From Acidobacteriota bacterium (GTDB lineage Bacteria > Acidobacteriota > Holophagae > Acanthopleuribacterales > Acanthopleuribacteraceae): a stretch of DNA of 64,000 nucleotides. Positions 1-64,000 of this stretch are shown here, one piece after another. Every line of letters begins with the position of its first letter. The first letter of the stretch is position 1. Location of the stretch: contig JAGQSC010000036.1 in assembly GCA_020439745.1 (NCBI GenBank), positions 124,001 through 188,000 of the forward strand. Reading direction: 5' to 3'. Below the pieces are notes generated by a model. The model had not been told where the DNA came from. It saw nothing but the letters and a program-made list of their open reading frames with translations, and did no database searches. A program made the translations under genes and the position numbers.

Positions 1-665
1 GGCTGAATGTGGCCGTCCCGCAAATGCATGCCTATGCGATCGACTAACACATCGGCTGAATCAATGAGTCGAACCTTGGGTCCGACAATCTCACGGATCA
101 CGCTTTTCAGCACGGGGTAGTGGGTACAACCGAGAATCAAGGTATCGGCACCGGATGCTAATGGCTCCGCTAGATACTCCATGAGAATTTCTCGGCTCAC
201 GGGATGTGACTGCCATCCCTCTTCGACCAAGGGAACCAACAGTGGGCAGGCTTGTTGGAAACATGTGATGTCGGGGTCCAATGCATGTATCGCGTGTACG
301 TAGGCGCCGCTGGTGACAGTTGCACGGGTCCCCAGGATACCAACGTGGCGATTCTTTGTGGCGGATACGGCGGCTAGCGCGCCCGGCCTAATGACGTCAT
401 ATAACGGGATATCGCGCCAAAAATCACCTTCGACTACAGTCGATGCCGAGTTGCAGGCCACCACGATTGCTTTGATGGGAAAACTGAGTAGGAACGCCAC
501 GTTTTGGGTCAGATAACGGCGGATGGTCTGAGGGGACTTGCTGCCGTAGGGCAAGCGGGCCGTGTCGCCCAAATAGATAAATGTCTCGTTGGGGAATGCG
601 GACCTCAATGCCCGCAGCACCGTGATACCGCCCACACCTGAGTCAAAGATTCCAATTGCAGACAT
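1..665 (-). CDS. murI: Glutamate racemase, C-terminus cut by window edge
   Basis: Interconverts L- and D-glutamate in the cytoplasm to supply D-Glu for peptidoglycan. About 221 codons are visible, reading in from ATG at 665; family members are about 260-270 residues, so the last 40 or so lie outside. The N-terminus reads GIFDSGVGG, the family signature with the active-site Asp-Ser. Both catalytic cysteines are present: C71 in VVACNSAST and C180 in LGCTHYP. It lies 45 bp downstream of the acylase gene on the same strand and may be read from it. Identification is firm. Confidence 0.96.
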   Translation of the reverse strand, partial: MSAIGIFDSGVGGITVLRALRSAFPNETFIYLGDTARLPYGSKSPQTIRRYLTQNVAFLLSFPIKAIVVACNSASTVVEGDFWRDIPLYDVIRPGALAAVSATKNRHVGILGTRATVTSGAYVHAIHALDPDITCFQQACPLLVPLVEEGWQSHPVSREILMEYLAEPLASGADTLILGCTHYPVLKSVIREIVGPKVRLIDSADVLVDRIGMHLRDGHIQ

Positions 666-710
666 GGCACCTCACCCGAGGCGCCATTCTAGCGGAATTG
701 GCGAGTCTCG

Positions 711-3641
711 TCAGTTGAAGAGTGGGAATTGACGCATGTTGAAGTTGTCATAAAAAAGGGTCATGCCGAAGAACTGTGGGGCAAACAGCGGGATTCCTTG
801 AGGCGAGGCTGTGATAAGGCCTGTCTCGCCAAGCGGGAACATGGACTGAATACGTACGGGACCATTTGGCCCCATCTCGACACAATGTGCGTAGGTAGAT
901 CTGCTGGAAAATGGCGTGGTCCAAATGGCAGTGGGAAGGAGCGGATGAAAATAGTCGATTTGCCCCCGTGCGTCCGTGCCCCAGGGTCTTGGACCCAACT
1001 CAGCCAATGCCTCGTCAAGGGCTTGCAACACAATGTCGTTTACATTCTGGGGCGCACCACCATCGGCATTCGAAAACCAGTCATAACGTATCTCGAGGGT
1101 GGTGCCACCCAATGCGTGCAACAGTACCTGAAAGGCCTGCACGCGGCTGAAGGACCCGAGTTCGTCGGCAAACGTCTTATTCAAAACGTTTTTCACCCAC
1201 AGATCAGATAAGATCCAGGAGTCATCGCGATTCTGGCCGAGAACCCAGTGAAGTGGACCGCCAGACACGAAATGGCCGTCCCAGACATTGAGTAGATTCA
1301 CCGCATTGACCCGCTCGGCCGTTGGGTTGCCGTCCACGATGTCACTAAACGCGCTTGATACGAACGACCAGATGTTGCCGCCACCCCCAAACGAGTCGGT
1401 GGTTGCGATCGTGATTGCTGTGTCGCGCACATCATCAAAACGCATCAAATCAAAGGATTCGAGATGTTCCTGAATGACATGGGCACGGTGGGCCGGGCCA
1501 AAAGCAAAACTACTTCCGAATGGCGCATTGTCGTAGCCTAAGCTCGCTTTGTTGTTCCAGCCACCATAATAGCCCTGCGCCGGATTGCTGTCGTGCGCTA
1601 TCTCCTTGCGCAGGGTATTGCTGTACTCAATCGGTGTCCCGAATGTGCCTTGCGGAAAGCGGAAATCTCCATTTGGCCGTACCGGATCTCGGCCCGACAT
1701 CCAGTAGGCAATGTTGCCTTCGCGGTCGGCATAACAAAAATGCTGGCTAACACCCACATCCGCGACCGCATCGCCGAAATCGTCCATGGACTCGGCACGC
1801 GCCATGTTGAGAAATGCGTTGACCGTGTCAAACTCAAAGCCCCAGTGTGCGTATTTCCAAGCGACGATAGGCGCCTGACTGACCACCGGTCCATGATTCG
1901 TGCGATATACGTCTAGAACCACGTCGTCGCCTCCGCGTACCTGGATGGTGGTTTGGTGGTGGGGTCCCCCGCTGAGAGCGGACGGTGGTTCAATATACAA
2001 GTCTGCGGTGTGGGCATGTCCCACCTGCATGGACCATGCATGGTGCGGTGTTCGACCAATAATGATGCCTGGGACGCCTGGAACGGACATGCCAGAAATT
2101 TCCAATCCACCCCCGCGAATGGAGCCTTCCACGCAAATGGCGGGCGCTGAAAATCCCATTTGTGGACCGGAATAAATCATGGGGTTGCCCGTATCAGTTT
2201 TATTACCTGAAACAACCCAAGCATAGCTGCCCATTTTCACTCGTGCATTGATGGCTTCCAGTTGGTGGTGGATGCGCGTACGGCGATCTCGCATATCGCC
2301 TGCAAGTTGACTGAAATCGATGTCATCTCGGAGCTCGCCCATTTGCCAAGCTGGCGTAAAGTCAGCACCTGCCTTAGTGGAGCTGTTGGAGGGGATCATG
2401 GTAGGCGCGTCCGGGTCATTAACGAAGTAGAAATCCTCGAACATGCTGCCCGCTGTAGCCGCAAAGTTGTCGTTCAGGTGTTGGTAAAAAGCAGCAGCTT
2501 CCATTTGACCGATTGCATAGTCGTTGGGATCGAATTCCCGTTGCAAAAAGGCTAACCAGGCCATGCAGTCGTGGACCGTCCAAGACTCGGGTTGGATCTC
2601 CACAGCAATATACTCGAAGGGGATCAGCGATGGTGTCGCTAACAACTCAGCGATCCGGCGATTGAATCCGTCCACGTAAGCTTTCATGACGGTCCGTGCA
2701 TCTGAATCCATATCGTCGAAGAATTGATCTAGTTCCTGATCGGTGTAGCCAACCGTTCGGGCTTGAATATCGCCTTCCACAAAATCGGAACCCAGTATAG
2801 CGGCCAGCGTGCCACGGGCAGATCTTCGGTAGAGATCCGCCTGCCACAAGCGGTCTGTGGCTACGTTATAGCCCATCATTTCAAAAACGTCATAGAGCGT
2901 ACCATCTTCAATAAACCACACACCCTGCGCATCTCGTCGGCTGGAAGCGGTTCCGGCCAAGTCGTAGGGGTTGGCCCACAAGAAACCTACTGGAGCACCA
3001 GGCGCTGTACCTCTGAGCGAGGTTATGGCCAGCGGTTGAGTGGCCGTTACTTCGAATTGAAGACCATCCTCTGGATCAAACTCTGATCCAGAAGGCGCAC
3101 CAATCACGTACAGGGTCTTACCCCATGAAGCCAATCCGGTGGCGATACGTTTTGTTTTGACCCGAACCCGATCTGCATCCAATTGAGTAACCCAAACGTC
3201 GGTTGCCGATGCGCCCGTATTCACCACGGCAATCCCGTCAAAGACCTCTTGCCAATCTCCCGTGAATAGTCGGATCCGCGTGCCCGTTTCATTCACTTCT
3301 GAAGCCTGTGCCGGGCTTCCTGGCCCTGAGGCATTGCGGTAACTTGCACTCACCTTGACGGCACCCTCTACAGAAAAATGCGATACCGAAGACGGGTCGG
3401 TGAACAAGTCACCAAGCGCCAAATGCTCAAGGGTCTGGCCTGCGACCTGATGCCGGACGGCCGCTCCCGGCGAACCACTTTCTGAATAGGGCTGCAATGT
3501 CACCTCAACCGTGTCCACATCTGCGTTTTCGAGAATGACCGTGGTCGTAAATCCGCCGTTGGGTCGTGTGACATGAGGTATGATTCTGGTTTGAGCCATC
3601 AGTGGAAGAACAAGCAACAACAGACAAGCATATCGCCACAT
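711..3641 (-). CDS. Secreted penicillin-acylase family hydrolase with an extra N-terminal module
   Basis: N-terminal nucleophile hydrolase of the penicillin/acyl-homoserine-lactone acylase family (S45), expected to cleave amide bonds outside the cytoplasm after self-processing. The start at 3641 follows AGGAGG seven bases upstream and opens a signal peptide (MWRYACLLLLVLPLMAQ). The open frame extends 30 codons further upstream but without such a site. Residues 18-230 form the module shared with the proteins at 40107-42254 and 51903-54422 (IIPHVT, VFDGIAVVN, LRGTAPG). The acylase part begins near residue 235 with DAQGVWFIEDGTLYDVF and DRLWQADLYRRSARG. The expected beta-chain nucleophile is Ser472 in MGSYAWVVSG. 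Total 976 residues. The substrate cannot be told. No coupled partner gene is seen. Confidence 0.88.
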   Translation of the reverse strand: MWRYACLLLLVLPLMAQTRIIPHVTRPNGGFTTTVILENADVDTVEVTLQPYSESGSPGAAVRHQVAGQTLEHLALGDLFTDPSSVSHFSVEGAVKVSASYRNASGPGSPAQASEVNETGTRIRLFTGDWQEVFDGIAVVNTGASATDVWVTQLDADRVRVKTKRIATGLASWGKTLYVIGAPSGSEFDPEDGLQFEVTATQPLAITSLRGTAPGAPVGFLWANPYDLAGTASSRRDAQGVWFIEDGTLYDVFEMMGYNVATDRLWQADLYRRSARGTLAAILGSDFVEGDIQARTVGYTDQELDQFFDDMDSDARTVMKAYVDGFNRRIAELLATPSLIPFEYIAVEIQPESWTVHDCMAWLAFLQREFDPNDYAIGQMEAAAFYQHLNDNFAATAGSMFEDFYFVNDPDAPTMIPSNSSTKAGADFTPAWQMGELRDDIDFSQLAGDMRDRRTRIHHQLEAINARVKMGSYAWVVSGNKTDTGNPMIYSGPQMGFSAPAICVEGSIRGGGLEISGMSVPGVPGIIIGRTPHHAWSMQVGHAHTADLYIEPPSALSGGPHHQTTIQVRGGDDVVLDVYRTNHGPVVSQAPIVAWKYAHWGFEFDTVNAFLNMARAESMDDFGDAVADVGVSQHFCYADREGNIAYWMSGRDPVRPNGDFRFPQGTFGTPIEYSNTLRKEIAHDSNPAQGYYGGWNNKASLGYDNAPFGSSFAFGPAHRAHVIQEHLESFDLMRFDDVRDTAITIATTDSFGGGGNIWSFVSSAFSDIVDGNPTAERVNAVNLLNVWDGHFVSGGPLHWVLGQNRDDSWILSDLWVKNVLNKTFADELGSFSRVQAFQVLLHALGGTTLEIRYDWFSNADGGAPQNVNDIVLQALDEALAELGPRPWGTDARGQIDYFHPLLPTAIWTTPFSSRSTYAHCVEMGPNGPVRIQSMFPLGETGLITASPQGIPLFAPQFFGMTLFYDNFNMRQFPLFN

Positions 3642-3718
3642 GGAAAAGCCTCCTGGTTTTTGGGAACGGGCCGAAAGTGAAACCATCATATCACTAGTCA
3701 CATTTCGATCGCGATAGG

Positions 3719-3752
3719 TTGACAGAGTCAAAATTTAGAATTATTCTAAATT
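3719..3752 (+). promoter_or_regulatory. Promoter with overlapping Fur/PerR-type operator
   Basis: A perfect TTGACA (3719-3724) is followed after 17 bp by TATTCT (3742-3747), a good sigma-70-type promoter. A perfect 21-bp palindrome (3732-3752; ten-base arms around the central T at 3742) covers the spacer and -10. Its core TTAGAATTATTCTAA matches the PerR-box pattern TTATAATNATTATAA in 13 of 15 positions. It lies just ahead of the Fur-family gene, so autoregulation is the simple reading. The acylase gene starts 90 bp away on the other strand and could share control. Confidence 0.82.
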
Positions 3753-3771
3753 GAGATTAAGGGAGCAGCTG

Positions 3772-4200
3772 GTGAAGAGATTCCACGATAAGAAGATCAA
3801 ACAGATCGAAGCTTTGATGCGTCAATCGGGGATTAGGCCCACAGCTCAACGTCTTGCTATTTGTCGTTTTGTATTGTGCGAGGCGGATCATCCCACTGCC
3901 GATGACGTGATGGCACATATGGAGAAGGTTTTTCCCATTGTCAGCACGGCCACCGTGTACAACACCTTAAAGATGATGGTCGCTCATGGGTTGATTCGAG
4001 CCATCAAGTTCCCTCATTCAGACGCGGCGATCTACGATCAGAACCTGCACCATCACTATCATTTTCTGGATGAGCAAACTGGACGTTTGTATGATGTGGA
4101 TCCAAAGCAAGTACAACTTGAACCCAGTTTAGAGAATCAGTTTCACATCACCGATGTAGATATTCTGTTTCGTGGGCGGTTACAGACACCACCCAACTAA
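3772..4200 (+). CDS. Fur-family peroxide/metal-responsive repressor (PerR-like)
   Basis: Winged-helix metalloregulator of the Fur/PerR family, 142 residues. The helix-turn-helix contains IRPTAQRLAICRFVL and the recognition helix STATVYNTLKMM. The metal-binding stretch reads LHHHYHFLD. Neither of the usual CxxC pairs that hold the structural zinc is present. GTG at 3772 is preferred because AAGGGA lies seven bases upstream; an in-frame TTG at 3751 sits inside the operator palindrome. The next genes (rubrerythrin, Fe-S oxidoreductase, DUF3501) make a peroxide-sensing role likely. Whether it senses peroxide, iron or haem is not decided by sequence. Confidence 0.88.
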   Translation: MKRFHDKKIKQIEALMRQSGIRPTAQRLAICRFVLCEADHPTADDVMAHMEKVFPIVSTATVYNTLKMMVAHGLIRAIKFPHSDAAIYDQNLHHHYHFLDEQTGRLYDVDPKQVQLEPSLENQFHITDVDILFRGRLQTPPN

Positions 4201-4249
4201 CGCAAACCCAAAAAAAACGCGTTCCCACGCGATCCATATGGAGGAAGAC

Positions 4250-4669
4250 ATGTCCAATCTCAATGGGACCAAAACCCATCAAAACCTGAAAGACGCCTTT
4301 GCTGGCGAATCACAAGCCAACCGGCGTTACCTCTATTTCGCCAAAATTGCAGACGTAGAAGGCTATCCTGAAATTGCCAGTAACTTCCGCGAAACTGCGG
4401 AAGGTGAAACGGGCCATGCTCATGGTCATTTGGACTACATCAAGAAAGTGGGTGACCCCGCTACCGGTCTCCCAATTGGGGATACAGCCGACAACCTGAA
4501 GGCTGCCATCGAAGGCGAAACGCACGAATACACCGACATGTATCCAGGCATGGCGAAAACAGCGCGCGATGAAGGTTTCTCTGAAATTGCGGACTGGTTT
4601 GAAACCTTGGCCAAAGCTGAAAAGTCACACGCTGGTCGATTCCAGAAGATGTTGGACAGCATTAGCTAA
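4250..4669 (+). CDS. Rubrerythrin, short form without rubredoxin domain
   Basis: Non-haem di-iron protein that reduces hydrogen peroxide in the cytoplasm. The 139 residues form only the four-helix ferritin-like part: the iron-ligand motifs [31 protein letters not shown] and AEKSHAGRF are visible, but no C-terminal CxxC rubredoxin centre. Electrons must come from another protein, plausibly the Fe-S protein encoded next. ATG at 4250 is chosen because GGAGG precedes it; the open frame begins further upstream, inside the regulator gene. It lies 49 bp downstream of the PerR-like gene in the same direction. Confidence 0.93.
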
Positions 4670-4671
4670 TC

Positions 4672-4706
4672 ACTTTTTTTTGGCTGGGCAGATCTCTGCC
4701 CAGCCA
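4672..4706 (+). terminator. Hairpin between rubrerythrin and Fe-S protein genes
   Basis: A perfect 12-bp stem with a two-base loop occupies 4681-4706, right after a run of T at 4673-4680 and two bases past the rubrerythrin stop region. The T run precedes rather than follows the stem on this strand, and only TTCTT follows. It may be a partial terminator or an mRNA-stabilising processing site that makes rubrerythrin transcripts more abundant than the downstream genes. Confidence 0.55.
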
Positions 4707-4726
4707 TTCTTCGATAGGAGAGGTCA

Positions 4727-6085
4727 TTGTCGGAAGAGCGCATTTCCTACTTACCTACGGACAACACGGTCTACGATCCCAGTAATCCTGTGTATTGGCA
4801 GGAGGCATCGCTACAAACCGAAGTGACGCGGGCATTCGAGATCTGCCATGGCTGTCGCATGTGCTTTAAGTATTGTGACAGTTTCCCCAAGCTGTTCGAT
4901 GCCATTGACCATCGACACGATGGAGACGTGACAGGCCTGTCTCAGAGCGAAACCGACGATGTGATGGATGCCTGTTTTCAGTGCAAGTTGTGTGAAGTTC
5001 AGTGCCCTTACACCCCAAGGGATCAGCACGAATTCCAACTGGATTTCCCAAAGCTCGTTCACCGCTACAAGGCCATTCGGGCGCGTCGGACTGGACTGTC
5101 GTTGCGCGACAAAATGCTCTCAGATCCCGACAAGGCAGGCAAAATGGCGCGTGCCAGTTTCGGGTTCGCCAATGTGGCCAACCGCTCGAGCATACATCGC
5201 TGGTTTTTGGAAAAGCTCTTGGGCGTTCATCGTCAGAAGCAACTCCCGGAATTTGCGGGCAAGACATTCGAGGCGTGGGCAGACGGCGAAGGGCTGATCA
5301 AAGAGCCGGGTGGTGATGCAGTACTCTTCCAGACCTGTTATGTGCAAAACAACGAACCCCTCATTGGCCAAGACACCATGGACGTGATGAAAAAGAATGG
5401 TGTGGATTGTCGTTGCACCAAAGGATTGCAGTGTTGTGGCATGCCCGCCTGGGAAGCGGGCGATTTGGAACGAGTCCGGAAACTGGCCCGTGAGAATCTG
5501 GACCTGCTGATGCCATTCGTGGCTAAGGGTGCCGTGGTGATTGCGATTAATCCCACCTGTTCCATGATGATGCGACGCGAGTACCCCGAACTGCTGGCAG
5601 GTGAGGATCGCAAACGGGCCGAAGAACTGGCTGAAGCCATACGCGATCCATCTGAATACCTCTGGTCCATCAAGGATGAGCCCCAATTCAACCGTGACTT
5701 CAAAAGCACGCCTGGCGATGCGGTCGCTTATCATGCACCCTGTCATCTAAGGGCACAGAGCATTGGCTTCCGGGGTCGTGACCTTATTCGGTTGATTCCG
5801 GGCGTCAAGCCCAAGATGGTGATGGAGTGTTGCGGGCACGACGGAACCTACGCCATGAAAGTGGAAGGATTCGAATCAAGTATCAAAGCTGGAAAGCGTG
5901 CCTTTGAAGGGATGGAAGGTGCCTCGACCGAAGTCTGGTCGACCGACTGTCCCTTGGCGGCCATTCAGTTTCAACAACATGCCGGCCTAAAACCCATGCA
6001 TCCCATGTCTGTACTTGCTAGAGCGTATGAGGCAGACGGATTTTCACAAGCCTTGGAACGAGAGGGAGAATCCAGTGAAAGTTAA
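4727..6085 (+). CDS. Fe-S oxidoreductase, HdrD/GlpC-like (CCG-domain) protein
   Basis: Cytoplasmic electron-transfer protein of 452 residues. Two ferredoxin-like 4Fe-4S motifs lie at C40-C50 (CHGCRMCFKYC) and C83-C93 (CFQCKLCEVQC). Two cysteine-rich CCG domains follow, with GLQCCGMPAWEAGD and, near the C-terminus, HAPCHLRAQ plus MECCGHDGTY. TTG at 4727 is the start because AGGAGAGG lies just upstream. This type of Fe-S protein is known to neighbour rubrerythrin and DUF3501 genes, so a role as electron donor for peroxide reduction is reasonable inference. It overlaps the next gene by 11 bp. Confidence 0.87.
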   Translation: MSEERISYLPTDNTVYDPSNPVYWQEASLQTEVTRAFEICHGCRMCFKYCDSFPKLFDAIDHRHDGDVTGLSQSETDDVMDACFQCKLCEVQCPYTPRDQHEFQLDFPKLVHRYKAIRARRTGLSLRDKMLSDPDKAGKMARASFGFANVANRSSIHRWFLEKLLGVHRQKQLPEFAGKTFEAWADGEGLIKEPGGDAVLFQTCYVQNNEPLIGQDTMDVMKKNGVDCRCTKGLQCCGMPAWEAGDLERVRKLARENLDLLMPFVAKGAVVIAINPTCSMMMRREYPELLAGEDRKRAEELAEAIRDPSEYLWSIKDEPQFNRDFKSTPGDAVAYHAPCHLRAQSIGFRGRDLIRLIPGVKPKMVMECCGHDGTYAMKVEGFESSIKAGKRAFEGMEGASTEVWSTDCPLAAIQFQQHAGLKPMHPMSVLARAYEADGFSQALEREGESSES

Positions 6086-6635
6086 GCGACATGAGATCCT
6101 TGACTACGAGACTTATCAGGATCAACGAGATGATATCCGTGACCAAGTGATGCGCATCAAAGCGCCACGAAGAATTCACGTACCACCTTATCTGACGTTT
6201 TTGTTTGAAAATCGAGATACGATTCGCTACCAGATCCAAGAAATGGTGCGCGTGGAGCGTATGGTACGCGAGTCCGACATCCAACACGAAATCGACACCT
6301 ACAATGAATTGCTGGGCGATCAAGACGAGTTGGGATGCACCCTGCTGATTGAAATCGAGGAACCAACAGAGCGTGATGGGTTGCTCCGTCGCTGGGTAGG
6401 GCTGATGGATTGTCTGTACCTGACACTTGAAGACGGTTCTCGAGCGCCTGCTGTTTTCGATCGTCGTCAAATTGGTGAAGAGCGCCTTTCGTCGGTGCAG
6501 TACCTGAAATTCAGAACCAATGGCAAAGGACCTGTCGCCATCGGTATTGACCATCCCGATTTTCCAAAGGAAACGCCGCTCACCTCCGAACAACGGTTGG
6601 CTCTAAGGTGTGATCTGCAAGCGAGTCAAAGCTGA
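6075..6635 (+). CDS. DUF3501 family protein
   Basis: 186-residue cytoplasmic protein that I recognise as the DUF3501 family from the order of its conserved blocks: YETYQDQRDDIR, VPPYLTFLFENRDTIRYQ, QEMVRVERM, DIQHEIDTYNELL and a late GIDHPDFP. Its function is unknown. The family is usually found beside rubrerythrin and a CCG-domain Fe-S protein, exactly as here. GTG at 6075 is chosen, with GGGAGAA upstream; it overlaps the Fe-S gene end, suggesting translational coupling. The frame is open further upstream inside the previous gene, which I take as chance. Confidence 0.88.
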   Translation: MKVKRHEILDYETYQDQRDDIRDQVMRIKAPRRIHVPPYLTFLFENRDTIRYQIQEMVRVERMVRESDIQHEIDTYNELLGDQDELGCTLLIEIEEPTERDGLLRRWVGLMDCLYLTLEDGSRAPAVFDRRQIGEERLSSVQYLKFRTNGKGPVAIGIDHPDFPKETPLTSEQRLALRCDLQASQS

Positions 6636-7354
6636 ACGCACCCGATGTTGTCTATCTGGACAACCATTTGCTGGTGGTGAACAAACCACCAGGCCAGTTG
6701 ACTCAAGCTGACAGTACGGGCGATTTGGATTTACTAACTGAGTGCAAGGCCTATATCAAAGCGCGGTTTGAGAAACCGGGCAACGTGTTTTTGGGAATGG
6801 TTCACCGTCTGGACCGGCCCGCCTCGGGTCTTGTGGTCTTTGCACGAACATCAAAGGCCGCAGCCAGGCTGACGCACGCTTTCAAGCAGCGCGCTGTGTA
6901 TAAGCGTTACTTGGCCATCGTCTGTGGAGGATTGCCCCAGACTCAGATACTCGAAGATCTGTTGGTCAGGGACGAGCGCAGTGTTTCAGTCGCCCGCGTT
7001 GGCACTGAAGGCGCGCAGCAGGCACGACTGAAATGGTCCCTAGTGGCAACCAGAGGAGACCTGTCATTGGTAGAGGTGATGTTAGAGACTGGTCGCAAAC
7101 ATCAGATCCGTGTCCAGTTCGCCAATAGGCAAGCACCTTTGCTTGGAGATATGCGCTATGGCTGCACACGACCTTTTGACGGGCGAAACCTCGCGCTGCA
7201 TGCGGTGGCCTTGGAGTTGCCGCACCCCACCACGCGACAAACCTGTCGATGGGTGGTGGCCCCCCCTAATTCATGGTCAGATCACTTCAAATTTGAGGTT
7301 GGCCAAGTCGTGGACCGGTTGGCATCAACTAAGCGCTTGGGTCAATTCGTCTAG
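6632..7354 (+). CDS. RluA-family pseudouridine synthase
   Basis: Converts uridine to pseudouridine in rRNA or tRNA. The catalytic motif is HRLDRPASGLVVF (Asp61 if counted from 6632), followed by KRYLAIV and GRKHQIRVQFA. No S4 RNA-binding domain precedes it. The family's first strand is DVVYLDNHLLVVNKPPG, but in frame there is no ATG, GTG or TTG before it. Only CTG at 6632, overlapping the TGA of the DUF3501 gene as CTGA, would include it. A TTG at 6668 would drop about 12 conserved residues. I favour the coupled CTG start. The target nucleotide is unknown. The end overlaps the convergent gene by 30 bp. Confidence 0.82.
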   Translation: MNAPDVVYLDNHLLVVNKPPGQLTQADSTGDLDLLTECKAYIKARFEKPGNVFLGMVHRLDRPASGLVVFARTSKAAARLTHAFKQRAVYKRYLAIVCGGLPQTQILEDLLVRDERSVSVARVGTEGAQQARLKWSLVATRGDLSLVEVMLETGRKHQIRVQFANRQAPLLGDMRYGCTRPFDGRNLALHAVALELPHPTTRQTCRWVVAPPNSWSDHFKFEVGQVVDRLASTKRLGQFV

Positions 7355-7888
7355 GATCGCCTGTTCTTCCTTGCTGATTTTGGACAAGCCTAAGAATCCA
7401 CCCGCCGACTGCGCGACCGCACGTGCATGGCCAATCAACTGTTCCGCGAGATGCTGCTTGCCTACATCCGTCATTTCGCTGGCTATGGCTGCGGTATACA
7501 ACTTCCAATTGTCAAACAAGGCGCGATCTGGCCGGTGACTGAGCCATGCGTCCAATAGGCCTGCAGCGGAGCTGCCGGGCTCGATCCCGATATCTTGGGC
7601 AGCCTGCATGATTGCTTTGTGCTCCTTCTCACTCACGGTCCCGTCCGCCCATGCCACCTCGATGATGGGGACTAGGCTGACGGCTGCGAGATCGTCGGCG
7701 CTGATTTCCAGTCGGACCAATTCATGGAGTACGTCTTCATCATCAATTCCCGACGCCGACTTAAGCGCCTCGAACTGTGATTTCTTGGCAGCTTCTTTTC
7801 TCATTTTTTCGCGAAGCTCGGCTTCTTGCTTGGTGAAAAACGATTCTTCCAGTGCTTTGCGCCGTGCGCCAAATAACTCATTTGACAT
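7325..7888 (-). CDS. TerB-like tellurite-resistance-fold protein
   Basis: 187-residue soluble protein. An N-terminal charged helix (residues 1-45, Lys/Glu rich, likely coiled coil) is followed by an alpha-helical stretch with VAWADGTVSEKEHKAI. That pattern is typical of the TerB/DUF533 acid-loop fold, in which Asp/Glu residues may bind metal. Start ATG at 7888 has AAGGAG eight bases upstream. It stands alone between convergent and same-strand genes. Function is not known; a role in metal or envelope stress would be a guess from the family name. Confidence 0.62.
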   Translation of the reverse strand: MSNELFGARRKALEESFFTKQEAELREKMRKEAAKKSQFEALKSASGIDDEDVLHELVRLEISADDLAAVSLVPIIEVAWADGTVSEKEHKAIMQAAQDIGIEPGSSAAGLLDAWLSHRPDRALFDNWKLYTAAIASEMTDVGKQHLAEQLIGHARAVAQSAGGFLGLSKISKEEQAILDELTQALS

Positions 7889-7972
7889 CAGATATGCTCC
7901 TTAGGGACCGGCTGGTCCGTTCCTTTAATGGTGGAATTCTAGCCCAAAGCTGAGGTCCGGCCAAGACGTGGC

Positions 7973-8725
7973 TCAGTTGCGCAAGTAAGACGCGCCATTG
8001 ATATCGAGAATGGCACCGGACAGATAGGCAGGGGCATCCACAGCCAAATAAGCGACCAAGTTCCCAACTTCCTGGGGCTGTGCCACGCGGCCAAGTGGGC
8101 TCTGGGCTCTAATACTGTCGCCTTTTGGACCGTTCAGGAGCTCGGCCGCCATGTCGGTTTCTACAAAACCCGGTGCCACAGCGAAGACCCACACACTCTT
8201 TGCTGCATAAGCCTGTGCAAACGATTGGCTTACGGCGTTGAGACCGGCCTTGGATGCTCCGTATTCCGGTGCTCTGGGTTCACCACGAAAAGCCCCGCGC
8301 GATGTAATATTGATGATTCGGCCCTTGCCTTGCTCAGCCATGTGCTGGGCGGCTAAGAATGTGAGGTGCGAGGCCGCGGTCAGGTTTAACTCAATGGTGG
8401 GTTGCCATTTTTGTGACCATTGATCGCGTGTGAGATCTATCAGCTCGTCTTCCTGGAAGATGCCTGCATTGTTCACCAACACGTCTAACTGTTTAAAGTG
8501 GTGCAGCGTTTGATCGAACAGCGTTTCGCGAGCCTTAGTATCCATCAGGTCAGCACCCAGACAAACGTGACCGGAACCGACTAGTTGCTGGCGTACTTTG
8601 TGGGCCGCAGCTTCTCGTGTACTGTAATGGATGGCTACGCGAAAGCCCGCATCAGCTAAAGCAAGTGCGATGGCTTGGCCAATACCTCGCGATGCACCTG
8701 TGACCAAGGCCGTAGGTTTGTTCAT
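7973..8725 (-). CDS. Short-chain dehydrogenase/reductase (FabG-like)
   Basis: NAD(P)-dependent oxidoreductase, 250 residues. The Rossmann motif TGASRGIGQ is at 9-17, NNAG at 85-88, catalytic Ser142, Tyr155 and Lys159 (EYGASKAG), and a PG motif in VAPGFVETDM. Closest by layout to 3-oxoacyl-ACP reductases and sugar dehydrogenases; the substrate cannot be assigned. Start at 8725 has GGAGGAAG seven bases upstream; an upstream in-frame start at 8752 lacks this. Isolated gene, divergent from the membrane glycosyltransferase-like gene. Confidence 0.9.
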   Translation of the reverse strand: MNKPTALVTGASRGIGQAIALALADAGFRVAIHYSTREAAAHKVRQQLVGSGHVCLGADLMDTKARETLFDQTLHHFKQLDVLVNNAGIFQEDELIDLTRDQWSQKWQPTIELNLTAASHLTFLAAQHMAEQGKGRIINITSRGAFRGEPRAPEYGASKAGLNAVSQSFAQAYAAKSVWVFAVAPGFVETDMAAELLNGPKGDSIRAQSPLGRVAQPQEVGNLVAYLAVDAPAYLSGAILDINGASYLRN

Positions 8726-8784
8726 GATTTCTTCCTCCCAGCGAGTTCCCACATTATGGCGAAATTAAGGATGGATTTGAAACG

Positions 8785-10401
8785 GTGAAAGCAGTTCAGG
8801 TTGCGGGGTGGGCGGCGATTGCGGCATGGGTTGTGTTTGTTTACAGCCCTTCTTTTACACCGCATCTCATGGGTGATGCAGAATCGTTTTTTCAACCCTC
8901 AGAGTTCACGCTCGAAGCGGTGTCTGATGCGTTCCTAAGGCCCTATTGGGGCAGTGGGTCTGAGTATCGTCCTGCGGCCTTACTTCTGTTTCAGTACTTA
9001 GCAGATTTTGACCTGCGATTCGTAAAGCTCGCCTGTGTTTTGGTGCATCTCCTGGTAGCTTGGATGACTTGGGTTGTAGCTCGTGTCGTAATTGAAGGGC
9101 GCATGGCATCCACCGCGGCAGTTTTGGTAGCGATTCATCCCTTGGCCAGCGAAGCGGTGATGTCGTTGGTCGGTCTTTTGGACATGTTAGTGACACTCGC
9201 TGTTCTGACAGTCATATGGCTCGCGATGAAGAAACGCCGTGGACACCGACTACTGGTTTTTTCCCTGTGTTTCGCCACGCCCTGGCTGAAGGAGTCTGCA
9301 GTGGTACTGCCTGCCGTTGCCTGGTTCGCCAGCTGGTATGGCACATTCTTCAAAAGGATTGATTGGAAGATGTTGGGTGGGGCTTTGGCGGGTTTTGTTC
9401 TGTACGTGTTGGTCCGCGAATGGACAGTTCCGTTGCGTTTGGGCCAACCGATCACACAGGAACTCATGGTTCAGAATCCCATTCTCATGCAAGGACCTCT
9501 GGGTCGATTCGCAACCGCTTTGGCGGTTCTAGGGAAATCGGTCCAACTGCTGGTGTGGCCGTACCCACTTTCATCCACTTATTACTTCAACCAGTTTCCA
9601 ATCGTCACCGACGGGCGTGACCCGCGTTTGTGGTGGGGACTATTTGTGTTTTTGGGGCTGTGCGCATGGAGCATGTTCGCCATCAAGCAACGTCGGTGGT
9701 TCGACCTCTTTTTGTTGAGTTGTGGGGCCGTGATTTATGCGCCCACGTCGCATTTCGTCCTGACCATCTACACCATTCTAGGCGAGCGGTTACTGTATCC
9801 GCTGTTGCCATTTCTTGCCTTGCTGGTGTCCAGGTATCTGTGCTTGCTTCCGAAAAAGTGGCTGCCAGTGATTCTGGCCTCAGTGATTTTCTTGGGAGGG
9901 GTGGTGGTGTTGCGACGCGCTCCTGATTGGGCCGACAAACAGGCTCATCTCATGGCGGCCCGAAAATCTGCACCCCAATCCGTTCAAACGAAAGTCAATT
10001 GGGCCCGTTTCATGTTGGCCTCCGGTAAGCCCATGAGAGCGATTGCCGGCCTCGAAGAGGCGGAACAGTTAGCGCCCTGGTATGCGGTTCCCAGAATTCT
10101 TCATGCACGCATACTGGCTTCCCTTGATCGGGCAGATGAGGCTGAGTCAGTTCTTTTGGGTGTGAAACCTGACAATCGTACGGGGCTATGGCATGAAGCT
10201 TTGGTTGAAATGCGGATTCGGCAAGATCTGCACCCCCAGACTCGTGCTTGTACCGAGTTCGACCCTTCTTCGGTCGATCTTGCCATCTATGTGCTGGTAG
10301 ATCCCACCGATCCTGATCGTTGGGCATGGATTGAGTGCATGCGAGATGAAGATCTGATCTGGATCATGAGTGAACTTGCCGCTCAGGATGTTTCCCGCTG
10401 A
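8785..10401 (+). CDS. TMTC-like membrane protein with TPR tail
   Basis: 538 residues with about nine or ten hydrophobic segments up to residue 375, then a soluble tail with two TPR-like helical pairs (ARFMLASGKPMRAIAGLEEAEQ and following). The layout, the luminal acidic motif near residue 30 (HLMGDAE) and the LLVWPYPLSSTYYF stretch resemble TMTC/PMT-type O-mannosyltransferases with a DUF1736-like region. It would transfer a sugar from a lipid carrier to exported protein or glycan. That is family inference; donor and acceptor are unknown. GTG start at 8785. Confidence 0.68.
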   Translation: MKAVQVAGWAAIAAWVVFVYSPSFTPHLMGDAESFFQPSEFTLEAVSDAFLRPYWGSGSEYRPAALLLFQYLADFDLRFVKLACVLVHLLVAWMTWVVARVVIEGRMASTAAVLVAIHPLASEAVMSLVGLLDMLVTLAVLTVIWLAMKKRRGHRLLVFSLCFATPWLKESAVVLPAVAWFASWYGTFFKRIDWKMLGGALAGFVLYVLVREWTVPLRLGQPITQELMVQNPILMQGPLGRFATALAVLGKSVQLLVWPYPLSSTYYFNQFPIVTDGRDPRLWWGLFVFLGLCAWSMFAIKQRRWFDLFLLSCGAVIYAPTSHFVLTIYTILGERLLYPLLPFLALLVSRYLCLLPKKWLPVILASVIFLGGVVVLRRAPDWADKQAHLMAARKSAPQSVQTKVNWARFMLASGKPMRAIAGLEEAEQLAPWYAVPRILHARILASLDRADEAESVLLGVKPDNRTGLWHEALVEMRIRQDLHPQTRACTEFDPSSVDLAIYVLVDPTDPDRWAWIECMRDEDLIWIMSELAAQDVSR

Positions 10402-10700
10402 ATCCAATCCAAAAACCCGGGGTTACCTTCAGTCACTGGCAAGGCTAGGATGCAGGGGCAGTCATAGGGGTGCATTTCTTTGATGGCCTCCTGCAGTTTT
10501 GCGTATTGTGCTTTCCGTGTCTTGCAGATCAATACACACTCCTCATCCGTTTGAATGACACCGTCCCACCAGTACATCGACTCGGCTTGTGCAAAAAGAT
10601 TGGCGCAGGCGATGAGTCGCTGTTGCAATGCGGTGGTCGCAATATTCTTGGCCACATCGCGGTTTGGACAGGTGACGTAACACCAAATCACGTCGCTCAC
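10383..10700 (-). CDS. cutA: CutA divalent-cation tolerance protein
   Basis: Small trimeric PII-like protein of 105 residues. Conserved blocks are CYVTCPNRDVAKNIA, LIACANLF, SMYWWDGVIQTDEECVLICKT and HPYDCPCILALPV. Linked to copper and other divalent-cation tolerance in E. coli, though its wider role is unclear. GTG start at 10700 overlaps the upstream gene stop by four bases (GTGA), so the two are translationally coupled. Its end overlaps the convergent membrane-protein gene by 19 bp. Confidence 0.93.
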   Translation of the reverse strand: MSDVIWCYVTCPNRDVAKNIATTALQQRLIACANLFAQAESMYWWDGVIQTDEECVLICKTRKAQYAKLQEAIKEMHPYDCPCILALPVTEGNPGFLDWIQRETS

Positions 10701-11218
10701 GATGCCGCTTCAATGGTCATGGCGGACGCCTCCATGAGGATGAAGATGGCACGTGCCACTTCTAAAGCCTGCTCGCGTGTTTGGATGGGTCGCACACTGG
10801 GGTCCGATCGCCATTCGACAATGCCGTTTTCAAGCACCTGACGACGGGTCTGACAGGCGACGGTCTTGTGACGTTGAAATGCAGACGTAATGCACGATTC
10901 GACTTGTTGCCAGGTTCGGGGGACCTCTTTGAACAGTCCCACCTCCAAGAAGGAAGCCGTTTGACGGGCGATTTGTGGTTCCGCCACATGCAAAAAACGC
11001 CAGTGTCCGTCGTGCTGCACGCCAGCGTGTACGTCCCCATTCACACAGACCGCATAATAGACACGGAATCCCAAGGCATCCTTGCGTTCTACGGTTTGTA
11101 CATAGTGCCTGACGGCTTTGGCCACCGCCGAGGACATATTACCCCCGTAAATGGAACGAGCCTTGTCAAAAAACACCTGGTCCTCTGGCTTGATGTAAAT
11201 CTGCACACGCTTTGTCAT
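10697..11218 (-). CDS. Ribbon-helix-helix-like N-terminus, otherwise unrecognised protein
   Basis: 173 residues. The first 45 (TKRVQIYIKPEDQVFFDKA through SSAVAKAVRHYV) look like a ribbon-helix-helix DNA-binding or dimerisation unit: one basic strand then two helices. The rest, with HWRFLHVAEPQIARQT and a C-terminal helix, is unrecognised. Start ATG at 11218 has GAGG eight bases upstream. It is coupled to cutA by a four-base overlap, so it could regulate cutA or act with it. Nothing in the sequence identifies the ligand or site. Confidence 0.7.
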   Translation of the reverse strand: MTKRVQIYIKPEDQVFFDKARSIYGGNMSSAVAKAVRHYVQTVERKDALGFRVYYAVCVNGDVHAGVQHDGHWRFLHVAEPQIARQTASFLEVGLFKEVPRTWQQVESCITSAFQRHKTVACQTRRQVLENGIVEWRSDPSVRPIQTREQALEVARAIFILMEASAMTIEAAS

Positions 11219-11273
11219 GTCGCTATCCTCAAAGTACCCCTGATCGCAATATAGGTCGCTCAGATGATAGGGT

Positions 11274-11306
11274 GCAACACACTTTTTGTGTGTTGCTGGG
11301 GTTTTT
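11274..11306 (+). terminator. Terminator-like hairpin upstream of secreted-protein gene
   Basis: Nine-base perfect arms (11274-11282 and 11288-11296) enclose TTTTT; TGGGGTTTTT follows. No gene on this strand ends nearby: the last one stops at 10401. It may therefore be an attenuator in the leader of the gene at 11387, or stop stray transcription into it. Confidence 0.4.
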
Positions 11307-11386
11307 CGCGATCTGGTACAGAGCGTTGTTCTGATTAATGTTATAGTAGGCCTTGGTTTCCCATTCCCATATTTGGTAGGTGACTT

Positions 11387-13090
11387 ATGGGCAAAACGAG
11401 TTTTCGTTATTGCATATCAATCTTCTCTTTTGTTTTTGGGGCATTTGCATTCGCGCAGACGACGCGAGTGGATGTAGATCCCGCATTCCCTTCATTAGGA
11501 TCCGGGGCCCCATTGGTGTTTTCTGGCGGTGGTTTTGCCGATGTCGTTCTAGCAACCACGGATCCCGGTGCGCCGCTTGTGGACAGCATCAAGGGTGCAC
11601 CTGGACCTCAGCGAACTCCCTCGGCAAGTTTGTTGTTTTCTGGCATGGCAAGAACGCCGTCCCTGGACGGCGGATTTACGTATAAGCCGCCCGATACCCA
11701 TTTTTCTGTGGGTACGGGTGCTGGCGCTGCGGGTCGCGTCGTGGAAGTGACGAACAAAGGCATTCAGATTTTCGACAAAACGGGTGCTTCAGTTGCAGGT
11801 CCCACCGATTTGGACGCATTTCTGACGGCATTGGGCGCAGCTGGACTAACTGGCTCAGGTGTGGCCAATCTGGGTTTTGACCCGAAAGTGATTTTTGACC
11901 AACACTCTGGGCGCTTTTTCGTTGTGATTCTGGATGGCAGAACGCCGGGAGGCGGCGGGCGAAGTAATGTCGCCATTTGTACGTCCATTACCTCAACCCC
12001 TGGCACACTGACGATTACAGACTGGACGGTGGAAACCGCTTCCGCGTTGACGACGTTTGTAGGTGGCGATAGCTGGTTTGATTACCCCGGAATTGGCGCG
12101 GACGCAACAAGATTGGTCGTGACGGGCAATATGTTTACGGCGGGTGGTACTTTCGTTGGCACGAAGATAAGAGTGTTCTTGAAGTCATCGCTCACGGACA
12201 ATGGAGCTCCTGCAGGAGCAACGTTCAACGATATCGATATTGATGCGTCAGTGACCTCGATTTTCACCTTACAGCCTGCTCACGTTTTCGGTAGCACACT
12301 CAATGGTGACTTCTATCTGATTTCACGAATAGGTTCGACATCCTATAGGCTAGCTCAGATCACCGGTGCGGGTGGCGCTGCTTCGCTTGTGGCAGGTTCG
12401 CCGACAAGCCATGCTTGGACTGCTGGTGCGTTTCTTGGATTGGGTGCACCGCAGATCGACGGTGGCTTGAATGGGACACAGGCCACTATTTCAACTTTGG
12501 AAACACGAATCCAAAATGCGGTTTACAGAAATGATGCCGGCAATGCGGACTCGATCTGGTGCGCCCTGACCGCGGATGCAGATTCAGATTCACAGTCGGA
12601 AGTGGTTTGGTTTGAAATCGATCCCAACTCCACCAACAGCGCGACTCCTGGCGTGTTGACCACGCCGACCATTTCTCAGAGCGGATTCATTAATGGCACC
12701 ACTGCGGCAGATTGGACGTTTATGCCGGCGATCGCCGTTAATTCCAGTGGCGATGCGGTCATCGGCTACAACGAAAGTAGCAGTTCCAAAGCCGTAGACA
12801 TGCAGGTGGTCGCTCAATTCGTCTCGGATACGCCGGGCACTTTCCAGGCGCCTGTGGTGATTGCTTCAGGTGCAGGCGAGTACGACGATTTCGCCGCCGA
12901 CAATCCGGAACGCTGGGGCGACTACGCCGGGTGGGCTGTGGACCCTGATGACGACGAAACGTTCTGGGTGGCAGCAGAAATATGTGAGACCGCGGTGACC
13001 GCAGCCGGCAATAACGCTGTTTGGGGCACCCGGATTGCTCGATTGGGCGCCGTGGTTCCTGTGGAACTGGAGTCGTTCTCCGTAGAGTAA
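11387..13090 (+). CDS. Large secreted protein of unknown function
   Basis: 567 residues with a clear signal peptide (hydrophobic residues 8-24, ending AFAFAQ). The mature part is rich in Gly, Ala, Thr and Asp and low in Lys, as in exported beta-rich proteins. Segments such as VEVTNKGIQIFDKTG, VIFDQHSGRFFVVIL and WCALTADADSDSQSEVVWFEID look like propeller-type or lectin-like strands, but I cannot name the fold. The last residues are VPVELESFSVE. In many secreted proteins a VPVEL.SF motif leads into a C-terminal sorting or fibronectin-like domain, yet here the protein ends there. It stands alone, with hairpins on both sides. Confidence 0.8.
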   Translation: MGKTSFRYCISIFSFVFGAFAFAQTTRVDVDPAFPSLGSGAPLVFSGGGFADVVLATTDPGAPLVDSIKGAPGPQRTPSASLLFSGMARTPSLDGGFTYKPPDTHFSVGTGAGAAGRVVEVTNKGIQIFDKTGASVAGPTDLDAFLTALGAAGLTGSGVANLGFDPKVIFDQHSGRFFVVILDGRTPGGGGRSNVAICTSITSTPGTLTITDWTVETASALTTFVGGDSWFDYPGIGADATRLVVTGNMFTAGGTFVGTKIRVFLKSSLTDNGAPAGATFNDIDIDASVTSIFTLQPAHVFGSTLNGDFYLISRIGSTSYRLAQITGAGGAASLVAGSPTSHAWTAGAFLGLGAPQIDGGLNGTQATISTLETRIQNAVYRNDAGNADSIWCALTADADSDSQSEVVWFEIDPNSTNSATPGVLTTPTISQSGFINGTTAADWTFMPAIAVNSSGDAVIGYNESSSSKAVDMQVVAQFVSDTPGTFQAPVVIASGAGEYDDFAADNPERWGDYAGWAVDPDDDETFWVAAEICETAVTAAGNNAVWGTRIARLGAVVPVELESFSVE

Positions 13091-13100
13091 ACCTCTGAAC

Positions 13101-13125
13101 GCGCCGGTGCTGCTTGCATCGGCGC
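13101..13125 (+). terminator. Hairpin after secreted-protein gene
   Basis: Ten-base stem with one G-T pair (GCGCCGGTGC with GCATCGGCGC) around TGCTT, 11 bp after the stop codon. Only ATTTCC follows, so it would be a weak intrinsic terminator. Confidence 0.5.
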
Positions 13126-13195
13126 ATTTCCATGATGGTTCTTGCCTCCTGGCGGGTTCTGCATTATTGTGTGAAGCCCGCTTCAGGAGTGAGTC

Positions 13196-15208
13196 ATGTC
13201 TGCGCCGCCAAAAGCACCGCGTATACCCGTAACCTGCTCGAAACACGGTGTCACATGGTGCGATCCCTTCGCCTGGTTGAAACAGCGCGAGAATCCGTCC
13301 GTCTTGGAACACCTGAAAGCGGAGAACGCCTACACGGCGTCGATCATGGCACCGCACAGGCTGCTACAGAAAGAGATCTACCAGGAACTGGTGGGTCGTA
13401 TGGCCGAAGATGACGTATCGGTTCCGGTCCCGTTTGGACCCTTTGCATATGCCACGCGAGAAGTGGCGGGATGCCAGTATCCGGTTCTGTTCCGCATGCC
13501 TCGAGATGGCGGCGCAGAAGAAGTCCTCCTGGACGTAAATAAACTGGCAGAGGCACACGACTACTTTGACCTTGGTTTTTGTCTCGTCAGCCCAAGCCAC
13601 CAACTCATGGCCTATGCCGTGGATACGCTGGGTGAGGAAACCTATGATATTTATTTCCGTGATCTCGCAAATGACTGTCTGCTGCCTGACGTGATCACTG
13701 GGGTGGCTGCCAACATGGTTTGGGGGGCCGACAGTCAATCCGTCTACTATGTCTGTTTGGATCAGGTGCATCGTCCTTTTCGATTGATGCGACATGAACT
13801 CGGCGGCCAGAAGGACGCCATGATAGCTGAGGAATTGGATCGCGCATTTGTGCTTTCAGTGGGAAAGACTGAGGACGACGCCTTCATCACCATGTGCCGC
13901 GAGAGCCAAACCACATCGCACATATCATGTTTTCCGGCCGAGACAATAAACCCAATTCCATTTGATGTTCAGCCTCGCTGTGAGGGGGTGGAGTACGGCG
14001 TCTCCCATTGGCACGGTCATTGGCTGATCATGACCAACGAATCGGCACCCAATTTCAAATTGGAGCTGCTTATTGGAGATTCTAGGGAAACCTGGCTTGG
14101 GCACCGTTCTCAAGTGCTGTTGGAAGACTACCTGGTGTTCAAAGATCACGTGGTGACGCTCGAGCGTGTCCATGGCGTGACCCAAGTGTGGGTCACGGAT
14201 GAAGCTCGTCAACGCCGACAGGTCACGTTGCCCGGTGCTGTTTACGACGTGGATTTTGAGGAGAATCCTGAGTGGAATGCGCCTGCGGTTCGACTTAGCT
14301 ACAGTTCGCCGATATGTCCGGACCGCGTTCTTTCCGTTGATCTTGTGACTTTGGAAATACAGATCCTCAAGGAACGCGAGGTGAGAGGTGGATTCGACGC
14401 ATCGCGCTATCTTTGCCACCGTGACTGGGCCATCTCCAGCGATGGAACCAAAGTGCCCCTGACCATCATTGAACGACCTGACCGGGTTCAGTCAACTACG
14501 ATCATGCATGGCTACGGTGCCTACGGCATCAGTCTTGAGGCACGTTTTTCAAGTGCCCGGCTCAGTTTGCTCGATCGCGGTGTGCGCATCGTTTTGGCAC
14601 ACGTCCGCGGTGGCAGTGAAATGGGCCGTGCCTGGTATGACGCCGGTAAACTGGCACAAAAACACCATTCCTTTGAGGATTTCATTGCCTGTGCCGAGGC
14701 ATTGAAAGCAAAAGGACTGGCCGATCGGCTGGTGGTTCACGGGGGCAGTGCGGGAGGTCTTCTCGTGGGTGCGGCCCTGAACCTGCGGCCTGAGTTGTTT
14801 CAGGGCGTGATTGCATTGGTGCCCTTTGTGGATGTACTCAATACCATGCTCGATCCAGATTTGCCCCTGACTGAGATGGAATATGAGGAGTGGGGCAACC
14901 CCAACGATCCTGACGTGTTCCATAGAATTCGCAGTTATGCGCCGTATGAGCAGCTCCAACCGCACGCTTTCCCGACCATGTGGGTGACGGCTGGAATCAG
15001 CGACCCTCGAGTGGGTTATTGGGAGCCCGCCAAATGGGTGGCCCGTATCCGAGAACTGCAAACCAATGACAAACCGATACTGCTAAAGACCGAATTGGGA
15101 GCGGGTCACTATGGTGCTACAGGCCGCTATGATGCGCTGCACGAGATCGCCGAAGAATACACTTTTGCACTGATCGCACTGCACTTGCTAGACTCATCCC
15201 CAAGATGA
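13196..15208 (+). CDS. ptrB: Oligopeptidase B-like prolyl oligopeptidase family peptidase
   Basis: Cytoplasmic serine peptidase of family S9A, 670 residues. An N-terminal seven-blade propeller begins with [18 protein letters not shown] and AENAYT. The C-terminal hydrolase domain carries Ser518 in HGGSAGG, Asp603 in [10 protein letters not shown] and His638 in [11 protein letters not shown]. These oligopeptidase B motifs predict cleavage after basic residues in short peptides. Start ATG at 13196 has AGGAG upstream. It overlaps the next gene by four bases, tying it to the RimB-like/RimK pair. No signal peptide. Confidence 0.92.
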
Positions 15209-15690
15209 AATTGCCACCTAAGATTTTTGAATCGCCCCAAACATTGGGCTGGCGGGAATGGTTGTCGTTGCCGGATCTCGGTATCCCTGCCATTAAAGCC
15301 AAGGTGGATACGGGTGCGCGCACATCGGCACTTCACGCCTTTTTTGTCACCCCATTTGAAAGAGATGGCAATGACTGGGTACGTTTTGGCATTCACCCAT
15401 TGCAGCGGGTGGGAACGCCCGAAATTGAATGTGAAGCACCCATCCTTGAAAAGCGGGTGGTGACGGATTCGGGCGGCCATGCTGAAGAACGCTATGTCAT
15501 CCTGTCACGGATCGTTTTGTTCGGTCGTTCTTGGCCCGTGGAGCTTACGCTCACCAATCGGGACAGTATGAAATTTCGCATGCTTTTGGGCCGCACAGCA
15601 CTCCATGCTGGGTTGGTGGTGGACGCTCGAAAGTCCTATCTGGCTGGCAGAGATCTCGCTCTAACATATGAAACAAAGGAATCATCATGA
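15205..15690 (+). CDS. RimB-like retropepsin-fold protease (PF05618-type)
   Basis: 161 residues. The motif [15 protein letters not shown] holds the DTG of a retropepsin-like aspartic protease; [11 protein letters not shown] is the second conserved block. The family was once called ATP-dependent zinc protease and is repeatedly found beside rimK. In Pseudomonas, RimB modulates RimK-dependent glutamylation of ribosomal protein S6; the same role here is inference. ATG overlaps the peptidase stop (ATGA) and its own stop overlaps rimK, so the three should be translated together. Confidence 0.88.
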
Positions 15691-16592
15691 AAATAGGTAT
15701 TCTTTCCCGTAGCATTCGACTCTTTTCCACCAAAGCTCTAAAAGAAGCAGCTGTGGCGAGGGGTCACAAGGTCCAAGTGATTGACCACCTGAAATGCTAC
15801 ATGGACATCACCTCCCATAAGCCCGCAATCTACTACAAGGGCGAAAAGCTGGAGGATTTTGACGCGGTGATTCCCAGGATTGGGGCTTCCACCACGTTTT
15901 ACGGAACAGCCGTGGTGCGTCAGTTTGAAATGATGGGTGTCTACAGTCTCGCCGAATCGGTAGCCATTACTCGATCTCGGGACAAACTCCGATCACTTCA
16001 ACTATTGGCGCGCAAGGGGATCGGCCTGCCGGTAACCGGTTTCGCTCACTCCACTCATTACACCGATGACTTAATCAAACTTGTCGGTGGTGCACCCCTA
16101 ATCATCAAGCTTCTGGAAGGGACACAAGGAATCGGGGTCGTTTTAGCCGAAACCCAGCAAGCTGCATCATCTGTCATTGAGGCCTTTAGAGGGCTCAACT
16201 CAAATATTCTTGTTCAAGAATACATCAAAGAGGCAGGTGGAAGTGATATTCGCTGTTTCATCATAGGAGACAAAGTGGTCGCCAGTATGCAGCGGTCCGG
16301 CAAGAAGGGCGAATTCCGTTCAAACCTACATCGAGGTGGACATGCATCGTCGGTCAAAATCACACCCGCAGAACGAACGACCGCCATCAACGCTGCGCGC
16401 ATCATGGGACTCAACGTGGCGGGCGTGGATTTATTGCGGTCCAACCATGGGCCTGTGGTTATGGAAGTCAATTCATCGCCTGGTCTGGAAGGCATTACCA
16501 ACGCCACTAACAAGGACATCGCCGGGAAGATCATCGAGTTCATCGAAAAGAACGCCGCACCGGGCAAAACACGGACCCGCGGCAAGGGCTAG
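15687..16592 (+). CDS. rimK: RimK, ATP-grasp ribosomal protein S6 glutamate ligase
   Basis: 301 residues with the ATP-grasp fold. The N-terminal pre-ATP-grasp domain starts [18 protein letters not shown]. The ATP-binding core includes [36 protein letters not shown] and the metal-binding [14 protein letters not shown]. RimK adds glutamate residues to the C-terminus of ribosomal protein S6. It lacks an obvious ligand domain fusion and is normal length. The start overlaps the RimB-like gene by four bases. The next gene follows after 18 bp. Confidence 0.95.
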
Positions 16593-16610
16593 TTTCAGGC
16601 CGGGCCGCCT

Positions 16611-17687
16611 GTGAGTACCGACAACAAACATGAGTCCCGTCAACGTGCCGTGGTCGACGCGCTTCAGGCCATAGTGCGTCAGGTCCAGCGCACCGAGTGC
16701 GAGGGTGAGGTGGAACTCGCTCCGATCGAATTGCAACTCAGTCTGCGGCTCGATCCTTCCAACTGGTCCCTGTCTTGCCCAGAACCGCTGAATGATCAGA
16801 TAGCACGAACATTAACCGCCATTCATCACGAACAGGTGTCGCATACATCGGGTCGCGTCACCTGCTTTCAATGCCAGTCCACCCACTGTGAACACGCCTT
16901 GCCACCGTCGTTACTCGACGTGTTCGTGGGCTTTTCGGAAACTGGGCGACCTCTGTGGTCCCATCTGGTTCAGGCACTGCTTGATTGTCGTACCGACTCT
17001 GTGGATCGTTTGTATCAAGGCGTACCCATTTCTACTTGGATTCCTGGGGCTGAATTGAATAAACGCGTGATGAAAGGCTTTGGCAAGAAGTCCCAGGTGT
17101 TTGCTGTGCTCGGTCAAGTGATCGCCGGCTATTATTTCGTGAAACTAGGAGAAGAACTCGAACGCTTGGCCTTAACCTTTCAGTGGGTCCGTGGACCGGG
17201 TGGAAAACAGCGGGTGCAAATGGTTATGGACCCTGCGTTGCGCGACGAGGTAATGCTGCAATTGCCGTGGATCGCGCCTGCCTTGAAGCATGCCGAGAAA
17301 AAAATCAATCAGTCGCGATTTAAGGGAGAAGCGGTCATGAAACGCCTTGCCAGCGACGTGTTGCGTCGCCCTCGTCGGGATAAACGATCCACCAAACATG
17401 CGGTGGCACGACGACATGATCAGCGACCCGTGGACAAGGCCATTGCCGATGCATTGGAAGCCTCATGCGAAAAGGCCTACTTGGATCTGAAATCGAACAC
17501 GTTAGCCATCCGAGGAAGGTCTGGGCGATGTCACATCTTCAATCAGGACGGTCAACATGTAACCAGTTTCTCCATCGAATCCGACGCCGTTCAGTCGCGA
17601 CTCAATCGGAAACGTTGGCAGGCGCTGCCAAAATCGCAGTTTCTGGACTTTCAATCCCGGTTACGAGCATCCCTTCAATCAGGGTAA
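16611..17687 (+). CDS. Unrecognised protein with CxxC...CxH motif, in rimK operon
   Basis: 358 residues, soluble. A possible zinc site, CFQCQSTHCEHALPPS, sits near residue 85 and is followed by VFVGFSETGRPLW. The middle contains a helical segment with DQLY-like helices, and residues 235-285 are very basic (RRPRRDKRSTKHAVARRHD), suggesting nucleic-acid or ribosome contact. GTG start at 16611. Position directly after rimK suggests a role linked to translation, but no function can be assigned. I have an impression of similar proteins in Acidobacteriota and Deltaproteobacteria, from memory only. The end overlaps a convergent gene by 13 bp. Confidence 0.75.
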   Translation: MSTDNKHESRQRAVVDALQAIVRQVQRTECEGEVELAPIELQLSLRLDPSNWSLSCPEPLNDQIARTLTAIHHEQVSHTSGRVTCFQCQSTHCEHALPPSLLDVFVGFSETGRPLWSHLVQALLDCRTDSVDRLYQGVPISTWIPGAELNKRVMKGFGKKSQVFAVLGQVIAGYYFVKLGEELERLALTFQWVRGPGGKQRVQMVMDPALRDEVMLQLPWIAPALKHAEKKINQSRFKGEAVMKRLASDVLRRPRRDKRSTKHAVARRHDQRPVDKAIADALEASCEKAYLDLKSNTLAIRGRSGRCHIFNQDGQHVTSFSIESDAVQSRLNRKRWQALPKSQFLDFQSRLRASLQSG

Positions 17688-18196
17688 TTCCGACGTTGTG
17701 TCAACTGAGCGCTTCCCCACCTTAACAATCCAAAAATGGCGGCACCCAGCAGAACAAACCAAAGCAGCGACCCGCCAAAAATGATCCATATCCGGGTCTT
17801 AGCGAGCATGAACACGATCAAACACGAACACCCCACCAAGATCATCAGTCCCAGCAGTCGATCGAATCCGGGGATGGCATCCAAAGAAACACTCGTCTTG
17901 ACCACCATTAAGGTCACTAACATGGCGATGATAGGAAGGATATAGGACACAAAACTCACGTCCATCAAATTCTCCCGAGCAATCAGCAGCATGTAACCTG
18001 TAACCACGGCCGCCAACATGCCAGGAACGGTGGTGGCATAAATGGTAACGGCATATAGGTATTTGATCGGGGCTTGGATTCTTCGGTGTCGTGGCGTAGC
18101 GAGCAACACAATCGCGATGAGAGTTGGCCATAAGATCAGTCCCATGAACACCGTGGGATGATGATCCAACCAGTCAAAGAAATCGCGAACGGTCAC
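17675..18196 (-). CDS. Small integral membrane protein
   Basis: 173 residues with five hydrophobic segments (about 15-33, 48-68, 78-98, 112-130 and 137-158) joined by short loops; the tail is basic. Unrecognised family. GTG start at 18196 has AGGAGG six bases upstream. It may be an inner-membrane protein of unknown role. It has no clear operon partner: the next same-strand gene begins 400 bp upstream with a separate ribosome site. Confidence 0.75.
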   Translation of the reverse strand: MTVRDFFDWLDHHPTVFMGLILWPTLIAIVLLATPRHRRIQAPIKYLYAVTIYATTVPGMLAAVVTGYMLLIARENLMDVSFVSYILPIIAMLVTLMVVKTSVSLDAIPGFDRLLGLMILVGCSCLIVFMLAKTRIWIIFGGSLLWFVLLGAAIFGLLRWGSAQLTQRRNYPD

Positions 18197-18248
18197 TGTG
18201 CCCTCCTGCGTCTATATTGGCAAGCAAAACCGCTTCTGGCAACCGCGG

Positions 18249-18605
18249 TTATGCGCCGCTCCAGTGTCGTCTGAAAATGAAATAGACCGCACCCAGGATA
18301 CACAATCCGGCCCAAAGGTAGTCCCACGTGGGTTTTTCCTTAAGATAGAGCCAAGCGAAGGGGAAGAATACGGTTAACGTGATGATCTCCTGTAGAATCT
18401 TTAGTTGCCCTACGGTCATCACCTGGTGGCCAATGCGGTTTGCCGGCACCTGCACCAGGTACTCGAACAGAGCAATGCCCCACGACACTAATGCGGCTAA
18501 TAGCCAATGCTTGTGGGGCATGTTTTTCAGATGCGCATACCAAGCAAACGTCATGAAAACATTGCTGACGACCAGAAGTGAAATGCAAATAACATGAGGC
18601 GACAT
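18249..18605 (-). CDS. DUF486 / DMT-superfamily small membrane protein
   Basis: 118 residues, four transmembrane helices. The sequence MTFAWYAHLK, WGIALFEYLVQVPANRIG and TLTVFFPFAWLYLKEKP matches the DUF486 family, small relatives of drug/metabolite transporters. Transport has not been shown for the family. Start ATG at 18605 has GAGGAGG five bases upstream and is preferred to the upstream in-frame start at 18635, which would overlap the saccharopine dehydrogenase-like gene. Likely co-transcribed with that gene. Confidence 0.86.
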   Translation of the reverse strand: MSPHVICISLLVVSNVFMTFAWYAHLKNMPHKHWLLAALVSWGIALFEYLVQVPANRIGHQVMTVGQLKILQEIITLTVFFPFAWLYLKEKPTWDYLWAGLCILGAVYFIFRRHWSGA

Positions 18606-18624
18606 GTGGCCTCCTCTAGATCGA

Positions 18625-19959
18625 TCAGTGTTCAATCACGTCTTGAAACGCCAACCCTTCAGAGGCCAGTTCGCTCAAGATGGGTTTGTAGATGGCAGGA
18701 TGGGTGGGAATTTGAACGCCTGTTAGCGGTAATTCCTGATTGAGGATCAACTTGACGGCAATCCCCAAGGGCATGCCCACGGTTTTGGCCATGGCTGTGA
18801 TGCCACCCGGTTCACCATACTCGATCAGAGTTGACGTGATCTTTTCGTTTGGACCGTGTTCATAGGTAACTTCCATCTCGTGGACCAGGATCACCATGTC
18901 CCGGGCACCCTGTGGCATGACCAGTTTCTGATTGAGCAATTCAACCATCATATGCGTCGACGTGTTTCCGTTCGCGCCCAGAGATTCATTGGAGAAGAGA
19001 CCCAACCACTTGAGTTTTTGCATCACGGCTCCAGTGGGGTTGATGTTCAGATAAGATGCCACTCGTTGTTCCAACGATCCGCCTGAATGTTTGGGTGTGA
19101 ACATGGAGACCAAGTCGTACATGCTCAGGTCTTTCAAATTGGGAATGCTGAGCGTTTCGTTGGGCAAACCCAACTTGACGATTTGGGACCAGGTCTCGCA
19201 GAAACCGGGATAACGCAGCGTACCGCGGATAAGTGTCTCCACATCTTCCAGTCCAAACGTGTGCTGATAAGTCACCGAGTCCCTATTGGCATAGCCTTCC
19301 ATCATGCCCAGACCCATCACGTCAACCGGCCAGGTTTGCGTGAACAATCGATGGTGGGGAATGATTTTCAGACGACCGTCCTCAAGGAAAATGGCGCCGT
19401 CGCTACCTGACATCACCACGTTTCGCGGGTTCCAGGTGATAGCGTACTGAAGCGGATTGTCCACGGCGCCCGGAGCAGGCAGGCCGCCGCCATAGGAACA
19501 GAATTTTTTGATCTTGCCACCCCGGGCATGGATGCCCTCAATCAGATGCATGGCGGACATGTGATCGATACCTGGGTCCAAACCCATCTCGGTCAAGATC
19601 AACACCCCATGACGCAGTGCGTCCGTGTGCAGGTCCCTCACTTGGGGATTGCAATACGAGGCTGATACCATGTGCTTGCGATGCACCAGGCAATCGTTGG
19701 CGATCATGGGCTGGAACACCGGCGCCAGCAGGTTAACCACGATATCGGCATTGGAAATGGCACCGTTGCGCATATCGACGTCGTTCACATCAAACGGGAT
19801 GGCATTACTGCGCGGATGTCTGGCCACGGCGCGCTCGGCGGCTTCTAGCGACAGATCACCCACGGTTACGAACCAGTCATGTTCCTCCGCATTGTCCAGC
19901 AAGTATTTGATCAAGAACGGCGCACTTCGCCCGGCTCCCAAAACAAGTATCTGCTTCAT
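18625..19959 (-). CDS. Saccharopine dehydrogenase-like oxidoreductase (L-glutamate-forming type)
   Basis: 444 residues. The N-terminal Rossmann domain begins KQILVLGAGRSAPFLIKYL; the central domain includes DPGIDHMSAMHLIE and FCSYGGGLPAPGA, both typical of the LYS9-type saccharopine dehydrogenase. This enzyme splits saccharopine to glutamate and aminoadipate semialdehyde in lysine breakdown, or runs in reverse in fungi. A partner lysine-ketoglutarate reductase is not in the window, so a lysine-degradation role is inference. Start at 19959 has GGGAGG upstream; the open frame runs 39 codons further without a ribosome site. Confidence 0.86.
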   Translation of the reverse strand: MKQILVLGAGRSAPFLIKYLLDNAEEHDWFVTVGDLSLEAAERAVARHPRSNAIPFDVNDVDMRNGAISNADIVVNLLAPVFQPMIANDCLVHRKHMVSASYCNPQVRDLHTDALRHGVLILTEMGLDPGIDHMSAMHLIEGIHARGGKIKKFCSYGGGLPAPGAVDNPLQYAITWNPRNVVMSGSDGAIFLEDGRLKIIPHHRLFTQTWPVDVMGLGMMEGYANRDSVTYQHTFGLEDVETLIRGTLRYPGFCETWSQIVKLGLPNETLSIPNLKDLSMYDLVSMFTPKHSGGSLEQRVASYLNINPTGAVMQKLKWLGLFSNESLGANGNTSTHMMVELLNQKLVMPQGARDMVILVHEMEVTYEHGPNEKITSTLIEYGEPGGITAMAKTVGMPLGIAVKLILNQELPLTGVQIPTHPAIYKPILSELASEGLAFQDVIEH

Positions 19960-20128
19960 GCCAACCTCCCAACACCCAACCGGGCCACGGGATTCTAGCT
20001 CATCCTTGGGATTCGGGCTAGACGACAGTTTGAGGATCGGCGGAAATGTCGCGAATTCAATTTTTTCTTGCATCACTGCACGCCTTTTGCGTTAATGGCG
20101 GCTACTTGTTAAGAGGGAGTATGAAGGG

Positions 20129-20971
20129 ATGAAGTATTTAGCCATATTGTGTCTGATCCCCACTGTTGTGTTTGGCCAGGACGAGGAAGACGTCTACGAA
20201 ACACCGACATTTAATTGGCAGCCTGCTGTGAATCAGACCATGAATGATCTGGCCAGCATTTCGTTGGATGATCGCTACGTGTTCCTTGACGGATCAGAAA
20301 CGCGGCGATTGATGGATCTGTACGGAAATCCGCCAACCGATATGGAGATGGGTTTGGTGGCCCAAGCCGAAAATCCGTTTGGCTGGTTTGTGGTCTTTGA
20401 ATTCGATGACATGGGATTTGTGAAGGACGATGACAAAGACGAGCTGGACGCAGACGCAATTTACGAGTCGTTTTTGGAAGGCTCTAAGCAATCGAATAAG
20501 TACCGTGAAGAAATGGGGATCGCGCCATTGAACTTGGTGGGTTGGAAAGTGGAACCCAACTACGAGGAAACCACCAATAATTTGGAGTGGTGCCTCGAAT
20601 TCGAAAGCGGTGGCGAGCCAGTCCTCAACCACAACATCCGCGTTTTGGGTCGTCGTGGTGTCACCATTGTCACGCTGGTATGTAACCCGGAGCAATTCGA
20701 TGATGCGCTGGCGGGCACACGCCGAATCTTGGAAGGATTTTCGTATAACGAAGGCCAGCGTTATTCCGACTATGTCTCCGGCGATAAGATCGCTGAATAC
20801 GGACTTGCGGCGCTGGTGACTGGCGGGGCAGTGGCCATTGCCGCTAAATCCGGCATTTTGGGCAAATTACTGAAGCCCATACTGTTGGGACTGGCTGCGG
20901 CGGGTGCTTGGATCGCATCCACCTTCAAGAAGATCTTCGCACGCTCGAAGGATGACGATAGACGCGTTTGA
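20129..20971 (+). CDS. DUF2167 family exported membrane protein
   Basis: 280 residues. A signal peptide (KYLAILCLIPTVVFG) is followed by an exported domain, residues 25-215, with DDRYVFLDG, NPFGWFVVFEFDDMGFVKDDD and LGRRGVTIVTLV, the pattern I associate with DUF2167. Two hydrophobic segments near the C-terminus (about 228-248 and 252-270) anchor it. Function unknown. TTGA overlap couples it to the next membrane-protein gene. Confidence 0.83.
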   Translation: MKYLAILCLIPTVVFGQDEEDVYETPTFNWQPAVNQTMNDLASISLDDRYVFLDGSETRRLMDLYGNPPTDMEMGLVAQAENPFGWFVVFEFDDMGFVKDDDKDELDADAIYESFLEGSKQSNKYREEMGIAPLNLVGWKVEPNYEETTNNLEWCLEFESGGEPVLNHNIRVLGRRGVTIVTLVCNPEQFDDALAGTRRILEGFSYNEGQRYSDYVSGDKIAEYGLAALVTGGAVAIAAKSGILGKLLKPILLGLAAAGAWIASTFKKIFARSKDDDRRV

Positions 20972-22047
20972 TTCATCCAGTCTGGGATCTATGGATCCTA
21001 CTCGTCGTCATCTATCTGAGTGAGTGTTTTCTATGGCTCCCTCATGGCACCTGTGCCCTGGGGGGCGCGTTCCGCTGGAAGTGGTTGCGCGGAAACGGGC
21101 TGCTGAGCAACGAAAACGGAAAGTTGATCCCGCTGAGCCCATTGCCGTGGGCTACGGCTGCCCGCATTCCATGGTGGGAAGTTTGTTTGGCCAAAGGCCG
21201 TGTCTGTAGTTTTGTGCCGTTTGCGGTTCCGGGTGAAAGGTACACTCAGCTCACTGAATGCGTTTCGCCCGCGGAACGGGTGCGCGTGGATGGGTCCAGT
21301 GTCTCGGTGGGCTCCCTGGCCATCGACACCCCATCGCCTGCCCATGCATGCGCGTTGGCCGAAAGTCTCACAAAAGCAAAAGACGCCAAACGCTGGATCT
21401 CAAGGCGTCTGGACACCGGGGAAGTTGCCGTCGCCATGGATCGTTTGAAGAAGCACACCCGTCCGGTTCAGTGGCTTAGTAGCATTGAGTGGCTGGCTCT
21501 GTTCGCTGGATTCCCTGGTCTGTTCCTGGGAAGTTGGCCGCTATGGCTGTGGCTGGCCGCTGCGGGCGGATTCATGGGTCTGCATCTGATTACAGTCACT
21601 GTGTTTGTCAGAGCACATCGTCAACTGTATCCTCAACTGGGCTGGCCTGTGAAATGGGGCTTCCTGATGGCAGTGGCGCCCACGCTTGCCATGCGCGCGC
21701 CCGTTCTTCTGAGCACCAACCTTTTCAGCTTCAGTCACCCGTTTGCGGTGTTGGCACATTGCGATGCAACACAGGCATCGGAGATGCTCCATCTGCTGCT
21801 ACGCGATGCCCGATTCCCCGCAGAACCCAGTCAACCGTCTGACGAACAGGCCAAAAAGGTGGTGTCCGATTTCAGAAAGGAAGTCGTACGGGCCTATGAA
21901 ACGGCCATGAAACAGATGAAGGTGGGCGAGGAGACTTTGGAATGCGGCTCCGGCGCCACCTATTATTGCCCGCGCTGCCTGTCTGAATTTACCCGCCAGA
22001 CCGATTGCCACCATTGTGGCGGTCGTACAACCACACCTGTGGGTTGA
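20968..22047 (+). CDS. Unrecognised membrane protein with C-terminal zinc ribbon
   Basis: 359 residues. An N-terminal hydrophobic helix (7-25) and a cluster of helices around 165-255 mark it as a membrane protein. The last 30 residues hold YCPRCLSEF...CHHCGGRT, a four-cysteine zinc ribbon, which would face the cytoplasm. TTG start at 20968 overlaps the DUF2167 stop codon, so the two form an operon and probably a shared membrane complex. No family recognised. Confidence 0.75.
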   Translation: MIHPVWDLWILLVVIYLSECFLWLPHGTCALGGAFRWKWLRGNGLLSNENGKLIPLSPLPWATAARIPWWEVCLAKGRVCSFVPFAVPGERYTQLTECVSPAERVRVDGSSVSVGSLAIDTPSPAHACALAESLTKAKDAKRWISRRLDTGEVAVAMDRLKKHTRPVQWLSSIEWLALFAGFPGLFLGSWPLWLWLAAAGGFMGLHLITVTVFVRAHRQLYPQLGWPVKWGFLMAVAPTLAMRAPVLLSTNLFSFSHPFAVLAHCDATQASEMLHLLLRDARFPAEPSQPSDEQAKKVVSDFRKEVVRAYETAMKQMKVGEETLECGSGATYYCPRCLSEFTRQTDCHHCGGRTTTPVG

Positions 22048-22077
22048 TGCCCCGCCCAGATGCATGGACGGGGCATC
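22046..22077. terminator. Hairpin between convergent genes
   Basis: Nine-base perfect arms GATGCCCCG (22046-22054) and CGGGGCATC (22069-22077) lie exactly between the two convergent stop codons. No T run follows on either strand, so factor-independent termination would be weak. Confidence 0.45.
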
Positions 22078-22083
22078 GAGGGA

Positions 22084-22836
22084 TCAATGCTGTCTTGAAT
22101 GGTGCTCGTGTTCTTGCGGCATATCCTCGATGGTCAGTACCCCATCTCCATTGCGGTCCAGTTGGTGGAACAGAGCTGTTAGTTCCTCCAGATCCAAGCT
22201 GCCGTCTCCGTTCTGATCCAAATGAGGCGGGAAATGATCCACCAGATCGGCACTCACGGCATAGGCCTGCCATTCGGCTTCGGTGAGCGTGCGGTCTTGA
22301 TTGGCATCGGCCTGCATGATGGCGTGGTGAATGGCCATATGCCCATCCTCGCGGCGCATATGCACGACTTCGTCTTCAGAAAGCAGATTGTCGTTGTTTT
22401 TGTCGGTGGCCGTGAATAAGGCTTGCAAGTCATCTTCCGCCACCAAACCATCACCGTTCAGGTCCAGTGGCTGCATTTCGGAGGGCTGATCCATGTGCCG
22501 ACGCCGTTCAAGTAGGATCTCTCCCGATGCGGAACGTTCTCGTTCAGCGACCCATTGGTTCCATTCCTCGCGAGTCGTTTCACGGTTGCGGTCCGCATCG
22601 GCCATCTGGGCTATGTGCGAAGCGGCCATCATTTGCATGTGTTGTTGACGATCCACCTCGTCCAACACGCCGTCACCATTGGCGTCCATCTGGTTGAAGT
22701 GTTCGGTAGCCATGGCAAGGACCTCGTCCAAGGTCACCTGTCCATCATTGTTGGTATCAGCCTGTCTCAAATGAGCGGCCATTTGATCGCCGTGGCCTAA
22801 CAGCATAACGGCACAGAAAACAATGCATACTCTCAT
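22084..22836 (-). CDS. Exported EF-hand calcium-binding protein, about eight EF loops
   Basis: 250 residues. A short N-terminal hydrophobic stretch (VCIVFCAVMLLG) suggests export. EF-hand loops of the DxNxDGxxxxxE type follow: DTNNDGQVTLDE, DANGDGVLDEVD, DLNGDGLVAEDD, DKNNDNLLSEDE, DANQDRTLTEAE, DQNGDGSLDLEE and DRNGDGVLTIED. An eighth, DADRNRETTREE, is degenerate. His- and Met-rich linkers (HMQMMAASH, EHEHHSRQH) could bind other metals. ATG at 22836 is preferred over TTG at 22845. It diverges from the histidine kinase gene 163 bp away. Confidence 0.87.
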   Translation of the reverse strand: MRVCIVFCAVMLLGHGDQMAAHLRQADTNNDGQVTLDEVLAMATEHFNQMDANGDGVLDEVDRQQHMQMMAASHIAQMADADRNRETTREEWNQWVAERERSASGEILLERRRHMDQPSEMQPLDLNGDGLVAEDDLQALFTATDKNNDNLLSEDEVVHMRREDGHMAIHHAIMQADANQDRTLTEAEWQAYAVSADLVDHFPPHLDQNGDGSLDLEELTALFHQLDRNGDGVLTIEDMPQEHEHHSRQH

Positions 22837-22999
22837 GTCAATCAATCCTTTTTATGTGGTCTGGGCCATCCTGGCCTGAGTGTAATCTGAGGCGTAACCG
22901 AGTTAATGTGGTTCGCTTGCCGTAAAGAACCTGTTAAGAATGTAAAAGCTGCTGCCTGAGCGCGTCACAAGGTGCCTTGACTTCTGTTAGATTAGGGTT

Positions 23000-24523
23000 A
23001 TGAAGGCATTGGTATGGTGGTCCGTAGTCTTGACGCTGTTACTGGTCGTTTTAGGTGGTATCCAGTTCCATTGGATCGATCACATGGCAGAGTCCGAGGT
23101 GGAACGCGCCAAAACGCGGCTCAACCATACGGCCCGCTTGATTGCCAGCGCCTTTGACCGCGAGTTAACAGGTCTCTTTGTGGGGTTTATGAATAACCCC
23201 GACCCGCTTGATGCCTACCTGAAGTGGCGCGATGAAACTCTGGCTCCGGACATCATATCGGATGTCTATTTGATCTCTGTGGATGGAACCTTGCAGCACA
23301 TGGATCGCGAGTCCGGCCGGTTTTCAGAGACGGTTTGGCCGGAAACGTTGACTGGATTGATGCCGCGCCAGAATCATCAGCGCATGCGACATAGACCCTT
23401 CATGGACGAGATACCTGCCTTGATGGTGCCCAGGCACAGAGCCGGTCCGCCACAAGGTGTGCTGATCCTGGTGCTCGACAAGTTGAAGTTGGAAACCCAG
23501 CTGATGAATGCCTTGGTGGTCAGCTACCTGAACACCGGTGATGGAGATGACTACCCTTGGCGATTCAGCCTCGTCGATCGCCCGGTTCCAACGCGCCCGG
23601 CAGATGCGCAGGCGCCTATCATGGGACTACGCCGATTCCCGGAATTCAGCCGCGGTCACGATCACAGCGATCAAGAGTGGTACCCATCTCAAGGTGTGTG
23701 GGCCCTTGAGCTCTGGCATCCGCGGGGGCCGATCGAACAGGTAATTGCAATATGGCATCGGGGCATGTTGCTCCACTTGTTGGGGATCATGGCGGTGCTG
23801 GCCGTGGCATTGACCATGACACTGTTGGCCGCCTTCAAGGCGCGTAAATTGGCACAACAACAACTGGCCTTCACCGCCGGTATTTCCCACGAGTTGATGA
23901 CACCCATTGCGGCTATTGGCTCGGCTGCCCAGAACATGACCGACGGGTTGGTATCGGACGGCGCTCAGGTGAAAGAATACGGCGCCATGATCCTGAACGA
24001 GCAGAAAAGGCTTTATGAGTTGGTGGATGAGGTGCTGTCGTTGGCACGCTTACAAACCGAGGCAGTCCAACTGCAGGCAGAATGGGTTTCGGCCCGAGAA
24101 CTCGTTGAGCAGGTGGTGGCCGCGTATCAACACGCCATCCAGCAGGCTCAGGCTACCGTGGATCTCGAAACCGAGTCCGGTATGCAGATCTATGTGGATC
24201 CCGCCAAGTTCAAGCATGTGCTCAGCAACCTGCTTCAGAACGCCTTGAAATACGGCGGCACGGTGGTGAAGATTGCGGGGTCGCGAGAAGGCAACCAGGC
24301 CGTGGTTCGGGTTCAGGATAACGGACCGGGATTACCGCAAGACCGTCGTCTGTTCCAGCCCTTTTGGCGCGGGCCCAATGCCATCCAATCACAAGTGCCA
24401 GGTTCGGGACTGGGCCTCCATCTTGCCCGACAAATGGTGGAAGCCCACGGTGGCACCATACAGGGCGAGAACAAGGGTGGCGCCTGTTTCACCATTCGTT
24501 TGCCGCAACCGGAGGGCGCGTGA
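23000..24523 (+). CDS. Membrane sensor histidine kinase
   Basis: 507 residues. One transmembrane helix at 5-25, an exported sensor region up to about 250 that I do not recognise, and a second helix at 255-278. The HisKA motif follows almost at once: ISHELMTPIAAIG with phospho-acceptor His297. No HAMP linker of normal length is seen. The ATPase part has QNALKYG, VQDNGPGLP and GSGLGLHLARQMVEAHGG. It pairs with the response regulator gene that overlaps its stop codon. The signal is unknown; the divergent EF-hand gene is a candidate target. Confidence 0.92.
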   Translation: MKALVWWSVVLTLLLVVLGGIQFHWIDHMAESEVERAKTRLNHTARLIASAFDRELTGLFVGFMNNPDPLDAYLKWRDETLAPDIISDVYLISVDGTLQHMDRESGRFSETVWPETLTGLMPRQNHQRMRHRPFMDEIPALMVPRHRAGPPQGVLILVLDKLKLETQLMNALVVSYLNTGDGDDYPWRFSLVDRPVPTRPADAQAPIMGLRRFPEFSRGHDHSDQEWYPSQGVWALELWHPRGPIEQVIAIWHRGMLLHLLGIMAVLAVALTMTLLAAFKARKLAQQQLAFTAGISHELMTPIAAIGSAAQNMTDGLVSDGAQVKEYGAMILNEQKRLYELVDEVLSLARLQTEAVQLQAEWVSARELVEQVVAAYQHAIQQAQATVDLETESGMQIYVDPAKFKHVLSNLLQNALKYGGTVVKIAGSREGNQAVVRVQDNGPGLPQDRRLFQPFWRGPNAIQSQVPGSGLGLHLARQMVEAHGGTIQGENKGGACFTIRLPQPEGA

Positions 24524-25209
24524 ATTTCAAGGTCCTGGTCGTGGAGGACGAAACCACGCTGCGGGTAACGATTCGCGACCGCTTGGTGGCGGAAGGCTAT
24601 GAGGTGAGCTTGGCCGCCGATGGCAATCAGGGTTTTGAGCTGTTGCGGACGGGCCAGTTCGACGTGGCCATCAGCGACATCATGATGCCCGGCCGTTCTG
24701 GGACCGATTTAGTTCGAGATGTGCGGGCACAAGGCATCCAGACACCGATCCTGTTGTTAACCGCAAAACGCGATGTGGTGGATAAGGTGATAGGCCTGAA
24801 GATGGGTGCGGATGACTACCTGACTAAGCCGTTTGAGATGGTGGAACTGATGGCACGGGTGGAGGCGCTTTTGCGACGCGCCCGCGCACCGCAAGCCAAA
24901 ACCACCCGTCACTATTGTTTTGGAGACGTGGTGATTGATTACGCGTCGGGTTTGGTGAGTCGCGATGGCGAGACGGTGGCCATGACGCCACTGGACTACC
25001 GCTTGTTGACCTACCTGGTGGAACACCGAGGTGAGGTGTTGAGCCGTGATCGCTTACTGGACGAGGTCTGGGGGTATGACACGGGTCTCATGACCCGAAC
25101 AGTGGACGTGCATATGGTCTCATTACGCCAAAAACTGGAACCCGTCCCTGAGAACCCTCGATATCTGGTCACGGTCCACCGCCGCGGCTACCGCTTCGTC
25201 CCGGATTGA
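24520..25209 (+). CDS. OmpR/PhoB-type response regulator
   Basis: 229 residues. The receiver domain carries the acidic pair in VVEDE, the phospho-acceptor Asp53 in AISDIMMPG, and LTAKRD and DDYLTKPFEM later. The C-terminal winged-helix DNA-binding domain has LTYLVEHRGEVLSRDRLLDEVWG and HRRGYRFVPD. GTG at 24520 overlaps the kinase stop (GTGA), with GGAGG upstream; an earlier in-frame start lies inside the kinase gene and would add about 50 unrelated residues. Confidence 0.95.
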   Translation: MNFKVLVVEDETTLRVTIRDRLVAEGYEVSLAADGNQGFELLRTGQFDVAISDIMMPGRSGTDLVRDVRAQGIQTPILLLTAKRDVVDKVIGLKMGADDYLTKPFEMVELMARVEALLRRARAPQAKTTRHYCFGDVVIDYASGLVSRDGETVAMTPLDYRLLTYLVEHRGEVLSRDRLLDEVWGYDTGLMTRTVDVHMVSLRQKLEPVPENPRYLVTVHRRGYRFVPD

Positions 25210-25324
25210 GGTGGTGTCTTGTATTGCGCCCGCGTTGGCCACGGAAGTCGGTTTAATCCAAAGGCACCATTCAGGTACATCAAAAGAGCCTAGGAATGGA
25301 TCGGTGTGACCTTTATTTGCGCGA

Positions 25325-25684
25325 TTATTGTTGCGCGTTTTCGCTATCCTGGGAGAGTAGTCGAGAAGCTTCTCGTTCAAGAAAAACCATACCCTCGTTA
25401 TCAAGACGCAAGTACAACTGGATGAAACCTTTACGTCGCATCTCAAAAATCGTAAATGGATAAGAAGTGAGATGTAGGTACGCCTGAGTCATGTCCAAGT
25501 ATCCTGCAACCCATTTCCCCTTGCCTTTTGATTCAACCCAAACCCATACCGGTGTTCGTCGCGTCTTTTCCAGGAATGCATCGCCGGCGTCTCGGTTGGA
25601 ACCTTTTAAATCGACATGGTACGCGCTTCTATTTTCGATATAGTCGGGCAACACTACTGTACCAGACGGAATAACCATTTTCAC
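25325..25684 (-). CDS. Unrecognised small protein
   Basis: 119 residues, no signal peptide or membrane segment. The middle reads TPVWVWVESKGKGKWVAGYLD, then YPFTIFEMRRKG and LYLRLDNEGMVFLEREASRLL, a pattern of strands then helix that might be a small SH3-like or PilZ-like barrel. No family recognised. Start is either GTG 25684 or ATG 25678; AAGG precedes the latter. First gene of the accessory region. Confidence 0.6.
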   Translation of the reverse strand: MKMVIPSGTVVLPDYIENRSAYHVDLKGSNRDAGDAFLEKTRRTPVWVWVESKGKGKWVAGYLDMTQAYLHLTSYPFTIFEMRRKGFIQLYLRLDNEGMVFLEREASRLLSQDSENAQQ

Positions 25685-25934
25685 CTTGGCATCCCACTCT
25701 TTGTTTCCTGTGGATTGATTCTTGTACAGATTTGATTCACTTCATGTCAGTGCAGCCTGCGGTTTCAAGGGGGCTAAATTTGACGGACCCTGCCAGATCA
25801 AGAAGAAACAACAATGTAACAGCATCAATTCCTCCTGGAACCACCGGCTGTTGGCACGTAGACAATCAAGACAAATATATCAACAAATCATCAATTCGGG
25901 GTTTGTGCGATTCATTTAATTGCGCTGCTTTTGT

Positions 25935-26357
25935 CTACGGCCCTAACCTGTCTAACGTGCTTCGACGGACTTCCATTGTAATGTCAGGTTGGGACTTGAA
26001 CAGAACAAGGTATCTCTTGAAAGGAAACGACGAAAGAGGTTCGATCTGCAGTTCAGTCCACGGGATGAGTAGCGGTTTGTGAAACAAACGGAAAGGAGGA
26101 ATCGGTTCCATAAATAGCCCGTGGTTATTGGCACCTAGCACCAACAGTCCAGTGAATGAAACACCATTCAAGACAGCTGATTGAAATCGGGCGGTGGTGC
26201 CTTTGAAGGGTTGCTTGCAATGGTATTGGTTGGCCAATTGGGTCCAACCGCTGTTCAGCGATGAGGTGTGTAGAAACCGAATCCAAACACCCACAAAAAC
26301 GGCGGCAAATCCGAATAGGAATAACACATTCAGCAGCGACTTGGTTGCTTCGTCCAT
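25935..26357 (-). CDS. Membrane-anchored paralogue A of unknown family
   Basis: About 140 residues: one N-terminal transmembrane helix (SLLNVLFLFGFAAVFVGVW), then a soluble domain with FQSAVLNGVSFTGLLVLGA and FRLFHKPLLIPWTELQIEP and a final helix RSTLDRLG. The gene at 27070-27507 encodes a clear paralogue, identical in PFRLFHKPLLIPW. The central W.EL following a strand resembles membrane-facing PH-like domains, which is only an impression. The start is uncertain by a few codons (26366, 26360 or 26357); 26357 aligns with the paralogue. Confidence 0.68.
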   Translation of the reverse strand: MDEATKSLLNVLFLFGFAAVFVGVWIRFLHTSSLNSGWTQLANQYHCKQPFKGTTARFQSAVLNGVSFTGLLVLGANNHGLFMEPIPPFRLFHKPLLIPWTELQIEPLSSFPFKRYLVLFKSQPDITMEVRRSTLDRLGP

Positions 26358-26499
26358 CATGTTCACGTATTTGAATTTAGGTCTTGTGGTTCATTATATT
26401 GCGAGTTCGACCAGGGTTGGGTCACGAGAAATTGAAGACACAGCCGATTGAATTATTCGCCAATTAAATAACCGTAGCTGAAGGTTACCGTGATGCCTT

Positions 26500-26514
26500 C
26501 GCGCCGGAGGCGCG
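26500..26514. repeat. Solitary short REP-like hairpin
   Basis: CGCGCC GGA GGCGCG, a six-base perfect stem preceded by CTT. The same unit (CTTCGCGCC.GAGGCGCGGT) heads the larger repeat elements at 33.3 and 36.4 kb and stands alone again at 28172. Confidence 0.7.
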
Positions 26515-26604
26515 GTATGAAATTGGCGTGACGTGACAACCCCAATTTTGGGATAAACAATTTGTCCACATTGTCACGGTTGATGTGAAAACAGGCTCGC
26601 TTTA

Positions 26605-27030
26605 GAGGCTGTAGGCCGATTGACCCGGCAGCCCACCCCGATCCCGACGTAGTCGGGTGAGGGGTGGGTTACAAAAAATATTTGCGAGAGCCCAAAGCAA
26701 AGCGGCGGGCGACTGACATCATCTGTGAGACAAGCAAACCGTCATGGATTTGAATCGCTTGCTTTGCTGCAATGTTTTCGCACGGATGGTGCGGTTTCCA
26801 ATTAACCCTGGGGTTTTAACCCCAGATTAGATCCAAACAATAGGGCCAACCCCGGCAGGGGTGACGTAAACATAAGCTCAAAAAACGTGTATGTTTTGAT
26901 GAAGACGGGCATCGCGTTTGATCACAAAACCTCTGATGAGGACGTCACCCCTGCCGGGGTTGAGGGTCTATCTTTATGCGGTTACCCGGGGTTGAAACCC
27001 CGAGCTAAGTTCAAACAACCCCTGTGGGGT
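26605..27030. repeat. Transposase-less palindromic element, copy 1 (REPIN/BIME-like)
   Basis: About 426 bp without a gene. It opens with AGGCCGAT-type sequence and a hairpin CCCACCCCGATCCCGAC...GTCGGGTGAGGGGTGGG. Then a GCGC hairpin, CTGGGGTTTTAACCCCAG (26809-26826) and CCAACCCCGGCAGGGGTGA follow. About 80 bp of unique sequence separates these from the inverted counterparts TCACCCCTGCCGGGGTT (26945-26961), CCCGGGGTTGAAACCCCG and CAACCCCTGTGGGGT. The first 220 bp recur, near-identical, at 36249-36470. The ends match those around the transposase gene at 33453. The rest of the gap 26367-27069 shows nothing else. Confidence 0.83.
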
Positions 27031-27069
27031 CTATGAAGGTCCATCAATTTGTTTGCTCAGGCAATGGGT

Positions 27070-27507
27070 CTACTGGGCGGTCAAATAGCTGGCCATCTTG
27101 TCCAGCGTACTGCGTTTCACTTTCATCGTGATGCCTGGACAGGATTGAAACGCGATTCGGTAGCCTTTGAAGAAGAGGAAGGAGAAGGGTTCCACCTGTA
27201 ATTCGTTCCACGGGATCAGCAACGGTTTGTGGAACAAACGGAAGGGAAGGATGGGCACCAGATAGAAGCCCTTCTTACTGGCACCCATCACCAGCACCCC
27301 GTTGAAATTCACGCCATTCATGCGCGCCGATTGAAAACCGTAGGTGTTGCCCTCAAAGGGTCTTGTGTGCTGAAACTGGCTGGCCAGCCGGGTCCAACCA
27401 CTCATCCACGAAAGCAGACGCAACACCAGACACCACATGCCCGCAAATGCAAAGGGAAACCCCAAGGCAATCACCACACCCAATCCCTGATTCGTCGTCT
27501 CTTCCAT
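27070..27507 (-). CDS. Membrane-anchored paralogue B of unknown family
   Basis: About 145 residues, paralogous along its whole length to the product of 25935-26357. One N-terminal transmembrane segment (VVIALGFPFAFAGMW), the conserved FQSARMNGVNFNGVLVMGASKKG, LPFRLFHKPLLIPWNELQVEP and a C-terminal helix with KRSTLDKMASYL. ATG 27507 aligns with the paralogue start; TTG 27531 is an alternative. The two copies flank a palindromic element, so duplication around or by that element is possible. Confidence 0.7.
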   Translation of the reverse strand: MEETTNQGLGVVIALGFPFAFAGMWCLVLRLLSWMSGWTRLASQFQHTRPFEGNTYGFQSARMNGVNFNGVLVMGASKKGFYLVPILPFRLFHKPLLIPWNELQVEPFSFLFFKGYRIAFQSCPGITMKVKRSTLDKMASYLTAQ

Positions 27508-27721
27508 CGTTTCTTTCGCCCTTCGGTTCAACTAGAGAAGCTGATTATAAGGCGGGATTGAAGCGAAACCGACACAAGGACTCTCCTTACTCGTGCTCGC
27601 CTTCGCGCCGGAGTTTCCGTGTTGAGGAGGTACCTAAAATTAGAACACACAGAATGTGAGGCAATCATGCGACTGCTTGTCTTCGTTCCGCGTCAAGGTT
27701 AAGGTTGATTGGAGGACCGAC

Positions 27722-28165
27722 ATGCCCCAAATATTGGCTCTTTTGGCTGCGAATGCCTTGACCATAAATCAGGCACATCAGCAACTTCAATGTTCGCTCT
27801 CTTCGGAGAATGAGGGCTGGTTTAGACTCGAGATTCGCAACACTTCCGATACACAATTCAGTGGTGATATTGCGCCTGTAGTGAATCTTTCTACGGCCAC
27901 AGACGAAATAGGCGATTTTTGGGCACCTTTGGATCCCTACTCAGGTCACTCATATGGGCCCAATCAATCGATTTGGATCAAATTAGAGCCAGGTGAAATG
28001 CTTAAAGTTCGATTGGATCCCCGGGATTTGCTTTGGGACTTGGTTTTTTCGTCTGTATGGCCAAATAGACCACTGAATCAGGTTGTGCCCACGGGACGTT
28101 ACGTTTTGTATGTTGCGTTAGACGGGTTGGGTTCTTATTCAAATCGCTTGTCGTTTGATTGGTGA
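27722..28165 (+). CDS. Unrecognised protein, perhaps exported
   Basis: 147 residues. The start ATG at 27722 follows GGAGG. The N-terminus (MPQILALLAANALT) is weakly hydrophobic and could be a short signal sequence. The body looks like a single beta-sandwich: WFRLEIRNTSDTQFSGDIAPVV, IWIKLEPGEMLKVRLDP and TGRYVLYVALDG, the style of bacterial Ig-like or intracellular-proteinase-inhibitor domains (strands ending P.G.Y.V). Family not recognised. Its stop abuts a GCGC hairpin. Confidence 0.62.
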   Translation: MPQILALLAANALTINQAHQQLQCSLSSENEGWFRLEIRNTSDTQFSGDIAPVVNLSTATDEIGDFWAPLDPYSGHSYGPNQSIWIKLEPGEMLKVRLDPRDLLWDLVFSSVWPNRPLNQVVPTGRYVLYVALDGLGSYSNRLSFDW

Positions 28166-28171
28166 CTTCTT

Positions 28172-28186
28172 CGCGCCGGCGGCGCG
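28172..28186. repeat. Short REP-like hairpin between convergent genes
   Basis: Perfect CGCGCC GGC GGCGCG stem, preceded by CTT. It sits between the stop codons at 28165 and 28191 and so may act as a two-way transcript end while being another copy of the dispersed GCGC unit. Confidence 0.65.
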
Positions 28187-28190
28187 ACAT

Positions 28191-29153
28191 CTATTTGGGG
28201 CCCATGTCTTTGAGGAACTTGAAGAGTTCGCTGTCCGTGGAAAGGACCAAGGTGGTTTGGGCATCAATCATGGCTGCATAAGCTTGCATGGTCCGAGTGA
28301 ACTCGTAGAATTCCACCGCTTCGCGACTCTGATTGTAGGCACTGGCATAAATCTCGGTGGCAGTGGCATCGGCGAGTCCGCGGATTTCCTCCACTTCTCG
28401 ATAGGCCTCGGATTGTATCTTGTTCAATTCACGAACCCGATTGCCGCGGATGCGAGCCGCTTCACCATGTCCCTCGGACAAGAACCGTTCGGCAATTTGT
28501 CGTCGCTCGCTGATCATGCGGTCGTAGATTTTGGGCCGGACGCTGGCGTTGTAATTGATGCGTTTGAAACGAATATCCAAAAGCTCAATACCAAAGACGC
28601 CCACCTTCTCAGCTGCAGCTTCAAAGATCTCATGTTCCACCAATTTTCGGCCCTTTTGAATAGGTACCAAGAAGCCGAACTCTTTGTTCGTAGGTGCTTC
28701 GCCCAGCACACCTTCCCGCAATGGAACCCGGTCTTTGGTGGTGCGAATGATCTCAATCAGTTCGTGTTTGGCGACCGCATTTCGCGTCTCGCTGCCCAAG
28801 ATATCGTCCAATCGCGATTGCGCGCTTCGCTCATCTCGTAACCGCAGGAAGTACTGCAGTGGGTCCACAATTCGCCAACGGGCAAAGATGTCCACAGAAA
28901 TGTAGAGTTTGTCCTTGGTGGGCATGTCCGATGGGCTTCCATCCCATTCCAGGACACGTTTGTCGATGGGGTTCACTTCTTGAATAAACGGTATTTTGAA
29001 CTTCAATCCAGCGGTGGTGACCGGATCGCCGACGGGCTTGCCAAACTGAGTGATGATCATTTGTTGGACTTCGTTTACTTCGTAGACGGAACTGAACACC
29101 AAGATCATGCCAGCCACCGCCACAACTGTGAGCGCTATCTTCTTTAGATTCAT
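28191..29153 (-). CDS. hflC: HflC, membrane protease modulator (SPFH/band 7)
   Basis: 320 residues. An N-terminal transmembrane helix (LTVVAVAGMILVFSSVY) anchors a periplasmic band-7 domain with YEVNEVQQMIITQFGKPVGD and FARWRIVDPLQYF, then a long coiled coil (RQIAERFLSEGHGEAARIRG and EVEEIRGLADATA). With HflK it forms a large cage around the FtsH protease and modulates its access to membrane substrates. ATG overlaps the hflK stop by four bases. FtsH itself is not in the window. Confidence 0.93.
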   Translation of the reverse strand: MNLKKIALTVVAVAGMILVFSSVYEVNEVQQMIITQFGKPVGDPVTTAGLKFKIPFIQEVNPIDKRVLEWDGSPSDMPTKDKLYISVDIFARWRIVDPLQYFLRLRDERSAQSRLDDILGSETRNAVAKHELIEIIRTTKDRVPLREGVLGEAPTNKEFGFLVPIQKGRKLVEHEIFEAAAEKVGVFGIELLDIRFKRINYNASVRPKIYDRMISERRQIAERFLSEGHGEAARIRGNRVRELNKIQSEAYREVEEIRGLADATATEIYASAYNQSREAVEFYEFTRTMQAYAAMIDAQTTLVLSTDSELFKFLKDMGPK

Positions 29154-30178
29154 GGTCGATCTCCCTTGTTTGGATTCAGGTTGAGTAATGGCAGGAGGTT
29201 TTGAGTTTCGTCATCCACAATAATCTTGGCGCCCAAACGTGGCAGCACTTCTTGTAGTGTTTCCACGTAAATCCGTCGCCTTGTGACTTCTGGCGCTTTG
29301 CTGTATTCGGCAAATAGGGCATTGAAGCGAGCCACGTCACCCTCCGCCTCGTTGACTCGTTTCAGGCGATAACCGTCCGCTTCGCGGATTCTCTGATCCT
29401 TTTCACCTTCAGCAAGCGGAACAACTTTGTTGTATTCCCTGCGAGCCTCGTTGATCAACTTTTCCTTTTCTTGTTGAGCCTGGTTGACTTCGTTGAACGA
29501 TTCCTGCACCGGCTTTGGCGGGTTGATGTTCTTCAACTGCACCTGGTCGATGCTGATACCCATTTCGTATTTGGTCGACAACGCCTGCATCTTGTTGAGG
29601 GCTTCCGATTCAATTTCCTGGCGACCGATGGTGATGACTTCGTCCACGGTGCGGTCGCCTACCACCTCCCTCATGACCGATTCAGACACGTATCTCAGTG
29701 TTTCTGCGGGTTTGCGCACCTCAAACAGGAATTTGACGGGATCGGCGATGCGATACTGCACCACCCACTCCACCAGGGCCGCGTTTAAGTCGCCTGTCAC
29801 CATTTGGGTCTCCTTGGTTTCGTCATCGAAACTAGGGCTCTGGTTAGGGTCGGTAGCTCCAGGGGTGGAGAACCCAAACTCTTGTTTGAGCTGGCGTTTT
29901 ACGGGAACGATGGTGGCTTGGTCCATGCCAAACGGTAGCTTGAGATGCAAACCGGGCGACACGTATTTGACGTACTTACCAAATCGTTGAATGACAGCCA
30001 CAGAGTCGCTTGGCACGGTGTAAAAAGCGGACCAAAGACTCAATAGACCGATTAATAGGGCAAGGCCGATCGATGCTCTGCGTGCGCTTCTTACAAGATC
30101 GCTTATTCGGTCCATGAATCGCCGCAGGATCACATCTGGATCAAGAGGGTGAGACGGCCTTTTTCCGGGCAGGGTCAT
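29150..30178 (-). CDS. hflK: HflK, membrane protease modulator (SPFH/band 7)
   Basis: 342 residues. A Pro-rich cytoplasmic head (1-35), a transmembrane helix (IGLALLIGLLSLWSAFY), then the band-7 domain starting TVPSDSVAVIQRFGKYV and a coiled coil (NEVNQAQQEKEKLINEARRE). It partners HflC, encoded next with a four-base overlap, in control of FtsH. Start ATG at 30178 has AAAGGAG eight bases upstream. The order hflK-hflC is the usual one. Confidence 0.94.
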   Translation of the reverse strand: MTLPGKRPSHPLDPDVILRRFMDRISDLVRSARRASIGLALLIGLLSLWSAFYTVPSDSVAVIQRFGKYVKYVSPGLHLKLPFGMDQATIVPVKRQLKQEFGFSTPGATDPNQSPSFDDETKETQMVTGDLNAALVEWVVQYRIADPVKFLFEVRKPAETLRYVSESVMREVVGDRTVDEVITIGRQEIESEALNKMQALSTKYEMGISIDQVQLKNINPPKPVQESFNEVNQAQQEKEKLINEARREYNKVVPLAEGEKDQRIREADGYRLKRVNEAEGDVARFNALFAEYSKAPEVTRRRIYVETLQEVLPRLGAKIIVDDETQNLLPLLNLNPNKGDRP

Positions 30179-30511
30179 CGTGTTTCTCCTTTAACTGGAG
30201 GATTCTCCCAGTCGTAATTTGCGTGGAATTCACTGTTCGAATGCGGTCGCCTGAAATGGCAATGGAGGATATCCATCAACCGGTCCCTAAAGGCGACGCC
30301 AATTCCACCGTGGTTTGGTTTAGCGACATTCCGTCCGCTGCCTGAGTTGGATCAGCTGATCGCACAGTTTGTAAGCGTTGCGTTAACTCACTACAGCCTA
30401 GCACGAATGCGTCAATGGCGCTTTGTTCATGCCGTCCCTGGGCGACGGCTTTGACGTGGATCCGGGTCGTCACGTGCGATAATACGTTCAACGAATGTTC
30501 AGGAGCACGCA
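30179..30511. promoter_or_regulatory. Divergent intergenic region of hflK and NYN gene
   Basis: 333 bp with no convincing gene. Close to the NYN start, TGCGATAAT (30475-30483) resembles an extended -10; TTGACG at 30451 is a possible -35 but the 21-bp spacer is long. AGGAG at 30501 serves the NYN gene. A 78-codon frame on the minus strand fills most of it, but has no ribosome site and would start on top of the NYN start codon. Confidence 0.35.
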
Positions 30512-31324
30512 TTGGAACGATCCCCAGAAGTTACCACCTTGGCGGTCTTTTGCGATTTTGAGAACGTGGCACTTGGTGTTCGCGACGCGAAATTCTCTCG
30601 CTTCGATGTGAACAAGGTACTTGAGCGACTGCTACTGAAAGGCAATATTGTCGTCAAGAAGGCCTATTGCGACTGGGAACGCTACAAGGAATTTAAGGTT
30701 GCCTTACACGAGGCATCCTTTGAACTGATCGATATTCCCCATGTGCGACAGTCAGGTAAGAATTCCGCCGATATTCGCTTGGTCGTAGACGCCCTCGATT
30801 TGTGTTACACCAAGGCTCATGTCGACACCTTCGTGATCATCAGTGGTGATTCTGATTTTTCGCCCCTGGTCAGTAAGCTGCGCGAGAACAATAAGACCGT
30901 GATTGGATTAGGCGTCAAGAATTCAACCGCAGACCTGTTGATCGCCAATTGTGACGAATTCATCTTTTACGATGATCTGGCCCAATCCGATCGCGATACA
31001 CAGAAACGACGCGCCAAGTCGACGCGATCCTCGAAACCGGTGCCAACCTCACAAAAACCTGTTCTGGACCCCAAACACCAGGAAGTGTTTGAATTGGTTG
31101 AAGAGACGATTGAAGCGCTGATGTCCGAACGCGGGGCCGAGGACAAGATCTGGGGCTCCATGATCAAACAGACGCTGAAACGCCGAAAACCAGGCTTCAG
31201 CGAGTCCTACTACGGTTTTCGATCCTTTAGTCAGTTGTTGGAAGCTGTGGCCAAACATGGTCTGATTGAATTGAGCTACGACGAAAAATCAGGCGGATAC
31301 ACCATCCAGTTAGTAAATCGATAG
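30512..31324 (+). CDS. NYN-domain (PIN-like) nuclease with LOTUS/OST-HTH tail
   Basis: 270 residues. The NYN domain (DUF88/LabA-like, residues 8-155) has the acidic residues of a metal-dependent RNase: AVFCDFENV, KNSADIRLVVDAL and FVIISGDSDFSPLV. A charged linker (165-190) leads to a winged-helix LOTUS/OST-HTH domain with GAEDKIWGSMIKQTLKRR and YGFRSFSQLLEAVAKHGLIEL, which binds RNA in relatives. The pair of domains is common in bacteria; RNA decay is the likely role. TTG start at 30512 has AGGAG seven bases upstream. Confidence 0.9.
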   Translation: MERSPEVTTLAVFCDFENVALGVRDAKFSRFDVNKVLERLLLKGNIVVKKAYCDWERYKEFKVALHEASFELIDIPHVRQSGKNSADIRLVVDALDLCYTKAHVDTFVIISGDSDFSPLVSKLRENNKTVIGLGVKNSTADLLIANCDEFIFYDDLAQSDRDTQKRRAKSTRSSKPVPTSQKPVLDPKHQEVFELVEETIEALMSERGAEDKIWGSMIKQTLKRRKPGFSESYYGFRSFSQLLEAVAKHGLIELSYDEKSGGYTIQLVNR

Positions 31325-31347
31325 GGAACACAGACAAGTGAGGCCGC

Positions 31348-31815
31348 ATGTTTTCAGGATTGTTGACGGCATTTTGCCTTTTTGGCGATTACCCAAGACT
31401 TCCGTTGCTTGAAATCGGGGATCCTGTTCCTTTTGATGCAATTGATACGTCCGTCATGGTTTTTCTGTCAGAACATGAGATGGTCGACGAGTGGAAATGG
31501 CTGTTTCAGGGTGTTGAATATTTTTTGGGGGTCGATTCCAAGAGCAGAGTCAAATATTTGAGCACTTACTCAAGGACTGTCCTACCTCCTGAGGGGATCG
31601 GTGTGGGTGCCACACTGGAAGATGTTCAGAAAGTGAATGGCATCATCCGGGAAAGGAATTGGGAAGATTATTGGTATGTGATTGTTCTTCCGTCAGGATG
31701 GAAACTGGGTTTCTACCTAAATTATTCAAGGACAAATAAGGAGCCAAAACCGGAGGCCGAGGTAATTGTTCTCTTCAAAGGAACACCAGCAGCAACATTC
31801 GGTGGTAAGCATTGA
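31348..31815 (+). CDS. Unrecognised protein of the accessory island
   Basis: 155 residues. The first ten are weakly hydrophobic (MFSGLLTAFCLFG), but a signal peptide is not certain. The centre reads YFLGVDSKSRVKYLSTYSRTVL and PEGIGVGATLEDVQKV. This 'given threshold, G-x-xVG-x-T' layout is common in small exported proteins. No family named. Codon use looks AT-richer than the flanking core genes. Start ATG follows GAGG. Confidence 0.6.
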   Translation: MFSGLLTAFCLFGDYPRLPLLEIGDPVPFDAIDTSVMVFLSEHEMVDEWKWLFQGVEYFLGVDSKSRVKYLSTYSRTVLPPEGIGVGATLEDVQKVNGIIRERNWEDYWYVIVLPSGWKLGFYLNYSRTNKEPKPEAEVIVLFKGTPAATFGGKH

Positions 31816-31972
31816 CGTACCTATGCCTTTCATTCCTTTGCTCGGTCGTGTAGAGAACGAAATATATATTTGAAATTTGATGGGACGGCCTATTGGAGTC
31901 TGGGCCAACGGGAAAAGAGACCAAGTGGATGCTCACCAAAATCAGAAACAAAAAGAAGCATTGGGGGAAATG

Positions 31973-32227
31973 ATGAGAGATCACAGACGGATTGATGAAA
32001 TATTGGACTTAATTAAAGAGATCTGGATGCGCGACCCCGATGTTCGGTTCAATCAATTGCTGTACGTCCTTCAATCCAGTTACTCCAAGCAACATGCGGG
32101 TTTGGGTCGAGTAGAGGAGAAAGACACATACGGAACAACACGCTTGGGTTTTGATTTTTTCAATTTGGAGGATAGTTTGTTTCTGAAACACTTACATAAA
32201 GTGGCAAATGAGAAAAAGAAGTCATGA
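31973..32227 (+). CDS. Small helical protein, RDxxRIDEIL family, copy 1
   Basis: 84 residues, helical: RDHRRIDEILDLIKEIW, then RDPDVRFNQLLYVLQSSYS and FFNLEDSLFLKHLHKV. Its twin lies at 34155-34409. I recall similar short proteins annotated as YihD/DUF1040-like, without known function. GGGGGAA precedes the ATG pair at 31970/31973; the frame is open further upstream, but that extension is not shared with the twin. Confidence 0.65.
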   Translation: MRDHRRIDEILDLIKEIWMRDPDVRFNQLLYVLQSSYSKQHAGLGRVEEKDTYGTTRLGFDFFNLEDSLFLKHLHKVANEKKKS

Positions 32228-32350
32228 GTGTGTCGGCATTCTTTTGGGCGTGAATTCTGCTTGGGTTTGGAAACGACGGCGCATGGCCACGAATGACAAA
32301 AAAGGAATGAAGTGTTGACTGGCTAAGAACAATGAAAACGGAGAAGAATC

Positions 32351-32689
32351 ATGCGACCAGCCAATCTCTTGAAAATTGAAACTCTTAGCAACGATTGGAG
32401 AGATAAAGACATTATTCTTCTGCATGCCTGTTTCCAATTACTAAAAAATTGTGTTGAAGATGAAAATCTCCTGAATTGCCATATAGATTGGGAATACGAT
32501 GAGAGGCACCGGCAAGCAAAACACGAGATTGAAGAACTGTATCAGTGGTGGGCTTCGTATGTGGAACCGCCGACCCTTGACGAAGAAGGCTACAATCATG
32601 AATCGGAGATGTTGAAACGATTAGTCGCGGTTAGGTGGGCTTGTGGACTTAAACCTGAGCCCTTTGATAGGCGAATGGCCGTGCCCTAA
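32351..32689 (+). CDS. Small phage-type hypothetical protein
   Basis: 112 residues. DIILLHACFQLLKNCVE is followed by RQAKHEIEELYQWW, a pattern familiar from phage and prophage hypothetical proteins in which an EI..LY.WW helix closes the domain. The C-terminus includes LKRLVAVRWACGL. Function unknown. GGAG precedes the ATG by eight bases. It suggests past phage contact of this island, but no other phage gene is present. Confidence 0.62.
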   Translation: MRPANLLKIETLSNDWRDKDIILLHACFQLLKNCVEDENLLNCHIDWEYDERHRQAKHEIEELYQWWASYVEPPTLDEEGYNHESEMLKRLVAVRWACGLKPEPFDRRMAVP

Positions 32690-32708
32690 GTGACATCATG
32701 GATTTGAC

Positions 32709-33085
32709 ATGAGGGAATTCAAGAAACCTGATCGGGAACCGGACTTAGAAGTTGAGGCGCGTTTGTTTGCAACTGAGGAAGGCGGCCCTCGTAAGACGCT
32801 TGTTCAGGGTTGCAGGTTTCCGCAGGACTTTGGTCTCCCCAACGAATTGAATGATGGTATTGTCAGTTTGTTGGAATGCCACCCAACCAAAAGGCATATG
32901 TTTGGTTGTTAGCACCTGAGCGAAATCGTCACCGTCTTTCAAAGGGATTTGAGTACAGGATCTGGGATGGGCGGTTTATTGGGCAAGGTACGATTCTGAA
33001 GGTAATTAACCCCATCCTGAATAATGACGAGGAAGTTGTGGATGAATCCCACTTATTGGATCAATTGAATGTTTGTCTTGATTGA
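32709..33085 (+). pseudogene. EF-Tu-like beta-barrel protein broken by a frameshift
   Basis: Frame one (from ATG 32709) gives LEVEARLFATEEGGPRKTL, GCRFPQDFG and LNDG. It then runs into a stop at 32910. The second frame supplies YCQFVG, then KAYVWLLAPERNRHRL, FEYRIWDGRFIGQGTIL, to a stop at 33083. Joined near 32856-32858 they give one protein of about 125 residues with the order of an EF-Tu domain 2/3-like barrel, as in hypothetical proteins with PTEEGGR...PE...G..F.I..G...G.G. Adding one G to the GG at 32856-32857 restores the frame. This is either a real lesion or a base-calling error. Confidence 0.72.
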
Positions 33086-33317
33086 TCTTGTCTCACAAGC
33101 CAATGCGGTGCAGAGGCTCCTAGTAGGGCTCGCGGATGATGAAAAAATTCGTTGGCTTCGACGACATGGCGACGTGGATGAAATCCCAAACCTTCCTCAC
33201 GGCTATCCCAGGCATTACAGTTTCGTGACACCCGTTGGGAAAGAATGTGCGTTCTTCTTGCGTGGCGATGAGTTTGTTTTTCTAGGCGACCATTCGACAT
33301 TCGTCGCACGGGAGTGA
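33069..33317 (+). CDS. Small unrecognised protein
   Basis: 82 residues: a helical start (VSQANAVQRLLVGLADDEKI) and a strand-rich end (RHYSFVTPVGKECAFFLRGDEFVFLGDH). No clear ribosome site; it overlaps the end of the frameshifted gene by 17 bp. The regular strand pattern argues that it is coding, but the start is uncertain and the family unknown. Confidence 0.5.
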   Translation: MFVLIDLVSQANAVQRLLVGLADDEKIRWLRRHGDVDEIPNLPHGYPRHYSFVTPVGKECAFFLRGDEFVFLGDHSTFVARE

Positions 33318-33326
33318 ATGGGGCAA

Positions 33327-34056
33327 CGTCGTCGCGCCAGAGGCGCGGTTTCCAATTAGCCCGGGGTTTCAACCCCGGGTTGGGCGTCAAAACCCAGGCC
33401 AACCCCGGCAGGGGTGAAGTAATATGGTCACCATGACAACGAAGGGGGACGTATGTCAGGAACCTATTCAAATCTCAATTTCCACGTCGTGTTCAGTACG
33501 AAAGGGTGTCGTCGCCTCATCATTCACGATTTGGAACAAGCGCTACACAAATACATCAGTGCGATTGTGAAGCAGAAAGGTGGCCAGGTGCTTCGTATGG
33601 GTGGCACCGAAGACCATGTTCACATGGTGATGCGCTTGAAGCCGGCGATGCCGATACCTGACTTGATGAGACAGATCAAAGCCCAATCATCCAAATGGTT
33701 CAATGATCGCCACAACCTGCCGGAGCCATTTTCATGGCAAGTGGGTTACGGCATCTTCTCGGTGAGCCAATCTCAATTGAATGAGGTGATACGTTATGTT
33801 GATCAGCAGAAGACGCACCATCGCGAGATGAGTTTCAAACAGGAATTTGCAGCCATGTTGAAACGCCAAGGCGTGGCGTTCGATCCTAAATATTTGTGGT
33901 GAACAAATCACCTCTGCCGGGGTTCTAGTGTGTTTTTTGTTGAGTTACCCGGGGTTGAAACCCCGGGCTAAATCCAAACAACCCCTGTCGGGGTTGACCA
34001 ATTGATACGCACCCCTCCCTGCGGTCGGGAACCCGGGTCAATCGGCCAACGGCCTC
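33327..34056 (+). mobile_element. REP-associated tyrosine transposase element with palindromic inverted ends
   Basis: Left end: GCGC hairpin (33333-33348), TTAGCCCGGGGTTTCAACCCCGGG (33356-33379) and CCAACCCCGGCAGGGGTGA (33399-33417). The transposase gene follows. The right end repeats these in inverted order: CACCTCTGCCGGGGTT (33910-33925), TTACCCGGGGTTGAAACC onward (33946-33971), and CAACCCCTGTCGGGGTTG. A degenerate reversed copy of the outer sequence (GGGTCAATCGGCC..CGGCCTC) ends at 34056. Two relatives lacking the gene lie at 26605 and 36249. Confidence 0.82.
33453..33902 (+). CDS. IS200-like Y1/REP-associated (RAYT) transposase
   Basis: 149 residues, complete. HUH-type single-strand transposase: metal-binding HVH in TEDHVHMVMRL, and the catalytic tyrosine probably in VIRYVDQQKTHH. 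The N-terminus reads SNLNFHVVFSTKGCRR and the end YLW, as in the IS200-like subgroup. Such enzymes nick at hairpin-bearing ends; the flanking palindromes fit. AAGGGGG precedes the ATG. The gene appears intact and could act in trans on the transposase-less elements. Confidence 0.9.
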   Translation: MSGTYSNLNFHVVFSTKGCRRLIIHDLEQALHKYISAIVKQKGGQVLRMGGTEDHVHMVMRLKPAMPIPDLMRQIKAQSSKWFNDRHNLPEPFSWQVGYGIFSVSQSQLNEVIRYVDQQKTHHREMSFKQEFAAMLKRQGVAFDPKYLW

Positions 34057-34154
34057 CCATAATGTCCAATGATAACCATTTTGATGTAGCATTCCGATAG
34101 GCGAATTTTGACGCAATTGCGGTCTGCCAAGGAACTAATGGAGTAATCAATCAA

Positions 34155-34409
34155 ATGAGGGATCCCAGGCGAATTGATGAAATATTGGTCTTGATCAAAG
34201 AGATATGGATGCGTGATCCAGACCTTCGGTTCAATCAGCTCCTATACATCCTTCAATCCAGTTACTCAAAGAGTCATGGTGAATGGGGGCGAGTCGAGGA
34301 GACAGACACATCTGGATTAACACGCGTGGGATTTGAATTGTTCAATTTAGAAGACACCGTTTTCCTTAATCATTTGCACAAAGTAGCCTCAAAACCCGAG
34401 AAATACTAA
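34155..34409 (+). CDS. Small helical protein, RDxxRIDEIL family, copy 2
   Basis: 84 residues, about three-quarters identical to the product at 31973: RRIDEILVLIKEIWMRDPD, FNQLLYILQSSYSK and LFNLEDTVFLNHLHKV. The same similarity is visible in the DNA. The copies flank the transposase element. Function unknown; possibly a YihD/DUF1040-like protein. Start ATG is weakly supported by GGAG ten bases upstream. Confidence 0.65.
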   Translation: MRDPRRIDEILVLIKEIWMRDPDLRFNQLLYILQSSYSKSHGEWGRVEETDTSGLTRVGFELFNLEDTVFLNHLHKVASKPEKY

Positions 34410-34415
34410 GGCTAT

Positions 34416-34991
34416 ATGTTTACAAAATTGATGATTCCCGCAGGGTATATGTATAAAAAAGTCGCGAACAAGCCGGCTGGATTTGACGTGGATGGAGTGG
34501 AAAGGATCTATTCGGTAAGCGGTTGTATCTCGGACGATTTTTGCGACTGGTTCAACCAGTGGAAGCACAACGGATATTGGTTTTTTGATGCACCTCACCT
34601 GATGCGGGAGATCGCCCAACAAAAGGGTATCGATCTGACCGGCATGACCCTGTTCTTTTACAAGGTGTTCGGTTATCAATGGAATGACGACGACAAATTA
34701 TGGGACGTATTTGGGCCCGAGGAGTCGTTTCCCACTCAGGTAGCACTACCCCGGTCCACGAAACTGGAAGGATTTGATGTGGTCACCTATTCAGCCGGAT
34801 CAGGAGCCGAACACTCGCCGCTTTCGTGCAACTACTTGGCGAAGAAGCTCCACGTGAATGCAAACTGCCTCTTGAATACCTTTGAAGAAGCGAAAGATCA
34901 CATTGAGGCAGGCACCCTTTCTCACGGTGAACCGGGGCCCTACCGAATCATCGAAGTTCATCTTGTTGAAGGAGAACACCGTGCCATCTGA
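34416..34991 (+). CDS. Unrecognised protein, immunity-like
   Basis: 191 residues, soluble, acidic. NGYWFFDAPHLMREIA and GMTLFFYKVFGYQW form the first half; the end reads SPLSCNYLAKKLHVNANCLL and GPYRIIEVHLVE. The last part resembles, in my memory, small proteins in polymorphic-toxin immunity clusters, where a single acidic domain binds a toxin. No database check was possible. Its stop overlaps the start of the next gene by 11 bp, so they are coupled. Confidence 0.62.
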   Translation: MFTKLMIPAGYMYKKVANKPAGFDVDGVERIYSVSGCISDDFCDWFNQWKHNGYWFFDAPHLMREIAQQKGIDLTGMTLFFYKVFGYQWNDDDKLWDVFGPEESFPTQVALPRSTKLEGFDVVTYSAGSGAEHSPLSCNYLAKKLHVNANCLLNTFEEAKDHIEAGTLSHGEPGPYRIIEVHLVEGEHRAI

Positions 34992-35643
34992 GGAAGCATT
35001 GATCAAGGCCCTGGCCGCGGCAAAGAAGAAACTTGCCCGTTGTGCGAAAACATGGTCGCGCGATACCAAGGGTAAATATGTCGCGGCGTATCAAGAGGTG
35101 CTCGAAGCTGAAAGGGCCTTGGCTTCAGAACGAGGCGAGCCACATGCTATTCCCATTGAATTTCCTCTGAAGTGGGACATCGGTGCACCCGCACCACTTG
35201 TGGTGATGAGCGATTATCGCAAGATACTGATTTTCAGACTCAACGAACCGGATCCAAATTGGGATGGCACGTACGTACATATCGTAGACACTTATGCGCC
35301 GATACCGTAAAAACTAGCGCTCGTCGAATTTATTGGCTGTTGTTCCCTAAAGCTGGGATCGCCCAATGACGAGGTGAATCACGGCCATCCCTTATATGGC
35401 AAAGGATTTGTGGGTTACTCTGCCTTGGAGGTCATGCATTCACCTTGGATCAAGGAGCTACAAGCGATAAATTCGGTACACGATCGATACAACCCTGCCT
35501 ATTGGCATGAACTGCACCATTACATCTTGGGTTTTCACGACTCTACGTTCGAGTGCGTGGCCCGTGGTTTCAGTGTCGAAAAACTGGAGCTGTCGTTTTC
35601 AGAAGCGCTGACCAAAGCCACAAATCGAATTCTAGAGTATTGA
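34981..35643 (+). pseudogene. Hypothetical gene split by an in-frame TAA
   Basis: GTG at 34981 with AAGGAG upstream opens a frame that stops at TAA 35308-35310 after 109 residues (..WDGTYVHIVDTYAPIP). The same frame then continues without another stop to TGA 35643: LALVEFIGCCSLKLGSPNDE, HGHPLYGKGFVGYSALEV, ELQAINSVHDRYN, FHDSTFECVARGF. The second half reads as the natural continuation, giving about 220 residues in all. I recall full-length versions of this unnamed family. One substitution in the TAA would restore it. Part two could in principle restart at GTG 35374. Confidence 0.7.
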
Positions 35644-35674
35644 CACTCATTGGAGGCCCAAGTTTTGATACTTC

Positions 35675-36175
35675 ATGCGTTGGAGCAAGCTCAAGAAGGT
35701 TATTGAGGAAGGATTTGCGCCCTCTATTGCCGGTCGCGTCACCTTATTGACGACACGATACCGGCACGCACACGACCAGGAAGGTAGGTGGGCCCTACTG
35801 ATTGATGGCAAGGAGGTGGGCGGTATGGGATGTATTGTGGCTGACCGTGAAGAACGCGACCTTATCCAGAAAGCACGACTCGAGGAAGGTGTGTCCGCGA
35901 GTTCGGCTCAGGCAAAAGCTATGGCCGTCCTCGCTGAAAACGGCAGGCACACCTTGCCAATGTTTAATCATTCTGTATTTTCGTTTACCCAACTATCCAT
36001 AAACGAATCACTTGATTCCGCAGACGCAGTCTTGAAGTCGCTGGCCTACTTAGATCGCAGACTGGGGAAAAGACGCCTGGCCATTTTGTCTGCCAGTCCG
36101 CCCAAAACGTTGATGGAACGTGCATGTTTGAGCTTAAGGCTGAATTCAGAGCGCATCTCAATTAGCTGGGCCTAG
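35675..36175 (+). CDS. SF0329-like family protein
   Basis: 166 residues. MRWSKLKKVIEEGFAPSIAG, TRYRHAHDQEGRWALLIDGKEV, SINESLDSADAVLKSLAYLD and RRLGKRRLAIL follow the order of a family I know as SF0329, seen near toxin-immunity genes. Role unknown, presumed immunity-like. GGAGG lies 20 bases upstream of the ATG, too far for certainty about the start. Last gene of the island before the third palindromic element. Confidence 0.65.
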   Translation: MRWSKLKKVIEEGFAPSIAGRVTLLTTRYRHAHDQEGRWALLIDGKEVGGMGCIVADREERDLIQKARLEEGVSASSAQAKAMAVLAENGRHTLPMFNHSVFSFTQLSINESLDSADAVLKSLAYLDRRLGKRRLAILSASPPKTLMERACLSLRLNSERISISWA

Positions 36176-36248
36176 GCGACATTCAACGTCTGTCGTGAAG
36201 GATTACTGACGTCGATATCCAACTTCTTGATGCCGCAATGGGATTTAT

Positions 36249-36682
36249 GAGGCCGTAGGCCGATTGACCCGGCAGCCCACCCCGATCCCGACACAGTCGG
36301 GTGAGGGGTGGGTTACAATAAATATTTGCGAGAGCCCAAAGCAAAGTGGCGGGCGACTGACATCCTCTATGGGACACAAGCAAATCGTCATGGATTTGAA
36401 TCTCTTGCTGTGCTGCAATGTCTTCGCGCCAGAGGCGCGGTTTGTAATTAGCCTGGGGTTTCAACCCCAGGTGACATGGCAAAAACCCTGGCCAACCCCG
36501 GCAGGGGTGGCATGATCAAGATTTTTAATATGGATTAGGTCGCGATATGGCATCCTCAGTGCTTTGGTATCCCTCTTTTTGCCGTTGAACACATCACCCC
36601 TGCCGGGGTTCTAGTGTGTTTTTTGTTGAGTTACCCGGGGTTGAAACCCCGGGCTAAGCTCAAACAACCCCTACGGGGTTGT
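36249..36682. repeat. Transposase-less palindromic element, copy 2
   Basis: About 434 bp with the same plan as 26605-27030: CCCACCCCGATCCCGAC hairpin, GCGCCAGAGGCGC hairpin (36427-36439), CCTGGGGTTTCAACCCCAGG (36452-36471), CCAACCCCGGCAGGGGTGG, about 75 bp of unique sequence, then inverted CACCCCTGCCGGGGTT, TTACCCGGGGTTGAAACC..., CAACCCCTACGGGGTTG. Its right end is almost identical to that of the transposase element, including GTGTGTTTTTTGTTGAG. It fills the gene-free stretch 36176-36719. Confidence 0.83.
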
Positions 36683-36719
36683 GTCCATTCTTGGGACAAT
36701 CACCCTGGATGTTCCAGAC

Positions 36720-39461
36720 CTATTTGATCTTCCCTAACGCGTTGTGGATTTCGTCGAGTAGGGGATGGTGTGGAAGCTTGCTCTCTAACAGGGTATGCGC
36801 TTTGGTGAGCAGGTGGCGGGCCTGTTCGTAATCTCCCCGTTGGGCTGAGACCTCAGCACTTAGAAACTGGGCTTGGGCGCGTTCCACGGTTCCAAGGACA
36901 TCCCATTCGAGTTGTTTCAGCACCTGTTCACAGGTATTCAAGTCGCCGTCGTGCAGGGCCGCTTCGGCCTGAATGAGTTGGGTTTTGGCTCTGTTTATAC
37001 CCGTTATTAATTCGGAAAATCGCTCTTCGTGCAGCGTTTCGAGGACCGGTGTCGCGTTCTGGTCCGTTCGCAGCATAGCTTTGGCTTTCAGCAGTAGTGC
37101 ATCGAAAAGGTAACGGAGGTGGGATTCGGCTTCGAACACGGGAATCGCTTCGCCCAACACCTCCATCGAACGGTCCATCTTTCCGGCTTGTTGCAGGGCA
37201 AAAGCGAGGTTCTTTTGGTCGAGCGCGGTATAGATGTTGGTTGCTCCGTAGTTGGTGCTGTTATACGCCACCACTTCCTCCAGCATCGGTATGGCGCGTT
37301 CTGTAATCCCGCAGTAGGCCAATTGTGCGGCCAAGTTGGCTTTGTAGATCACTGTGTAAGGGTGGTCTGCACCTAACTCGTCGAGATGTTTTTGGAAACA
37401 GGTCTCACCATACGGAATACTCTCAGCGAAGCGCTCCATTTTGTAAAGGGACACACTCAAATTGCCGGCCAGGATCCAGCAGGTGGGGTGATCTTCGCCA
37501 AGTGTTGACAGAGCACTTGCAAGGCATTGCTCCAGCAGACCAAGTGCCACTTGGTTGTGCCCCAGTTTCTCATGCGCGACTGCCAACAAGTTGGCCACTC
37601 GAACCCAACGCACGGATCCTTGCCCGAAGGCGGATTCGGTTTGGGCCAGGGCCCGATCTCCCATATCCAACACCTGTTGATGATGGCCCTGATTGATGAG
37701 CACACCCATCTTCACACTCATCGCGGTGGCCTGCAGTTGTGGGTCATCCGGTTGCGCATGCATCGCTTGGAACGCCTCCTCCACGAGCGATGCCGCATGT
37801 TCCAATTTCCCTTGATGCAAATACAAATCAGCCAACTCAACCTTGGCCCGGGGAATGAGGGCAGGCTCTTTTACTGCGATCACCTGGTGGTAGGCTACTT
37901 CGGCCTCCTTGTATTGGCCTTGCTTGAAACACAGCTGTCCTTCCAACAACGCCACTTGTGACGTTTGTTGAGCAGAAGGTGTTGGGATTTGGGACAACGC
38001 CCATTGCGCCTGTTTGAGCAAGTCCGATGCACGATCGTATTTACCGCGATTGGTTTCCACTCGGGTGAGTAATCCAGCCATGACCAACTGAAGATCAGGC
38101 TGTTCGCGAAACCGTGCCACCCAAAGGTCACGACCTCGGTCCAGGATATTGTCCAATTGTGGTTCTTTGGTTTGATAGGGATCGTCTGACTCGAACAAGT
38201 CCACCAGGAAGTCCATGGCAGCCGATGCTCTTTTGGATTCCCGCTCAATGCGAGCCGCGTTTTCGAGGATGATTTTTGATTGGTTTTTGAGCCTCAAGCC
38301 TTGCCAACCGGAAACCATTCCGGCGACCAAAACCATGAGCCATAAACCCATCACGACTACGGCGCTGCGATAATTGCGCTTCAACAATTTCAAGAGGTTG
38401 TCCATGGGACGACTCACAGCGTATTGCAGGGCACGCCCCTGCTGGAAACAGGTGAGATCGGTCATAAGAGCCTGAACTGTGGCATAACGATGTTTCGGGT
38501 CGGGCTGCAAGGCCAGGTTGATGATTCGGTCCAGGTCCCGCTTGAGGTGGGACGATCTAATCCCGGTAGTGATTTGCGATTGACTGGCCAGGGGAGCACC
38601 GCCCTCTAAGGCAACCAAGCGCGCGGAGGGGCTGGTTGTGGATGGGAAGGGCCGAGAACCCGTGAGCATTTCGAACAACACCAGACCAAGTGCGTAGACA
38701 TCCACAGCGGTGGTCAATGGCTCGCCCTTCAGTTGTTCCGGAGCGGCGTAGCCCACGGAAAAGGGACCCAAGGGAATTTGGGTCAGGCTTCCTTGTTGGG
38801 GTTCTTCTTCAATCAATTTGGCAACCCCAAAATCGAGGATCTTTGGCACATCGTTGGGTGTGACCAGGATGTTCTCCGGTTTGATATCGCGATGGATGAT
38901 CAGGTGCTGGTGCGCATAGGAAACCGCTTCGCAAATTTTCAGAAACAAACCCAAACGCTGGTCCAGCATGTGCGTCTGTTGGTTGAGCCACTCGCGCAAC
39001 GTCATTCCATGAATGCGTTCCATCACGAAGTAAGGGACATGGGTTTCTGGACTGAGGCCTGCATCGAACAAGGTGGCGATATAGGGGTGTTGACACTTGG
39101 CCAGGATTTGCTGTTCCAGCTCAAATCGCTTGCGCGTGACAGCAGAAGTGAGTCCGAGGTGTATCACCTTCACGGCAACTTCCTGCGTTGTGGTTCCCAC
39201 TTCTCGCGTGGCTTGATAGACCGAACCCATGCCACCTTGACCGATGAGTTCACCCATCTGGTAGCCCGGAATTTGGGGTGCCACTTCATGGATGGAAACG
39301 GGCGACAGCATGAAGTCCGATTCGTGGGCTCGCAACATGGACACAACCCAATCTCTTTGTGAGCGATCGGCTAGCTTCTCTTTGAGGAAAGCTTCTCGGG
39401 CCTCGGGTTCTAGTTCTAATGCTCGGAGGAAGGCTTCTTCGATTTCAGGCCATTGGTCCAT
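36720..39461 (-). CDS. Membrane Ser/Thr protein kinase with TPR-rich C-terminus
   Basis: 913 residues. The kinase domain (about 66-340) has the P-loop GQGGMGSVYQA, Lys98 in VAVKVI, HRDIKPEN with Asp192, and DFG at 210-212. One transmembrane helix at 366-386, then a predicted coiled stretch and about nine TPR units (420-910) that would lie outside the membrane. Such kinase-TPR proteins next to an ECF sigma factor are typical of Acidobacteriota and Planctomycetes; the kinase may control the sigma factor. The start overlaps the sigma gene by 17 bp. Confidence 0.93.
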   Translation of the reverse strand: MDQWPEIEEAFLRALELEPEAREAFLKEKLADRSQRDWVVSMLRAHESDFMLSPVSIHEVAPQIPGYQMGELIGQGGMGSVYQATREVGTTTQEVAVKVIHLGLTSAVTRKRFELEQQILAKCQHPYIATLFDAGLSPETHVPYFVMERIHGMTLREWLNQQTHMLDQRLGLFLKICEAVSYAHQHLIIHRDIKPENILVTPNDVPKILDFGVAKLIEEEPQQGSLTQIPLGPFSVGYAAPEQLKGEPLTTAVDVYALGLVLFEMLTGSRPFPSTTSPSARLVALEGGAPLASQSQITTGIRSSHLKRDLDRIINLALQPDPKHRYATVQALMTDLTCFQQGRALQYAVSRPMDNLLKLLKRNYRSAVVVMGLWLMVLVAGMVSGWQGLRLKNQSKIILENAARIERESKRASAAMDFLVDLFESDDPYQTKEPQLDNILDRGRDLWVARFREQPDLQLVMAGLLTRVETNRGKYDRASDLLKQAQWALSQIPTPSAQQTSQVALLEGQLCFKQGQYKEAEVAYHQVIAVKEPALIPRAKVELADLYLHQGKLEHAASLVEEAFQAMHAQPDDPQLQATAMSVKMGVLINQGHHQQVLDMGDRALAQTESAFGQGSVRWVRVANLLAVAHEKLGHNQVALGLLEQCLASALSTLGEDHPTCWILAGNLSVSLYKMERFAESIPYGETCFQKHLDELGADHPYTVIYKANLAAQLAYCGITERAIPMLEEVVAYNSTNYGATNIYTALDQKNLAFALQQAGKMDRSMEVLGEAIPVFEAESHLRYLFDALLLKAKAMLRTDQNATPVLETLHEERFSELITGINRAKTQLIQAEAALHDGDLNTCEQVLKQLEWDVLGTVERAQAQFLSAEVSAQRGDYEQARHLLTKAHTLLESKLPHHPLLDEIHNALGKIK

Positions 39462-40032
39462 GTGTCTTCCCTAGTTTCGCACCCAGCCAAGCGCGGCTGG
39501 TGGCCCAATGACGCCGTGCTGTCACCTCTGAATAGCCTTCGAATTCGGCGATCTCTTGAAAGGTGTATCCGCCAAAAAAGCGGTACTCCACCACCTGGTG
39601 GCCCATTTGATTAAAGTGTTTGAGGTCGTCCAAGACTTGGTCGATTTCCAACAGTTCCTCCCAATTCAGGGAACCCTGAGGTTGCGTGACTTGCACTTGG
39701 GAAAGTGGTTCGGGCTTTTGGCCGGCACCGCGTTTTTCGCGTTGCTTGGCTTTGGCGTGGTTGACCAGGATGCGCCGCATGACCATGGCAGCGATGCGAT
39801 AGAAGTGTTGGCGACTTTTGAAGCTGGCTTGTTTCTGGTTCACCAACACCAGGTAAGCCTCGTTCACCAGGGCCTGGGTATTCAGAGTGTGTTCGGTCGA
39901 TTCGCCCTTGAGCAAGGTTTTGGCGATGCGTGACAGGTAATCCGACACCAGGGGATAGACCTGGTCCAGGGCTTTCTTGGGGTCCTCGTCCCAATGGTTC
40001 AGCCATTGCGTCACAGTTTCTGGATCGCCCAC
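39445..40032 (-). CDS. ECF-type RNA polymerase sigma factor (TIGR02999-like)
   Basis: 195 residues. Region 2: LDQVYPLVSDYLSRIAKTLL and EAYLVLVNQKQASFKSRQHFYRIAAMVMRRILVNHAK (helices for core binding and -10 recognition); region 4: EYRFFGGYTFQEIAEFEGYSEVTARRHWATSRAWL. This fits the TIGR02999 (Acidobacteria-Planctomycetes) group, often paired with a protein kinase instead of a classical anti-sigma factor. That pairing holds here: the next gene, overlapping by 17 bp, is a kinase. Confidence 0.92.
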   Translation of the reverse strand: MGDPETVTQWLNHWDEDPKKALDQVYPLVSDYLSRIAKTLLKGESTEHTLNTQALVNEAYLVLVNQKQASFKSRQHFYRIAAMVMRRILVNHAKAKQREKRGAGQKPEPLSQVQVTQPQGSLNWEELLEIDQVLDDLKHFNQMGHQVVEYRFFGGYTFQEIAEFEGYSEVTARRHWATSRAWLGAKLGKTHGPMA

Positions 40033-40106
40033 GGGGTCTCACCTGACTAGAAGAATTCAAAAATCCTAACAGGCGAGCCAGGTGATGTCCACGTGGGTGC
40101 AGGCGA

Positions 40107-42254
40107 TCAGAACGTAATAATGGCATCGATTCCGAATAGGGTCTGCTCCTGCTCTATGGCCGGTCCACCTTTGTCATTGATGGGTTGCCACGAAAAGGGC
40201 TGCAAGTGCACCCTGCCAATCGCACCGCAGTTCACCAGGATCGAGAGCGCTTTGCGAAAGGCGATGGCACTATCCAGGGAGAGATCCTGGGTGCCAATGA
40301 AATTGGAAACAAACACTTCTCTTCGTTTGGATGCTTGAACGGTGTCATAGAGCGAAATCTGATGGTCTTCCGGAATGGCGATGACACCGGTGCGGTCCAT
40401 GGTCAAGTGAGCAGGACGATTGAGTCCGTCCATAAGGAGGGATGTCAGCTGGGTTTGCGTATCGAATTTGACCAGCAGCCCATCACCAAAATCGCCGAGG
40501 AATAGGTTGCCTGAGTCGTCTGCACAAATCCCGAAGGGATCGGTGAACCCAGACGCCAACTCCATCGGCACCTCGTTCTTGATCTGAATCACGCGCCCGT
40601 CACCGCGGGTGGTAACCGCAATCCCCTGATCCAGGCCAAGTTGGGGTGCCATCCCTTTGGGAAAGGGGAGATTGTCTGCAAGCACCAGAGGCGTGCTGAG
40701 GCCTTGGGCGTCCGGTACCAGAGCTAGAATCCGCCCCATAGCTGTGTGTTCGGAGACCAACAAGATTCCGTCGTGAAACGCCAAACCTCCCGGCTTGGTC
40801 AAGTTGGCGACCACCGATTCCTGGCCTTGCGGGGTAATCGCAATCACCTGGTCGGACCCATTCTGACAGGCATAAAGCGTGCCTTCCTCAAAGCGCTGCG
40901 AACCGTTGTATTTGAGGACTGTTGAAGATTGAAATAGGACGCCGTTTTCTTCGCCGGGCCGTGTACCTCTTAACAGCATGGCCATGCTGGGCTGGCTACA
41001 TACCATGCGAATTTGTGAGCCGGGATTGTCCTGAAAAATGGCGTCAAGAACCAGCAGATACTTGGACTTGGGCGCTACAGTGGTAGTTAGTGTGCGTATT
41101 TCACTCGTTTCACCCTGGCTGTTTATTTGTACGGCACGGATGCTGGCTGTTTGATCTCCCAGATTGATTAGGGCTAGCCCATCGAAAACCCGGTCCCATT
41201 CGCCTTGGTACAAAACGTAGGATTCACGGGGTAATGCGCCAGAAATACCCGTCTCATGAACCTGCGCGGATGGCCCAAACCCGCTTTTTAGTCGATAACT
41301 TGCGGAGACGAAACAGTCATCCGGACCATCAATCACCACGTAGGCAGCGGTGTCCTCAAAAAATGATTGGGCCTCATCCATCAACAGGCCATTTGCTGGG
41401 ATTTCGATTTGGATAGAGTGGCCTACTTCACCTTCGCTTGTCACGGGTCGAAGGCTTAACATGGTGGGCGTATCGCCGAAATGGGTGAATGCCAGTTGGG
41501 TCTCATAAAGCGCTTCGACGGGCGTGATATGTGGCAGGATGCGCAGCGAACGGGGCACCTGCTGGGAATTGATGACATCGCATTCAAACAGTGTTCCCTC
41601 AGGTGCACCTGGGTAAGATCCGCGTAGCGACATCAGCCGAATGGGCTGGCTGGAATGGATGCGAAACTGGCTCTTGGGGATCTCGCTAAAGTGATCACCT
41701 AATACGAGCAGCTGTTTGTTCATGGGTGCAACCTGGAAACTTAGGCTGGCCTGAATAATGGAGTTGTTTGCTTGAACATGGGTGATCGTGATGTCCGCTG
41801 GCTGATCGCTGGTATTGACAATCGCCAGACCATCGAACACTAAGTCCCATTCCCCAGGGAATAGGGCGAACAGCTGTCCACTCTTGGCCGATTCCTGAAC
41901 CTGAGCGGTGGCGCCACCCGTTACCTGCCGGTAACCCACCGTCACCGTAATTAGTGGATGGCCATCAACCAGAAAATGGCTCACTTCCTGGCCGCCAAAG
42001 ACCTCGTCGGCCGACATTTTCAAGAAGGGTTGTCCCGAGATATCAAGGGTGGTGGGTTGAAGAGGTTCTCCATTTTGGGTATAAGGACGCAGTGTGATGG
42101 ACGTCTTAGCCCGAGTCACGTTGTTGCAAGTGATCTCGGTCAGAAACCCACCTCCGCTGCGGGTGACGTGGGGGATCATGCGTAGGTTGATCTGAGCCTG
42201 GCCAAGCCAGGACGTAAGCAGAATCGTTAGGATGGGTGTGAGTTTGCGGGTCAT
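40107..42254 (-). CDS. Secreted protein: two repeat modules plus propeller-like C-terminus
   Basis: 715 residues. Signal peptide MTRKLTPILTILLTSWLGQAQ; start at 42254 is six bases after GGAGGT (the frame is open further upstream without a ribosome site). Module one is residues 23-228 (LRMIPHVTRSGGGF, FPGEWDLVFDGLAIVN, SLRGSYPGAPEGTLF). Module two is 236-446 (LRILPHITP, YQGEWDRVFDGLALIN, LLRGTRPGEENGVLF). Residues 450-715 resemble an NHL/SMP-30-type beta-propeller: DQVIAITPQGQ, PGGLAFHDGILLVSEH, GICADDSGNLFLGDFG. Ligand and enzyme activity are unknown. It lies upstream of the ECF sigma gene on the same strand, 74 bp away. Confidence 0.82.
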   Translation of the reverse strand: MTRKLTPILTILLTSWLGQAQINLRMIPHVTRSGGGFLTEITCNNVTRAKTSITLRPYTQNGEPLQPTTLDISGQPFLKMSADEVFGGQEVSHFLVDGHPLITVTVGYRQVTGGATAQVQESAKSGQLFALFPGEWDLVFDGLAIVNTSDQPADITITHVQANNSIIQASLSFQVAPMNKQLLVLGDHFSEIPKSQFRIHSSQPIRLMSLRGSYPGAPEGTLFECDVINSQQVPRSLRILPHITPVEALYETQLAFTHFGDTPTMLSLRPVTSEGEVGHSIQIEIPANGLLMDEAQSFFEDTAAYVVIDGPDDCFVSASYRLKSGFGPSAQVHETGISGALPRESYVLYQGEWDRVFDGLALINLGDQTASIRAVQINSQGETSEIRTLTTTVAPKSKYLLVLDAIFQDNPGSQIRMVCSQPSMAMLLRGTRPGEENGVLFQSSTVLKYNGSQRFEEGTLYACQNGSDQVIAITPQGQESVVANLTKPGGLAFHDGILLVSEHTAMGRILALVPDAQGLSTPLVLADNLPFPKGMAPQLGLDQGIAVTTRGDGRVIQIKNEVPMELASGFTDPFGICADDSGNLFLGDFGDGLLVKFDTQTQLTSLLMDGLNRPAHLTMDRTGVIAIPEDHQISLYDTVQASKRREVFVSNFIGTQDLSLDSAIAFRKALSILVNCGAIGRVHLQPFSWQPINDKGGPAIEQEQTLFGIDAIITF

Positions 42255-42362
42255 AAGCGTACCTCCGGTTGGTCGTTGTTCTTTGACGCAACAAAACGAA
42301 GCAAAACCGATCAAAATAATGTTGGTTTCGTATTGATTTCCATGTGGCATAAGGCAGGGATT

Positions 42363-42776
42363 ATGTTGCGACAGGCGCAATCGTCAGATATTGAAGGCAT
42401 TCAACGCGTGAGACACGCGGTTCGCGAGAATCGTTTGATCTCGAGCGTGATCTCCGATGCCGAGGTTCTGGAAGCCATTGAGAAGACCGGTCGCGGCTGG
42501 GTGGTCGAGTCCGACGGCGAAGTTGTGGCTTTTGCCATCGGAAATCGCATGACTGGCAACGTGTGGGCCCTTTTCGTGGATCCCGAACACGAAAGCCGTG
42601 GGTATGGGCGCGCGCTGCATGATGCCATGGTGGCCTGGTTATGGTCCCAAGGAATGACCAAACTGTGGTTGACAACCGATCCTGGCACCCGTGCACAGCA
42701 GTTTTACGAACGCGCTGGCTGGCAATTGGTGGGACTTACCCAAAGAGGTGAAGTGCGTTATGAACGCTACCGATGA
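42363..42776 (+). CDS. GNAT family N-acetyltransferase
   Basis: 137 residues. The acetyl-CoA motif A reads VWALFVDPEHESRGYGRALHDAMVAW, with the R/Q-x-x-G-x-G/A signature; motif B ends with AQQFYERAGWQLVG. An N-terminal RQAQSSDIEGIQRVRHAV is usual for the family. The amine substrate is unknown. ATG 42363 is favoured for AGGCAGGG just upstream; earlier in-frame starts at 42276 and 42342 lack one. Divergent from the module-protein gene. Confidence 0.88.
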   Translation: MLRQAQSSDIEGIQRVRHAVRENRLISSVISDAEVLEAIEKTGRGWVVESDGEVVAFAIGNRMTGNVWALFVDPEHESRGYGRALHDAMVAWLWSQGMTKLWLTTDPGTRAQQFYERAGWQLVGLTQRGEVRYERYR

Positions 42777-42912
42777 TTGTGCTTGATGTTTCATGGGACA
42801 AGGGTATCGGCCCGTCACACCTTGACGGAGGTGAAGCTCGGGCGTAAAGTTAAACTTCGGATCACATTGGCCCTAGGGATAGTCTGAACGATCTGGCCAG
42901 CAGGAGGCACGG

Positions 42913-43305
42913 TTGATCAAATTGCCGAGAGTGTTGGCGGGTTTGAGCGGCCTTCTGTTGCTGACTGACGCCTATTTTCATGCCACAGGCGCTGGGGCTG
43001 TTCGAGATGCCCTGAACAATGCTGAGGTCGTCACTTTCTTTGCTGAAGCGCTTCCGGTCATCTGGCTGTTCTTTTCCTGGCATTTGGTAGTGATGGCGAT
43101 GCCTATGCTTTGGGCGGCTATCGCCAATCCTGGTTGGTTCATGCCAGCCGCGATTTTTTGTGGTGTGGTTGCACTGGGAGACTTCTTTTGGGTATACAGC
43201 GTGGCAGGCTGGTTTCCGGGGACACTGATTCTGCTTTTGGTGGTCGTGTCATTAGGCATCACAGCCTTCCTACTTGGATCGGCAAACATTGCCAAAGAAA
43301 ACTAG
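42913..43305 (+). CDS. Small four-helix membrane protein
   Basis: 130 residues, four hydrophobic segments (about 7-20, 42-66, 72-95 and 98-122). It has two acidic residues close to the membrane (ALPVIWLFFSWH and ALGDFFWVY). TTG start at 42913 with AGGAGG upstream. No family is recognised; the next gene on the other strand ends 36 bp after it. Confidence 0.7.
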   Translation: MIKLPRVLAGLSGLLLLTDAYFHATGAGAVRDALNNAEVVTFFAEALPVIWLFFSWHLVVMAMPMLWAAIANPGWFMPAAIFCGVVALGDFFWVYSVAGWFPGTLILLLVVVSLGITAFLLGSANIAKEN

Positions 43306-43341
43306 CTTGTTTTTGCAACCCTATCGGGTCGGTTACCTGAC

Positions 43342-43872
43342 TCACTTGAAACGCTTGGCGATCGCTACCAACACACCGAACAGGTAGGCAAGCGTTAACA
43401 GAGAAAGCGTACCTCCTGCAAATACAGCGAACTTCCAATTGGAGACGCAGGTAAGTTTGAGTGATTTTGCGCTTGGATCTGCAAGAAATGCCTCAGCCTG
43501 AGACAGTTTGTCGTTGATATTGACAGGGGAGACCGACACGTCGAATGTTCCTTCGGGGCTCTGAACCACCAGGAAAGACTCGTCCTCGGATTTGACGTGA
43601 TGGGTTTCTCCGGGTTTGCGCTCGTAGGTGCCTGCATGGTGGCGAGTTCCCACGTTAGCCACGTTTGTTTGTGATTTCGTGGCATAGGGAACGACGAAAA
43701 AGAAACAGATTCTTGCTGTCGCGGTCACCGTGTTCTCGTGGCGTTGAAAGCTCAAGTACGTTACAGGGGCCACTGCAGTTACAAATGCGGGCAAACCCAC
43801 GCAGCAAAGTGCTCCCATAAAATAGGCGAATGGACCATTTTGCTGCTGTTGTTTTTTGCGGTACTTGCTCAT
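43342..43872 (-). CDS. Two-helix membrane protein, DUF3592-like layout
   Basis: 176 residues. A basic N-terminus with a Gln run (KYRKKQQQQN), a transmembrane helix (about 16-40), an exported domain of about 90 residues with GTRHHAGTYERKPGETHHV and SPEGTFDVSVSPVN, and a final helix (WKFAVFAGGTLSLLTLAYLFGVLVAIA). This two-helix plan resembles DUF3592 proteins, but the sequence gives no firm match. Confidence 0.62.
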   Translation of the reverse strand: MSKYRKKQQQQNGPFAYFMGALCCVGLPAFVTAVAPVTYLSFQRHENTVTATARICFFFVVPYATKSQTNVANVGTRHHAGTYERKPGETHHVKSEDESFLVVQSPEGTFDVSVSPVNINDKLSQAEAFLADPSAKSLKLTCVSNWKFAVFAGGTLSLLTLAYLFGVLVAIAKRFK

Positions 43873-43994
43873 GGGTCTATCTCATTTGGATGGTGCGATC
43901 GTTAGATTGGTTGCATTGAATTTTAGGCGACAGCGGCCAGAGATGCGAGTAATCTAGAGAACCTGATGCTGATCTGTTTTCCAGGAGGCTTTTT

Positions 43995-44837
43995 ATGTGG
44001 ATGATTTGTTTGCTGATGGTGGGTGATCAGACGGCGGAACTGCGAGACGCATTGATGAGGTTTGACATGGATCGTGTAAGCCAAATCATCCAAGCGCCCG
44101 ACGCATCGGTACCTGCACAATTGTTGGTCGAAGCGAGGGTGTTGCACGCCGTGGTCGATCGCAGCGTAGCCGATCATAATGCCTTGATTAAGACGTTAGA
44201 CACGCTCCATCAGCAAGTGGCCAGAGGCGAATACGACTATGAAGTGGTGCCCGACGAAGAAGTCCCCTTCTATTTCGAAGTCTTGAAGGCGCTGACTGCC
44301 TTGCACTTGAAAAACGATGTCGCATTTGAACAACACATCAAGGAAGCGTTTTGGCTTCAGCCACTTGCCGGTCAAATGCTGTCATCGATGATCGGTCTCT
44401 ACAAGTCCGAGAAATTCATGTCAACGACGCAGATTCACCTGAAGGATACCTTGGTTGATGTGGATGGCAATCCAGTGGTTCTGGCTGATCTGATGCAGGG
44501 CAAGCGACTAATTGCCATTGATTTCTGGGCCAGTTGGTGTCGTCCTTGCCTGGACAACATGCCCACTTTGAAACAACGAGAAAAGGCTTGGTCGGACCGC
44601 GGTGTGTTGTTGGTGGCGGTGAATGTGGACGACAACCCCAAAAAGGCATTGCCCGTACGTGCGCAGTATCAGTTTTCGTTACCTTGGCTTTATGACCGCG
44701 ACAAGAAGTTGAGCGAGTTGTTGAATGTAGATTCGCTGCCCAATCTGGTGCTGGCTGATGCAGCCGGAAAACTGCTATTTACTGGGCACCCCGAAGATCC
44801 ACTCGTGGAGGGAGTTCTAGACGCACATCTCCATTAA
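43995..44837 (+). CDS. TlpA/ResA-like thioredoxin-fold protein with helical N-terminus
   Basis: 280 residues. The C-terminal half (145-280) is a thioredoxin-like domain: IAIDFWASWCRPCLDNMPTL with active-site C182-x-x-C185, LLVAVNVDD, and SLPNLVLADAAGKLLF with the cis-proline. The first 140 residues look helical, perhaps TPR-like, and act on an unknown partner. The N-terminus (MWMICLLMVG) is hydrophobic, possibly a very short signal sequence; export is not certain. Likely disulfide reductase. Confidence 0.83.
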   Translation: MWMICLLMVGDQTAELRDALMRFDMDRVSQIIQAPDASVPAQLLVEARVLHAVVDRSVADHNALIKTLDTLHQQVARGEYDYEVVPDEEVPFYFEVLKALTALHLKNDVAFEQHIKEAFWLQPLAGQMLSSMIGLYKSEKFMSTTQIHLKDTLVDVDGNPVVLADLMQGKRLIAIDFWASWCRPCLDNMPTLKQREKAWSDRGVLLVAVNVDDNPKKALPVRAQYQFSLPWLYDRDKKLSELLNVDSLPNLVLADAAGKLLFTGHPEDPLVEGVLDAHLH

Positions 44838-44919
44838 TTTCATTGCGTTGAACAGAATTCAAAATCAAGCGCGTAGCAATGTTTTTGATTGCGTATAAGC
44901 TTTGGGGTCGGGGGTATTG

Positions 44920-45879
44920 ATGACGCGTAGGAAACGCGTAATAACCTGGATGATTCGAGCTGCGATCATAAGTGTTGCTGGGATCGTCGTCTTTCAACTT
45001 GGATTACATCCCGTAGTTTATCTCGATTCGGAATCGGGATTGATGCTGCGAGCACCTCGGATTTTTCGAGCGGTTTGCGATCCGGCGGGCCAGTTTAAAT
45101 GCCACTTGGCGTTGCCATGGGACTTAGGATCGGCGATTTTGGTCACCCAAGACTCATTCGGATACGATGAGCAGACCATCGTGCATAGCATCTGCGTCCA
45201 GTTGCAAATGGAACCGGAATTCAGGCTGAAGGATGTGTGTGCGTCTCGTTTGGGTGAAACGCGTGGCATTCGCCTTCAGTACAACAAGGGTGAACAGCAG
45301 TCGGCTTACCAATGGCACTTCTTTCACAATGGCCAGCACCTAATGGTGTACCTGGCTGGCGAACCCATTGGCGTGGCCATCGGTGGTGTTTTGTTGGAAC
45401 GCGCGTTCTCCAAAGCATCATTCACGAGGGGCCCGCATGAATACCCTGGATTTCTGGAAACACCTGCAGATCTAGAATCGGGGCGTATCATGACTCTGTT
45501 TGGTGACGTACCTGTGGCGCTCACGGAGCAATTCAACACGTTATTTTTGGCGGATGCTCCCTTGGAAGCGCTTGATGAATTGCTAGCTCGTGGTGCAAAC
45601 ATCAATGGATGTTCGAAACGTGGACTCTTGCTTACGGCGCTTGAGCGCAATGATCTGGAACGTATTGAATGGTTGTTGCTACGGGGCGTGGACCTAATTT
45701 CGGGTGACAATTGCTACCCGAAGGCGCGCGCATTTGTTCAGTCGACCCAAGCCCAAGAATTATTGGTGCAGTATCTGGTTACGGATCCTAGATACCGCGC
45801 AATTCAAGTCATTGGGCACGAATCGATGACTTGCCAATTTGAGTTCAATCGAACGGATGACACGGCTATCCCAGATTAG
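44920..45879 (+). CDS. Membrane-anchored protein with ankyrin-like tail, paralogue 1
   Basis: 319 residues. One N-terminal transmembrane helix (ITWMIRAAIISVAGIVVFQLG), then an extracytoplasmic domain of about 170 residues containing YLDSESGLMLRAPRIFRA, LALPWDLGSAILV, YQWHFFHNGQHLMVYLAGEP and GFLETPADLESGR. The C-terminal 90 residues hold ankyrin-like helix pairs: ALDELLARGANINGC and LTALERNDLERIEWLLLRGVDL. The following gene encodes a paralogue of the same design. ATG 44920 is favoured over the upstream TTG at 44902. Confidence 0.72.
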   Translation: MTRRKRVITWMIRAAIISVAGIVVFQLGLHPVVYLDSESGLMLRAPRIFRAVCDPAGQFKCHLALPWDLGSAILVTQDSFGYDEQTIVHSICVQLQMEPEFRLKDVCASRLGETRGIRLQYNKGEQQSAYQWHFFHNGQHLMVYLAGEPIGVAIGGVLLERAFSKASFTRGPHEYPGFLETPADLESGRIMTLFGDVPVALTEQFNTLFLADAPLEALDELLARGANINGCSKRGLLLTALERNDLERIEWLLLRGVDLISGDNCYPKARAFVQSTQAQELLVQYLVTDPRYRAIQVIGHESMTCQFEFNRTDDTAIPD

Positions 45880-46003
45880 AGTTGGAAGCAGTCATTGAGG
45901 TAACTGGACCGCATTCACATCGATTATAATGTTTGTTTGGGTAACAATATCAAAATAGCTGGACGTCGAGTGGGATAACATTTATCAAGATTGGAGTGCA
46001 GTG

Positions 46004-46942
46004 ATGTGGATACGAGCGAAATGGGGTCTATGGTTGCTTATTGCCGGTGCAGTAATGGCACTAACTGTGCCATTCGTTGTGCATCGTGACGTGTACCGTG
46101 ATGCGTATTCTGGCCTTGTTTTGAAGGTGCCCTACGTGTTTCGTGCTGATACGGAGCAGAACGGCACCTTTCAATGCCGACTTCGATTGCCATGGCGGTT
46201 AGGTTCCGCTCTTTTGATAAGCCTCGACGCGCCAGGATTTGATGAGCGAATCATTGAGGACAGTATTTGTTCACAGTTGATCAAAACGCCTGAACTCGAG
46301 TTACATGACGTTTGCGAAGCACAACTCGCCGGCGAGAAAGGCGTGCGGTTTCAATACGCGATGGGTGGTGAACCCGTGACCTGCCAGTGGCATTTCTTTG
46401 AGAATGGTCAGCACATTGTGGTCTATTTTGCCGGCAGTCCCATGGGCATGAATGTGGGGATACCAATCTTGGAGAGAGCTTTGGCAAAAGCGACATTTGT
46501 CAAACCTCCGAACCGACGTTCTGGATTCATGGAAACACCCGCACATATTGATACCCAGCGGGTTATGGCACAATTCGACGCGCACGTCTTGTCATTAAGC
46601 GATGAATTGAATGCTGGCATCTCTGACCGCATTTCCTTTGAACAGCTAGAGGCATTGATGTCACAAGGAGCAAACATCAATGGATGTTCGGAAAGTGCTG
46701 TTCTGTTGGATGCGCTGGAACAAGACGACCTTGTTTGGGTTGACTGGTTACTGGGCAATGGCATTGACTTGATGGTAGGCCAGAACGCATATCCTCGCGC
46801 ACGTAGACATGTTCGGTCCGCTGAGGCGCAGGCTCAATTAGACCATTACTTGGCTAAAGACCCTCGCTACCGGGCACTTAACGAGCTTGGCAATGAATCA
46901 CTAATGAGGCAATATGAGCGGGATCTGATCATGGAGGATTGA
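46004..46942 (+). CDS. Membrane-anchored protein with ankyrin-like tail, paralogue 2
   Basis: 312 residues, co-linear with the product of 44920-45879: a helix (LWLLIAGAVMALTVPFVV), the domain YSGLVLKVPYVFRAD, LRLPWRLGSALLISLDAPG, CQWHFFENGQHIVVYFAGSP, GFMETPAHIDTQR, and ankyrin-like ANINGCSESAVLLDALEQDD and WVDWLLGNGIDLM. Conservation of CQWHFF.NGQH and ETPA marks the functional core. The stop overlaps the DDAH-like start, so expression is coupled. Function unknown. Confidence 0.75.
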   Translation: MWIRAKWGLWLLIAGAVMALTVPFVVHRDVYRDAYSGLVLKVPYVFRADTEQNGTFQCRLRLPWRLGSALLISLDAPGFDERIIEDSICSQLIKTPELELHDVCEAQLAGEKGVRFQYAMGGEPVTCQWHFFENGQHIVVYFAGSPMGMNVGIPILERALAKATFVKPPNRRSGFMETPAHIDTQRVMAQFDAHVLSLSDELNAGISDRISFEQLEALMSQGANINGCSESAVLLDALEQDDLVWVDWLLGNGIDLMVGQNAYPRARRHVRSAEAQAQLDHYLAKDPRYRALNELGNESLMRQYERDLIMED

Positions 46943-47700
46943 TGTTTCAGAAGGCAATTGTCAGAACACCAGGGCAAAGCATGGTCCAAGGGATCACCAC
47001 TGCAGAACTCGGAATCCCTGATTATGATTTGGCGCTGGAACAGCATCGGTCCTACGTCTATGCCTTGGAGGCATGTGGTTTGAACGTGACCATTTTGCCT
47101 GCGGATGAGCACTATCCCGACAGTACTTTTGTGGAAGATACTGCGATTGTCACGCGTCACGGCGCCATTATCACACGCCCTGGCGCAGAATCTCGCAAGG
47201 GCGAAACAACATCCATCAAAACTATCTTGGCCAGTTGCTTCGATGTGGTCGCGGAAATCCATTCCGGATCGTTGGACGGTGGTGATGTGATGATGGTTGG
47301 TGACCATTTCTTCGTCGGTCTTTCTGATCGTACCAATGCCGAAGGCGCAACAGCGCTGATCGACATCCTCAATCAATGGGGCATGACTGGATCCACCGTA
47401 AATTTGAACACTATGCTGCACCTGAAAACCGGTATTGTGTATTTGGAACGCAATCATGTGTTGGCGACGGGCGAGTTTCTCGCAAAGCCTGAGTTCGTAC
47501 CTTTCTCTGTCCTACCCGTGGATGAGGACGAGGCTTATGCGGCCAATTCTATTTGGATCAATGACAAAGTGATGACTCCAGCCGGTTATCCAAAGACCAG
47601 AGCGCTCATTGAAAAAGCTGGATATGAAGCCATTGAAGTGGAGATGTCGGAATTCCGCAAGCTGGATGGCGGTTTAAGCTGTCTGTCGCTGCGTTTTTAG
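46942..47700 (+). CDS. Dimethylarginine dimethylaminohydrolase-like amidinohydrolase
   Basis: 252 residues of the pentein fold. It hydrolyses a guanidino group, as in Nomega-methylarginine to citrulline plus methylamine. Seen: FVEDTAIVTRHGAIITRPG near residue 60, GSLDGGDVM, catalytic His160 in MLHLKTG and Cys247 in GGLSCLSLRF. ATG 46942 overlaps the upstream stop (TGATG) with GGAGG in front. Substrate could be methylarginine or arginine; the pattern favours DDAH. Link to the ankyrin paralogue upstream is coupling only. Confidence 0.9.
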   Translation: MFQKAIVRTPGQSMVQGITTAELGIPDYDLALEQHRSYVYALEACGLNVTILPADEHYPDSTFVEDTAIVTRHGAIITRPGAESRKGETTSIKTILASCFDVVAEIHSGSLDGGDVMMVGDHFFVGLSDRTNAEGATALIDILNQWGMTGSTVNLNTMLHLKTGIVYLERNHVLATGEFLAKPEFVPFSVLPVDEDEAYAANSIWINDKVMTPAGYPKTRALIEKAGYEAIEVEMSEFRKLDGGLSCLSLRF

Positions 47701-47701
47701 G

Positions 47702-48034
47702 TCACTTTTTCTTATTTCTCTGCGTGAGTTGATAACTTTCTTCCAACCACCTGCGCCATCGTTCAACAGGTATGGGCTTTTCGTCTGAGAATCGGGCGGT
47801 GACCCACTGACCGGACCCCACCTGATAGTCTTTCGGATGCTGTTGTGCGAGCGATTCGGCTTCTGCACGAGAATCGGAGAGTTTGAACATGGCCTTGTGC
47901 CGACCGCCTTGCTCGCCGATGAAGAGGAACGCTTTGCCACCTGACTTGAACGAACTCTGGGTGCAAGCTGTGCCTTCATCCACGTTCGGATAGCTGCAGG
48001 CACGGTCTCGGATCGGTTGGGTCGCGTCAGTCAT
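47702..48034 (-). CDS. MmcQ/YjbR family protein
   Basis: 110 residues. Conserved pieces: IRDRACSYPNVDEGTACTQSSFKSGGKAFLFIG in two parts, AMFKLSDSRAEAE and QWVTARF. The YjbR fold resembles a DNA-binding domain, but function is unknown. It converges with the DDAH-like gene with one base between the stops. Start ATG at 48034 follows GGAGG. Confidence 0.85.
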   Translation of the reverse strand: MTDATQPIRDRACSYPNVDEGTACTQSSFKSGGKAFLFIGEQGGRHKAMFKLSDSRAEAESLAQQHPKDYQVGSGQWVTARFSDEKPIPVERWRRWLEESYQLTQRNKKK

Positions 48035-48166
48035 GGTTCCTCCTGTCTCTATTTAACCGTAGATGCGCCAAACAAGCTGCAGAAATCTCGGAGAGACCAT
48101 GGATCAACTGACGACGGGTGCCTTTGGTTCGGTCTTTGACATGCGCTGTGGGTTTGATTTGCCCCA

Positions 48167-48195
48167 TTGACGCGAAATGTGCCCAGTGTCAATAT
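48167..48195 (+). promoter_or_regulatory. Candidate promoter of the peptidase gene
   Basis: TTGACG (48167-48172) and CAATAT (48190-48195) are separated by 17 bp, 38 bp before the start codon at 48233. The -35 is good, the -10 weak. Confidence 0.4.
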
Positions 48196-48232
48196 CGGAG
48201 TATCTACTCATAGAGCCAGTTAGGAGGCGATC

Positions 48233-49264
48233 ATGATCTATGCTCACGCTGTTCTTGTAGTGTTGGCGATGACAGATCCCGGCCTGATGGCCGGGGAACC
48301 TCAGGTGAGCTATGAGACCTATTTGACGCCTCATGACCAAGCCGACAGACTGAGTGGGGGTGTTCGGCTGATTCCGGTGGAAACGCCCAAAGGCACGTTT
48401 CGCGTGTGGACCAAACGGGTGGGCCACAATCCGCGCATCAAGGTGTTGTTGTTACATGGCGGACCCGGTGCCACTCATGAGTATTTCGAGTGCATGGACA
48501 GCTATTTCCCGGCGGCCCGAATTGAATACATCTATTACGACCAATTGGGCTCGGCCTACAGCGATCAACCTGAAGAGGCCGACTTGTGGGAAACGGCACG
48601 GTTCGTAGAAGAGGTAGAGGCTGTCCGCGTGGCATTGGGTCTCAATTCGGATAATTTCTTTGTGTTGGGCCATTCATGGGGTGGCATTCTGGCTATGGAA
48701 TATGCGTTGAAGTATCCCCAGCACCTCAAGGGATTGATCATTTCAAACATGATGGCCAGCATCCCCGCTTACAATGCCTACGCCACAAATACATTGATGC
48801 CGGCCATGGACCAAAAGGTACTGGCTCAGATCAAAGAGTTTGAGGCGAGTGGCCACACCGAAAATCCCCAGTATATGGCGCTCTTGGTGCCACACCACTA
48901 TGAACAACATATTCTGCGTATGCCGGTTGATCAGTGGCCCGATCCCGTGCATCGGGCTTTTGGTCATCTGAACGCATCTATTTACGTGCCCATGCAGGGT
49001 CCCAGTGAATTGGGTGCCAGCGGGAAGTTGGTTGATTGGGATCGCACTGCGGATTTGGTGAAGCTGCCCATGCCCACCTTAGTGATTGGCGCGCAACACG
49101 ACACCATGGACCCAGCCCACATGAAAATGATGGCCGAGACGATACCAAAAGCAAGGTACTTGCATTGTCCTAACGGTAGCCACATGGCTATGTATGATGA
49201 CAAGTCGACCTACATGAACGGCGTGATCCAATTCCTCAACGACGTGGATCAAGGTCGTTTTTGA
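48233..49264 (+). CDS. Prolyl aminopeptidase-like alpha/beta hydrolase (S33)
   Basis: 343 residues. A signal-like hydrophobic start (YAHAVLVVLAMTDPGLMAG) suggests export. The hydrolase core has the oxyanion motif HGGPGATHEY, Ser148 in LGHSWGG, Asp290 in GAQHD and His317 in NGSHMAM. The DQLGSAYSDQP segment is typical of proline iminopeptidases, which release N-terminal proline. Start ATG follows AGGAGG. The next genes are on the opposite strand. Confidence 0.87.
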   Translation: MIYAHAVLVVLAMTDPGLMAGEPQVSYETYLTPHDQADRLSGGVRLIPVETPKGTFRVWTKRVGHNPRIKVLLLHGGPGATHEYFECMDSYFPAARIEYIYYDQLGSAYSDQPEEADLWETARFVEEVEAVRVALGLNSDNFFVLGHSWGGILAMEYALKYPQHLKGLIISNMMASIPAYNAYATNTLMPAMDQKVLAQIKEFEASGHTENPQYMALLVPHHYEQHILRMPVDQWPDPVHRAFGHLNASIYVPMQGPSELGASGKLVDWDRTADLVKLPMPTLVIGAQHDTMDPAHMKMMAETIPKARYLHCPNGSHMAMYDDKSTYMNGVIQFLNDVDQGRF

Positions 49265-49287
49265 CCAAAACTGAAGACTTCCTGAGC

Positions 49288-49542
49288 CTAGTAATGGTAT
49301 CGGCATTGAATAATGAAAATGTTGTCTCCATCGACTTTGAAGATCAGTCGATGTTCGCGATCGATGCGTCTGGACCAATATCCGGCCAGATCGTGTTTCA
49401 GTGGTTCTGGACCTCCGAGACCTTGGAATGGCGTTCGTTGAATGGCTTTAATCAGTTTGTTGATTCGGCCGATCTTCTTCCGATCGGTGTCAAGCCAATA
49501 AACATAGTCGTCCCATGCCAGTTTTGCCCAGGCCAGAATCAC
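49288..49542 (-). CDS. yoeB: YoeB toxin, ribosome-dependent mRNase
   Basis: 84 residues, RelE/YoeB fold. LAWAKLAWDDYVYWLDTDRKK, KAIQRTPFQGLGGPEPLKHDL and YWSRRIDREHRLIFKV, ending CRYHY, reproduce the E. coli YoeB signature including the catalytic Glu, Arg, His and terminal Tyr. It cleaves mRNA in the ribosomal A site unless bound by YefM. ATG overlaps the yefM stop by four bases. Confidence 0.96.
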   Translation of the reverse strand: MILAWAKLAWDDYVYWLDTDRKKIGRINKLIKAIQRTPFQGLGGPEPLKHDLAGYWSRRIDREHRLIFKVDGDNIFIIQCRYHY

Positions 49543-49793
49543 TCGGCTACCAGATCATGTTGGTGAGCTGATCCCGCGTTGACTTGAGAAATGGCTTGTT
49601 TGAGGCGTTCCCTGTTCTTTGGGCTGGCTAATAGATAGGCGGTTTCGTCGTAGGATTCAAAATCAGCGAGCGACATCACGACTGCGGATTCGCCGTTTTG
49701 CCTGGTGATCAATACCGGCTTGTGATTCTCGTTGACGAGATCCAGCGTGCGCGCCAGGTTTTTGCGAAACTCCGAATAGGTCATGGTCAACAT
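49539..49793 (-). CDS. yefM: YefM antitoxin (Phd/YefM family)
   Basis: 84 residues. MTYSEFRKNLARTLDLVNENHKPVLITR in the DNA-binding N-terminal domain, then VVMSLADFESYDETAYLL and the disordered toxin-binding tail. Start ATG 49793 with AAAGGAG upstream; the frame runs further upstream across the promoter, which argues against the longer version. It neutralises YoeB and represses its own promoter, which is visible upstream. Confidence 0.95.
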   Translation of the reverse strand: MLTMTYSEFRKNLARTLDLVNENHKPVLITRQNGESAVVMSLADFESYDETAYLLASPKNRERLKQAISQVNAGSAHQHDLVAE

Positions 49794-49808
49794 ACCTTCT
49801 CCTTTCAT

Positions 49809-49847
49809 TGTACAGGTTATTGTACGGCTTCCTCGTGGGATTGGCAA
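49809..49847 (-). promoter_or_regulatory. yefM-yoeB promoter with paired TGTACA-type operators
   Basis: Read on the minus strand: TTGCCA (49847-49842), 17-bp spacer, TACAAT (49824-49819). Hexamers TGTACA (49809-49814) and its near match CGTACA (49821-49826) have centres exactly 12 bp apart. In E. coli the YefM operator has two TGTACA-core repeats with the same centre distance. One hexamer overlaps the -10, so repression by blocking polymerase is expected. Confidence 0.82.
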
Positions 49848-49856
49848 CGAGTCCAG

Positions 49857-51860
49857 TTAGCGCATGATGTGGAGGGGGCTGGCTTTTTCGTCCGTCCAAG
49901 TGACGCGTTTTTCGCCTGGGCTCTTTGCGTATCTCTGAAGCTCCAAGAAGCGGATGAGTCCTCTGTTTTCGGATATCGTGATCCAGGTGGCATCTAGGAC
50001 AAGACGGTCCTCGTCCCCTGGTGAGTCAACGAAAGCAGTGTGGAATCCTACTTGGTCGGCATGGGCCTGCATCACCGGGGCGAGATCCAGGTAGCGGTTA
50101 CTGATATTGCAGACGATGGCGCCATTGGGCTTTACGTGCTTCAAGTACACCTCAAAGGCCTCACGCGTGAGTAGGTGCACGGGGATGCTGCCCCCCGAGA
50201 ATGCGTCCAATACCAGGATGTCAAATTCACGAGGCGCCTCTTGAGCGAGTGAGAGCCGACCATCGCCGAGGACTACCTCCAGTTTCGAAAGGCAATCTCG
50301 CAAATAGGTAAAGTGTGATTGGGCCAGGGCGTACACATCAGGGTCGATTTCGTAGATGCGGATCTCATCTGCAGCGCGACCATAGGCGGCCAATGTTCCC
50401 ACACCCAGACCTACGACGCCGATACGCAGACTTTGGCGGTGCTTTTTCAGGTATCGGAATGATTGGGCAACACCTGAGTCTTCGCCATAATAACTCACCG
50501 CTTGTCGGCTTCGTGTCTCGTCACTGTATTGCATTCCGTGATACACGGCTCCATGACTGAGGGCGAGGTAGTGATCTTGTCCCTCTCCATTCTCTTCCAC
50601 ACTGAGGACGCCGTAGAAGTTACGCTTCATCGCAATGTTGCCGTTGTATTTGAAACTAATATCTTCAACCAACACCAGTAACAATGCACCACACCACAGG
50701 CACAAGAGGGTCCAGGCCCAACGGGTTCTTGCGAGGAATTGAGTCGGCTTGCGAATGGCAAGCCATAGCATGAGGATGCAGAAGGCTACGATCCCCAAAT
50801 CGAGATCGAGAAAGCTATTGAATATGGCTGGCGCGATCAACCCTACGAACAGACCACCGAACACACCGCCACAAGCGATGGCCAAATAGAAGGCGGAGAG
50901 ACCCTGAGCTGGCGGTTTGATACGTACCAATTCGCCGTGGCACATCATGCATGCAAAGAATAGGAGCGCGCACGATAGGGCGATCTGGTAGGCCACGGGC
51001 CACAGCGCACCGAAGTACAGCCTATATCCGAGAATAGTGAGGCAGATAAGGGAACCTGCCGCGAAGACGGGCGCGTGGTACCAGCGTCGGCGATCAAAGC
51101 AGAGTACGAAGCTCAAGAGATAAAGCGATAGGGGTAACACCCACAGAAAGGGGAATACGGCCAGCTCTTGGGTGATTTGGTGGGTGATTGCCAGCAACAG
51201 TAAGGACGACATGGCAGGCAGAGCAAACCAGAGGAGTTGTGGTTTTTCATGATGGTCTTGGGTAGGTGAAGGTTGGGGATTGTGGGATCGCGAGATCCAA
51301 GCACAAGCCAGACAAGTTACGGCAAACAGGACAAAGCCAATGCTCCACAAATCGCTCTGTTGTTGTCTGTTGAAGCTTGGCTCGAACCAAAAAGGATAAG
51401 TCATCAATCCCAGCAGCGAACCCAGGTTTGAGAGCGCATAGAGCGGGTAAGGTGACCGATCAGGGTAACGATTGTGAAACCAAGTCTGCAGTAATGGGCC
51501 GGTGGTGCTGAGCACGAAGTAGGGAAGACCGACCGTCGTGAGCAGAAGCCAAAACACGGCCAGGGAGGGGTTTTGCCATGGGTCAGGTTGCCCGCTGGCC
51601 GATGGTGTAATGGGCAGCGATGCAATGGCAATGATTAGGAGCAAGGAATGAAGCGCCACCTGCTTTCTTGGCCCCAAGCGTTGCGTCAACCCATGGGAAT
51701 ACCCGTATCCAGCCAGCAAGAATGCCTGAAAAAACAGCAGACATATGGTCCACATGGCTGGGGCACCGCCGAACCAAGGCAATATGAACTTGGCAATCAG
51801 CGGTTGCACCTGGAACAAGAGGAACGCGCTCAGAAAGACAGCAATGTGGAACAGTGCCAT
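49857..51860 (-). CDS. Fused membrane / spermidine-synthase-like methyltransferase-fold protein
   Basis: 667 residues. About eleven transmembrane helices (1-410, starting FHIAVFLSAFLLFQVQPLIAKFILP) are followed by a Rossmann-type SpeE-like domain (430-667) with VVGLGVGTLAAYG, IYEIDPDVYALA, VLGDGRLSLA and DILVLDAFSGGSIPVHLLT. This fused spermidine-synthase architecture is widespread; aminopropyl transfer has not been shown for most members. Start ATG at 51860, 42 bp after the module protein gene on the same strand. Confidence 0.88.
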   Translation of the reverse strand: MALFHIAVFLSAFLLFQVQPLIAKFILPWFGGAPAMWTICLLFFQAFLLAGYGYSHGLTQRLGPRKQVALHSLLLIIAIASLPITPSASGQPDPWQNPSLAVFWLLLTTVGLPYFVLSTTGPLLQTWFHNRYPDRSPYPLYALSNLGSLLGLMTYPFWFEPSFNRQQQSDLWSIGFVLFAVTCLACAWISRSHNPQPSPTQDHHEKPQLLWFALPAMSSLLLLAITHQITQELAVFPFLWVLPLSLYLLSFVLCFDRRRWYHAPVFAAGSLICLTILGYRLYFGALWPVAYQIALSCALLFFACMMCHGELVRIKPPAQGLSAFYLAIACGGVFGGLFVGLIAPAIFNSFLDLDLGIVAFCILMLWLAIRKPTQFLARTRWAWTLLCLWCGALLLVLVEDISFKYNGNIAMKRNFYGVLSVEENGEGQDHYLALSHGAVYHGMQYSDETRSRQAVSYYGEDSGVAQSFRYLKKHRQSLRIGVVGLGVGTLAAYGRAADEIRIYEIDPDVYALAQSHFTYLRDCLSKLEVVLGDGRLSLAQEAPREFDILVLDAFSGGSIPVHLLTREAFEVYLKHVKPNGAIVCNISNRYLDLAPVMQAHADQVGFHTAFVDSPGDEDRLVLDATWITISENRGLIRFLELQRYAKSPGEKRVTWTDEKASPLHIMR

Positions 51861-51902
51861 GATTTATCTTTGCATGTTTGTCTTGTTTTGAAACCGAATG
51901 AC

Positions 51903-54422
51903 TTATTCCTGGATAAATCCCTCCAACAGCGGTTCATCCACCGGTGGCAAAATGTCCATGGCCCAATCACCGCCTTGCAGCCCGAAGTCACCTTTGTGAG
52001 CGTAGGCCGTGACGCGGTATTTGGGATTTGCGACTTCAATCTCGTCCGCGGGAATCGTGTACTGGATCAAGCTGCCATCTATCACCGCGGTTGCGTTGCT
52101 CTGATAGGTGGTGATCACACTGTTCGTGGCGTCGCGAACCTTGAGGGACCAGCCACCGGACGGTGTGTATTCCAGGGAATACCAGCGATCGGTGCCCTGA
52201 TAGAGATCACCGGGGAATTGGGGTCCAGGTTGATAGTTATTGTTGGGATTGCCGTCCTGATCCAGCACGAGTCCGTACTGATAGTGCCAAACGGGGTCGT
52301 TCATAGGGATGTCAGCTTGCATCTCGTGGAAGAAGACGAACATTTCGCCTGCCGCCTTTTTGTCCGTGCGTGGGTTGTCGGCTTTGACCACCAACCCGGA
52401 GTTAGTTTTAAGCGGGACTTCCACAATGAATGGCACGAGATCAGAAGAATTGGTCTGAGGATTGTCGCCGTCCTCATCTTCTGTGTCGTCCACGCTGTTT
52501 TTGTTATATCGTTTCCCGCCGCGCTTACCTTTTTTCTGAACTTCACGCTTCAATTTGGGTGACTTGCCTTTTTTTCGTTTGTTCAGGAGCGACTGGCTTT
52601 TGGAAGTATCTTCGCCCAGAACCGTGTTTTCGATGGCGATCATGGTGGATTCGCCGACAAACAAAACGGGTGAAAGCGTTTGGCTCTTGAGGATTTGCCC
52701 GTCCTGTGAGAATTCCACTTGATAAACAGGTTGTTTTTCATAGTCGCGGTCCATCTCTGCTGTGAGCGGTGCATGAATATCTGCCGTGCTCCCGCCGTTG
52801 GCCGGAACATGTACCTGGCGCGTGACGGGCTCGTCTTCCGAGGGAAATCCGCCCACAAGTTCTTTGATCACGATATCGATGGTCGCGTCACTCGACGTAT
52901 TGTTGGCGATTTCAATCGATGCAATCGCCTCGGTGGTTTCGGTGCCCACCGGTGCACGATAAGTGAAATAGGATTCGTAGGCTGGAGAAATCCAAAAGGG
53001 ACCATTCGGGTCATCACAATAAGGATTGGACGTGATGTCGGGCGTAGAAATGGGGATGGCCTTGTTTTCCCACAGAACACCGATATCGGCTCCGGGCACC
53101 GTACCCCTTAATGGAACGATCGTGGAGGAAATCGGCGCGAGGATGATGAAGTAACTGGAGGGGTCTGATTCAAACGGCGTACCGCCATTTGGGCCACCCA
53201 ACACATAGAGTCCCTTTTCGAAGGGTTGAATTTGATTCAATGCCCTCACACATGCCAGTTTCTCGTTTTGTGGTCCGTTAATTCGGTATTGTTGAATGTA
53301 AACGTCGGTGGGGAACAGACCCAAGTTCACGATGGCAATTCCGTCAAACACATAGTCCCAGTTACCTGAGTAGACCAGCCATACATTGCCAAAACTGTTG
53401 TCGGCGCTTACATGGGCGGGACTGCTGATGCCAGAAGTGGCTACATAAGCCGCCGTTAACGACATATCAGAAGAGGGTCGGTCGATCACTAGGTGTGAGG
53501 CATTGGTCACACCCAGGAGTGTCTCGGGGGCAAATGAAAGCACGGAACCGGCGTTCAGACTGGCGGTTCGTGTGGCGAGCTGCATGCCAGATCGGTCATA
53601 GGGTGTCAGATCGAACGTCACCTTGGCGCGCGATGTGTTCTCAATCAGAATCTGTGTTTCGTAACCACCTGCTGCGCTGGTGAAATGACTGGCGATGTAG
53701 GTCTCATAGGATGTAGATGAGGCTGTATTCGTGCTGTTTTCCCACAGGTATCCGATCTCGCTGCCCGGCGGTGTGCCGCGTAGGGCAATCAACGCGGTAG
53801 GCTGGGTGGTTTCAATGTCAAATGTAGTGCCCTCAGGGTCGCCAAAGGAACTTCCGGCCGGGGCCCCGAGCACGTAAAGACCCTTGGCATTGGGTGCTAG
53901 TCCCGTAATGGCGGTAAGTTCATTGATGGTCGAACCCGAGGAACTCTTCTGGCGAACGGTGACGTCTGTGGCTGCGTTCCCCAAATTGACGATGGCGAAT
54001 CCATCAAAAACCACGTCCCAATTGCCGGGAAACACGCGCCACAAGGTTTTGCTCTCACTTGATTCAGTCAGATGTGCCGGGCTTCCATTCCCAGTATTGG
54101 TGGCGTAGGCCACACTGACGACTAGGTTGTTGTTGTCGGAACTCACTTTGAAATGCGAGATGTCCGTTCGGCCAAACAGCGTTTCGATGTCAAAGCGGAC
54201 CGCAGATTTGGCACCCACGCGTCCACTTACAGCGCCGAGCGCCATACCGTTGTTCAGGTAAGGCGTCAACGAATAGGATTGTTCCGAAGCGGCGTCATTG
54301 TGAATGAGAACGGCCGTTTCGAAACCCCCGGCGGGATTGGTGACGTGAGAAATGATCCGTGTCTGTCCGAAAAGAGCAACAGAAAAAAATACAGCCGTCG
54401 CGAAGGCGATATGACGTCGCAT
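51903..54422 (-). CDS. Secreted protein: two repeat modules plus unknown C-terminus with basic patch
   Basis: 839 residues. Signal peptide (RRHIAFATAVFFSVALFGQ), start preceded by GGAGGA. Module one is 21-229 (RIISHVTNPAGGFET, FPGNWDVVFDGFAIVN, LRGTPPGSEIGYLWEN). Module two is 240-453 (YIASHFTSAAGGYET, YSGNWDYVFDGIAIVN, LRGTVPGADIGVLWEN). Residues 470-839 are unrecognised. Within them 605-640 is extremely Lys/Arg rich (NKRKKGKSPKLKRE and KKGKRGGKRYNKN), at once followed by an acidic stretch TEDEDGD. The C-terminus is strand-like (WHYQYGLVLDQDGNPN, WSLKVRDATNSVI). Codon use is like its neighbours. Function unknown. Confidence 0.82.
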   Translation of the reverse strand: MRRHIAFATAVFFSVALFGQTRIISHVTNPAGGFETAVLIHNDAASEQSYSLTPYLNNGMALGAVSGRVGAKSAVRFDIETLFGRTDISHFKVSSDNNNLVVSVAYATNTGNGSPAHLTESSESKTLWRVFPGNWDVVFDGFAIVNLGNAATDVTVRQKSSSGSTINELTAITGLAPNAKGLYVLGAPAGSSFGDPEGTTFDIETTQPTALIALRGTPPGSEIGYLWENSTNTASSTSYETYIASHFTSAAGGYETQILIENTSRAKVTFDLTPYDRSGMQLATRTASLNAGSVLSFAPETLLGVTNASHLVIDRPSSDMSLTAAYVATSGISSPAHVSADNSFGNVWLVYSGNWDYVFDGIAIVNLGLFPTDVYIQQYRINGPQNEKLACVRALNQIQPFEKGLYVLGGPNGGTPFESDPSSYFIILAPISSTIVPLRGTVPGADIGVLWENKAIPISTPDITSNPYCDDPNGPFWISPAYESYFTYRAPVGTETTEAIASIEIANNTSSDATIDIVIKELVGGFPSEDEPVTRQVHVPANGGSTADIHAPLTAEMDRDYEKQPVYQVEFSQDGQILKSQTLSPVLFVGESTMIAIENTVLGEDTSKSQSLLNKRKKGKSPKLKREVQKKGKRGGKRYNKNSVDDTEDEDGDNPQTNSSDLVPFIVEVPLKTNSGLVVKADNPRTDKKAAGEMFVFFHEMQADIPMNDPVWHYQYGLVLDQDGNPNNNYQPGPQFPGDLYQGTDRWYSLEYTPSGGWSLKVRDATNSVITTYQSNATAVIDGSLIQYTIPADEIEVANPKYRVTAYAHKGDFGLQGGDWAMDILPPVDEPLLEGFIQE

Positions 54423-54597
54423 GAGTCTCCTCCAAGTGTCCGTGGGGTTTGGTGTGTGTTACTTAATCATACGCCCTCAACGGCTAACTGGATCAGTTTT
54501 TTCCGCCTGTTTTCATATTTTGGGTTTTGGTTAATTGTGTGAATGCCGATATGAGGGTTGTGCCACAGAGCCCTGTTCTCAGAGGGGAAGATCTTAC

Positions 54598-56370
54598 ATG
54601 TATTGCTTCCTGGTATTGGCGGTGTTGATCGGGAGCGAAAGTTATCGGTTCCAAGCAGAAATCCATGTCCGCGCGATGGGCGAGAGATTCGGTGCTGTCA
54701 CGTTGGAGACGCACGAGTTTCGCGTTGCCGATGCAGGAACTTGGACTTCCGTCGATTTCGCTCAAGCCGACAATGAGCGTGTGACGGTTCGTGAAGTGAA
54801 CCGCAATGGCCGCAGTGTGATCAGTGGAGCTGTTTCCCATTTCTCACCGGATTTGCAGGACGCGTTTATTTCAGACGTGGTAGTTCATAGGGTGTCACTG
54901 GATTCAGTGAAAGCCGATGACGTTGTCCGAATCGTGTTGGAACGTACCGTGGACGATCTGTGCTATCTCCCGGCGTTTTCGGTCCCTAACATGGCAACCT
55001 TGAAGTCCTACGAAATTGCCGTTTTTCATGATGCAGACCTGGAAGTAGCATTTGAAGTTTCGTCTCTGGACCCTGATATCAAATTTGAAACCAACCACAC
55101 TGATGACAAATCAACGAGATTCAGCCTGACGGATTTTGATCACAAGGTTCAGTTCCCTTTTTTTGCGCATAACGACTCAGTAACCACAGTGATCCCCCAG
55201 TTGAAACGGGGAGACGACGTGTTGACCTGTGACACACCGACCGTTTTTGGCGCTTGGTACAAGTCATTGCTACGTGACCTCCATAGCTTGGCACCTGAAG
55301 ATCAAGCGTTTGCAAGGGCCTTGATTGGCGAAGCGACGGACCCACGGGACCAGATGACGCAGCTTTATCAATTCGTCCGTGATCAAGTCAGATACGACAC
55401 GGATATGTCGCAGCAACACGCAATAGTCCCGCATGCGCCCTCTACAGTATTGGCAAAACGTTTCGGTGATTGTAAGGACAAAGCCTATTTGCTCTGCGCT
55501 TTGGCAGCTAATGCGGGGTTCGATGTGCGATTTGCGCTTGTGTCGACGTCTCCGCAAATGCCGTCTTCGTCTATTCGACCCCAGTTTTTCAATCACGTAG
55601 TGAACGTTTGGTTCGGAGATGACGGTCCGGTCTTTATGGACGCTACGTCAAAACATGCACCATTAGGAGAATTGGCAGATGCTTTGTTCGGCCAAGAAGC
55701 ACTAGTCATGGATGTGATGGGTCACACATCGCCGCAACGACTGGTCATTGAACCACCAGGGGCGCCTGGGTTTTCTATCAGCGTGAGGGGGACGTTAACT
55801 CCAGAAGTTACCCACGGGGCCATGGCCCGTCTGGAAGGGGACTTCAAGTATGGCGTGATAAATGAAAAACACGGTGTGGTTGATTTTGAAAACATCATTT
55901 CTAACCTAATCACTTCCTTTCTATACAAAATTTCGGTGGACTATTTCAGGCAAGTCGATTCGGAACAATATCAATGTGTCGCTGACCTGGAACATTTTGT
56001 GGTGGTCACCAAACGCAAGTCCTACCTGCCCAGTGCCCCGTTTGTGATTCCGTTGGACGGCGTATGGGAACGGGCCGATGACCCATTTCCAGTCTTTCTA
56101 CCAAGCCGACTGCAACTCAATTTGACCTTGGATCTGGAGCACAAAGGATTCAAGGCCAACCCCCAAGAGTTTGCCCTTTCCGCCGGTTCGGACATTGATT
56201 TTCGAGCCTCCTTGGATTCAGTCGATCAGGATCACTCCAAAGTGTCGTATAAGCTGCTGATTAACAAGAAATTCTGGGCGGTCGATGAGAAGCCAGTGTT
56301 GATTGAGTTCGCCCGAAACTACTTTCAACATAAGAATAAGATGCTGACGTTGGAACGAGGTGATCTGTGA
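54598..56370 (+). CDS. DUF3857 and transglutaminase-like exported protein
   Basis: 590 residues. A short signal-like start (YCFLVLAVLIGSES), a DUF3857 domain (25-230), and a transglutaminase-like domain with an intact triad: Cys292 in FGDCKDKAYLLCAL, His333 in FNHVVNVW and Asp348 in VFMDATS. The C-terminal part is beta-rich. The family probably acts as a periplasmic peptidase or cross-linking enzyme; substrate unknown. ATG 54598 follows GAGGGGAAG; upstream in-frame starts lack one. It overlaps the next gene by four bases. Confidence 0.87.
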   Translation: MYCFLVLAVLIGSESYRFQAEIHVRAMGERFGAVTLETHEFRVADAGTWTSVDFAQADNERVTVREVNRNGRSVISGAVSHFSPDLQDAFISDVVVHRVSLDSVKADDVVRIVLERTVDDLCYLPAFSVPNMATLKSYEIAVFHDADLEVAFEVSSLDPDIKFETNHTDDKSTRFSLTDFDHKVQFPFFAHNDSVTTVIPQLKRGDDVLTCDTPTVFGAWYKSLLRDLHSLAPEDQAFARALIGEATDPRDQMTQLYQFVRDQVRYDTDMSQQHAIVPHAPSTVLAKRFGDCKDKAYLLCALAANAGFDVRFALVSTSPQMPSSSIRPQFFNHVVNVWFGDDGPVFMDATSKHAPLGELADALFGQEALVMDVMGHTSPQRLVIEPPGAPGFSISVRGTLTPEVTHGAMARLEGDFKYGVINEKHGVVDFENIISNLITSFLYKISVDYFRQVDSEQYQCVADLEHFVVVTKRKSYLPSAPFVIPLDGVWERADDPFPVFLPSRLQLNLTLDLEHKGFKANPQEFALSAGSDIDFRASLDSVDQDHSKVSYKLLINKKFWAVDEKPVLIEFARNYFQHKNKMLTLERGDL

Positions 56371-58322
56371 AGAATGCTATGTGGTTTTCAATGACGCTTG
56401 CACTGGCTGCCTGTGCGCCGCCGGCTGTTCGCGTGACGCAATTTCGTGACTTCGCAAGTGATCAGACGGTTACGCCCTTTGATTGGCAACCCTATGCCGA
56501 AAAATATGAGGGTTCTGATGCTGTGATTTTGGAAAGCACCACGGATGCGGAACATCATGTGCACCTGGGACATGCCGGACAATTGATCAACTGGGATTAC
56601 TTCGAAAACAGATCCGTGCGTTATGTGATTTTGGACGTCGAAAATGACGAATATGCGCGTTTTACGGAGCGCGTGCCCAAAGGACGCGTGGTTACGAATG
56701 TCAAGTTACGCGTGACGGCACCTGACGGACGTGTTCAGACGTACAGCAGCGCCGACATGTCGACGAAACGAGACGAGCACGGCCGAATGACTTACAAATT
56801 CATCTATCCTCAACTGCAGAAGGGTTCGGTTATTGAACAGCGTATGGAGATCAAGGAGTCGAATCCTGGTCTTGCGACGGAAATACCGGTTCAATTCAGT
56901 GTGCCTTGTGAAAAAGTGACCGCTCGATTCGCGTACCCCGCAGATTGGAAACATGCCCTGAAATCCACGAGCCCCGGTTCCAAACCCGCCGTGCAGCGGA
57001 CGCTATCCACCGACGGCAAGACGGCGATCGTCACCTATCGCGCGACGGATGTGACACCCATCCACGACGAACCATTCTCACCACCTTTTAATGACATGGC
57101 CCAATACCTGGCGTTTGATTTTGAGTCCATTGCCGGTACGAAGATCTACGGCACTTGGGGTGAATTCTCTAAACGTATCTCAAAACGCTTTATCGACAAT
57201 GATTCGCTATTTTCAAACCGACTCGAAAAAACGACACGCAACATCACCGATGGATTGGAGCCCGGTGAGGACAAGCCCCTGGCCATCGTTAAATGGGTGC
57301 AAGACAACATTGAGGTGTCATCTCAATCAACTACCTTGGATTTTGCCCAGATCCTGAAAAGTGGCAAGGCCGATCCTATGATGATGACGGGTTTGGTGGT
57401 GAAAATGCTTCAAACAGCCGGGACCCGAGCCCAAATGGGCCTGATCCATTCCGCAGAAGACGGCTACTTTGATTACGGCTTTATCAGCCCTAGCCAATTC
57501 TACATTCCGTGTGCTGTGACCTTCAAAGAAGACAAGCCCTATCGCGTGTTTTTTCCTTTTATTCCCCAACTCCCAATCGGGCATATTCCCGCTTCCTTTC
57601 AAGGGCAAACTGCACTTTTGTTCGAACAGAATGGCGCCAATTTTGTCAAGATCCCCTTACTGGATGAGGGGGGCGGCATGGTCGAAGAGCACTATTCAGT
57701 TGAAATAGAAGATAGTGGGTACCTGAATGTAGTCGAACAGAAGGTTATTCATGGTGCCAATGCGTTTGCGCTCAGACAGTTTCTCAAGGAGATGGACGAA
57801 CCCGAAGTTGAAGAGCTGATCAAGGACCTCATTTCTTATGAAGGGGGTGAGGTGACCATCAACCGCAAAGAAATCTTGGGTCGAGACAAAACAGACGAAC
57901 CACTTCGCTTTGAATTGGAATACCGCATTGATAATTTGGTCACTGTGACACCCGATGAAGTCTTGTTCGCAACTGCTGGATTGTTTTCACCCATATCCAA
58001 GACAAAAATCAAAGTCATACCGTCCGAGCGGACCAATCCGGTTCACATTGTGGACCCGCAACATTTTCGCAAACATATCGAAATCACGTTTCCTGATAAG
58101 TGGGTACTTGAGTCTCGCTTTGATCCTGTCACCGTCTTGAATTCCTTTGGACAGCTTCAAACAGGTTATGAATATGCGCCGGGAAAGTTTCATGCAGAGT
58201 TAGATTTGCGACTCAACCGTGTTCATGCGCCCGTTACCTCCTTTGGTCAATTGGTGAACCTGATCGGTTCTGAGGAACTGAAAGGGTTTGCGCACCTCGT
58301 ATTTGGTATTGAGGGCGAATGA
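56367..58322 (+). CDS. DUF3857 lipoprotein with degenerate transglutaminase-like domain
   Basis: 651 residues. The lipobox LAAC (Cys16) marks it as a lipoprotein. The DUF3857 part has NRSVRYVILDVENDEYAR and KFIYPQLQKGSVIEQRMEI. A transglutaminase-like region follows (AIVKWVQDNIEVSS). The active Cys is Ala335 (ILKSGKADPMMMTGLVV where the partner has GDCKDK), and the histidine motif is lost (SPSQFYIPCAV). It therefore looks catalytically dead. Coupled to the active homologue just upstream, it may be its scaffold or regulator. Confidence 0.82.
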   Translation: MKNAMWFSMTLALAACAPPAVRVTQFRDFASDQTVTPFDWQPYAEKYEGSDAVILESTTDAEHHVHLGHAGQLINWDYFENRSVRYVILDVENDEYARFTERVPKGRVVTNVKLRVTAPDGRVQTYSSADMSTKRDEHGRMTYKFIYPQLQKGSVIEQRMEIKESNPGLATEIPVQFSVPCEKVTARFAYPADWKHALKSTSPGSKPAVQRTLSTDGKTAIVTYRATDVTPIHDEPFSPPFNDMAQYLAFDFESIAGTKIYGTWGEFSKRISKRFIDNDSLFSNRLEKTTRNITDGLEPGEDKPLAIVKWVQDNIEVSSQSTTLDFAQILKSGKADPMMMTGLVVKMLQTAGTRAQMGLIHSAEDGYFDYGFISPSQFYIPCAVTFKEDKPYRVFFPFIPQLPIGHIPASFQGQTALLFEQNGANFVKIPLLDEGGGMVEEHYSVEIEDSGYLNVVEQKVIHGANAFALRQFLKEMDEPEVEELIKDLISYEGGEVTINRKEILGRDKTDEPLRFELEYRIDNLVTVTPDEVLFATAGLFSPISKTKIKVIPSERTNPVHIVDPQHFRKHIEITFPDKWVLESRFDPVTVLNSFGQLQTGYEYAPGKFHAELDLRLNRVHAPVTSFGQLVNLIGSEELKGFAHLVFGIEGE

Positions 58323-58327
58323 AACGG

Positions 58328-58933
58328 CTACAAGATGAGATCGCCCCGTTTGCTGGCTTGAACCACGGCGGATGTGCGATCACACACACCTAATTTGTCG
58401 AAGATGTGCTGGAGGTGCGTTTTTACCGTGGATTCCGCGACAAACAAGAGGCTGGCGATTTCTCCGTTGTTCTTGCCTGCAGCGACCAACTGAAGTACCT
58501 CCAATTCTCTCGACGAAAGAGGGGCATGATTCGACCTGCTTTGCTGCCAAAGTTGGGTCGCCACCGTGGGTGCCATGACTTGTGCGCCCGCTAATACACG
58601 ACGAATCGCTGATCGGATTTCTGCACCCGATGTGTCTTTGAGCAGATAACCACTGGCACCCGCGTCCATGGCAGCCGTCACGTCGCATCCTGAATCAAAT
58701 GAAGTCAGGATGATGAACTTAATAGGGAGGGATCTATATTCCTTGATCAAGTCGATGCCGGAGCCGTCTGGAAGCCTCAAGTCGGTAAGCACAATCTGGG
58801 GATGGGTCTTTGGAATCAACGCTCGGGCATCGGCCAGATTTTGAGCCGTACCCAAGATGTCGAAACCAGGCTGGAGAACCGCCTGTAGACCTTCTAGAAA
58901 GAGCGGATGATCATCCACCAGAAAAAGCGTCAC
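58328..58933 (-). CDS. NarL/LuxR-type response regulator
   Basis: 201 residues. Receiver with VDDHPLF and phospho-acceptor Asp51 in LTDLRLPDGSG; C-terminal LuxR helix-turn-helix with LSSRELEVLQLVAAGKNNGEIASLLFVAESTVKTHLQHIFDKL in two parts. Binds DNA as a dimer. GTG start overlaps the kinase stop by four bases, so the pair is coupled. Targets unknown. Confidence 0.94.
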   Translation of the reverse strand: MTLFLVDDHPLFLEGLQAVLQPGFDILGTAQNLADARALIPKTHPQIVLTDLRLPDGSGIDLIKEYRSLPIKFIILTSFDSGCDVTAAMDAGASGYLLKDTSGAEIRSAIRRVLAGAQVMAPTVATQLWQQSRSNHAPLSSRELEVLQLVAAGKNNGEIASLLFVAESTVKTHLQHIFDKLGVCDRTSAVVQASKRGDLIL

Positions 58934-60054
58934 ATTTTCAGTTGCAGGGATAAGGTTGATCCTCCTTTGTTTCGGGGTTCCAACGACAATGTCGCACCTA
59001 GTGATTCAGCATCCCGCTGCAAGGACGTTAGACCAAATCCAAATTCGGAAGATTCTGGACCTTGACCATTATCACTGATGTCCAGGAAGATTTCTTGAGT
59101 CATGTAGCTCAGGGTGATCACCACCTCACTTGCCATTGCGTGCTTAGATGCATTGGTCAACCCTTCGCCAACTGCTCTAACGAACAATTCCAGATGCTGA
59201 TTAAGAAGCGGTAACGGCTCTCCGAAGGTCTGAAATCTCAAGTCAAACGATCCCTTATGGGCTTTGACAAGACGGTCGATCTCAGACTCAAGCTTCTTAT
59301 CAACCAGATCTGGGCGGAGGTTCCAAATACTCGATCTCAGCGCCTCGACGCTGGACCGAATTAGCTTGCTCGCCTCGACGATCTTCGGCTCAGCCTCCGT
59401 CGGTTGCAGGCTGTCAAGCCAGAGTGCTGCCGTAGCCAAATCTTGGACTACGTGATCATGAAGCAAACTGGCAATACGTTGACGTTCAGCTACTCGGGTT
59501 GCCTCTCTTTCGGCAGCTGAGAGATTGACCTGGGTGGCCTGTAATTGCTCAAGTAATATGCGTCGATCACGGCTTTGGGAAATGATCAAGTAGATGAACC
59601 GACCCAAAATCCATGCGCCGATGAGTGACGCACCCGCAATGGCCAACGTATGGAAGTAACCAGGGTCTCCAGGTCTCGAGATGAGATGCATCCAGTAGAA
59701 GGTGAACATTCCGGAGTAGACAAAGGCACCTTCAATGGGTAAAAGCACAAACACCATGGGATAAATGAGGAACGAGAGGAACATGTACCAAGGGTCGAGC
59801 CACATCAACAGTCCGGATATGGCGATACCTGTAGTGGTGTAGAGATAGGCTTGGAATCGATGTCTCGTGAGTCTCGGAAAAACATCGCGAAAGAGTAGCA
59901 CTGCGTACCAAGCCGTCAATAGCAAGCCCAGATAGAGCGTAGGCTTGTGCCATTTGGCGCCCACGACAAAGACTATGACCGCGGCGCCGAAGACGTACCA
60001 GACCCTCATTAAAGGGACCCATACGTCTTCACCGAAGCGCCCGGTTTGCGTCAT
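58930..60054 (-). CDS. Membrane histidine kinase, NarX/DesK-type (HisKA_3)
   Basis: 374 residues. About six transmembrane helices (17-35, 39-55, 70-84, 90-106, 107-122 and 138-160) form the sensor; no extracellular domain of size. HisKA_3 motif ERQRIASLLHDHVVQD with phospho-acceptor His199. HATPase part: EGLTNASKHA and DISDNGQG, FGFGLTSLQ. This design resembles DesK-like sensors of membrane state. Starts one base after the stop of the DUF1579-like gene, ends overlapping the regulator. Confidence 0.93.
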   Translation of the reverse strand: MTQTGRFGEDVWVPLMRVWYVFGAAVIVFVVGAKWHKPTLYLGLLLTAWYAVLLFRDVFPRLTRHRFQAYLYTTTGIAISGLLMWLDPWYMFLSFLIYPMVFVLLPIEGAFVYSGMFTFYWMHLISRPGDPGYFHTLAIAGASLIGAWILGRFIYLIISQSRDRRILLEQLQATQVNLSAAEREATRVAERQRIASLLHDHVVQDLATAALWLDSLQPTEAEPKIVEASKLIRSSVEALRSSIWNLRPDLVDKKLESEIDRLVKAHKGSFDLRFQTFGEPLPLLNQHLELFVRAVGEGLTNASKHAMASEVVITLSYMTQEIFLDISDNGQGPESSEFGFGLTSLQRDAESLGATLSLEPRNKGGSTLSLQLKM

Positions 60055-60537
60055 CTAGGGAGTCACTCGTTGGAGTTTCATCTCGAGAAAGGGATACCAA
60101 TTAGATCCGTCGGGACTAAAATGGCCCTGTTCTATCCAGACGTCTATTGTGCTGAAATCAAGTGTGTATCTGATCTGACCCGAGGGTAGTTTGAATCCCC
60201 AGACCAGGTGTCCCTCCTCTGTTTTTTCCATGTCCCCGCCTACGGATTGACCAGACTTAAAGGCTTGGAACTGTAACGTCCCGTCTGATGTTTTTGAGAT
60301 GAGCCCAAATGCATCATGAACCAGTACGCCTTGTTCGTCCTTTCCGGCTCCGTCAATGGCCAGAACGGAACCACCTGCTTTGACCTGAACGTGTTCTTTT
60401 ACGGTGAATGTTTGGCGGGGACCGCCCTGTTGAGCAATCCATCCCGTTCCATGCCATTCGCCCACCATGTATGCCAAGTCAGAGATGTCGCCGATCATTT
60501 TGGGTTCGCCCAACACCATCAGTAATAAAAAAATCAT
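60055..60537 (-). CDS. Exported lipocalin-like protein (DUF1579-like)
   Basis: 160 residues. A short hydrophobic N-terminus (IFLLLMVLG) precedes a beta-barrel-like domain: AYMVGEWHGTGW, GGSVLAIDGAGKDEQG, HDAFGLISKTSDG and SPDGSNWYPFLEMKLQRV. The layout fits DUF1579/lipocalin-like small-ligand families. First gene of the three-gene unit with the kinase and regulator; zero spacing suggests one transcript. It could bind a signal for the sensor, which is speculative. Confidence 0.74.
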   Translation of the reverse strand: MIFLLLMVLGEPKMIGDISDLAYMVGEWHGTGWIAQQGGPRQTFTVKEHVQVKAGGSVLAIDGAGKDEQGVLVHDAFGLISKTSDGTLQFQAFKSGQSVGGDMEKTEEGHLVWGFKLPSGQIRYTLDFSTIDVWIEQGHFSPDGSNWYPFLEMKLQRVTP

Positions 60538-60606
60538 GATTACCTCCTTGTAGGCGACATTAAATGACGAATCCTGTTTTCCTACATCCTCCAGTCAGTA
60601 GGTCCT

Positions 60607-63600
60607 CTATCCACCAGTTGGGGGATGTGTTGCGACTTTTCGGGCCCATGGACGGAACAGTCCGCCGTCCTGAAATTGAGTCCATGCCCATTTGAGCCAA
60701 ACAATCAGGGACTTTGCCATCCACAGCGACCAGGCCAGCATCGCCAGCTTATAGAACCATATCGAGATGGATATGATCATGGGTTGAGCCAAAACCTGCG
60801 CACATTGTTCGGTATAGAACCGTAAGTTGGAGCCGTCGGAGCCATTTCCAGCGATTTGCATGTTGGGTGACCCCAGCAGACCGCGTCTAACCGCATCCAG
60901 CAACATGAGCAGCGCAACGAAGGTGACCAGCGCCAAGAAGATTTGGCACAGGTTATACAGCGCTGGATGCAAACGAGTGTAGAGTTTTTGTTTGGCACCA
61001 ATAGCAAGTAGCCATGTGAATATGAAAAAGATAGAGATCGGCGATATCTGGGACACGCCTAGACCCAAAAGGAACCACTGGTAGTGTTTCAGGGGTGTAA
61101 AGTCCAGACGTCCCAGGATCCAGGAAAAGAACGCGAGCACCAGCAGAAAGGGCCAGAACAAGACTGCTGGGCCCATATCTGAACCCCAAGCATAGAGCGT
61201 CCAGCGCTGTGGCATTTCAACTTCAATGCGGTTATTGACTGCGCGGTCGCCCAGTACGATTTTGGGTACACGGTAGGCGGTCGTGATGCCTTCAGCCAAT
61301 CGCCAATCCAAATCCACAACGGTTGTGCCGGGGGCGAGCTGTAACGCGAGTTCTTGACCGTTGAGTGTGTATGGTTTGGATTCGCCATTGAGGGTCAGGG
61401 ACGGGGCCTCGGATTCTTCTGGCAGTGCGATGGTCATCCTGTCGCCGCGACTTGTATTGATGGTAAAGCACAGGTTCATCTGCGTGGACCTTCGGCCCGG
61501 TGTGAGATGAAGGCTAGTTTCACTGATCGTGGCCGTATCACCATCGACAGCTTTTGGTCGGGAGATATTCAGGACCACGGATTCGCCAGGCCAGGGCGAC
61601 CATTCTGGCTGCCACTGCCCTGAGGGGTGGATAAAGTGCATGGGTGGTATGCCGTGGGTTTCCACATGCCATATGGCACTGGCATCCAATTGCCACTGTT
61701 CCAGGAATTCGGTGCCGTCACTCTTGAGCTGGATCTCCTGCGCGGGCTCCAGCGCGCTGCGCCAAGTGATTTGGCGATCATTGGGTGACATGTTTACGCG
61801 CACCGCATTATCTTTGACACGGGTGTTTGGGGTGGTGACGGTCTCCCCTGGAAGCAGTGGAATCGACAGTGCCGAACCCTCTTTGCCTTGGGAAAGGCGC
61901 AGGACTGTGGTCTCAATGTTCCAGTCCAACCCCAGCACGAAACGGCGGATTACCAGCCAATGGGAGGGAAACGTCTGCTGGTCGTAGCGTTTGTCCTGTT
62001 CGCGTTCTGATTGCTGCACCGTGCGTGTCAGAAGGATCTGATTAGCTTCTCGATCATCGTGTTCGCTGGACCAGTCGTTGGTGTTGAGATCGAGTTGACG
62101 GGGGGTCAGCCGGAAACTGAGACTGGCTGAGTCTCTTGCTGCAAGGATTCCAGAGACCGTGACGTCGTGTACACCCTCTGTCAGCGGAATCCAAATCCAA
62201 CCTTCCTGCTTGAGAGCGCCTTTGATGTCTTTCCCGTCGATGGAAATAGCCTGAACCAGCCATAGCCCGTCGGGGCCGGGTAAGGGAACAGCCACGTCGC
62301 TGCTGGCATGGTATTCGAGCTGCCAGCTGAATCGCTGTTCCCGTAAGGAAATTTGGGCCCGATTGAGCGATGCGCAACTTGGGAGGCAGGGGTCTGGTTT
62401 TAACAGGTGCGCTTTCAACTGTTCCAGTAGTGCTTCGTCAGGTATTTGTGCCTGAACAGCAGGGGTGATCAGAAATATGAGGCATGGAATTAACATGGCG
62501 GTTGCCTTTTTTGGGATGGGGATTCGCTTAAGTCCCAAGAGAATTGCAATCATCACAAGCACCAACGCACAGCGTAGGAACGCGAGAACGGCATTCCAAA
62601 AAGGAGAAATCAGTACCAGTCGATGCCCTTCGTCGGCGCCTACAGGGCCATTCCATGTCATGTAAATTGAATTCCAGTTCCAATCTGGGATGCCTGGTCC
62701 TGTCTGTACCACGGCATTGGGGTCAATATTCACCTGCTTCATTGGTTCTTGACTGCGATACTCGAAGCGGTCGGCCATCTGTGCGACCTCTTCTTCAACC
62801 ATGGCCATTTTTGATTCTGGGGGTACGCTTGGTGCGTATTGATCGTATCGACCTGTTCCGGAGTCGTAGTAGTTCAGATGGGGATAGATGGCGTTCTTGA
62901 TGTTCCTGACTGAGAAGAAGAAGGCGACAAAGATCAGTAGGCCGAGGCTGGTCCACTTCCAGAGTCCCGTCAGTTTCTTGAGTTTGCCGTCAGGCAACGC
63001 ACGAAACAGTGCTATGGCAACAAGTGTGCTAACCCATAGCCACAGCGGAGCCCCCGACTCATGGTACGTAAGCGCCAATGTCGCGCACATGATAACGCCA
63101 GCGCGCCGCCTGAAAAGATGGCTCGTGGCAAATGAGAGGACCAACACCAAGAAGAGATCGTAAAGCGTCCAGTGGTCTATCCACGAATTGGAGGCGCGGT
63201 CCACGCCAAAGGCATGAACGAGGGTCCATCCGGGTGGCAAATTGAGGGTGGTTGTTAAGTGGGTGGCCCCGGTATTCCAACCCACAGAAGGAAGAGAGGA
63301 CGTACCTTCCTCAACTCGCAAGTCACACACCGCATCCAGCGCACCGTATCTCACTTCAAACCCCGGCATGTTGGATGCGTCCACAGTGATTAGTTGATCG
63401 GTCTGATCCAGTGAGGCACGTCCCAATTGATAGGGTGGGGCCACTTGCATGCGCCATGTCTGCATGAGCTGACCGCTGAGATGATCCTGCACGGTATAGC
63501 CGTGGCCGTCAAAATCCAGCCAAATGGTTCTGTTTACAGAGATCTGGTCAGGTTCCAGTTGCGAGGCACCACGGGCGTGTTCCGTGAAACCCAAAAGCTG

Positions 63601-64000
63601 TCCTGGTTTGGCGAGGATTGTTTGCAGTGATTTCCATGCATCGGGCATGAGTGTTTGAGTGGGGTCGATGACCGGCGCGTCGATGGAAATTTGGCGGATT
63701 TCACTGGCCATTTCAAAAGACCACGTTTCTTCATTGACCCAGAGTTTGGTCGCTTGGGGAACCTCAATGCCCATCAGGTGATCCCGAGCCAAGGCTTTGA
63801 GTGTGACCGTCCATGAGCCTGGACGGACCTGTAAATGAATAAGCCCTTGTTCGTCGAAGAAACTGGGCAAACGGCTATCGATCTCGGCGACTTGAAATGG
63901 ATCGGGAAGTACGGGGCCAAGCACTTCTTCGCGATGTTTGCCAGCAATATCCAACTCAATCTGCGTAATCAACTCAGCGGGTACACGGTCACTGTATTTG
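60607..64000 (-). CDS. Very large membrane protein, N-terminus cut by window edge
   Basis: At least 1131 residues; the frame is open to the window edge (KYSDRVPAELITQIELD), so the TTG at 63972 is unlikely to be the true start. About twelve hydrophobic segments in two groups: roughly residues 275-360 after HAFGVDRASNSWIDHW, one near 470-490, and a cluster over the last 200. Between lie large exported beta-rich domains, one with WQLDASAIWHVET and others with PGRRSTQMNLCF. I recall homologues in several Gram-negative phyla, unnamed. No enzyme motif seen. Confidence 0.76.
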   Translation of the reverse strand, partial: KYSDRVPAELITQIELDIAGKHREEVLGPVLPDPFQVAEIDSRLPSFFDEQGLIHLQVRPGSWTVTLKALARDHLMGIEVPQATKLWVNEETWSFEMASEIRQISIDAPVIDPTQTLMPDAWKSLQTILAKPGQLLGFTEHARGASQLEPDQISVNRTIWLDFDGHGYTVQDHLSGQLMQTWRMQVAPPYQLGRASLDQTDQLITVDASNMPGFEVRYGALDAVCDLRVEEGTSSLPSVGWNTGATHLTTTLNLPPGWTLVHAFGVDRASNSWIDHWTLYDLFLVLVLSFATSHLFRRRAGVIMCATLALTYHESGAPLWLWVSTLVAIALFRALPDGKLKKLTGLWKWTSLGLLIFVAFFFSVRNIKNAIYPHLNYYDSGTGRYDQYAPSVPPESKMAMVEEEVAQMADRFEYRSQEPMKQVNIDPNAVVQTGPGIPDWNWNSIYMTWNGPVGADEGHRLVLISPFWNAVLAFLRCALVLVMIAILLGLKRIPIPKKATAMLIPCLIFLITPAVQAQIPDEALLEQLKAHLLKPDPCLPSCASLNRAQISLREQRFSWQLEYHASSDVAVPLPGPDGLWLVQAISIDGKDIKGALKQEGWIWIPLTEGVHDVTVSGILAARDSASLSFRLTPRQLDLNTNDWSSEHDDREANQILLTRTVQQSEREQDKRYDQQTFPSHWLVIRRFVLGLDWNIETTVLRLSQGKEGSALSIPLLPGETVTTPNTRVKDNAVRVNMSPNDRQITWRSALEPAQEIQLKSDGTEFLEQWQLDASAIWHVETHGIPPMHFIHPSGQWQPEWSPWPGESVVLNISRPKAVDGDTATISETSLHLTPGRRSTQMNLCFTINTSRGDRMTIALPEESEAPSLTLNGESKPYTLNGQELALQLAPGTTVVDLDWRLAEGITTAYRVPKIVLGDRAVNNRIEVEMPQRWTLYAWGSDMGPAVLFWPFLLVLAFFSWILGRLDFTPLKHYQWFLLGLGVSQISPISIFFIFTWLLAIGAKQKLYTRLHPALYNLCQIFLALVTFVALLMLLDAVRRGLLGSPNMQIAGNGSDGSNLRFYTEQCAQVLAQPMIISISIWFYKLAMLAWSLWMAKSLIVWLKWAWTQFQDGGLFRPWARKVATHPPTGG

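Follow-up and report, generated by a model that had tools for sequence, protein, structure and literature searches.

Within the 64-kb window (the whole stretch of DNA analyzed here), three proteins with dissimilar C-terminal parts share a segment of about 205 residues, and the questions raised by this locus are what this segment is, where it comes from, and what it does for its hosts. A preliminary description had counted five copies in three proteins, and this count is borne out. All five lie on the minus strand, each no more than 15 bases from the positions originally given, and BLASTP aligns every pair from end to end (E 7e-18 to 1e-52). In a multiple alignment, the pairwise identities of the five copies are 28–42% and 28 columns are invariant; the strength of the matches is far above chance, which indicates that the copies are homologous. 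The order of motifs first described for them (PHVT..GGF.T, SHF.V, F.GEWD.VFDG.A.VN, L.VLG, and QP...LRG..PG) is likewise present and recurs in 24 copies from the same genome. A profile search of all six frames of the whole 64-kb window found no sixth copy.

Anatomy of the module

The repeat itself stands as originally described, but what had been taken for one unit of ~205 residues is a tandem pair of ~100-aa domains. Half 1 (approximately residues 1–104) and half 2 (approximately 105–206) match each other in HHalign with E 5e-10 and a probability of 96.6, the Asn of one half falling upon the Asn of the other. The module is an internal duplication of a ~100-aa beta-sandwich domain, and the homology of its two halves rules out a single novel domain. 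This dyad is the arrangement of every full-length copy, and two successive dyads are carried by proteins B and C of the window as well as by L031, L034, and L038. The features of the window are listed below, with the signal peptides judged by hydropathy and by eye.

711-3731, minus strand: host protein A, with a signal peptide, a dyad, and a penicillin-amidase (Ntn hydrolase) domain (ORF, Pfam)
2967-3593, minus strand: module A1, a dyad of the acylase protein A, directly behind the signal peptide (HMM and BLASTP)
3288-3593 and 2967-3287, minus strand: halves 1 and 2 of A1
40107-42380, minus strand: host protein B, with a signal peptide, two dyads, and a C-terminal ScyE/NHL-like propeller
41574-42188, minus strand: module B1, a dyad of the propeller protein B (HMM and BLASTP)
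41883-42188 and approximately 41577-41882, minus strand: halves 1 and 2 of B1
40923-41549, minus strand: module B2, a dyad of the propeller protein B (HMM and BLASTP)
Approximately 41232-41549 and 40923-41231, minus strand: halves 1 and 2 of B2
51903-54422, minus strand: host protein C, 839 residues, with a signal peptide, two dyads, and an unrecognized C-terminus
53733-54365, minus strand: module C1, a dyad of the 839-residue protein C (HMM and BLASTP)
54054-54365 and 53733-54053, minus strand: halves 1 and 2 of C1
53061-53708, minus strand: module C2, a dyad of the 839-residue protein C (HMM and BLASTP)
Approximately 53394-53705 and 53061-53393, minus strand: halves 1 and 2 of C2

The C-terminal partners differ, as had been claimed: protein A matches PF01804 (Penicil_amidase) with E 4e-98, the propeller of protein B is matched weakly by the NCBIfam model NF033206 (E 1e-6, under the model's own cut-off), and protein C has no Pfam or NCBIfam match anywhere. 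The last ~159 residues of protein C (51903-52400) are 46.5% identical (BLASTP E 2e-38) to the C-terminus of L031 (2823-3300), a dyad protein with a caspase domain that is encoded at another place in the host genome, and the two have this unrecognized C-terminal domain in common. Adjoining protein C at 49857-51860 is a 667-aa membrane protein, whose C-terminal part looks spermidine-synthase-like by eye. Downstream of protein B on the same strand, positions 36720-40032 encode a Ser/Thr kinase-like protein, whose C-terminal part is a repeat region, together with a 195-aa ORF that overlaps it; by eye, the two are a candidate pairing of a kinase and an ECF-type sigma factor.

For a window copy, an AF2 model built from five sequences was mediocre (model 1, pLDDT 73), and a model built from ten sequences for L096 was good (model 2, pLDDT 88.8, pTM 0.84). 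The latter is a copy from the MAG "Holophagae bacterium OFTM365" that is 30–44% identical to the window copies, and each half of its model has eight strands when the long strand 176–192 is taken as two. Residue conservation was counted over 42 copies. Half 1 keeps His7 (42/42), Asn23 (39/42), and His71 (37/42), together with Phe15, Gly40, and Tyr86. In half 2, conservation centers upon an FDGxAxVN strand, in which G121 and N126 are invariant (42/42 each), D120 is found in 41/42 copies, and the preceding position 119 is aromatic (F/W) in 40/42; this half also keeps Lys160 (42/42) and Arg191 (34/42). These patterns indicate that the two halves are not interchangeable, as each keeps its own residue set.

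Probable relationship to the ASRAH superfamily

The segment had been considered an unnamed module and a candidate for something undescribed. This holds insofar as no Pfam or NCBIfam model reports the module in the five window copies, where only the partners are recognized; it does not hold insofar as both halves are closest to ASRT (PF07100) and DUF5719 (PF18986) of the ASRAH superfamily, which is defined by this fold, a near-absolute Asn that closes strand 2, and a well-conserved Trp where strand 1 begins (De Souza, Iyer and Aravind 2009, PMC2739507). In the literature, a search on DUF5719 brought up nothing, and the term "ASRAH domain" appears in one paper only. When 24 members of the module family were scanned against Pfam, DUF5719 was matched by 9 (best E 3.4e-5) and ASRT by 3 (best E 0.007), while the remaining families, such as Big_1 and PLipase_C_C, received one or two weak matches each. 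The ASRT gathering score of 25 bits was missed (best member 16.7 bits), as was that of DUF5719 by all natural sequences (best 25.4 bits against 26.2). The preliminary description had named a strong profile match covering all five copies as evidence against a new domain. No such match was obtained outright, since the window copies lie below every Pfam cut-off, and solely the half-1 family consensus, a synthetic sequence, reaches that of DUF5719 (E 4.3e-6, 26.5 bits against 26.2). The same consensus matches ASRT with E 0.003 and 17.9 bits over most of the profile; the half-2 consensus found nothing in Pfam. By sequence, there were no solved structures to be found with the window alignment, nor any credible ones with 24 copies.

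Profile-profile comparisons were also made, with HHalign E-values here being those of single comparisons picked after a Foldseek lead rather than of a database search. Against a profile of five ASRT sequences, half 1 scored E 5e-4 and half 2 E 2e-4, both above 60 block shuffles. L104, a 740-aa Acidobacteriota protein with four repeats, scores above the Pfam cut-offs of DUF5719 and of ASRT alike, and these two families are therefore related to each other; the locus (679-2898) encodes a secreted protein in which a tetrad of ASRAH repeats is accompanied by TIG. Against the ASRT sequences and L104 repeats together, half 1 reached E 8e-7 (score 39; 40 shuffles at most 19) and half 2 reached E 3.7e-6 (score 37; 40 shuffles at most 18). 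Half 1 also matches L104 itself (E 1.4e-7), a match that is not independent, as L104 joined the set through ASRT. Nine unrelated control domains scored 8–18 and single ASRT sequences mostly 23–27; IPT/TIG, PKD, Ig, MAM, PA, and the other controls were rejected as relatives, their scores being at noise level.

The alignment also sets the conserved strand of half 2 against the pocket motif of ASRT. FDGxA aligns without gaps to the HExxC of ASRT (F-D-G-F-A-I-V-N over H-E-T-A-C-I-L-N), such that F119 and A123 fall on the ASRT His and Cys positions, which in TM1070 contact a bound diol (PMC2739507). The SHEshChhN signature of ASRT is absent, with [VI]FDGxAxVN in half 2 and GGFxTxxxxxN in half 1 instead. 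The Asn characteristic of ASRAH corresponds to N23 and N126, at the ends of strands 15–23 and 119–126 of the L096 model. The strand-1 tryptophan occurs in 20/42 first halves (otherwise I, M, or L) and 9/42 second halves (F in 21), and none of the five first halves of the window has it. Foldseek searches of the PDB gave ASRT and 1NC7 (TM1070) as the top matches of the weaker model 1, with a probability of 1.00; for the better model 2, neither was among the top 50. The top matches of model 2 are two-domain beta chains with an rmsd of ≥13 Å and no real superposition, and for this reason its search says little either way.

It is conceivable that the module is an unrelated Ig-like fold that resembles ASRAH by convergence, as generic beta-sandwich families (Big_1, PLipase_C_C) also match it weakly and the Foldseek result for the better model favors neither side. 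We consider this improbable: the profile-profile scores double any shuffle and exceed those of nine unrelated domains, Asn is in register with Asn, and a bridging protein over both Pfam cut-offs is matched by half 1, albeit one chosen through ASRT. From the sequence comparisons, descent of the module from the ASRAH superfamily is quite likely, and it is filed here as a probable divergent ASRAH dyad, rather than as ASRT or DUF5719 as Pfam defines them. The dyad is less isolated than the preliminary description held; what is striking is its copy number and its range of partners.

Copy number, partners, and distribution

The five window copies represent a minority of those in the host genome (5.1 Mb), in which a five-row profile found 42 matches at E≤0.01, with at least 24 full-length strong copies (E<1e-20) in 19 secreted proteins. 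Pfam partners include acylase, PNGase F, sortilin/BNR propeller, caspase, a PD40 propeller with GH114, GSDH, DM13, YHYH, and a Cu-monooxygenase with cytochrome, in addition to LRR and PKD for weaker copies. Endonuclease I is a dyad partner in the MAG Acidobacteriota MO_135.B14. Most hosts have either their first module starting only a few residues from where the signal peptide is predicted to end or their last module at the very end of the protein, while L033 and L041 encode secreted proteins of 240–250 aa consisting of a signal peptide and one dyad only. Such unrelated partners, together with N-terminal, C-terminal, and stand-alone placements, agree with the earlier suggestion of a mobile secreted module. 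Among other proteins of note is the 1107-aa dyad protein of L036 (5111-8431): its body, a region of >400 residues that is duplicated with close similarity, has no Pfam match. Weaker relatives from the same genome (L049, L051, L053, and L055–L057) are single repeats ~105 residues apart in large secreted proteins, and are apparently longer ASRAH-like arrays.

In a search of 61 related genomes, all seven genomes of the family Acanthopleuribacteraceae had between 29 and 56 matches, those in a second family of the class were weaker, and the profile matched 0/45 genomes of a third. Of 199 genomes sampled across the phylum, 31 had matches, mostly weak and often of half-length only, with strong copies in one further family (f11). 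A search with a four-row alignment found only three loci, spread over two named MAGs. The tree of the 42 copies has the shape of a star, its end branches being long, and in several fusions, among them L038, L098, and L077, the first modules of different genera group together, as do the second modules. The expansion of the module is therefore old and those fusions inherited, and the same observations rule out recent duplication of the window copies. A phage origin was rejected, as no relative was present among viral contigs. The Acanthopleuribacteraceae genome paper makes no mention of Ig-like domains, secretion systems, or adhesins.

Dozens of secreted proteins carrying a family-wide module, which another family of the same class is without, might suggest a sorting or export tag for a dedicated secretion or surface-anchoring machine, in a role like that of the T9SS C-terminal domains. 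We regard this as highly improbable, as known sorting tags keep to one end of the protein, whereas the dyad lies directly behind the signal peptide in many hosts and is C-terminal in others.

Putative role and comparison with known systems

A homologous, internally duplicated module accompanies many different secreted partners. Whether it can further be described as a tandem ASRAH-type dyad that was multiplied in one Acidobacteriota lineage and fused to secreted proteins as a putative attachment part is a matter on which our confidence is evenly balanced. The main rival to attachment is a plain Ig-like spacer or folding aid, which would hold the catalytic part off the membrane or shield it without any specific ligand. 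Beta-sandwich repeats often serve in this way, and both the great diversity of partners and the large sequence drift between copies (28–42% identity) speak for one. However, a spacer usually keeps core residues only, whereas His7, Lys160, Asp120, His71, and Arg191 are each retained in 34 to 42 of the 42 copies, with different polar residues kept in each half, and the stand-alone secreted dyads L033 and L041 are left unexplained. A simple spacer is consequently rather unlikely in our estimation.

If the attachment reading is correct, the dyad would serve as a docking part on each secreted enzyme. In half 2, the face of strand 2 (F/W-D-G-x-A, where ASRT has its pocket) would be offered to the ligand, perhaps together with the invariant K160, and half 1 would complete the cleft. 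The ligand would most likely be a glycan of the bacterium's own cell surface or matrix, and enzymes would thereby be kept near the cell or matrix, much as carbohydrate-binding modules tether enzymes to their substrates. Since the partners have no common substrate, a ligand shared by all of them, belonging to the cell itself or its matrix, is more likely than targeting to substrates. Sugar binding by ASRAH domains is itself a contextual prediction (PMC2739507), and Anabaena ASRT (Anabaena sensory rhodopsin transducer) has been studied as a DNA-looping protein (PMC8660804). We favor glycan attachment as the putative role tentatively, with slightly less than even confidence. The more specific proposal, that the asymmetric dyad (invariant His7, Lys160, and Asn126, near-invariant Asp120) might be a lineage-wide docking device for one common surface or matrix ligand, usable at either protein end, is speculative and rather unlikely. 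The module, which Pfam and NCBIfam overlook in at least 19 secreted proteins from a single genome, now has a name and specific residues. Should it be an attachment module, it would tell where the hydrolases of these animal-associated bacteria are kept, and the little-studied ASRAH superfamily gains a large set for examining its predicted sugar binding.

Among known systems, the closest parallels are the secreted ASRAH branches, namely the amidase-linked tetrads of Chloroflexi and the dyad lipoproteins of actinobacteria (PMC2739507). Like the module, these are secreted, ~100-aa eight-stranded beta-sandwiches arranged as dyads or tetrads and fused to enzymes, with an Asn closing strand 2 and their own residues replacing the ASRT His/Cys pocket. 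The module is distinguished by other partners, its presence in Acidobacteriota, a weakly kept Trp, an asymmetric dyad that has invariant residues of its own, copy numbers in the dozens for each genome, and both N- and C-terminal placement. DUF5719 is the best Pfam match of most members, and its profile apparently spans more than one ASRAH-like repeat, as matches fall at 60–130, 173–249, and 265–312; however, it leaves the window copies unmatched. ASRT/TM1070 (PDB 2II7, 1NC7), the second-best Pfam match, shares the register and was the Foldseek match of model 1, yet these proteins are solo, intracellular, and possess the SHEshChhN pocket signature. Carbohydrate-binding modules offer a proposed functional likeness, as non-catalytic beta-sandwiches that hold an enzyme near a glycan, although no sequence relationship to them was seen and most partners of the module do not share a single polysaccharide on which they act.

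What the first reader, a model, noticed from the sequence alone, without database searches (positions are those of the whole stretch)
33327..34056. Complete RAYT element with palindromic inverted ends
An intact IS200-like transposase is framed by ends that are reverse complements of each other, each with two palindromes. Both GGGGTT.AACCCC and CCCCGGCAGGGG sit on the two sides. This is the arrangement reported for REP/REPIN systems with a RAYT. The left outer hairpin GCGCC.GAGGCGC also occurs alone elsewhere.
Basis: partly seen in the sequence, partly recalled or inferred. Interest (0 to 1): 0.68.

Follow-up and report, generated by a model that had tools for sequence, protein, structure and literature searches.

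The report
IS200-like transposon with three-hairpin inverted ends
A small jumping-gene enzyme of a little-studied type sits between two mirror-image blocks of three DNA hairpins; the same blocks flank its relatives in several bacterial phyla, are scattered as short gene-less copies, and include a sequence that databases list as a bacterial RNA of unknown function.

Summary
The element is real, but it is not a RAYT. Window 33332-33996 carries an intact 149-aa Y1/HUH transposase whose motifs (DHVH, WQ, Y...Q..HH) and place in a tree fit TnpAY1 "subclass 1.2", described in its one classification paper as lacking REPs and generally lacking IS-end structures. Each end is a ~92-bp unit of three hairpins (A, NTAG-B, C); the two units are inverted. 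This is general: inward units lie on both sides of 17 of 23 tnpA genes not used in training (20 of 23 on at least one side). The stems covary. In 119 genomes of the host phylum, units occur in 23 of 24 with such a tnpA and in 10 of 95 without. Gene-less inverted pairs are dispersed; two lie in the window. Hairpins B and A, read outward, are Rfam RF01687 "Acido-Lenti-1 RNA": 65 of 69 matches in 80 tnpA loci coincide with a unit. Best reading: a single-strand transposon with symmetrical three-hairpin ends that spawns REPIN-like miniatures, Acido-Lenti-1 being its end. Binding, cutting, cut sites and present mobility are inferred; no empty site was found. The window's own ends score below Rfam's cut-off.

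The parts
33332..33423 (+). left end: complete three-hairpin unit (A-B-C), C side towards the gene
   Evidence: R1 69.1 bits, E 1.4e-14 (this unit is also in the training alignment A2)
33333..33347 (+). hairpin A (left, outermost)
   Evidence: detector
33356..33379 (+). TTAG foot (33356-33359) and hairpin B (33360-33379)
   Evidence: AGC at this place is invariant in the 64 aligned units (the AG partly by selection)
33402..33415 (+). hairpin C (left, innermost)
33453..33902 (+). tnpA, 149 aa, Y1/HUH transposase of subclass-1.2 type (DHVH, WQ, YVDQQKTHH)
   Evidence: Pfam PF01797 E 7.4e-26; NCBIfam NF033573 above cut-off; tree; AlphaFold2 mean pLDDT 94.3, best PDB matches ISDra2 and IS608 TnpA
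33902..33996 (-). right end: inverted three-hairpin unit (C'-B'-A'), C' side towards the gene
   Evidence: R1 51.5 bits, E 3.1e-10 (also in A2)
33910..33923 (-). hairpin C' (right; one mismatch in the stem)
33948..33971 (-). hairpin B' (33948-33967) and CTAA foot (33968-33971, = TTAG on the - strand)
33980..33995 (-). hairpin A' (right, outermost)
36424..36681 (.). tnpA-less inverted pair of the same family (unit 36424-36516 + and 36588-36681 -)
   Evidence: 85% (left) and 93% (right) identity to the element's ends; R1 62.3 and 65.0 bits
26778..27033 (.). tnpA-less inverted pair of the same family, more diverged (26778-26870 + and 26939-27033 -)
   Evidence: 80% and 77% identity; R1 29.5 and 53.7 bits
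34007..34056 (-). part of a unit of a second family, next to the element; not part of it
   Evidence: aligns to the upstream end of the tnpA of same-genus genome G001 (L030), and its A half to window 36180-36420
36247..36364 (+). unit of the second family, just left of the 36424 pair
   Evidence: aligns over its length to the upstream end of tnpA in same-genus genome G001 (L030); 11 other matches in the genome

Best explanation
A single-strand (HUH/Y1) transposable element. Its TnpA belongs to TnpAY1 subclass 1.2. Both ends carry the same recognition module, three small hairpins A-B-C with an NTAG foot at B, in inverted orientation, so that either DNA strand shows an equivalent pair of ends. 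TnpA is inferred to recognise the hairpins when the DNA is single-stranded (for example on the lagging-strand template), to cut beside hairpin A with its tyrosine, and to move either the tnpA element or tnpA-less inverted pairs of ends, which have become dispersed REPIN-like miniatures. The B+A half of the module, read outwards, is what Rfam holds as the Acido-Lenti-1 RNA. Shown here: the protein family, the shared module, its inverted placement, its covariation, its co-occurrence with tnpA, dispersed gene-less pairs, and the match to RF01687 in relatives. Inferred: binding, cleavage, the exact cut sites, single-strandedness, and mobility today.
For: Protein: IS200/IS605 model above cut-off, RAYT model far below; clade of subclass-1.2-type proteins 97/89, sister to IS200-like; fold closest to ISDra2 and IS608 TnpA; Y115, Q119 and H57 invariant, H55 at least 90%, in 83 sequences. 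Ends: in 58 of 90 genes the two flanks are inverted repeats above the 99th percentile of mismatched pairs. Three-hairpin unit in 98 of 180 flanks, against 4 of 352 shuffles, 3 of 165 distant stretches and 17 of 180 flanks read in the opposite orientation. Covariation: 183 cells changed on both sides against 42.1 in shuffles, 0 of 500 as high. Genes not used in training: inward units on both sides in 17 of 23, on one side in 3 (counted). Co-occurrence in 119 genomes: 23 of 24 with tnpA, 10 of 95 without (Fisher p 9e-16). In the 150 listed units of the own genome and its relatives, neighbours within 150 bp are inward in 24 of 29 cases (list). Gene-less pairs in G004 have related bodies and mostly unrelated flanks; no target duplication is seen. 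RF01687: 65 of 69 matches coincide with a unit, on the opposite strand, and 52 of 69 lie within 250 bp of tnpA, where 9% of the bases lie.
Against: No empty site and no movement was seen. 14 of 90 genes have no inward unit by R1 within 250 bp, 6 of them in Bacteroidota, and 3 of 23. Units of the wrong orientation also lie within 250 bp: upstream in 13 and downstream in 18 of 90 genes, in 3 and 5 of 23. Within the tnpA loci, neighbouring units are outward about as often as inward (36 and 34; same direction 24), partly because of alternating arrays. Ten genomes carry units without subclass-1.2 tnpA, three of them many (G094, G118, G164), and in G094 no Y1 transposase was found. G099 has the gene but no unit at the threshold. 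The window's element has only one tnpA-bearing copy in its genome. The window's own ends reach RF01687 only at 32.8 and 25.8 bits, below Rfam's 37, and 53 of 80 tnpA genes have no RF01687 match at that score within 250 bp on the outward strand.
Confidence: 0.8

Rival explanations
1. RAYT/REP system proper: the gene is a REP-associated tyrosine transposase, domesticated, that acts on ordinary REPs.
For: Hairpins with an NTAG foot, inverted pairs, low copy number of the gene and scattered gene-less copies all resemble REPtrons and REPINs.
Against: RAYT model 22.8 against a cut-off of 80; Y...Q..HH instead of Y...NP, and a clade apart from the NP proteins; the unit has three spaced hairpins rather than one GTAG-tagged hairpin.
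Confidence: 0.06
2. The units are structured RNAs, as Rfam files Acido-Lenti-1; they regulate tnpA or other genes, and the inverted placement is secondary.
For: RF01687 was proposed as a probable RNA (Table 1 of PMC2864571, passage); covarying stems fit RNA as well as single-stranded DNA; units lie right beside both ends of tnpA.
Against: RNA does not predict inward placement on both sides of the gene, gene-less inverted pairs with mostly unrelated flanks or the co-occurrence with tnpA.
Confidence: 0.07
3. The units are independent intergenic repeats and the tnpA gene merely inserts between or into them, as ISPpu9 does into REPs of Pseudomonas putida (PMC8450116, abstract in the listing).
For: Units exist in genomes without the gene (G094, G118, G164); inverted unit pairs exist without the gene.
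Against: An insertion into one unit would split it, while in 17 of 23 genes both flanks carry a unit; in the window, and in G087 for three of seven pairs, the gene's own ends match gene-less pairs of the same genome in sequence (the other four pairs of G087 match less or not); the association is seen in Acidobacteriota, Planctomycetota, Verrucomicrobiota and others.
Confidence: 0.07

Closest known systems
TnpAY1 subclass 1.2 (Quentin et al. 2018, PMC6006769)
   Same: Length (149 aa against a median of 148), DHVH, WQ, Y...Q..HH, low copy number, close to IS200 transposases.
   Different: [quoted passage not shown] Here the genes are often flanked by a shared three-hairpin unit, and the 80 relatives kept are mainly Planctomycetota, Verrucomicrobiota, Acidobacteriota and Bacteroidota.
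Rfam RF01687, Acido-Lenti-1 RNA (Weinberg et al. 2010, PMC2864571)
   Same: Its 46 positions are hairpin B, CUA, linker, hairpin A of the unit, read on the outward strand.
   Different: Filed as an sRNA gene; the two passages I saw make no link to a transposase. It leaves out hairpin C and the inverted partner.
IS200/IS605 insertion sequences (IS608, ISDra2)
   Same: HUH/Y1 TnpA fold and catalytic residues; hairpins near both ends; no target duplication seen.
   Different: As I recall, IS200/IS605 ends are one hairpin each and unlike each other, read on one strand; here there are three per end, alike and inverted. Nearly identical further copies of tnpA are not seen in the host genome.
REPtron / REPIN / BIME with RAYT (TnpAREP)
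   Same: Inverted pairs of hairpin units, gene-less dispersed copies, NTAG foot at hairpin B, arrays in alternating orientation.
   Different: Another transposase class; three spaced hairpins per unit; units at short distance on both sides of the gene.
TIRtron / TIRYT (Di Nocera et al. 2013, PMC3733652)
   Same: A Y1 transposase gene between long inverted repeats, some of them self-complementary, with repeat families in the genome.
   Different: Per PMC6006769 the 26 published TIRYTs fall in subclasses 2.1 (20), 2.2 (4) and 2.5 (2), none in 1.2. I did not see the TIR sequences, which are in a figure.

Membership tests
RAYT / TnpAREP (class 2) | NCBIfam NF047646 above cut-off | tested here: not met
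   22.8 bits, cut-off 80
RAYT / TnpAREP (class 2) | Y...NP tyrosine motif | tested here: not met
   YVDQQKTHH; 82 of 83 aligned proteins have Y...Q..HH
RAYT / TnpAREP (class 2) | flanking single-hairpin REPs with GT[AG]G foot | tested here: not met
   TTAG foot at the middle of three hairpins
TnpAY1 subclass 1.2 | DH[IV]H, WQ, Y...Q..HH, ~148 aa | tested here: met
   of 83 aligned proteins, the window's among them, 67 have DH[VI]H, 83 WQ.GY, 82 Y...Q..HH
TnpAY1 subclass 1.2 | clade next to IS200-type proteins | tested here: met
   97/89 support, sister to the IS200-like group 97/91; the authors' own reference sequences were not used
TnpAY1 subclass 1.2 | no REPs, generally no terminal secondary structures (as published) | tested here: not met
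   a correction to the description rather than an exclusion
IS200/IS605 insertion sequence | TnpA with HUH and Y1, IS200 model | tested here: met
   78.2 bits, cut-off 55
IS200/IS605 insertion sequence | unlike ends with one hairpin each (recalled) | tested here: not met
   three hairpins per end, ends alike and inverted
IS200/IS605 insertion sequence | insertion without target duplication | tested here: inconclusive
   20 inverted pairs: mean shared word 3.2 bases, 3.5 in cross pairs; no empty sites
IS200/IS605 insertion sequence | excision as a single-stranded circle, cutting by the tyrosine | not testable with these tools
   -
REPIN | dispersed inverted pairs of palindromic units | tested here: met
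   24 of 29 neighbouring pairs within 150 bp inward in the list. In the tnpA loci inward and outward are about equal, 34 and 36
REPIN | units are REPs that depend on a RAYT | tested here: inconclusive
   units track subclass 1.2; RAYTs were not counted genome by genome, but no Y1 protein was found in G094, which has many units
RF01687 Acido-Lenti-1 | match at Rfam gathering score, window's own ends | tested here: not met
   32.8 and 25.8 bits against 37
RF01687 Acido-Lenti-1 | match at gathering score, ends of relatives | tested here: met
   69 matches in 33 of 80 loci; 27 of 80 tnpA genes have one within 250 bp on the outward strand; in a second set 7 matches in 5 of 20 loci, two of the five being training contigs
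RF01687 Acido-Lenti-1 | is transcribed as an RNA | not testable with these tools
   -

The most novel reading that the evidence does not exclude
A third kind of REP-like mobile system, beside IS200/IS605 and RAYT/REPIN: subclass-1.2 TnpA with symmetrical three-hairpin ends usable on either strand, which has seeded genomes of several bacterial phyla with miniatures (604 unit matches in 119 genomes of the host phylum alone, a capped count), and the orphan 'Acido-Lenti-1 RNA' is not an RNA gene but its DNA end.
Probability: 0.5. Interest if true: 0.75.

Novelty: new variant of a known kind. Interest (0 to 1): 0.62.

Why it matters
It gives a likely substrate to a transposase subclass that was described as having none, and it offers an explanation for a bacterial RNA family proposed in 2010 of which a 2026 paper still says that little is known, and which that paper reads as a possible gene regulator (PMC13298647, passage). 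It makes a direct test possible: does TnpA bind and cut single-stranded Acido-Lenti-1 DNA? If so, Rfam matches to RF01687 mark transposon ends and miniatures, and annotations that treat them as regulatory RNAs need a second look. A symmetrical end would also be a useful contrast to the one-strand ends of IS608 and ISDra2.

Tried and rejected
RAYT reading: spoken against. Searches on viral contigs: none with the single protein, one fragment with the alignment. Empty sites: a search of the own genome with the left flank of the 36424 pair returned another repeat family instead; a search of G006 with a 9.4-kb stretch of its congener G005 returned dispersed repeats, and I did not pursue it to an empty site. 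Target duplication: none above the cross-pair level. Flank homology between copies: little or none in most G004 and G087 comparisons, but the three G065 pairs (L252/L253 strongly), the two C26 copies of G000 (L145), one side of the two G001 C31 copies (L151), one side of L139/L142 and, more weakly, L247/L248 share flanks, so those are not independent insertions. In G087 the seven pairs fall into groups whose bodies barely align to each other (scores 29-44 of ~400 between L243-L246 and L247-L249).

Limits of the counts. R1 was trained on 64 units from the same 90 loci that searched, so 66 of 90 'both flanks' is partly circular; the 23 genes are the fairer test (25 searched, 2 dropped because their contigs have the lengths of two training contigs; both had units on both sides). 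Those two contigs lie in G065 and G130, so the 119-genome count is not wholly free of training data either. That searches drew the same 119 genomes is inferred from the handles listed; the lists of negatives are cut. The detector asks for stems and a TAG or CAG, so the share of paired cells and the AG are partly by construction; the spread of compensatory changes is not. Of 67 units extracted, I left out four (one flank each of L070, L076, L087, L111) and added the window's right unit to make 64. In one search only 35 candidates per genome were scored, at most 150, 46, so numbers are lower bounds; the list shows 150 of 177 matches. Four genomes with weak profile hits (44-60 bits: G017, G120, G124, G140) were counted as lacking subclass 1.2. 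The genomes are related, so the Fisher p-values overstate independence. The gene-less pairs were picked because they were inward pairs; the neutral counts are those. The tree used 44 of the 83 rows of A3 and 21 of the 29 other Y1 proteins; the other 8 were left out as fragments or without a clear tyrosine motif. Of the 14 genes without an inward R1 unit, L028, L030 and L107 still have inverted flanks above the threshold.

Literature. PMC6006769: abstract, section 12, section 15 (part 1) and passages. PMC3733652: section 16 and passages. PMC8266576, PMC2864571, PMC13298647, PMC10059132 and PMC7682815: passages. PMC8450116: listing only. Bertels et al. 2017: not seen. Searches. In what these listed or showed me I saw no link of Acido-Lenti-1 to a transposase nor of subclass 1.2 to hairpin ends, but only open-licence papers are held and I did not see the 2010 paper's supplements. 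PMC10059132 reports multiple RF01687 copies in a Vibrio anguillarum chromosome; I did not test whether that genome has the gene.

Full report
What is there. The window holds a 149-aa open frame, 33453-33902 (+), that matches Pfam Y1_Tnp (E 7.4e-26) and the NCBIfam IS200/IS605 model above its cut-off (78.2 against 55), while the RAYT model stays far below its own (22.8 against 80). The flanks are inverted repeats of about 70 bp at 76% identity; 500 dinucleotide shuffles reach at most a score of 28 against 57. Each flank has three hairpins.

The protein. Its motifs DHVH, WQ and YVDQQKTHH and its length are those of TnpAY1 subclass 1.2 in PMC6006769 (Table 1). That paper lists 'no' REPs for the subclass and says its members are generally without the terminal structures of IS200. 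I aligned 83 proteins: Y115, Q119 and H57 are invariant. A tree of 65 rows puts 44 such proteins in one clade (97/89), sister to 7 IS200-like proteins (97/91), with 14 Y...NP proteins apart (100/98). The AlphaFold2 model has mean pLDDT 94.3; its best PDB matches are ISDra2 and IS608 TnpA, mostly in complex with their end hairpins, and TnpAREP comes 30th.

Copies in the genome. The ends recur without tnpA: two inverted pairs lie in the window (36424-36681 and 26778-27033) and one on contig C33, with solitary right ends on C6. With the covariance model described below, the genome has at least 48 units of several families at E 0.01 (150 of 632 candidates scored). It has two further subclass-1.2 genes, on C27 and C56; the latter shows a stop in frame but not.

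The ends are general. With the window gene, seven genes of related genomes and two plasmid genes this makes 90. The two flanks of one gene are inverted repeats above the 99th percentile of mismatched pairs in 58 of 90. A hairpin detector finds the A-B-C unit in 98 of 180 flanks, against 4 of 352 shuffled flanks, 3 of 165 stretches further away, and 17 of 180 flanks in the opposite orientation; both flanks in 40 of 90, either in 58 of 90. The spacing is narrow: 10-13 bases between A and B in 85 of the 98, and 20-26 between B and C in 78 of the 98.

Covariation. In an alignment of 64 units, 14 of 15 pairs change on both sides; 183 cells are compensatory against 42.1 in shuffles, and no shuffle of 500 reaches the observed value of any of the five measures; sliding the partners drops pairing from 91.5% to 31-57%. 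The units were selected for having stems, so the percentage itself is weak evidence; the variety of pairs is the evidence.

Genes outside the training set. A covariance model R1 was run on 25 tnpA loci. Two have the contig lengths of training contigs and were dropped. Of the remaining 23, 17 have an inward unit within 250 bp on both sides, 3 on one side (L183, L188, L196) and 3 on none (L181, L197, L207); units of the wrong orientation lie within that distance on 3 left and 5 right flanks. On the 90 training-related loci the figures are 66, 10 and 14, with wrong-way units on 13 upstream and 18 downstream flanks. Six of the 14 are Bacteroidota; three of the 14 (L028, L030, L107) still have inverted flanks.

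Co-occurrence. In the window's genome and 20 relatives, units occur in the 5 that have the gene (16-56 each) and, weakly, in 1 of the 16 others (3 units). In 119 genomes of the phylum, 24 have the gene; units occur in 23 of them and in 10 of the other 95 (Fisher p 9e-16; genomes are related, so this is a guide only). G094, G118 and G164 have many units without a subclass-1.2 gene; a Y1 family search found nothing in G094, one partial match in G118 and three matches in G164. These may be relics.

Gene-less pairs. In the listed units of the own genome and its relatives, neighbours within 150 bp face inward in 24 of 29 cases, outward in 3, and the same way in 2 (from the 150 rows listed). In the tnpA loci the picture is mixed: inward 34, outward 36, same way 24, with alternating arrays such as L082 and L097 and tandem ones such as L091 contributing. 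I fetched inward pairs from G004 (6), G087 (7) and G065 (3). They run from hairpin A to hairpin A. In G004 the bodies align with scores of 108-271 of about 390-414, while the 150-bp flanks stay at 12-19 except one at 36; in G087 L244/L246 score 303 of 400 over the body and 18 and 15 over the flanks. The ends of G087's tnpA element match three of its seven pairs (L244, L245, L246: 90-105 of ~188 per end), one less (L243) and three hardly. The G065 pairs and some others share flanks and are duplications of larger segments. No target duplication is seen: 3.2 bases on average against 3.5 in cross pairs.

Acido-Lenti-1. Rfam family RF01687 matches the B and A hairpins on the outward strand. Among 80 tnpA loci (443,637 bp) there are 69 matches at the gathering score, in 33 loci; 65 coincide with an R1 unit on the opposite strand, 4 with none; 52 lie within 250 bp of tnpA although only 9% of the bases do. 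RF01687 was made from other data and without the transposase as a criterion in anything I saw, so this is a largely independent line. In the 119 genomes, 29 have RF01687 at E 0.001 (24 over the gathering score), all of them among the 33 with R1 units; it occurs in 21 of 24 genomes with the gene and 8 of 95 without, and in none of 14 control genomes. The 2010 paper lists it as a probable RNA in Acidobacteria and Lentisphaerae; a 2026 paper says little is known about its function and suggests a regulatory role near proteases in Tannerella. The window's own ends fall below the gathering score (32.8 and 25.8 bits against 37), so for this element the link rests on its relatives.

How it probably works. 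Known TnpA enzymes of this fold act on single strands, find a hairpin, and use a short guide beside it to choose the cut (IS608, ISDra2; for REPs PMC8266576, passages). The module here has an AGC at the foot of hairpin B that is the same in all 64 aligned units, like the GTAG foot of REPs, and hairpin A marks the outer edge of the gene-less pairs. I infer that TnpA reads B, with A and C placing or pairing the ends, and cuts outside A. Because the ends are inverted, both strands offer an equivalent substrate, unlike IS608 (recalled). None of this last step is shown here.

Standing. The kind of thing is known (Y1 transposase with palindromic ends and miniatures); the combination is a new variant: a subclass without a known substrate, a three-hairpin end, and an explanation for an orphan RNA family. 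The main weakness is the lack of any direct sign of movement or of TnpA binding.

Noticed in passing
window 36247-36364 and 34007-34056; 11 further matches in the genome: A second three-hairpin unit family in the same genome, whose sequence matches the end of the tnpA of the same-genus genome G001 (L030); five of its 12 places lie within about 70 bp of a unit of another family.
   Followed up: partly
window 31877-32227 and 34155-34409: Two similar small ORFs on either side of the element, both with a sub-threshold DUF1040 match (E ~9e-4), among other short unassigned ORFs and an SF0329 protein (35675-36175); looks like an array of small accessory genes.
   Followed up: no
window 30512-31324: NYN domain followed by an OST-HTH/LOTUS domain, possibly an RNA-acting protein.
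   Followed up: no
L082 2813-5747, L097 2402-4393, L091 3468-4198: Dense arrays of units, largely alternating in L082 and L097 with a period near 115 bp, and tandem in L091; BIME-like.
   Followed up: no
genome G094 (also G118, G164): Many units and RF01687 matches but no subclass-1.2 tnpA; no Y1 transposase found in G094.
   Followed up: partly
G128: L235, L236, L237: Solitary units that share a ~45-bp tail on one side; L235 and L236 also share the flank on the other side, with an inverted pair of words at the outside (GGCTTTGTTGA.. and its near complement), perhaps a larger miniature that has captured a unit.
   Followed up: no
L143 (G004 C364), upstream of tnpA: Two tandem ~70-bp repeats of the A-B half only, upstream of the complete unit.
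   Followed up: no
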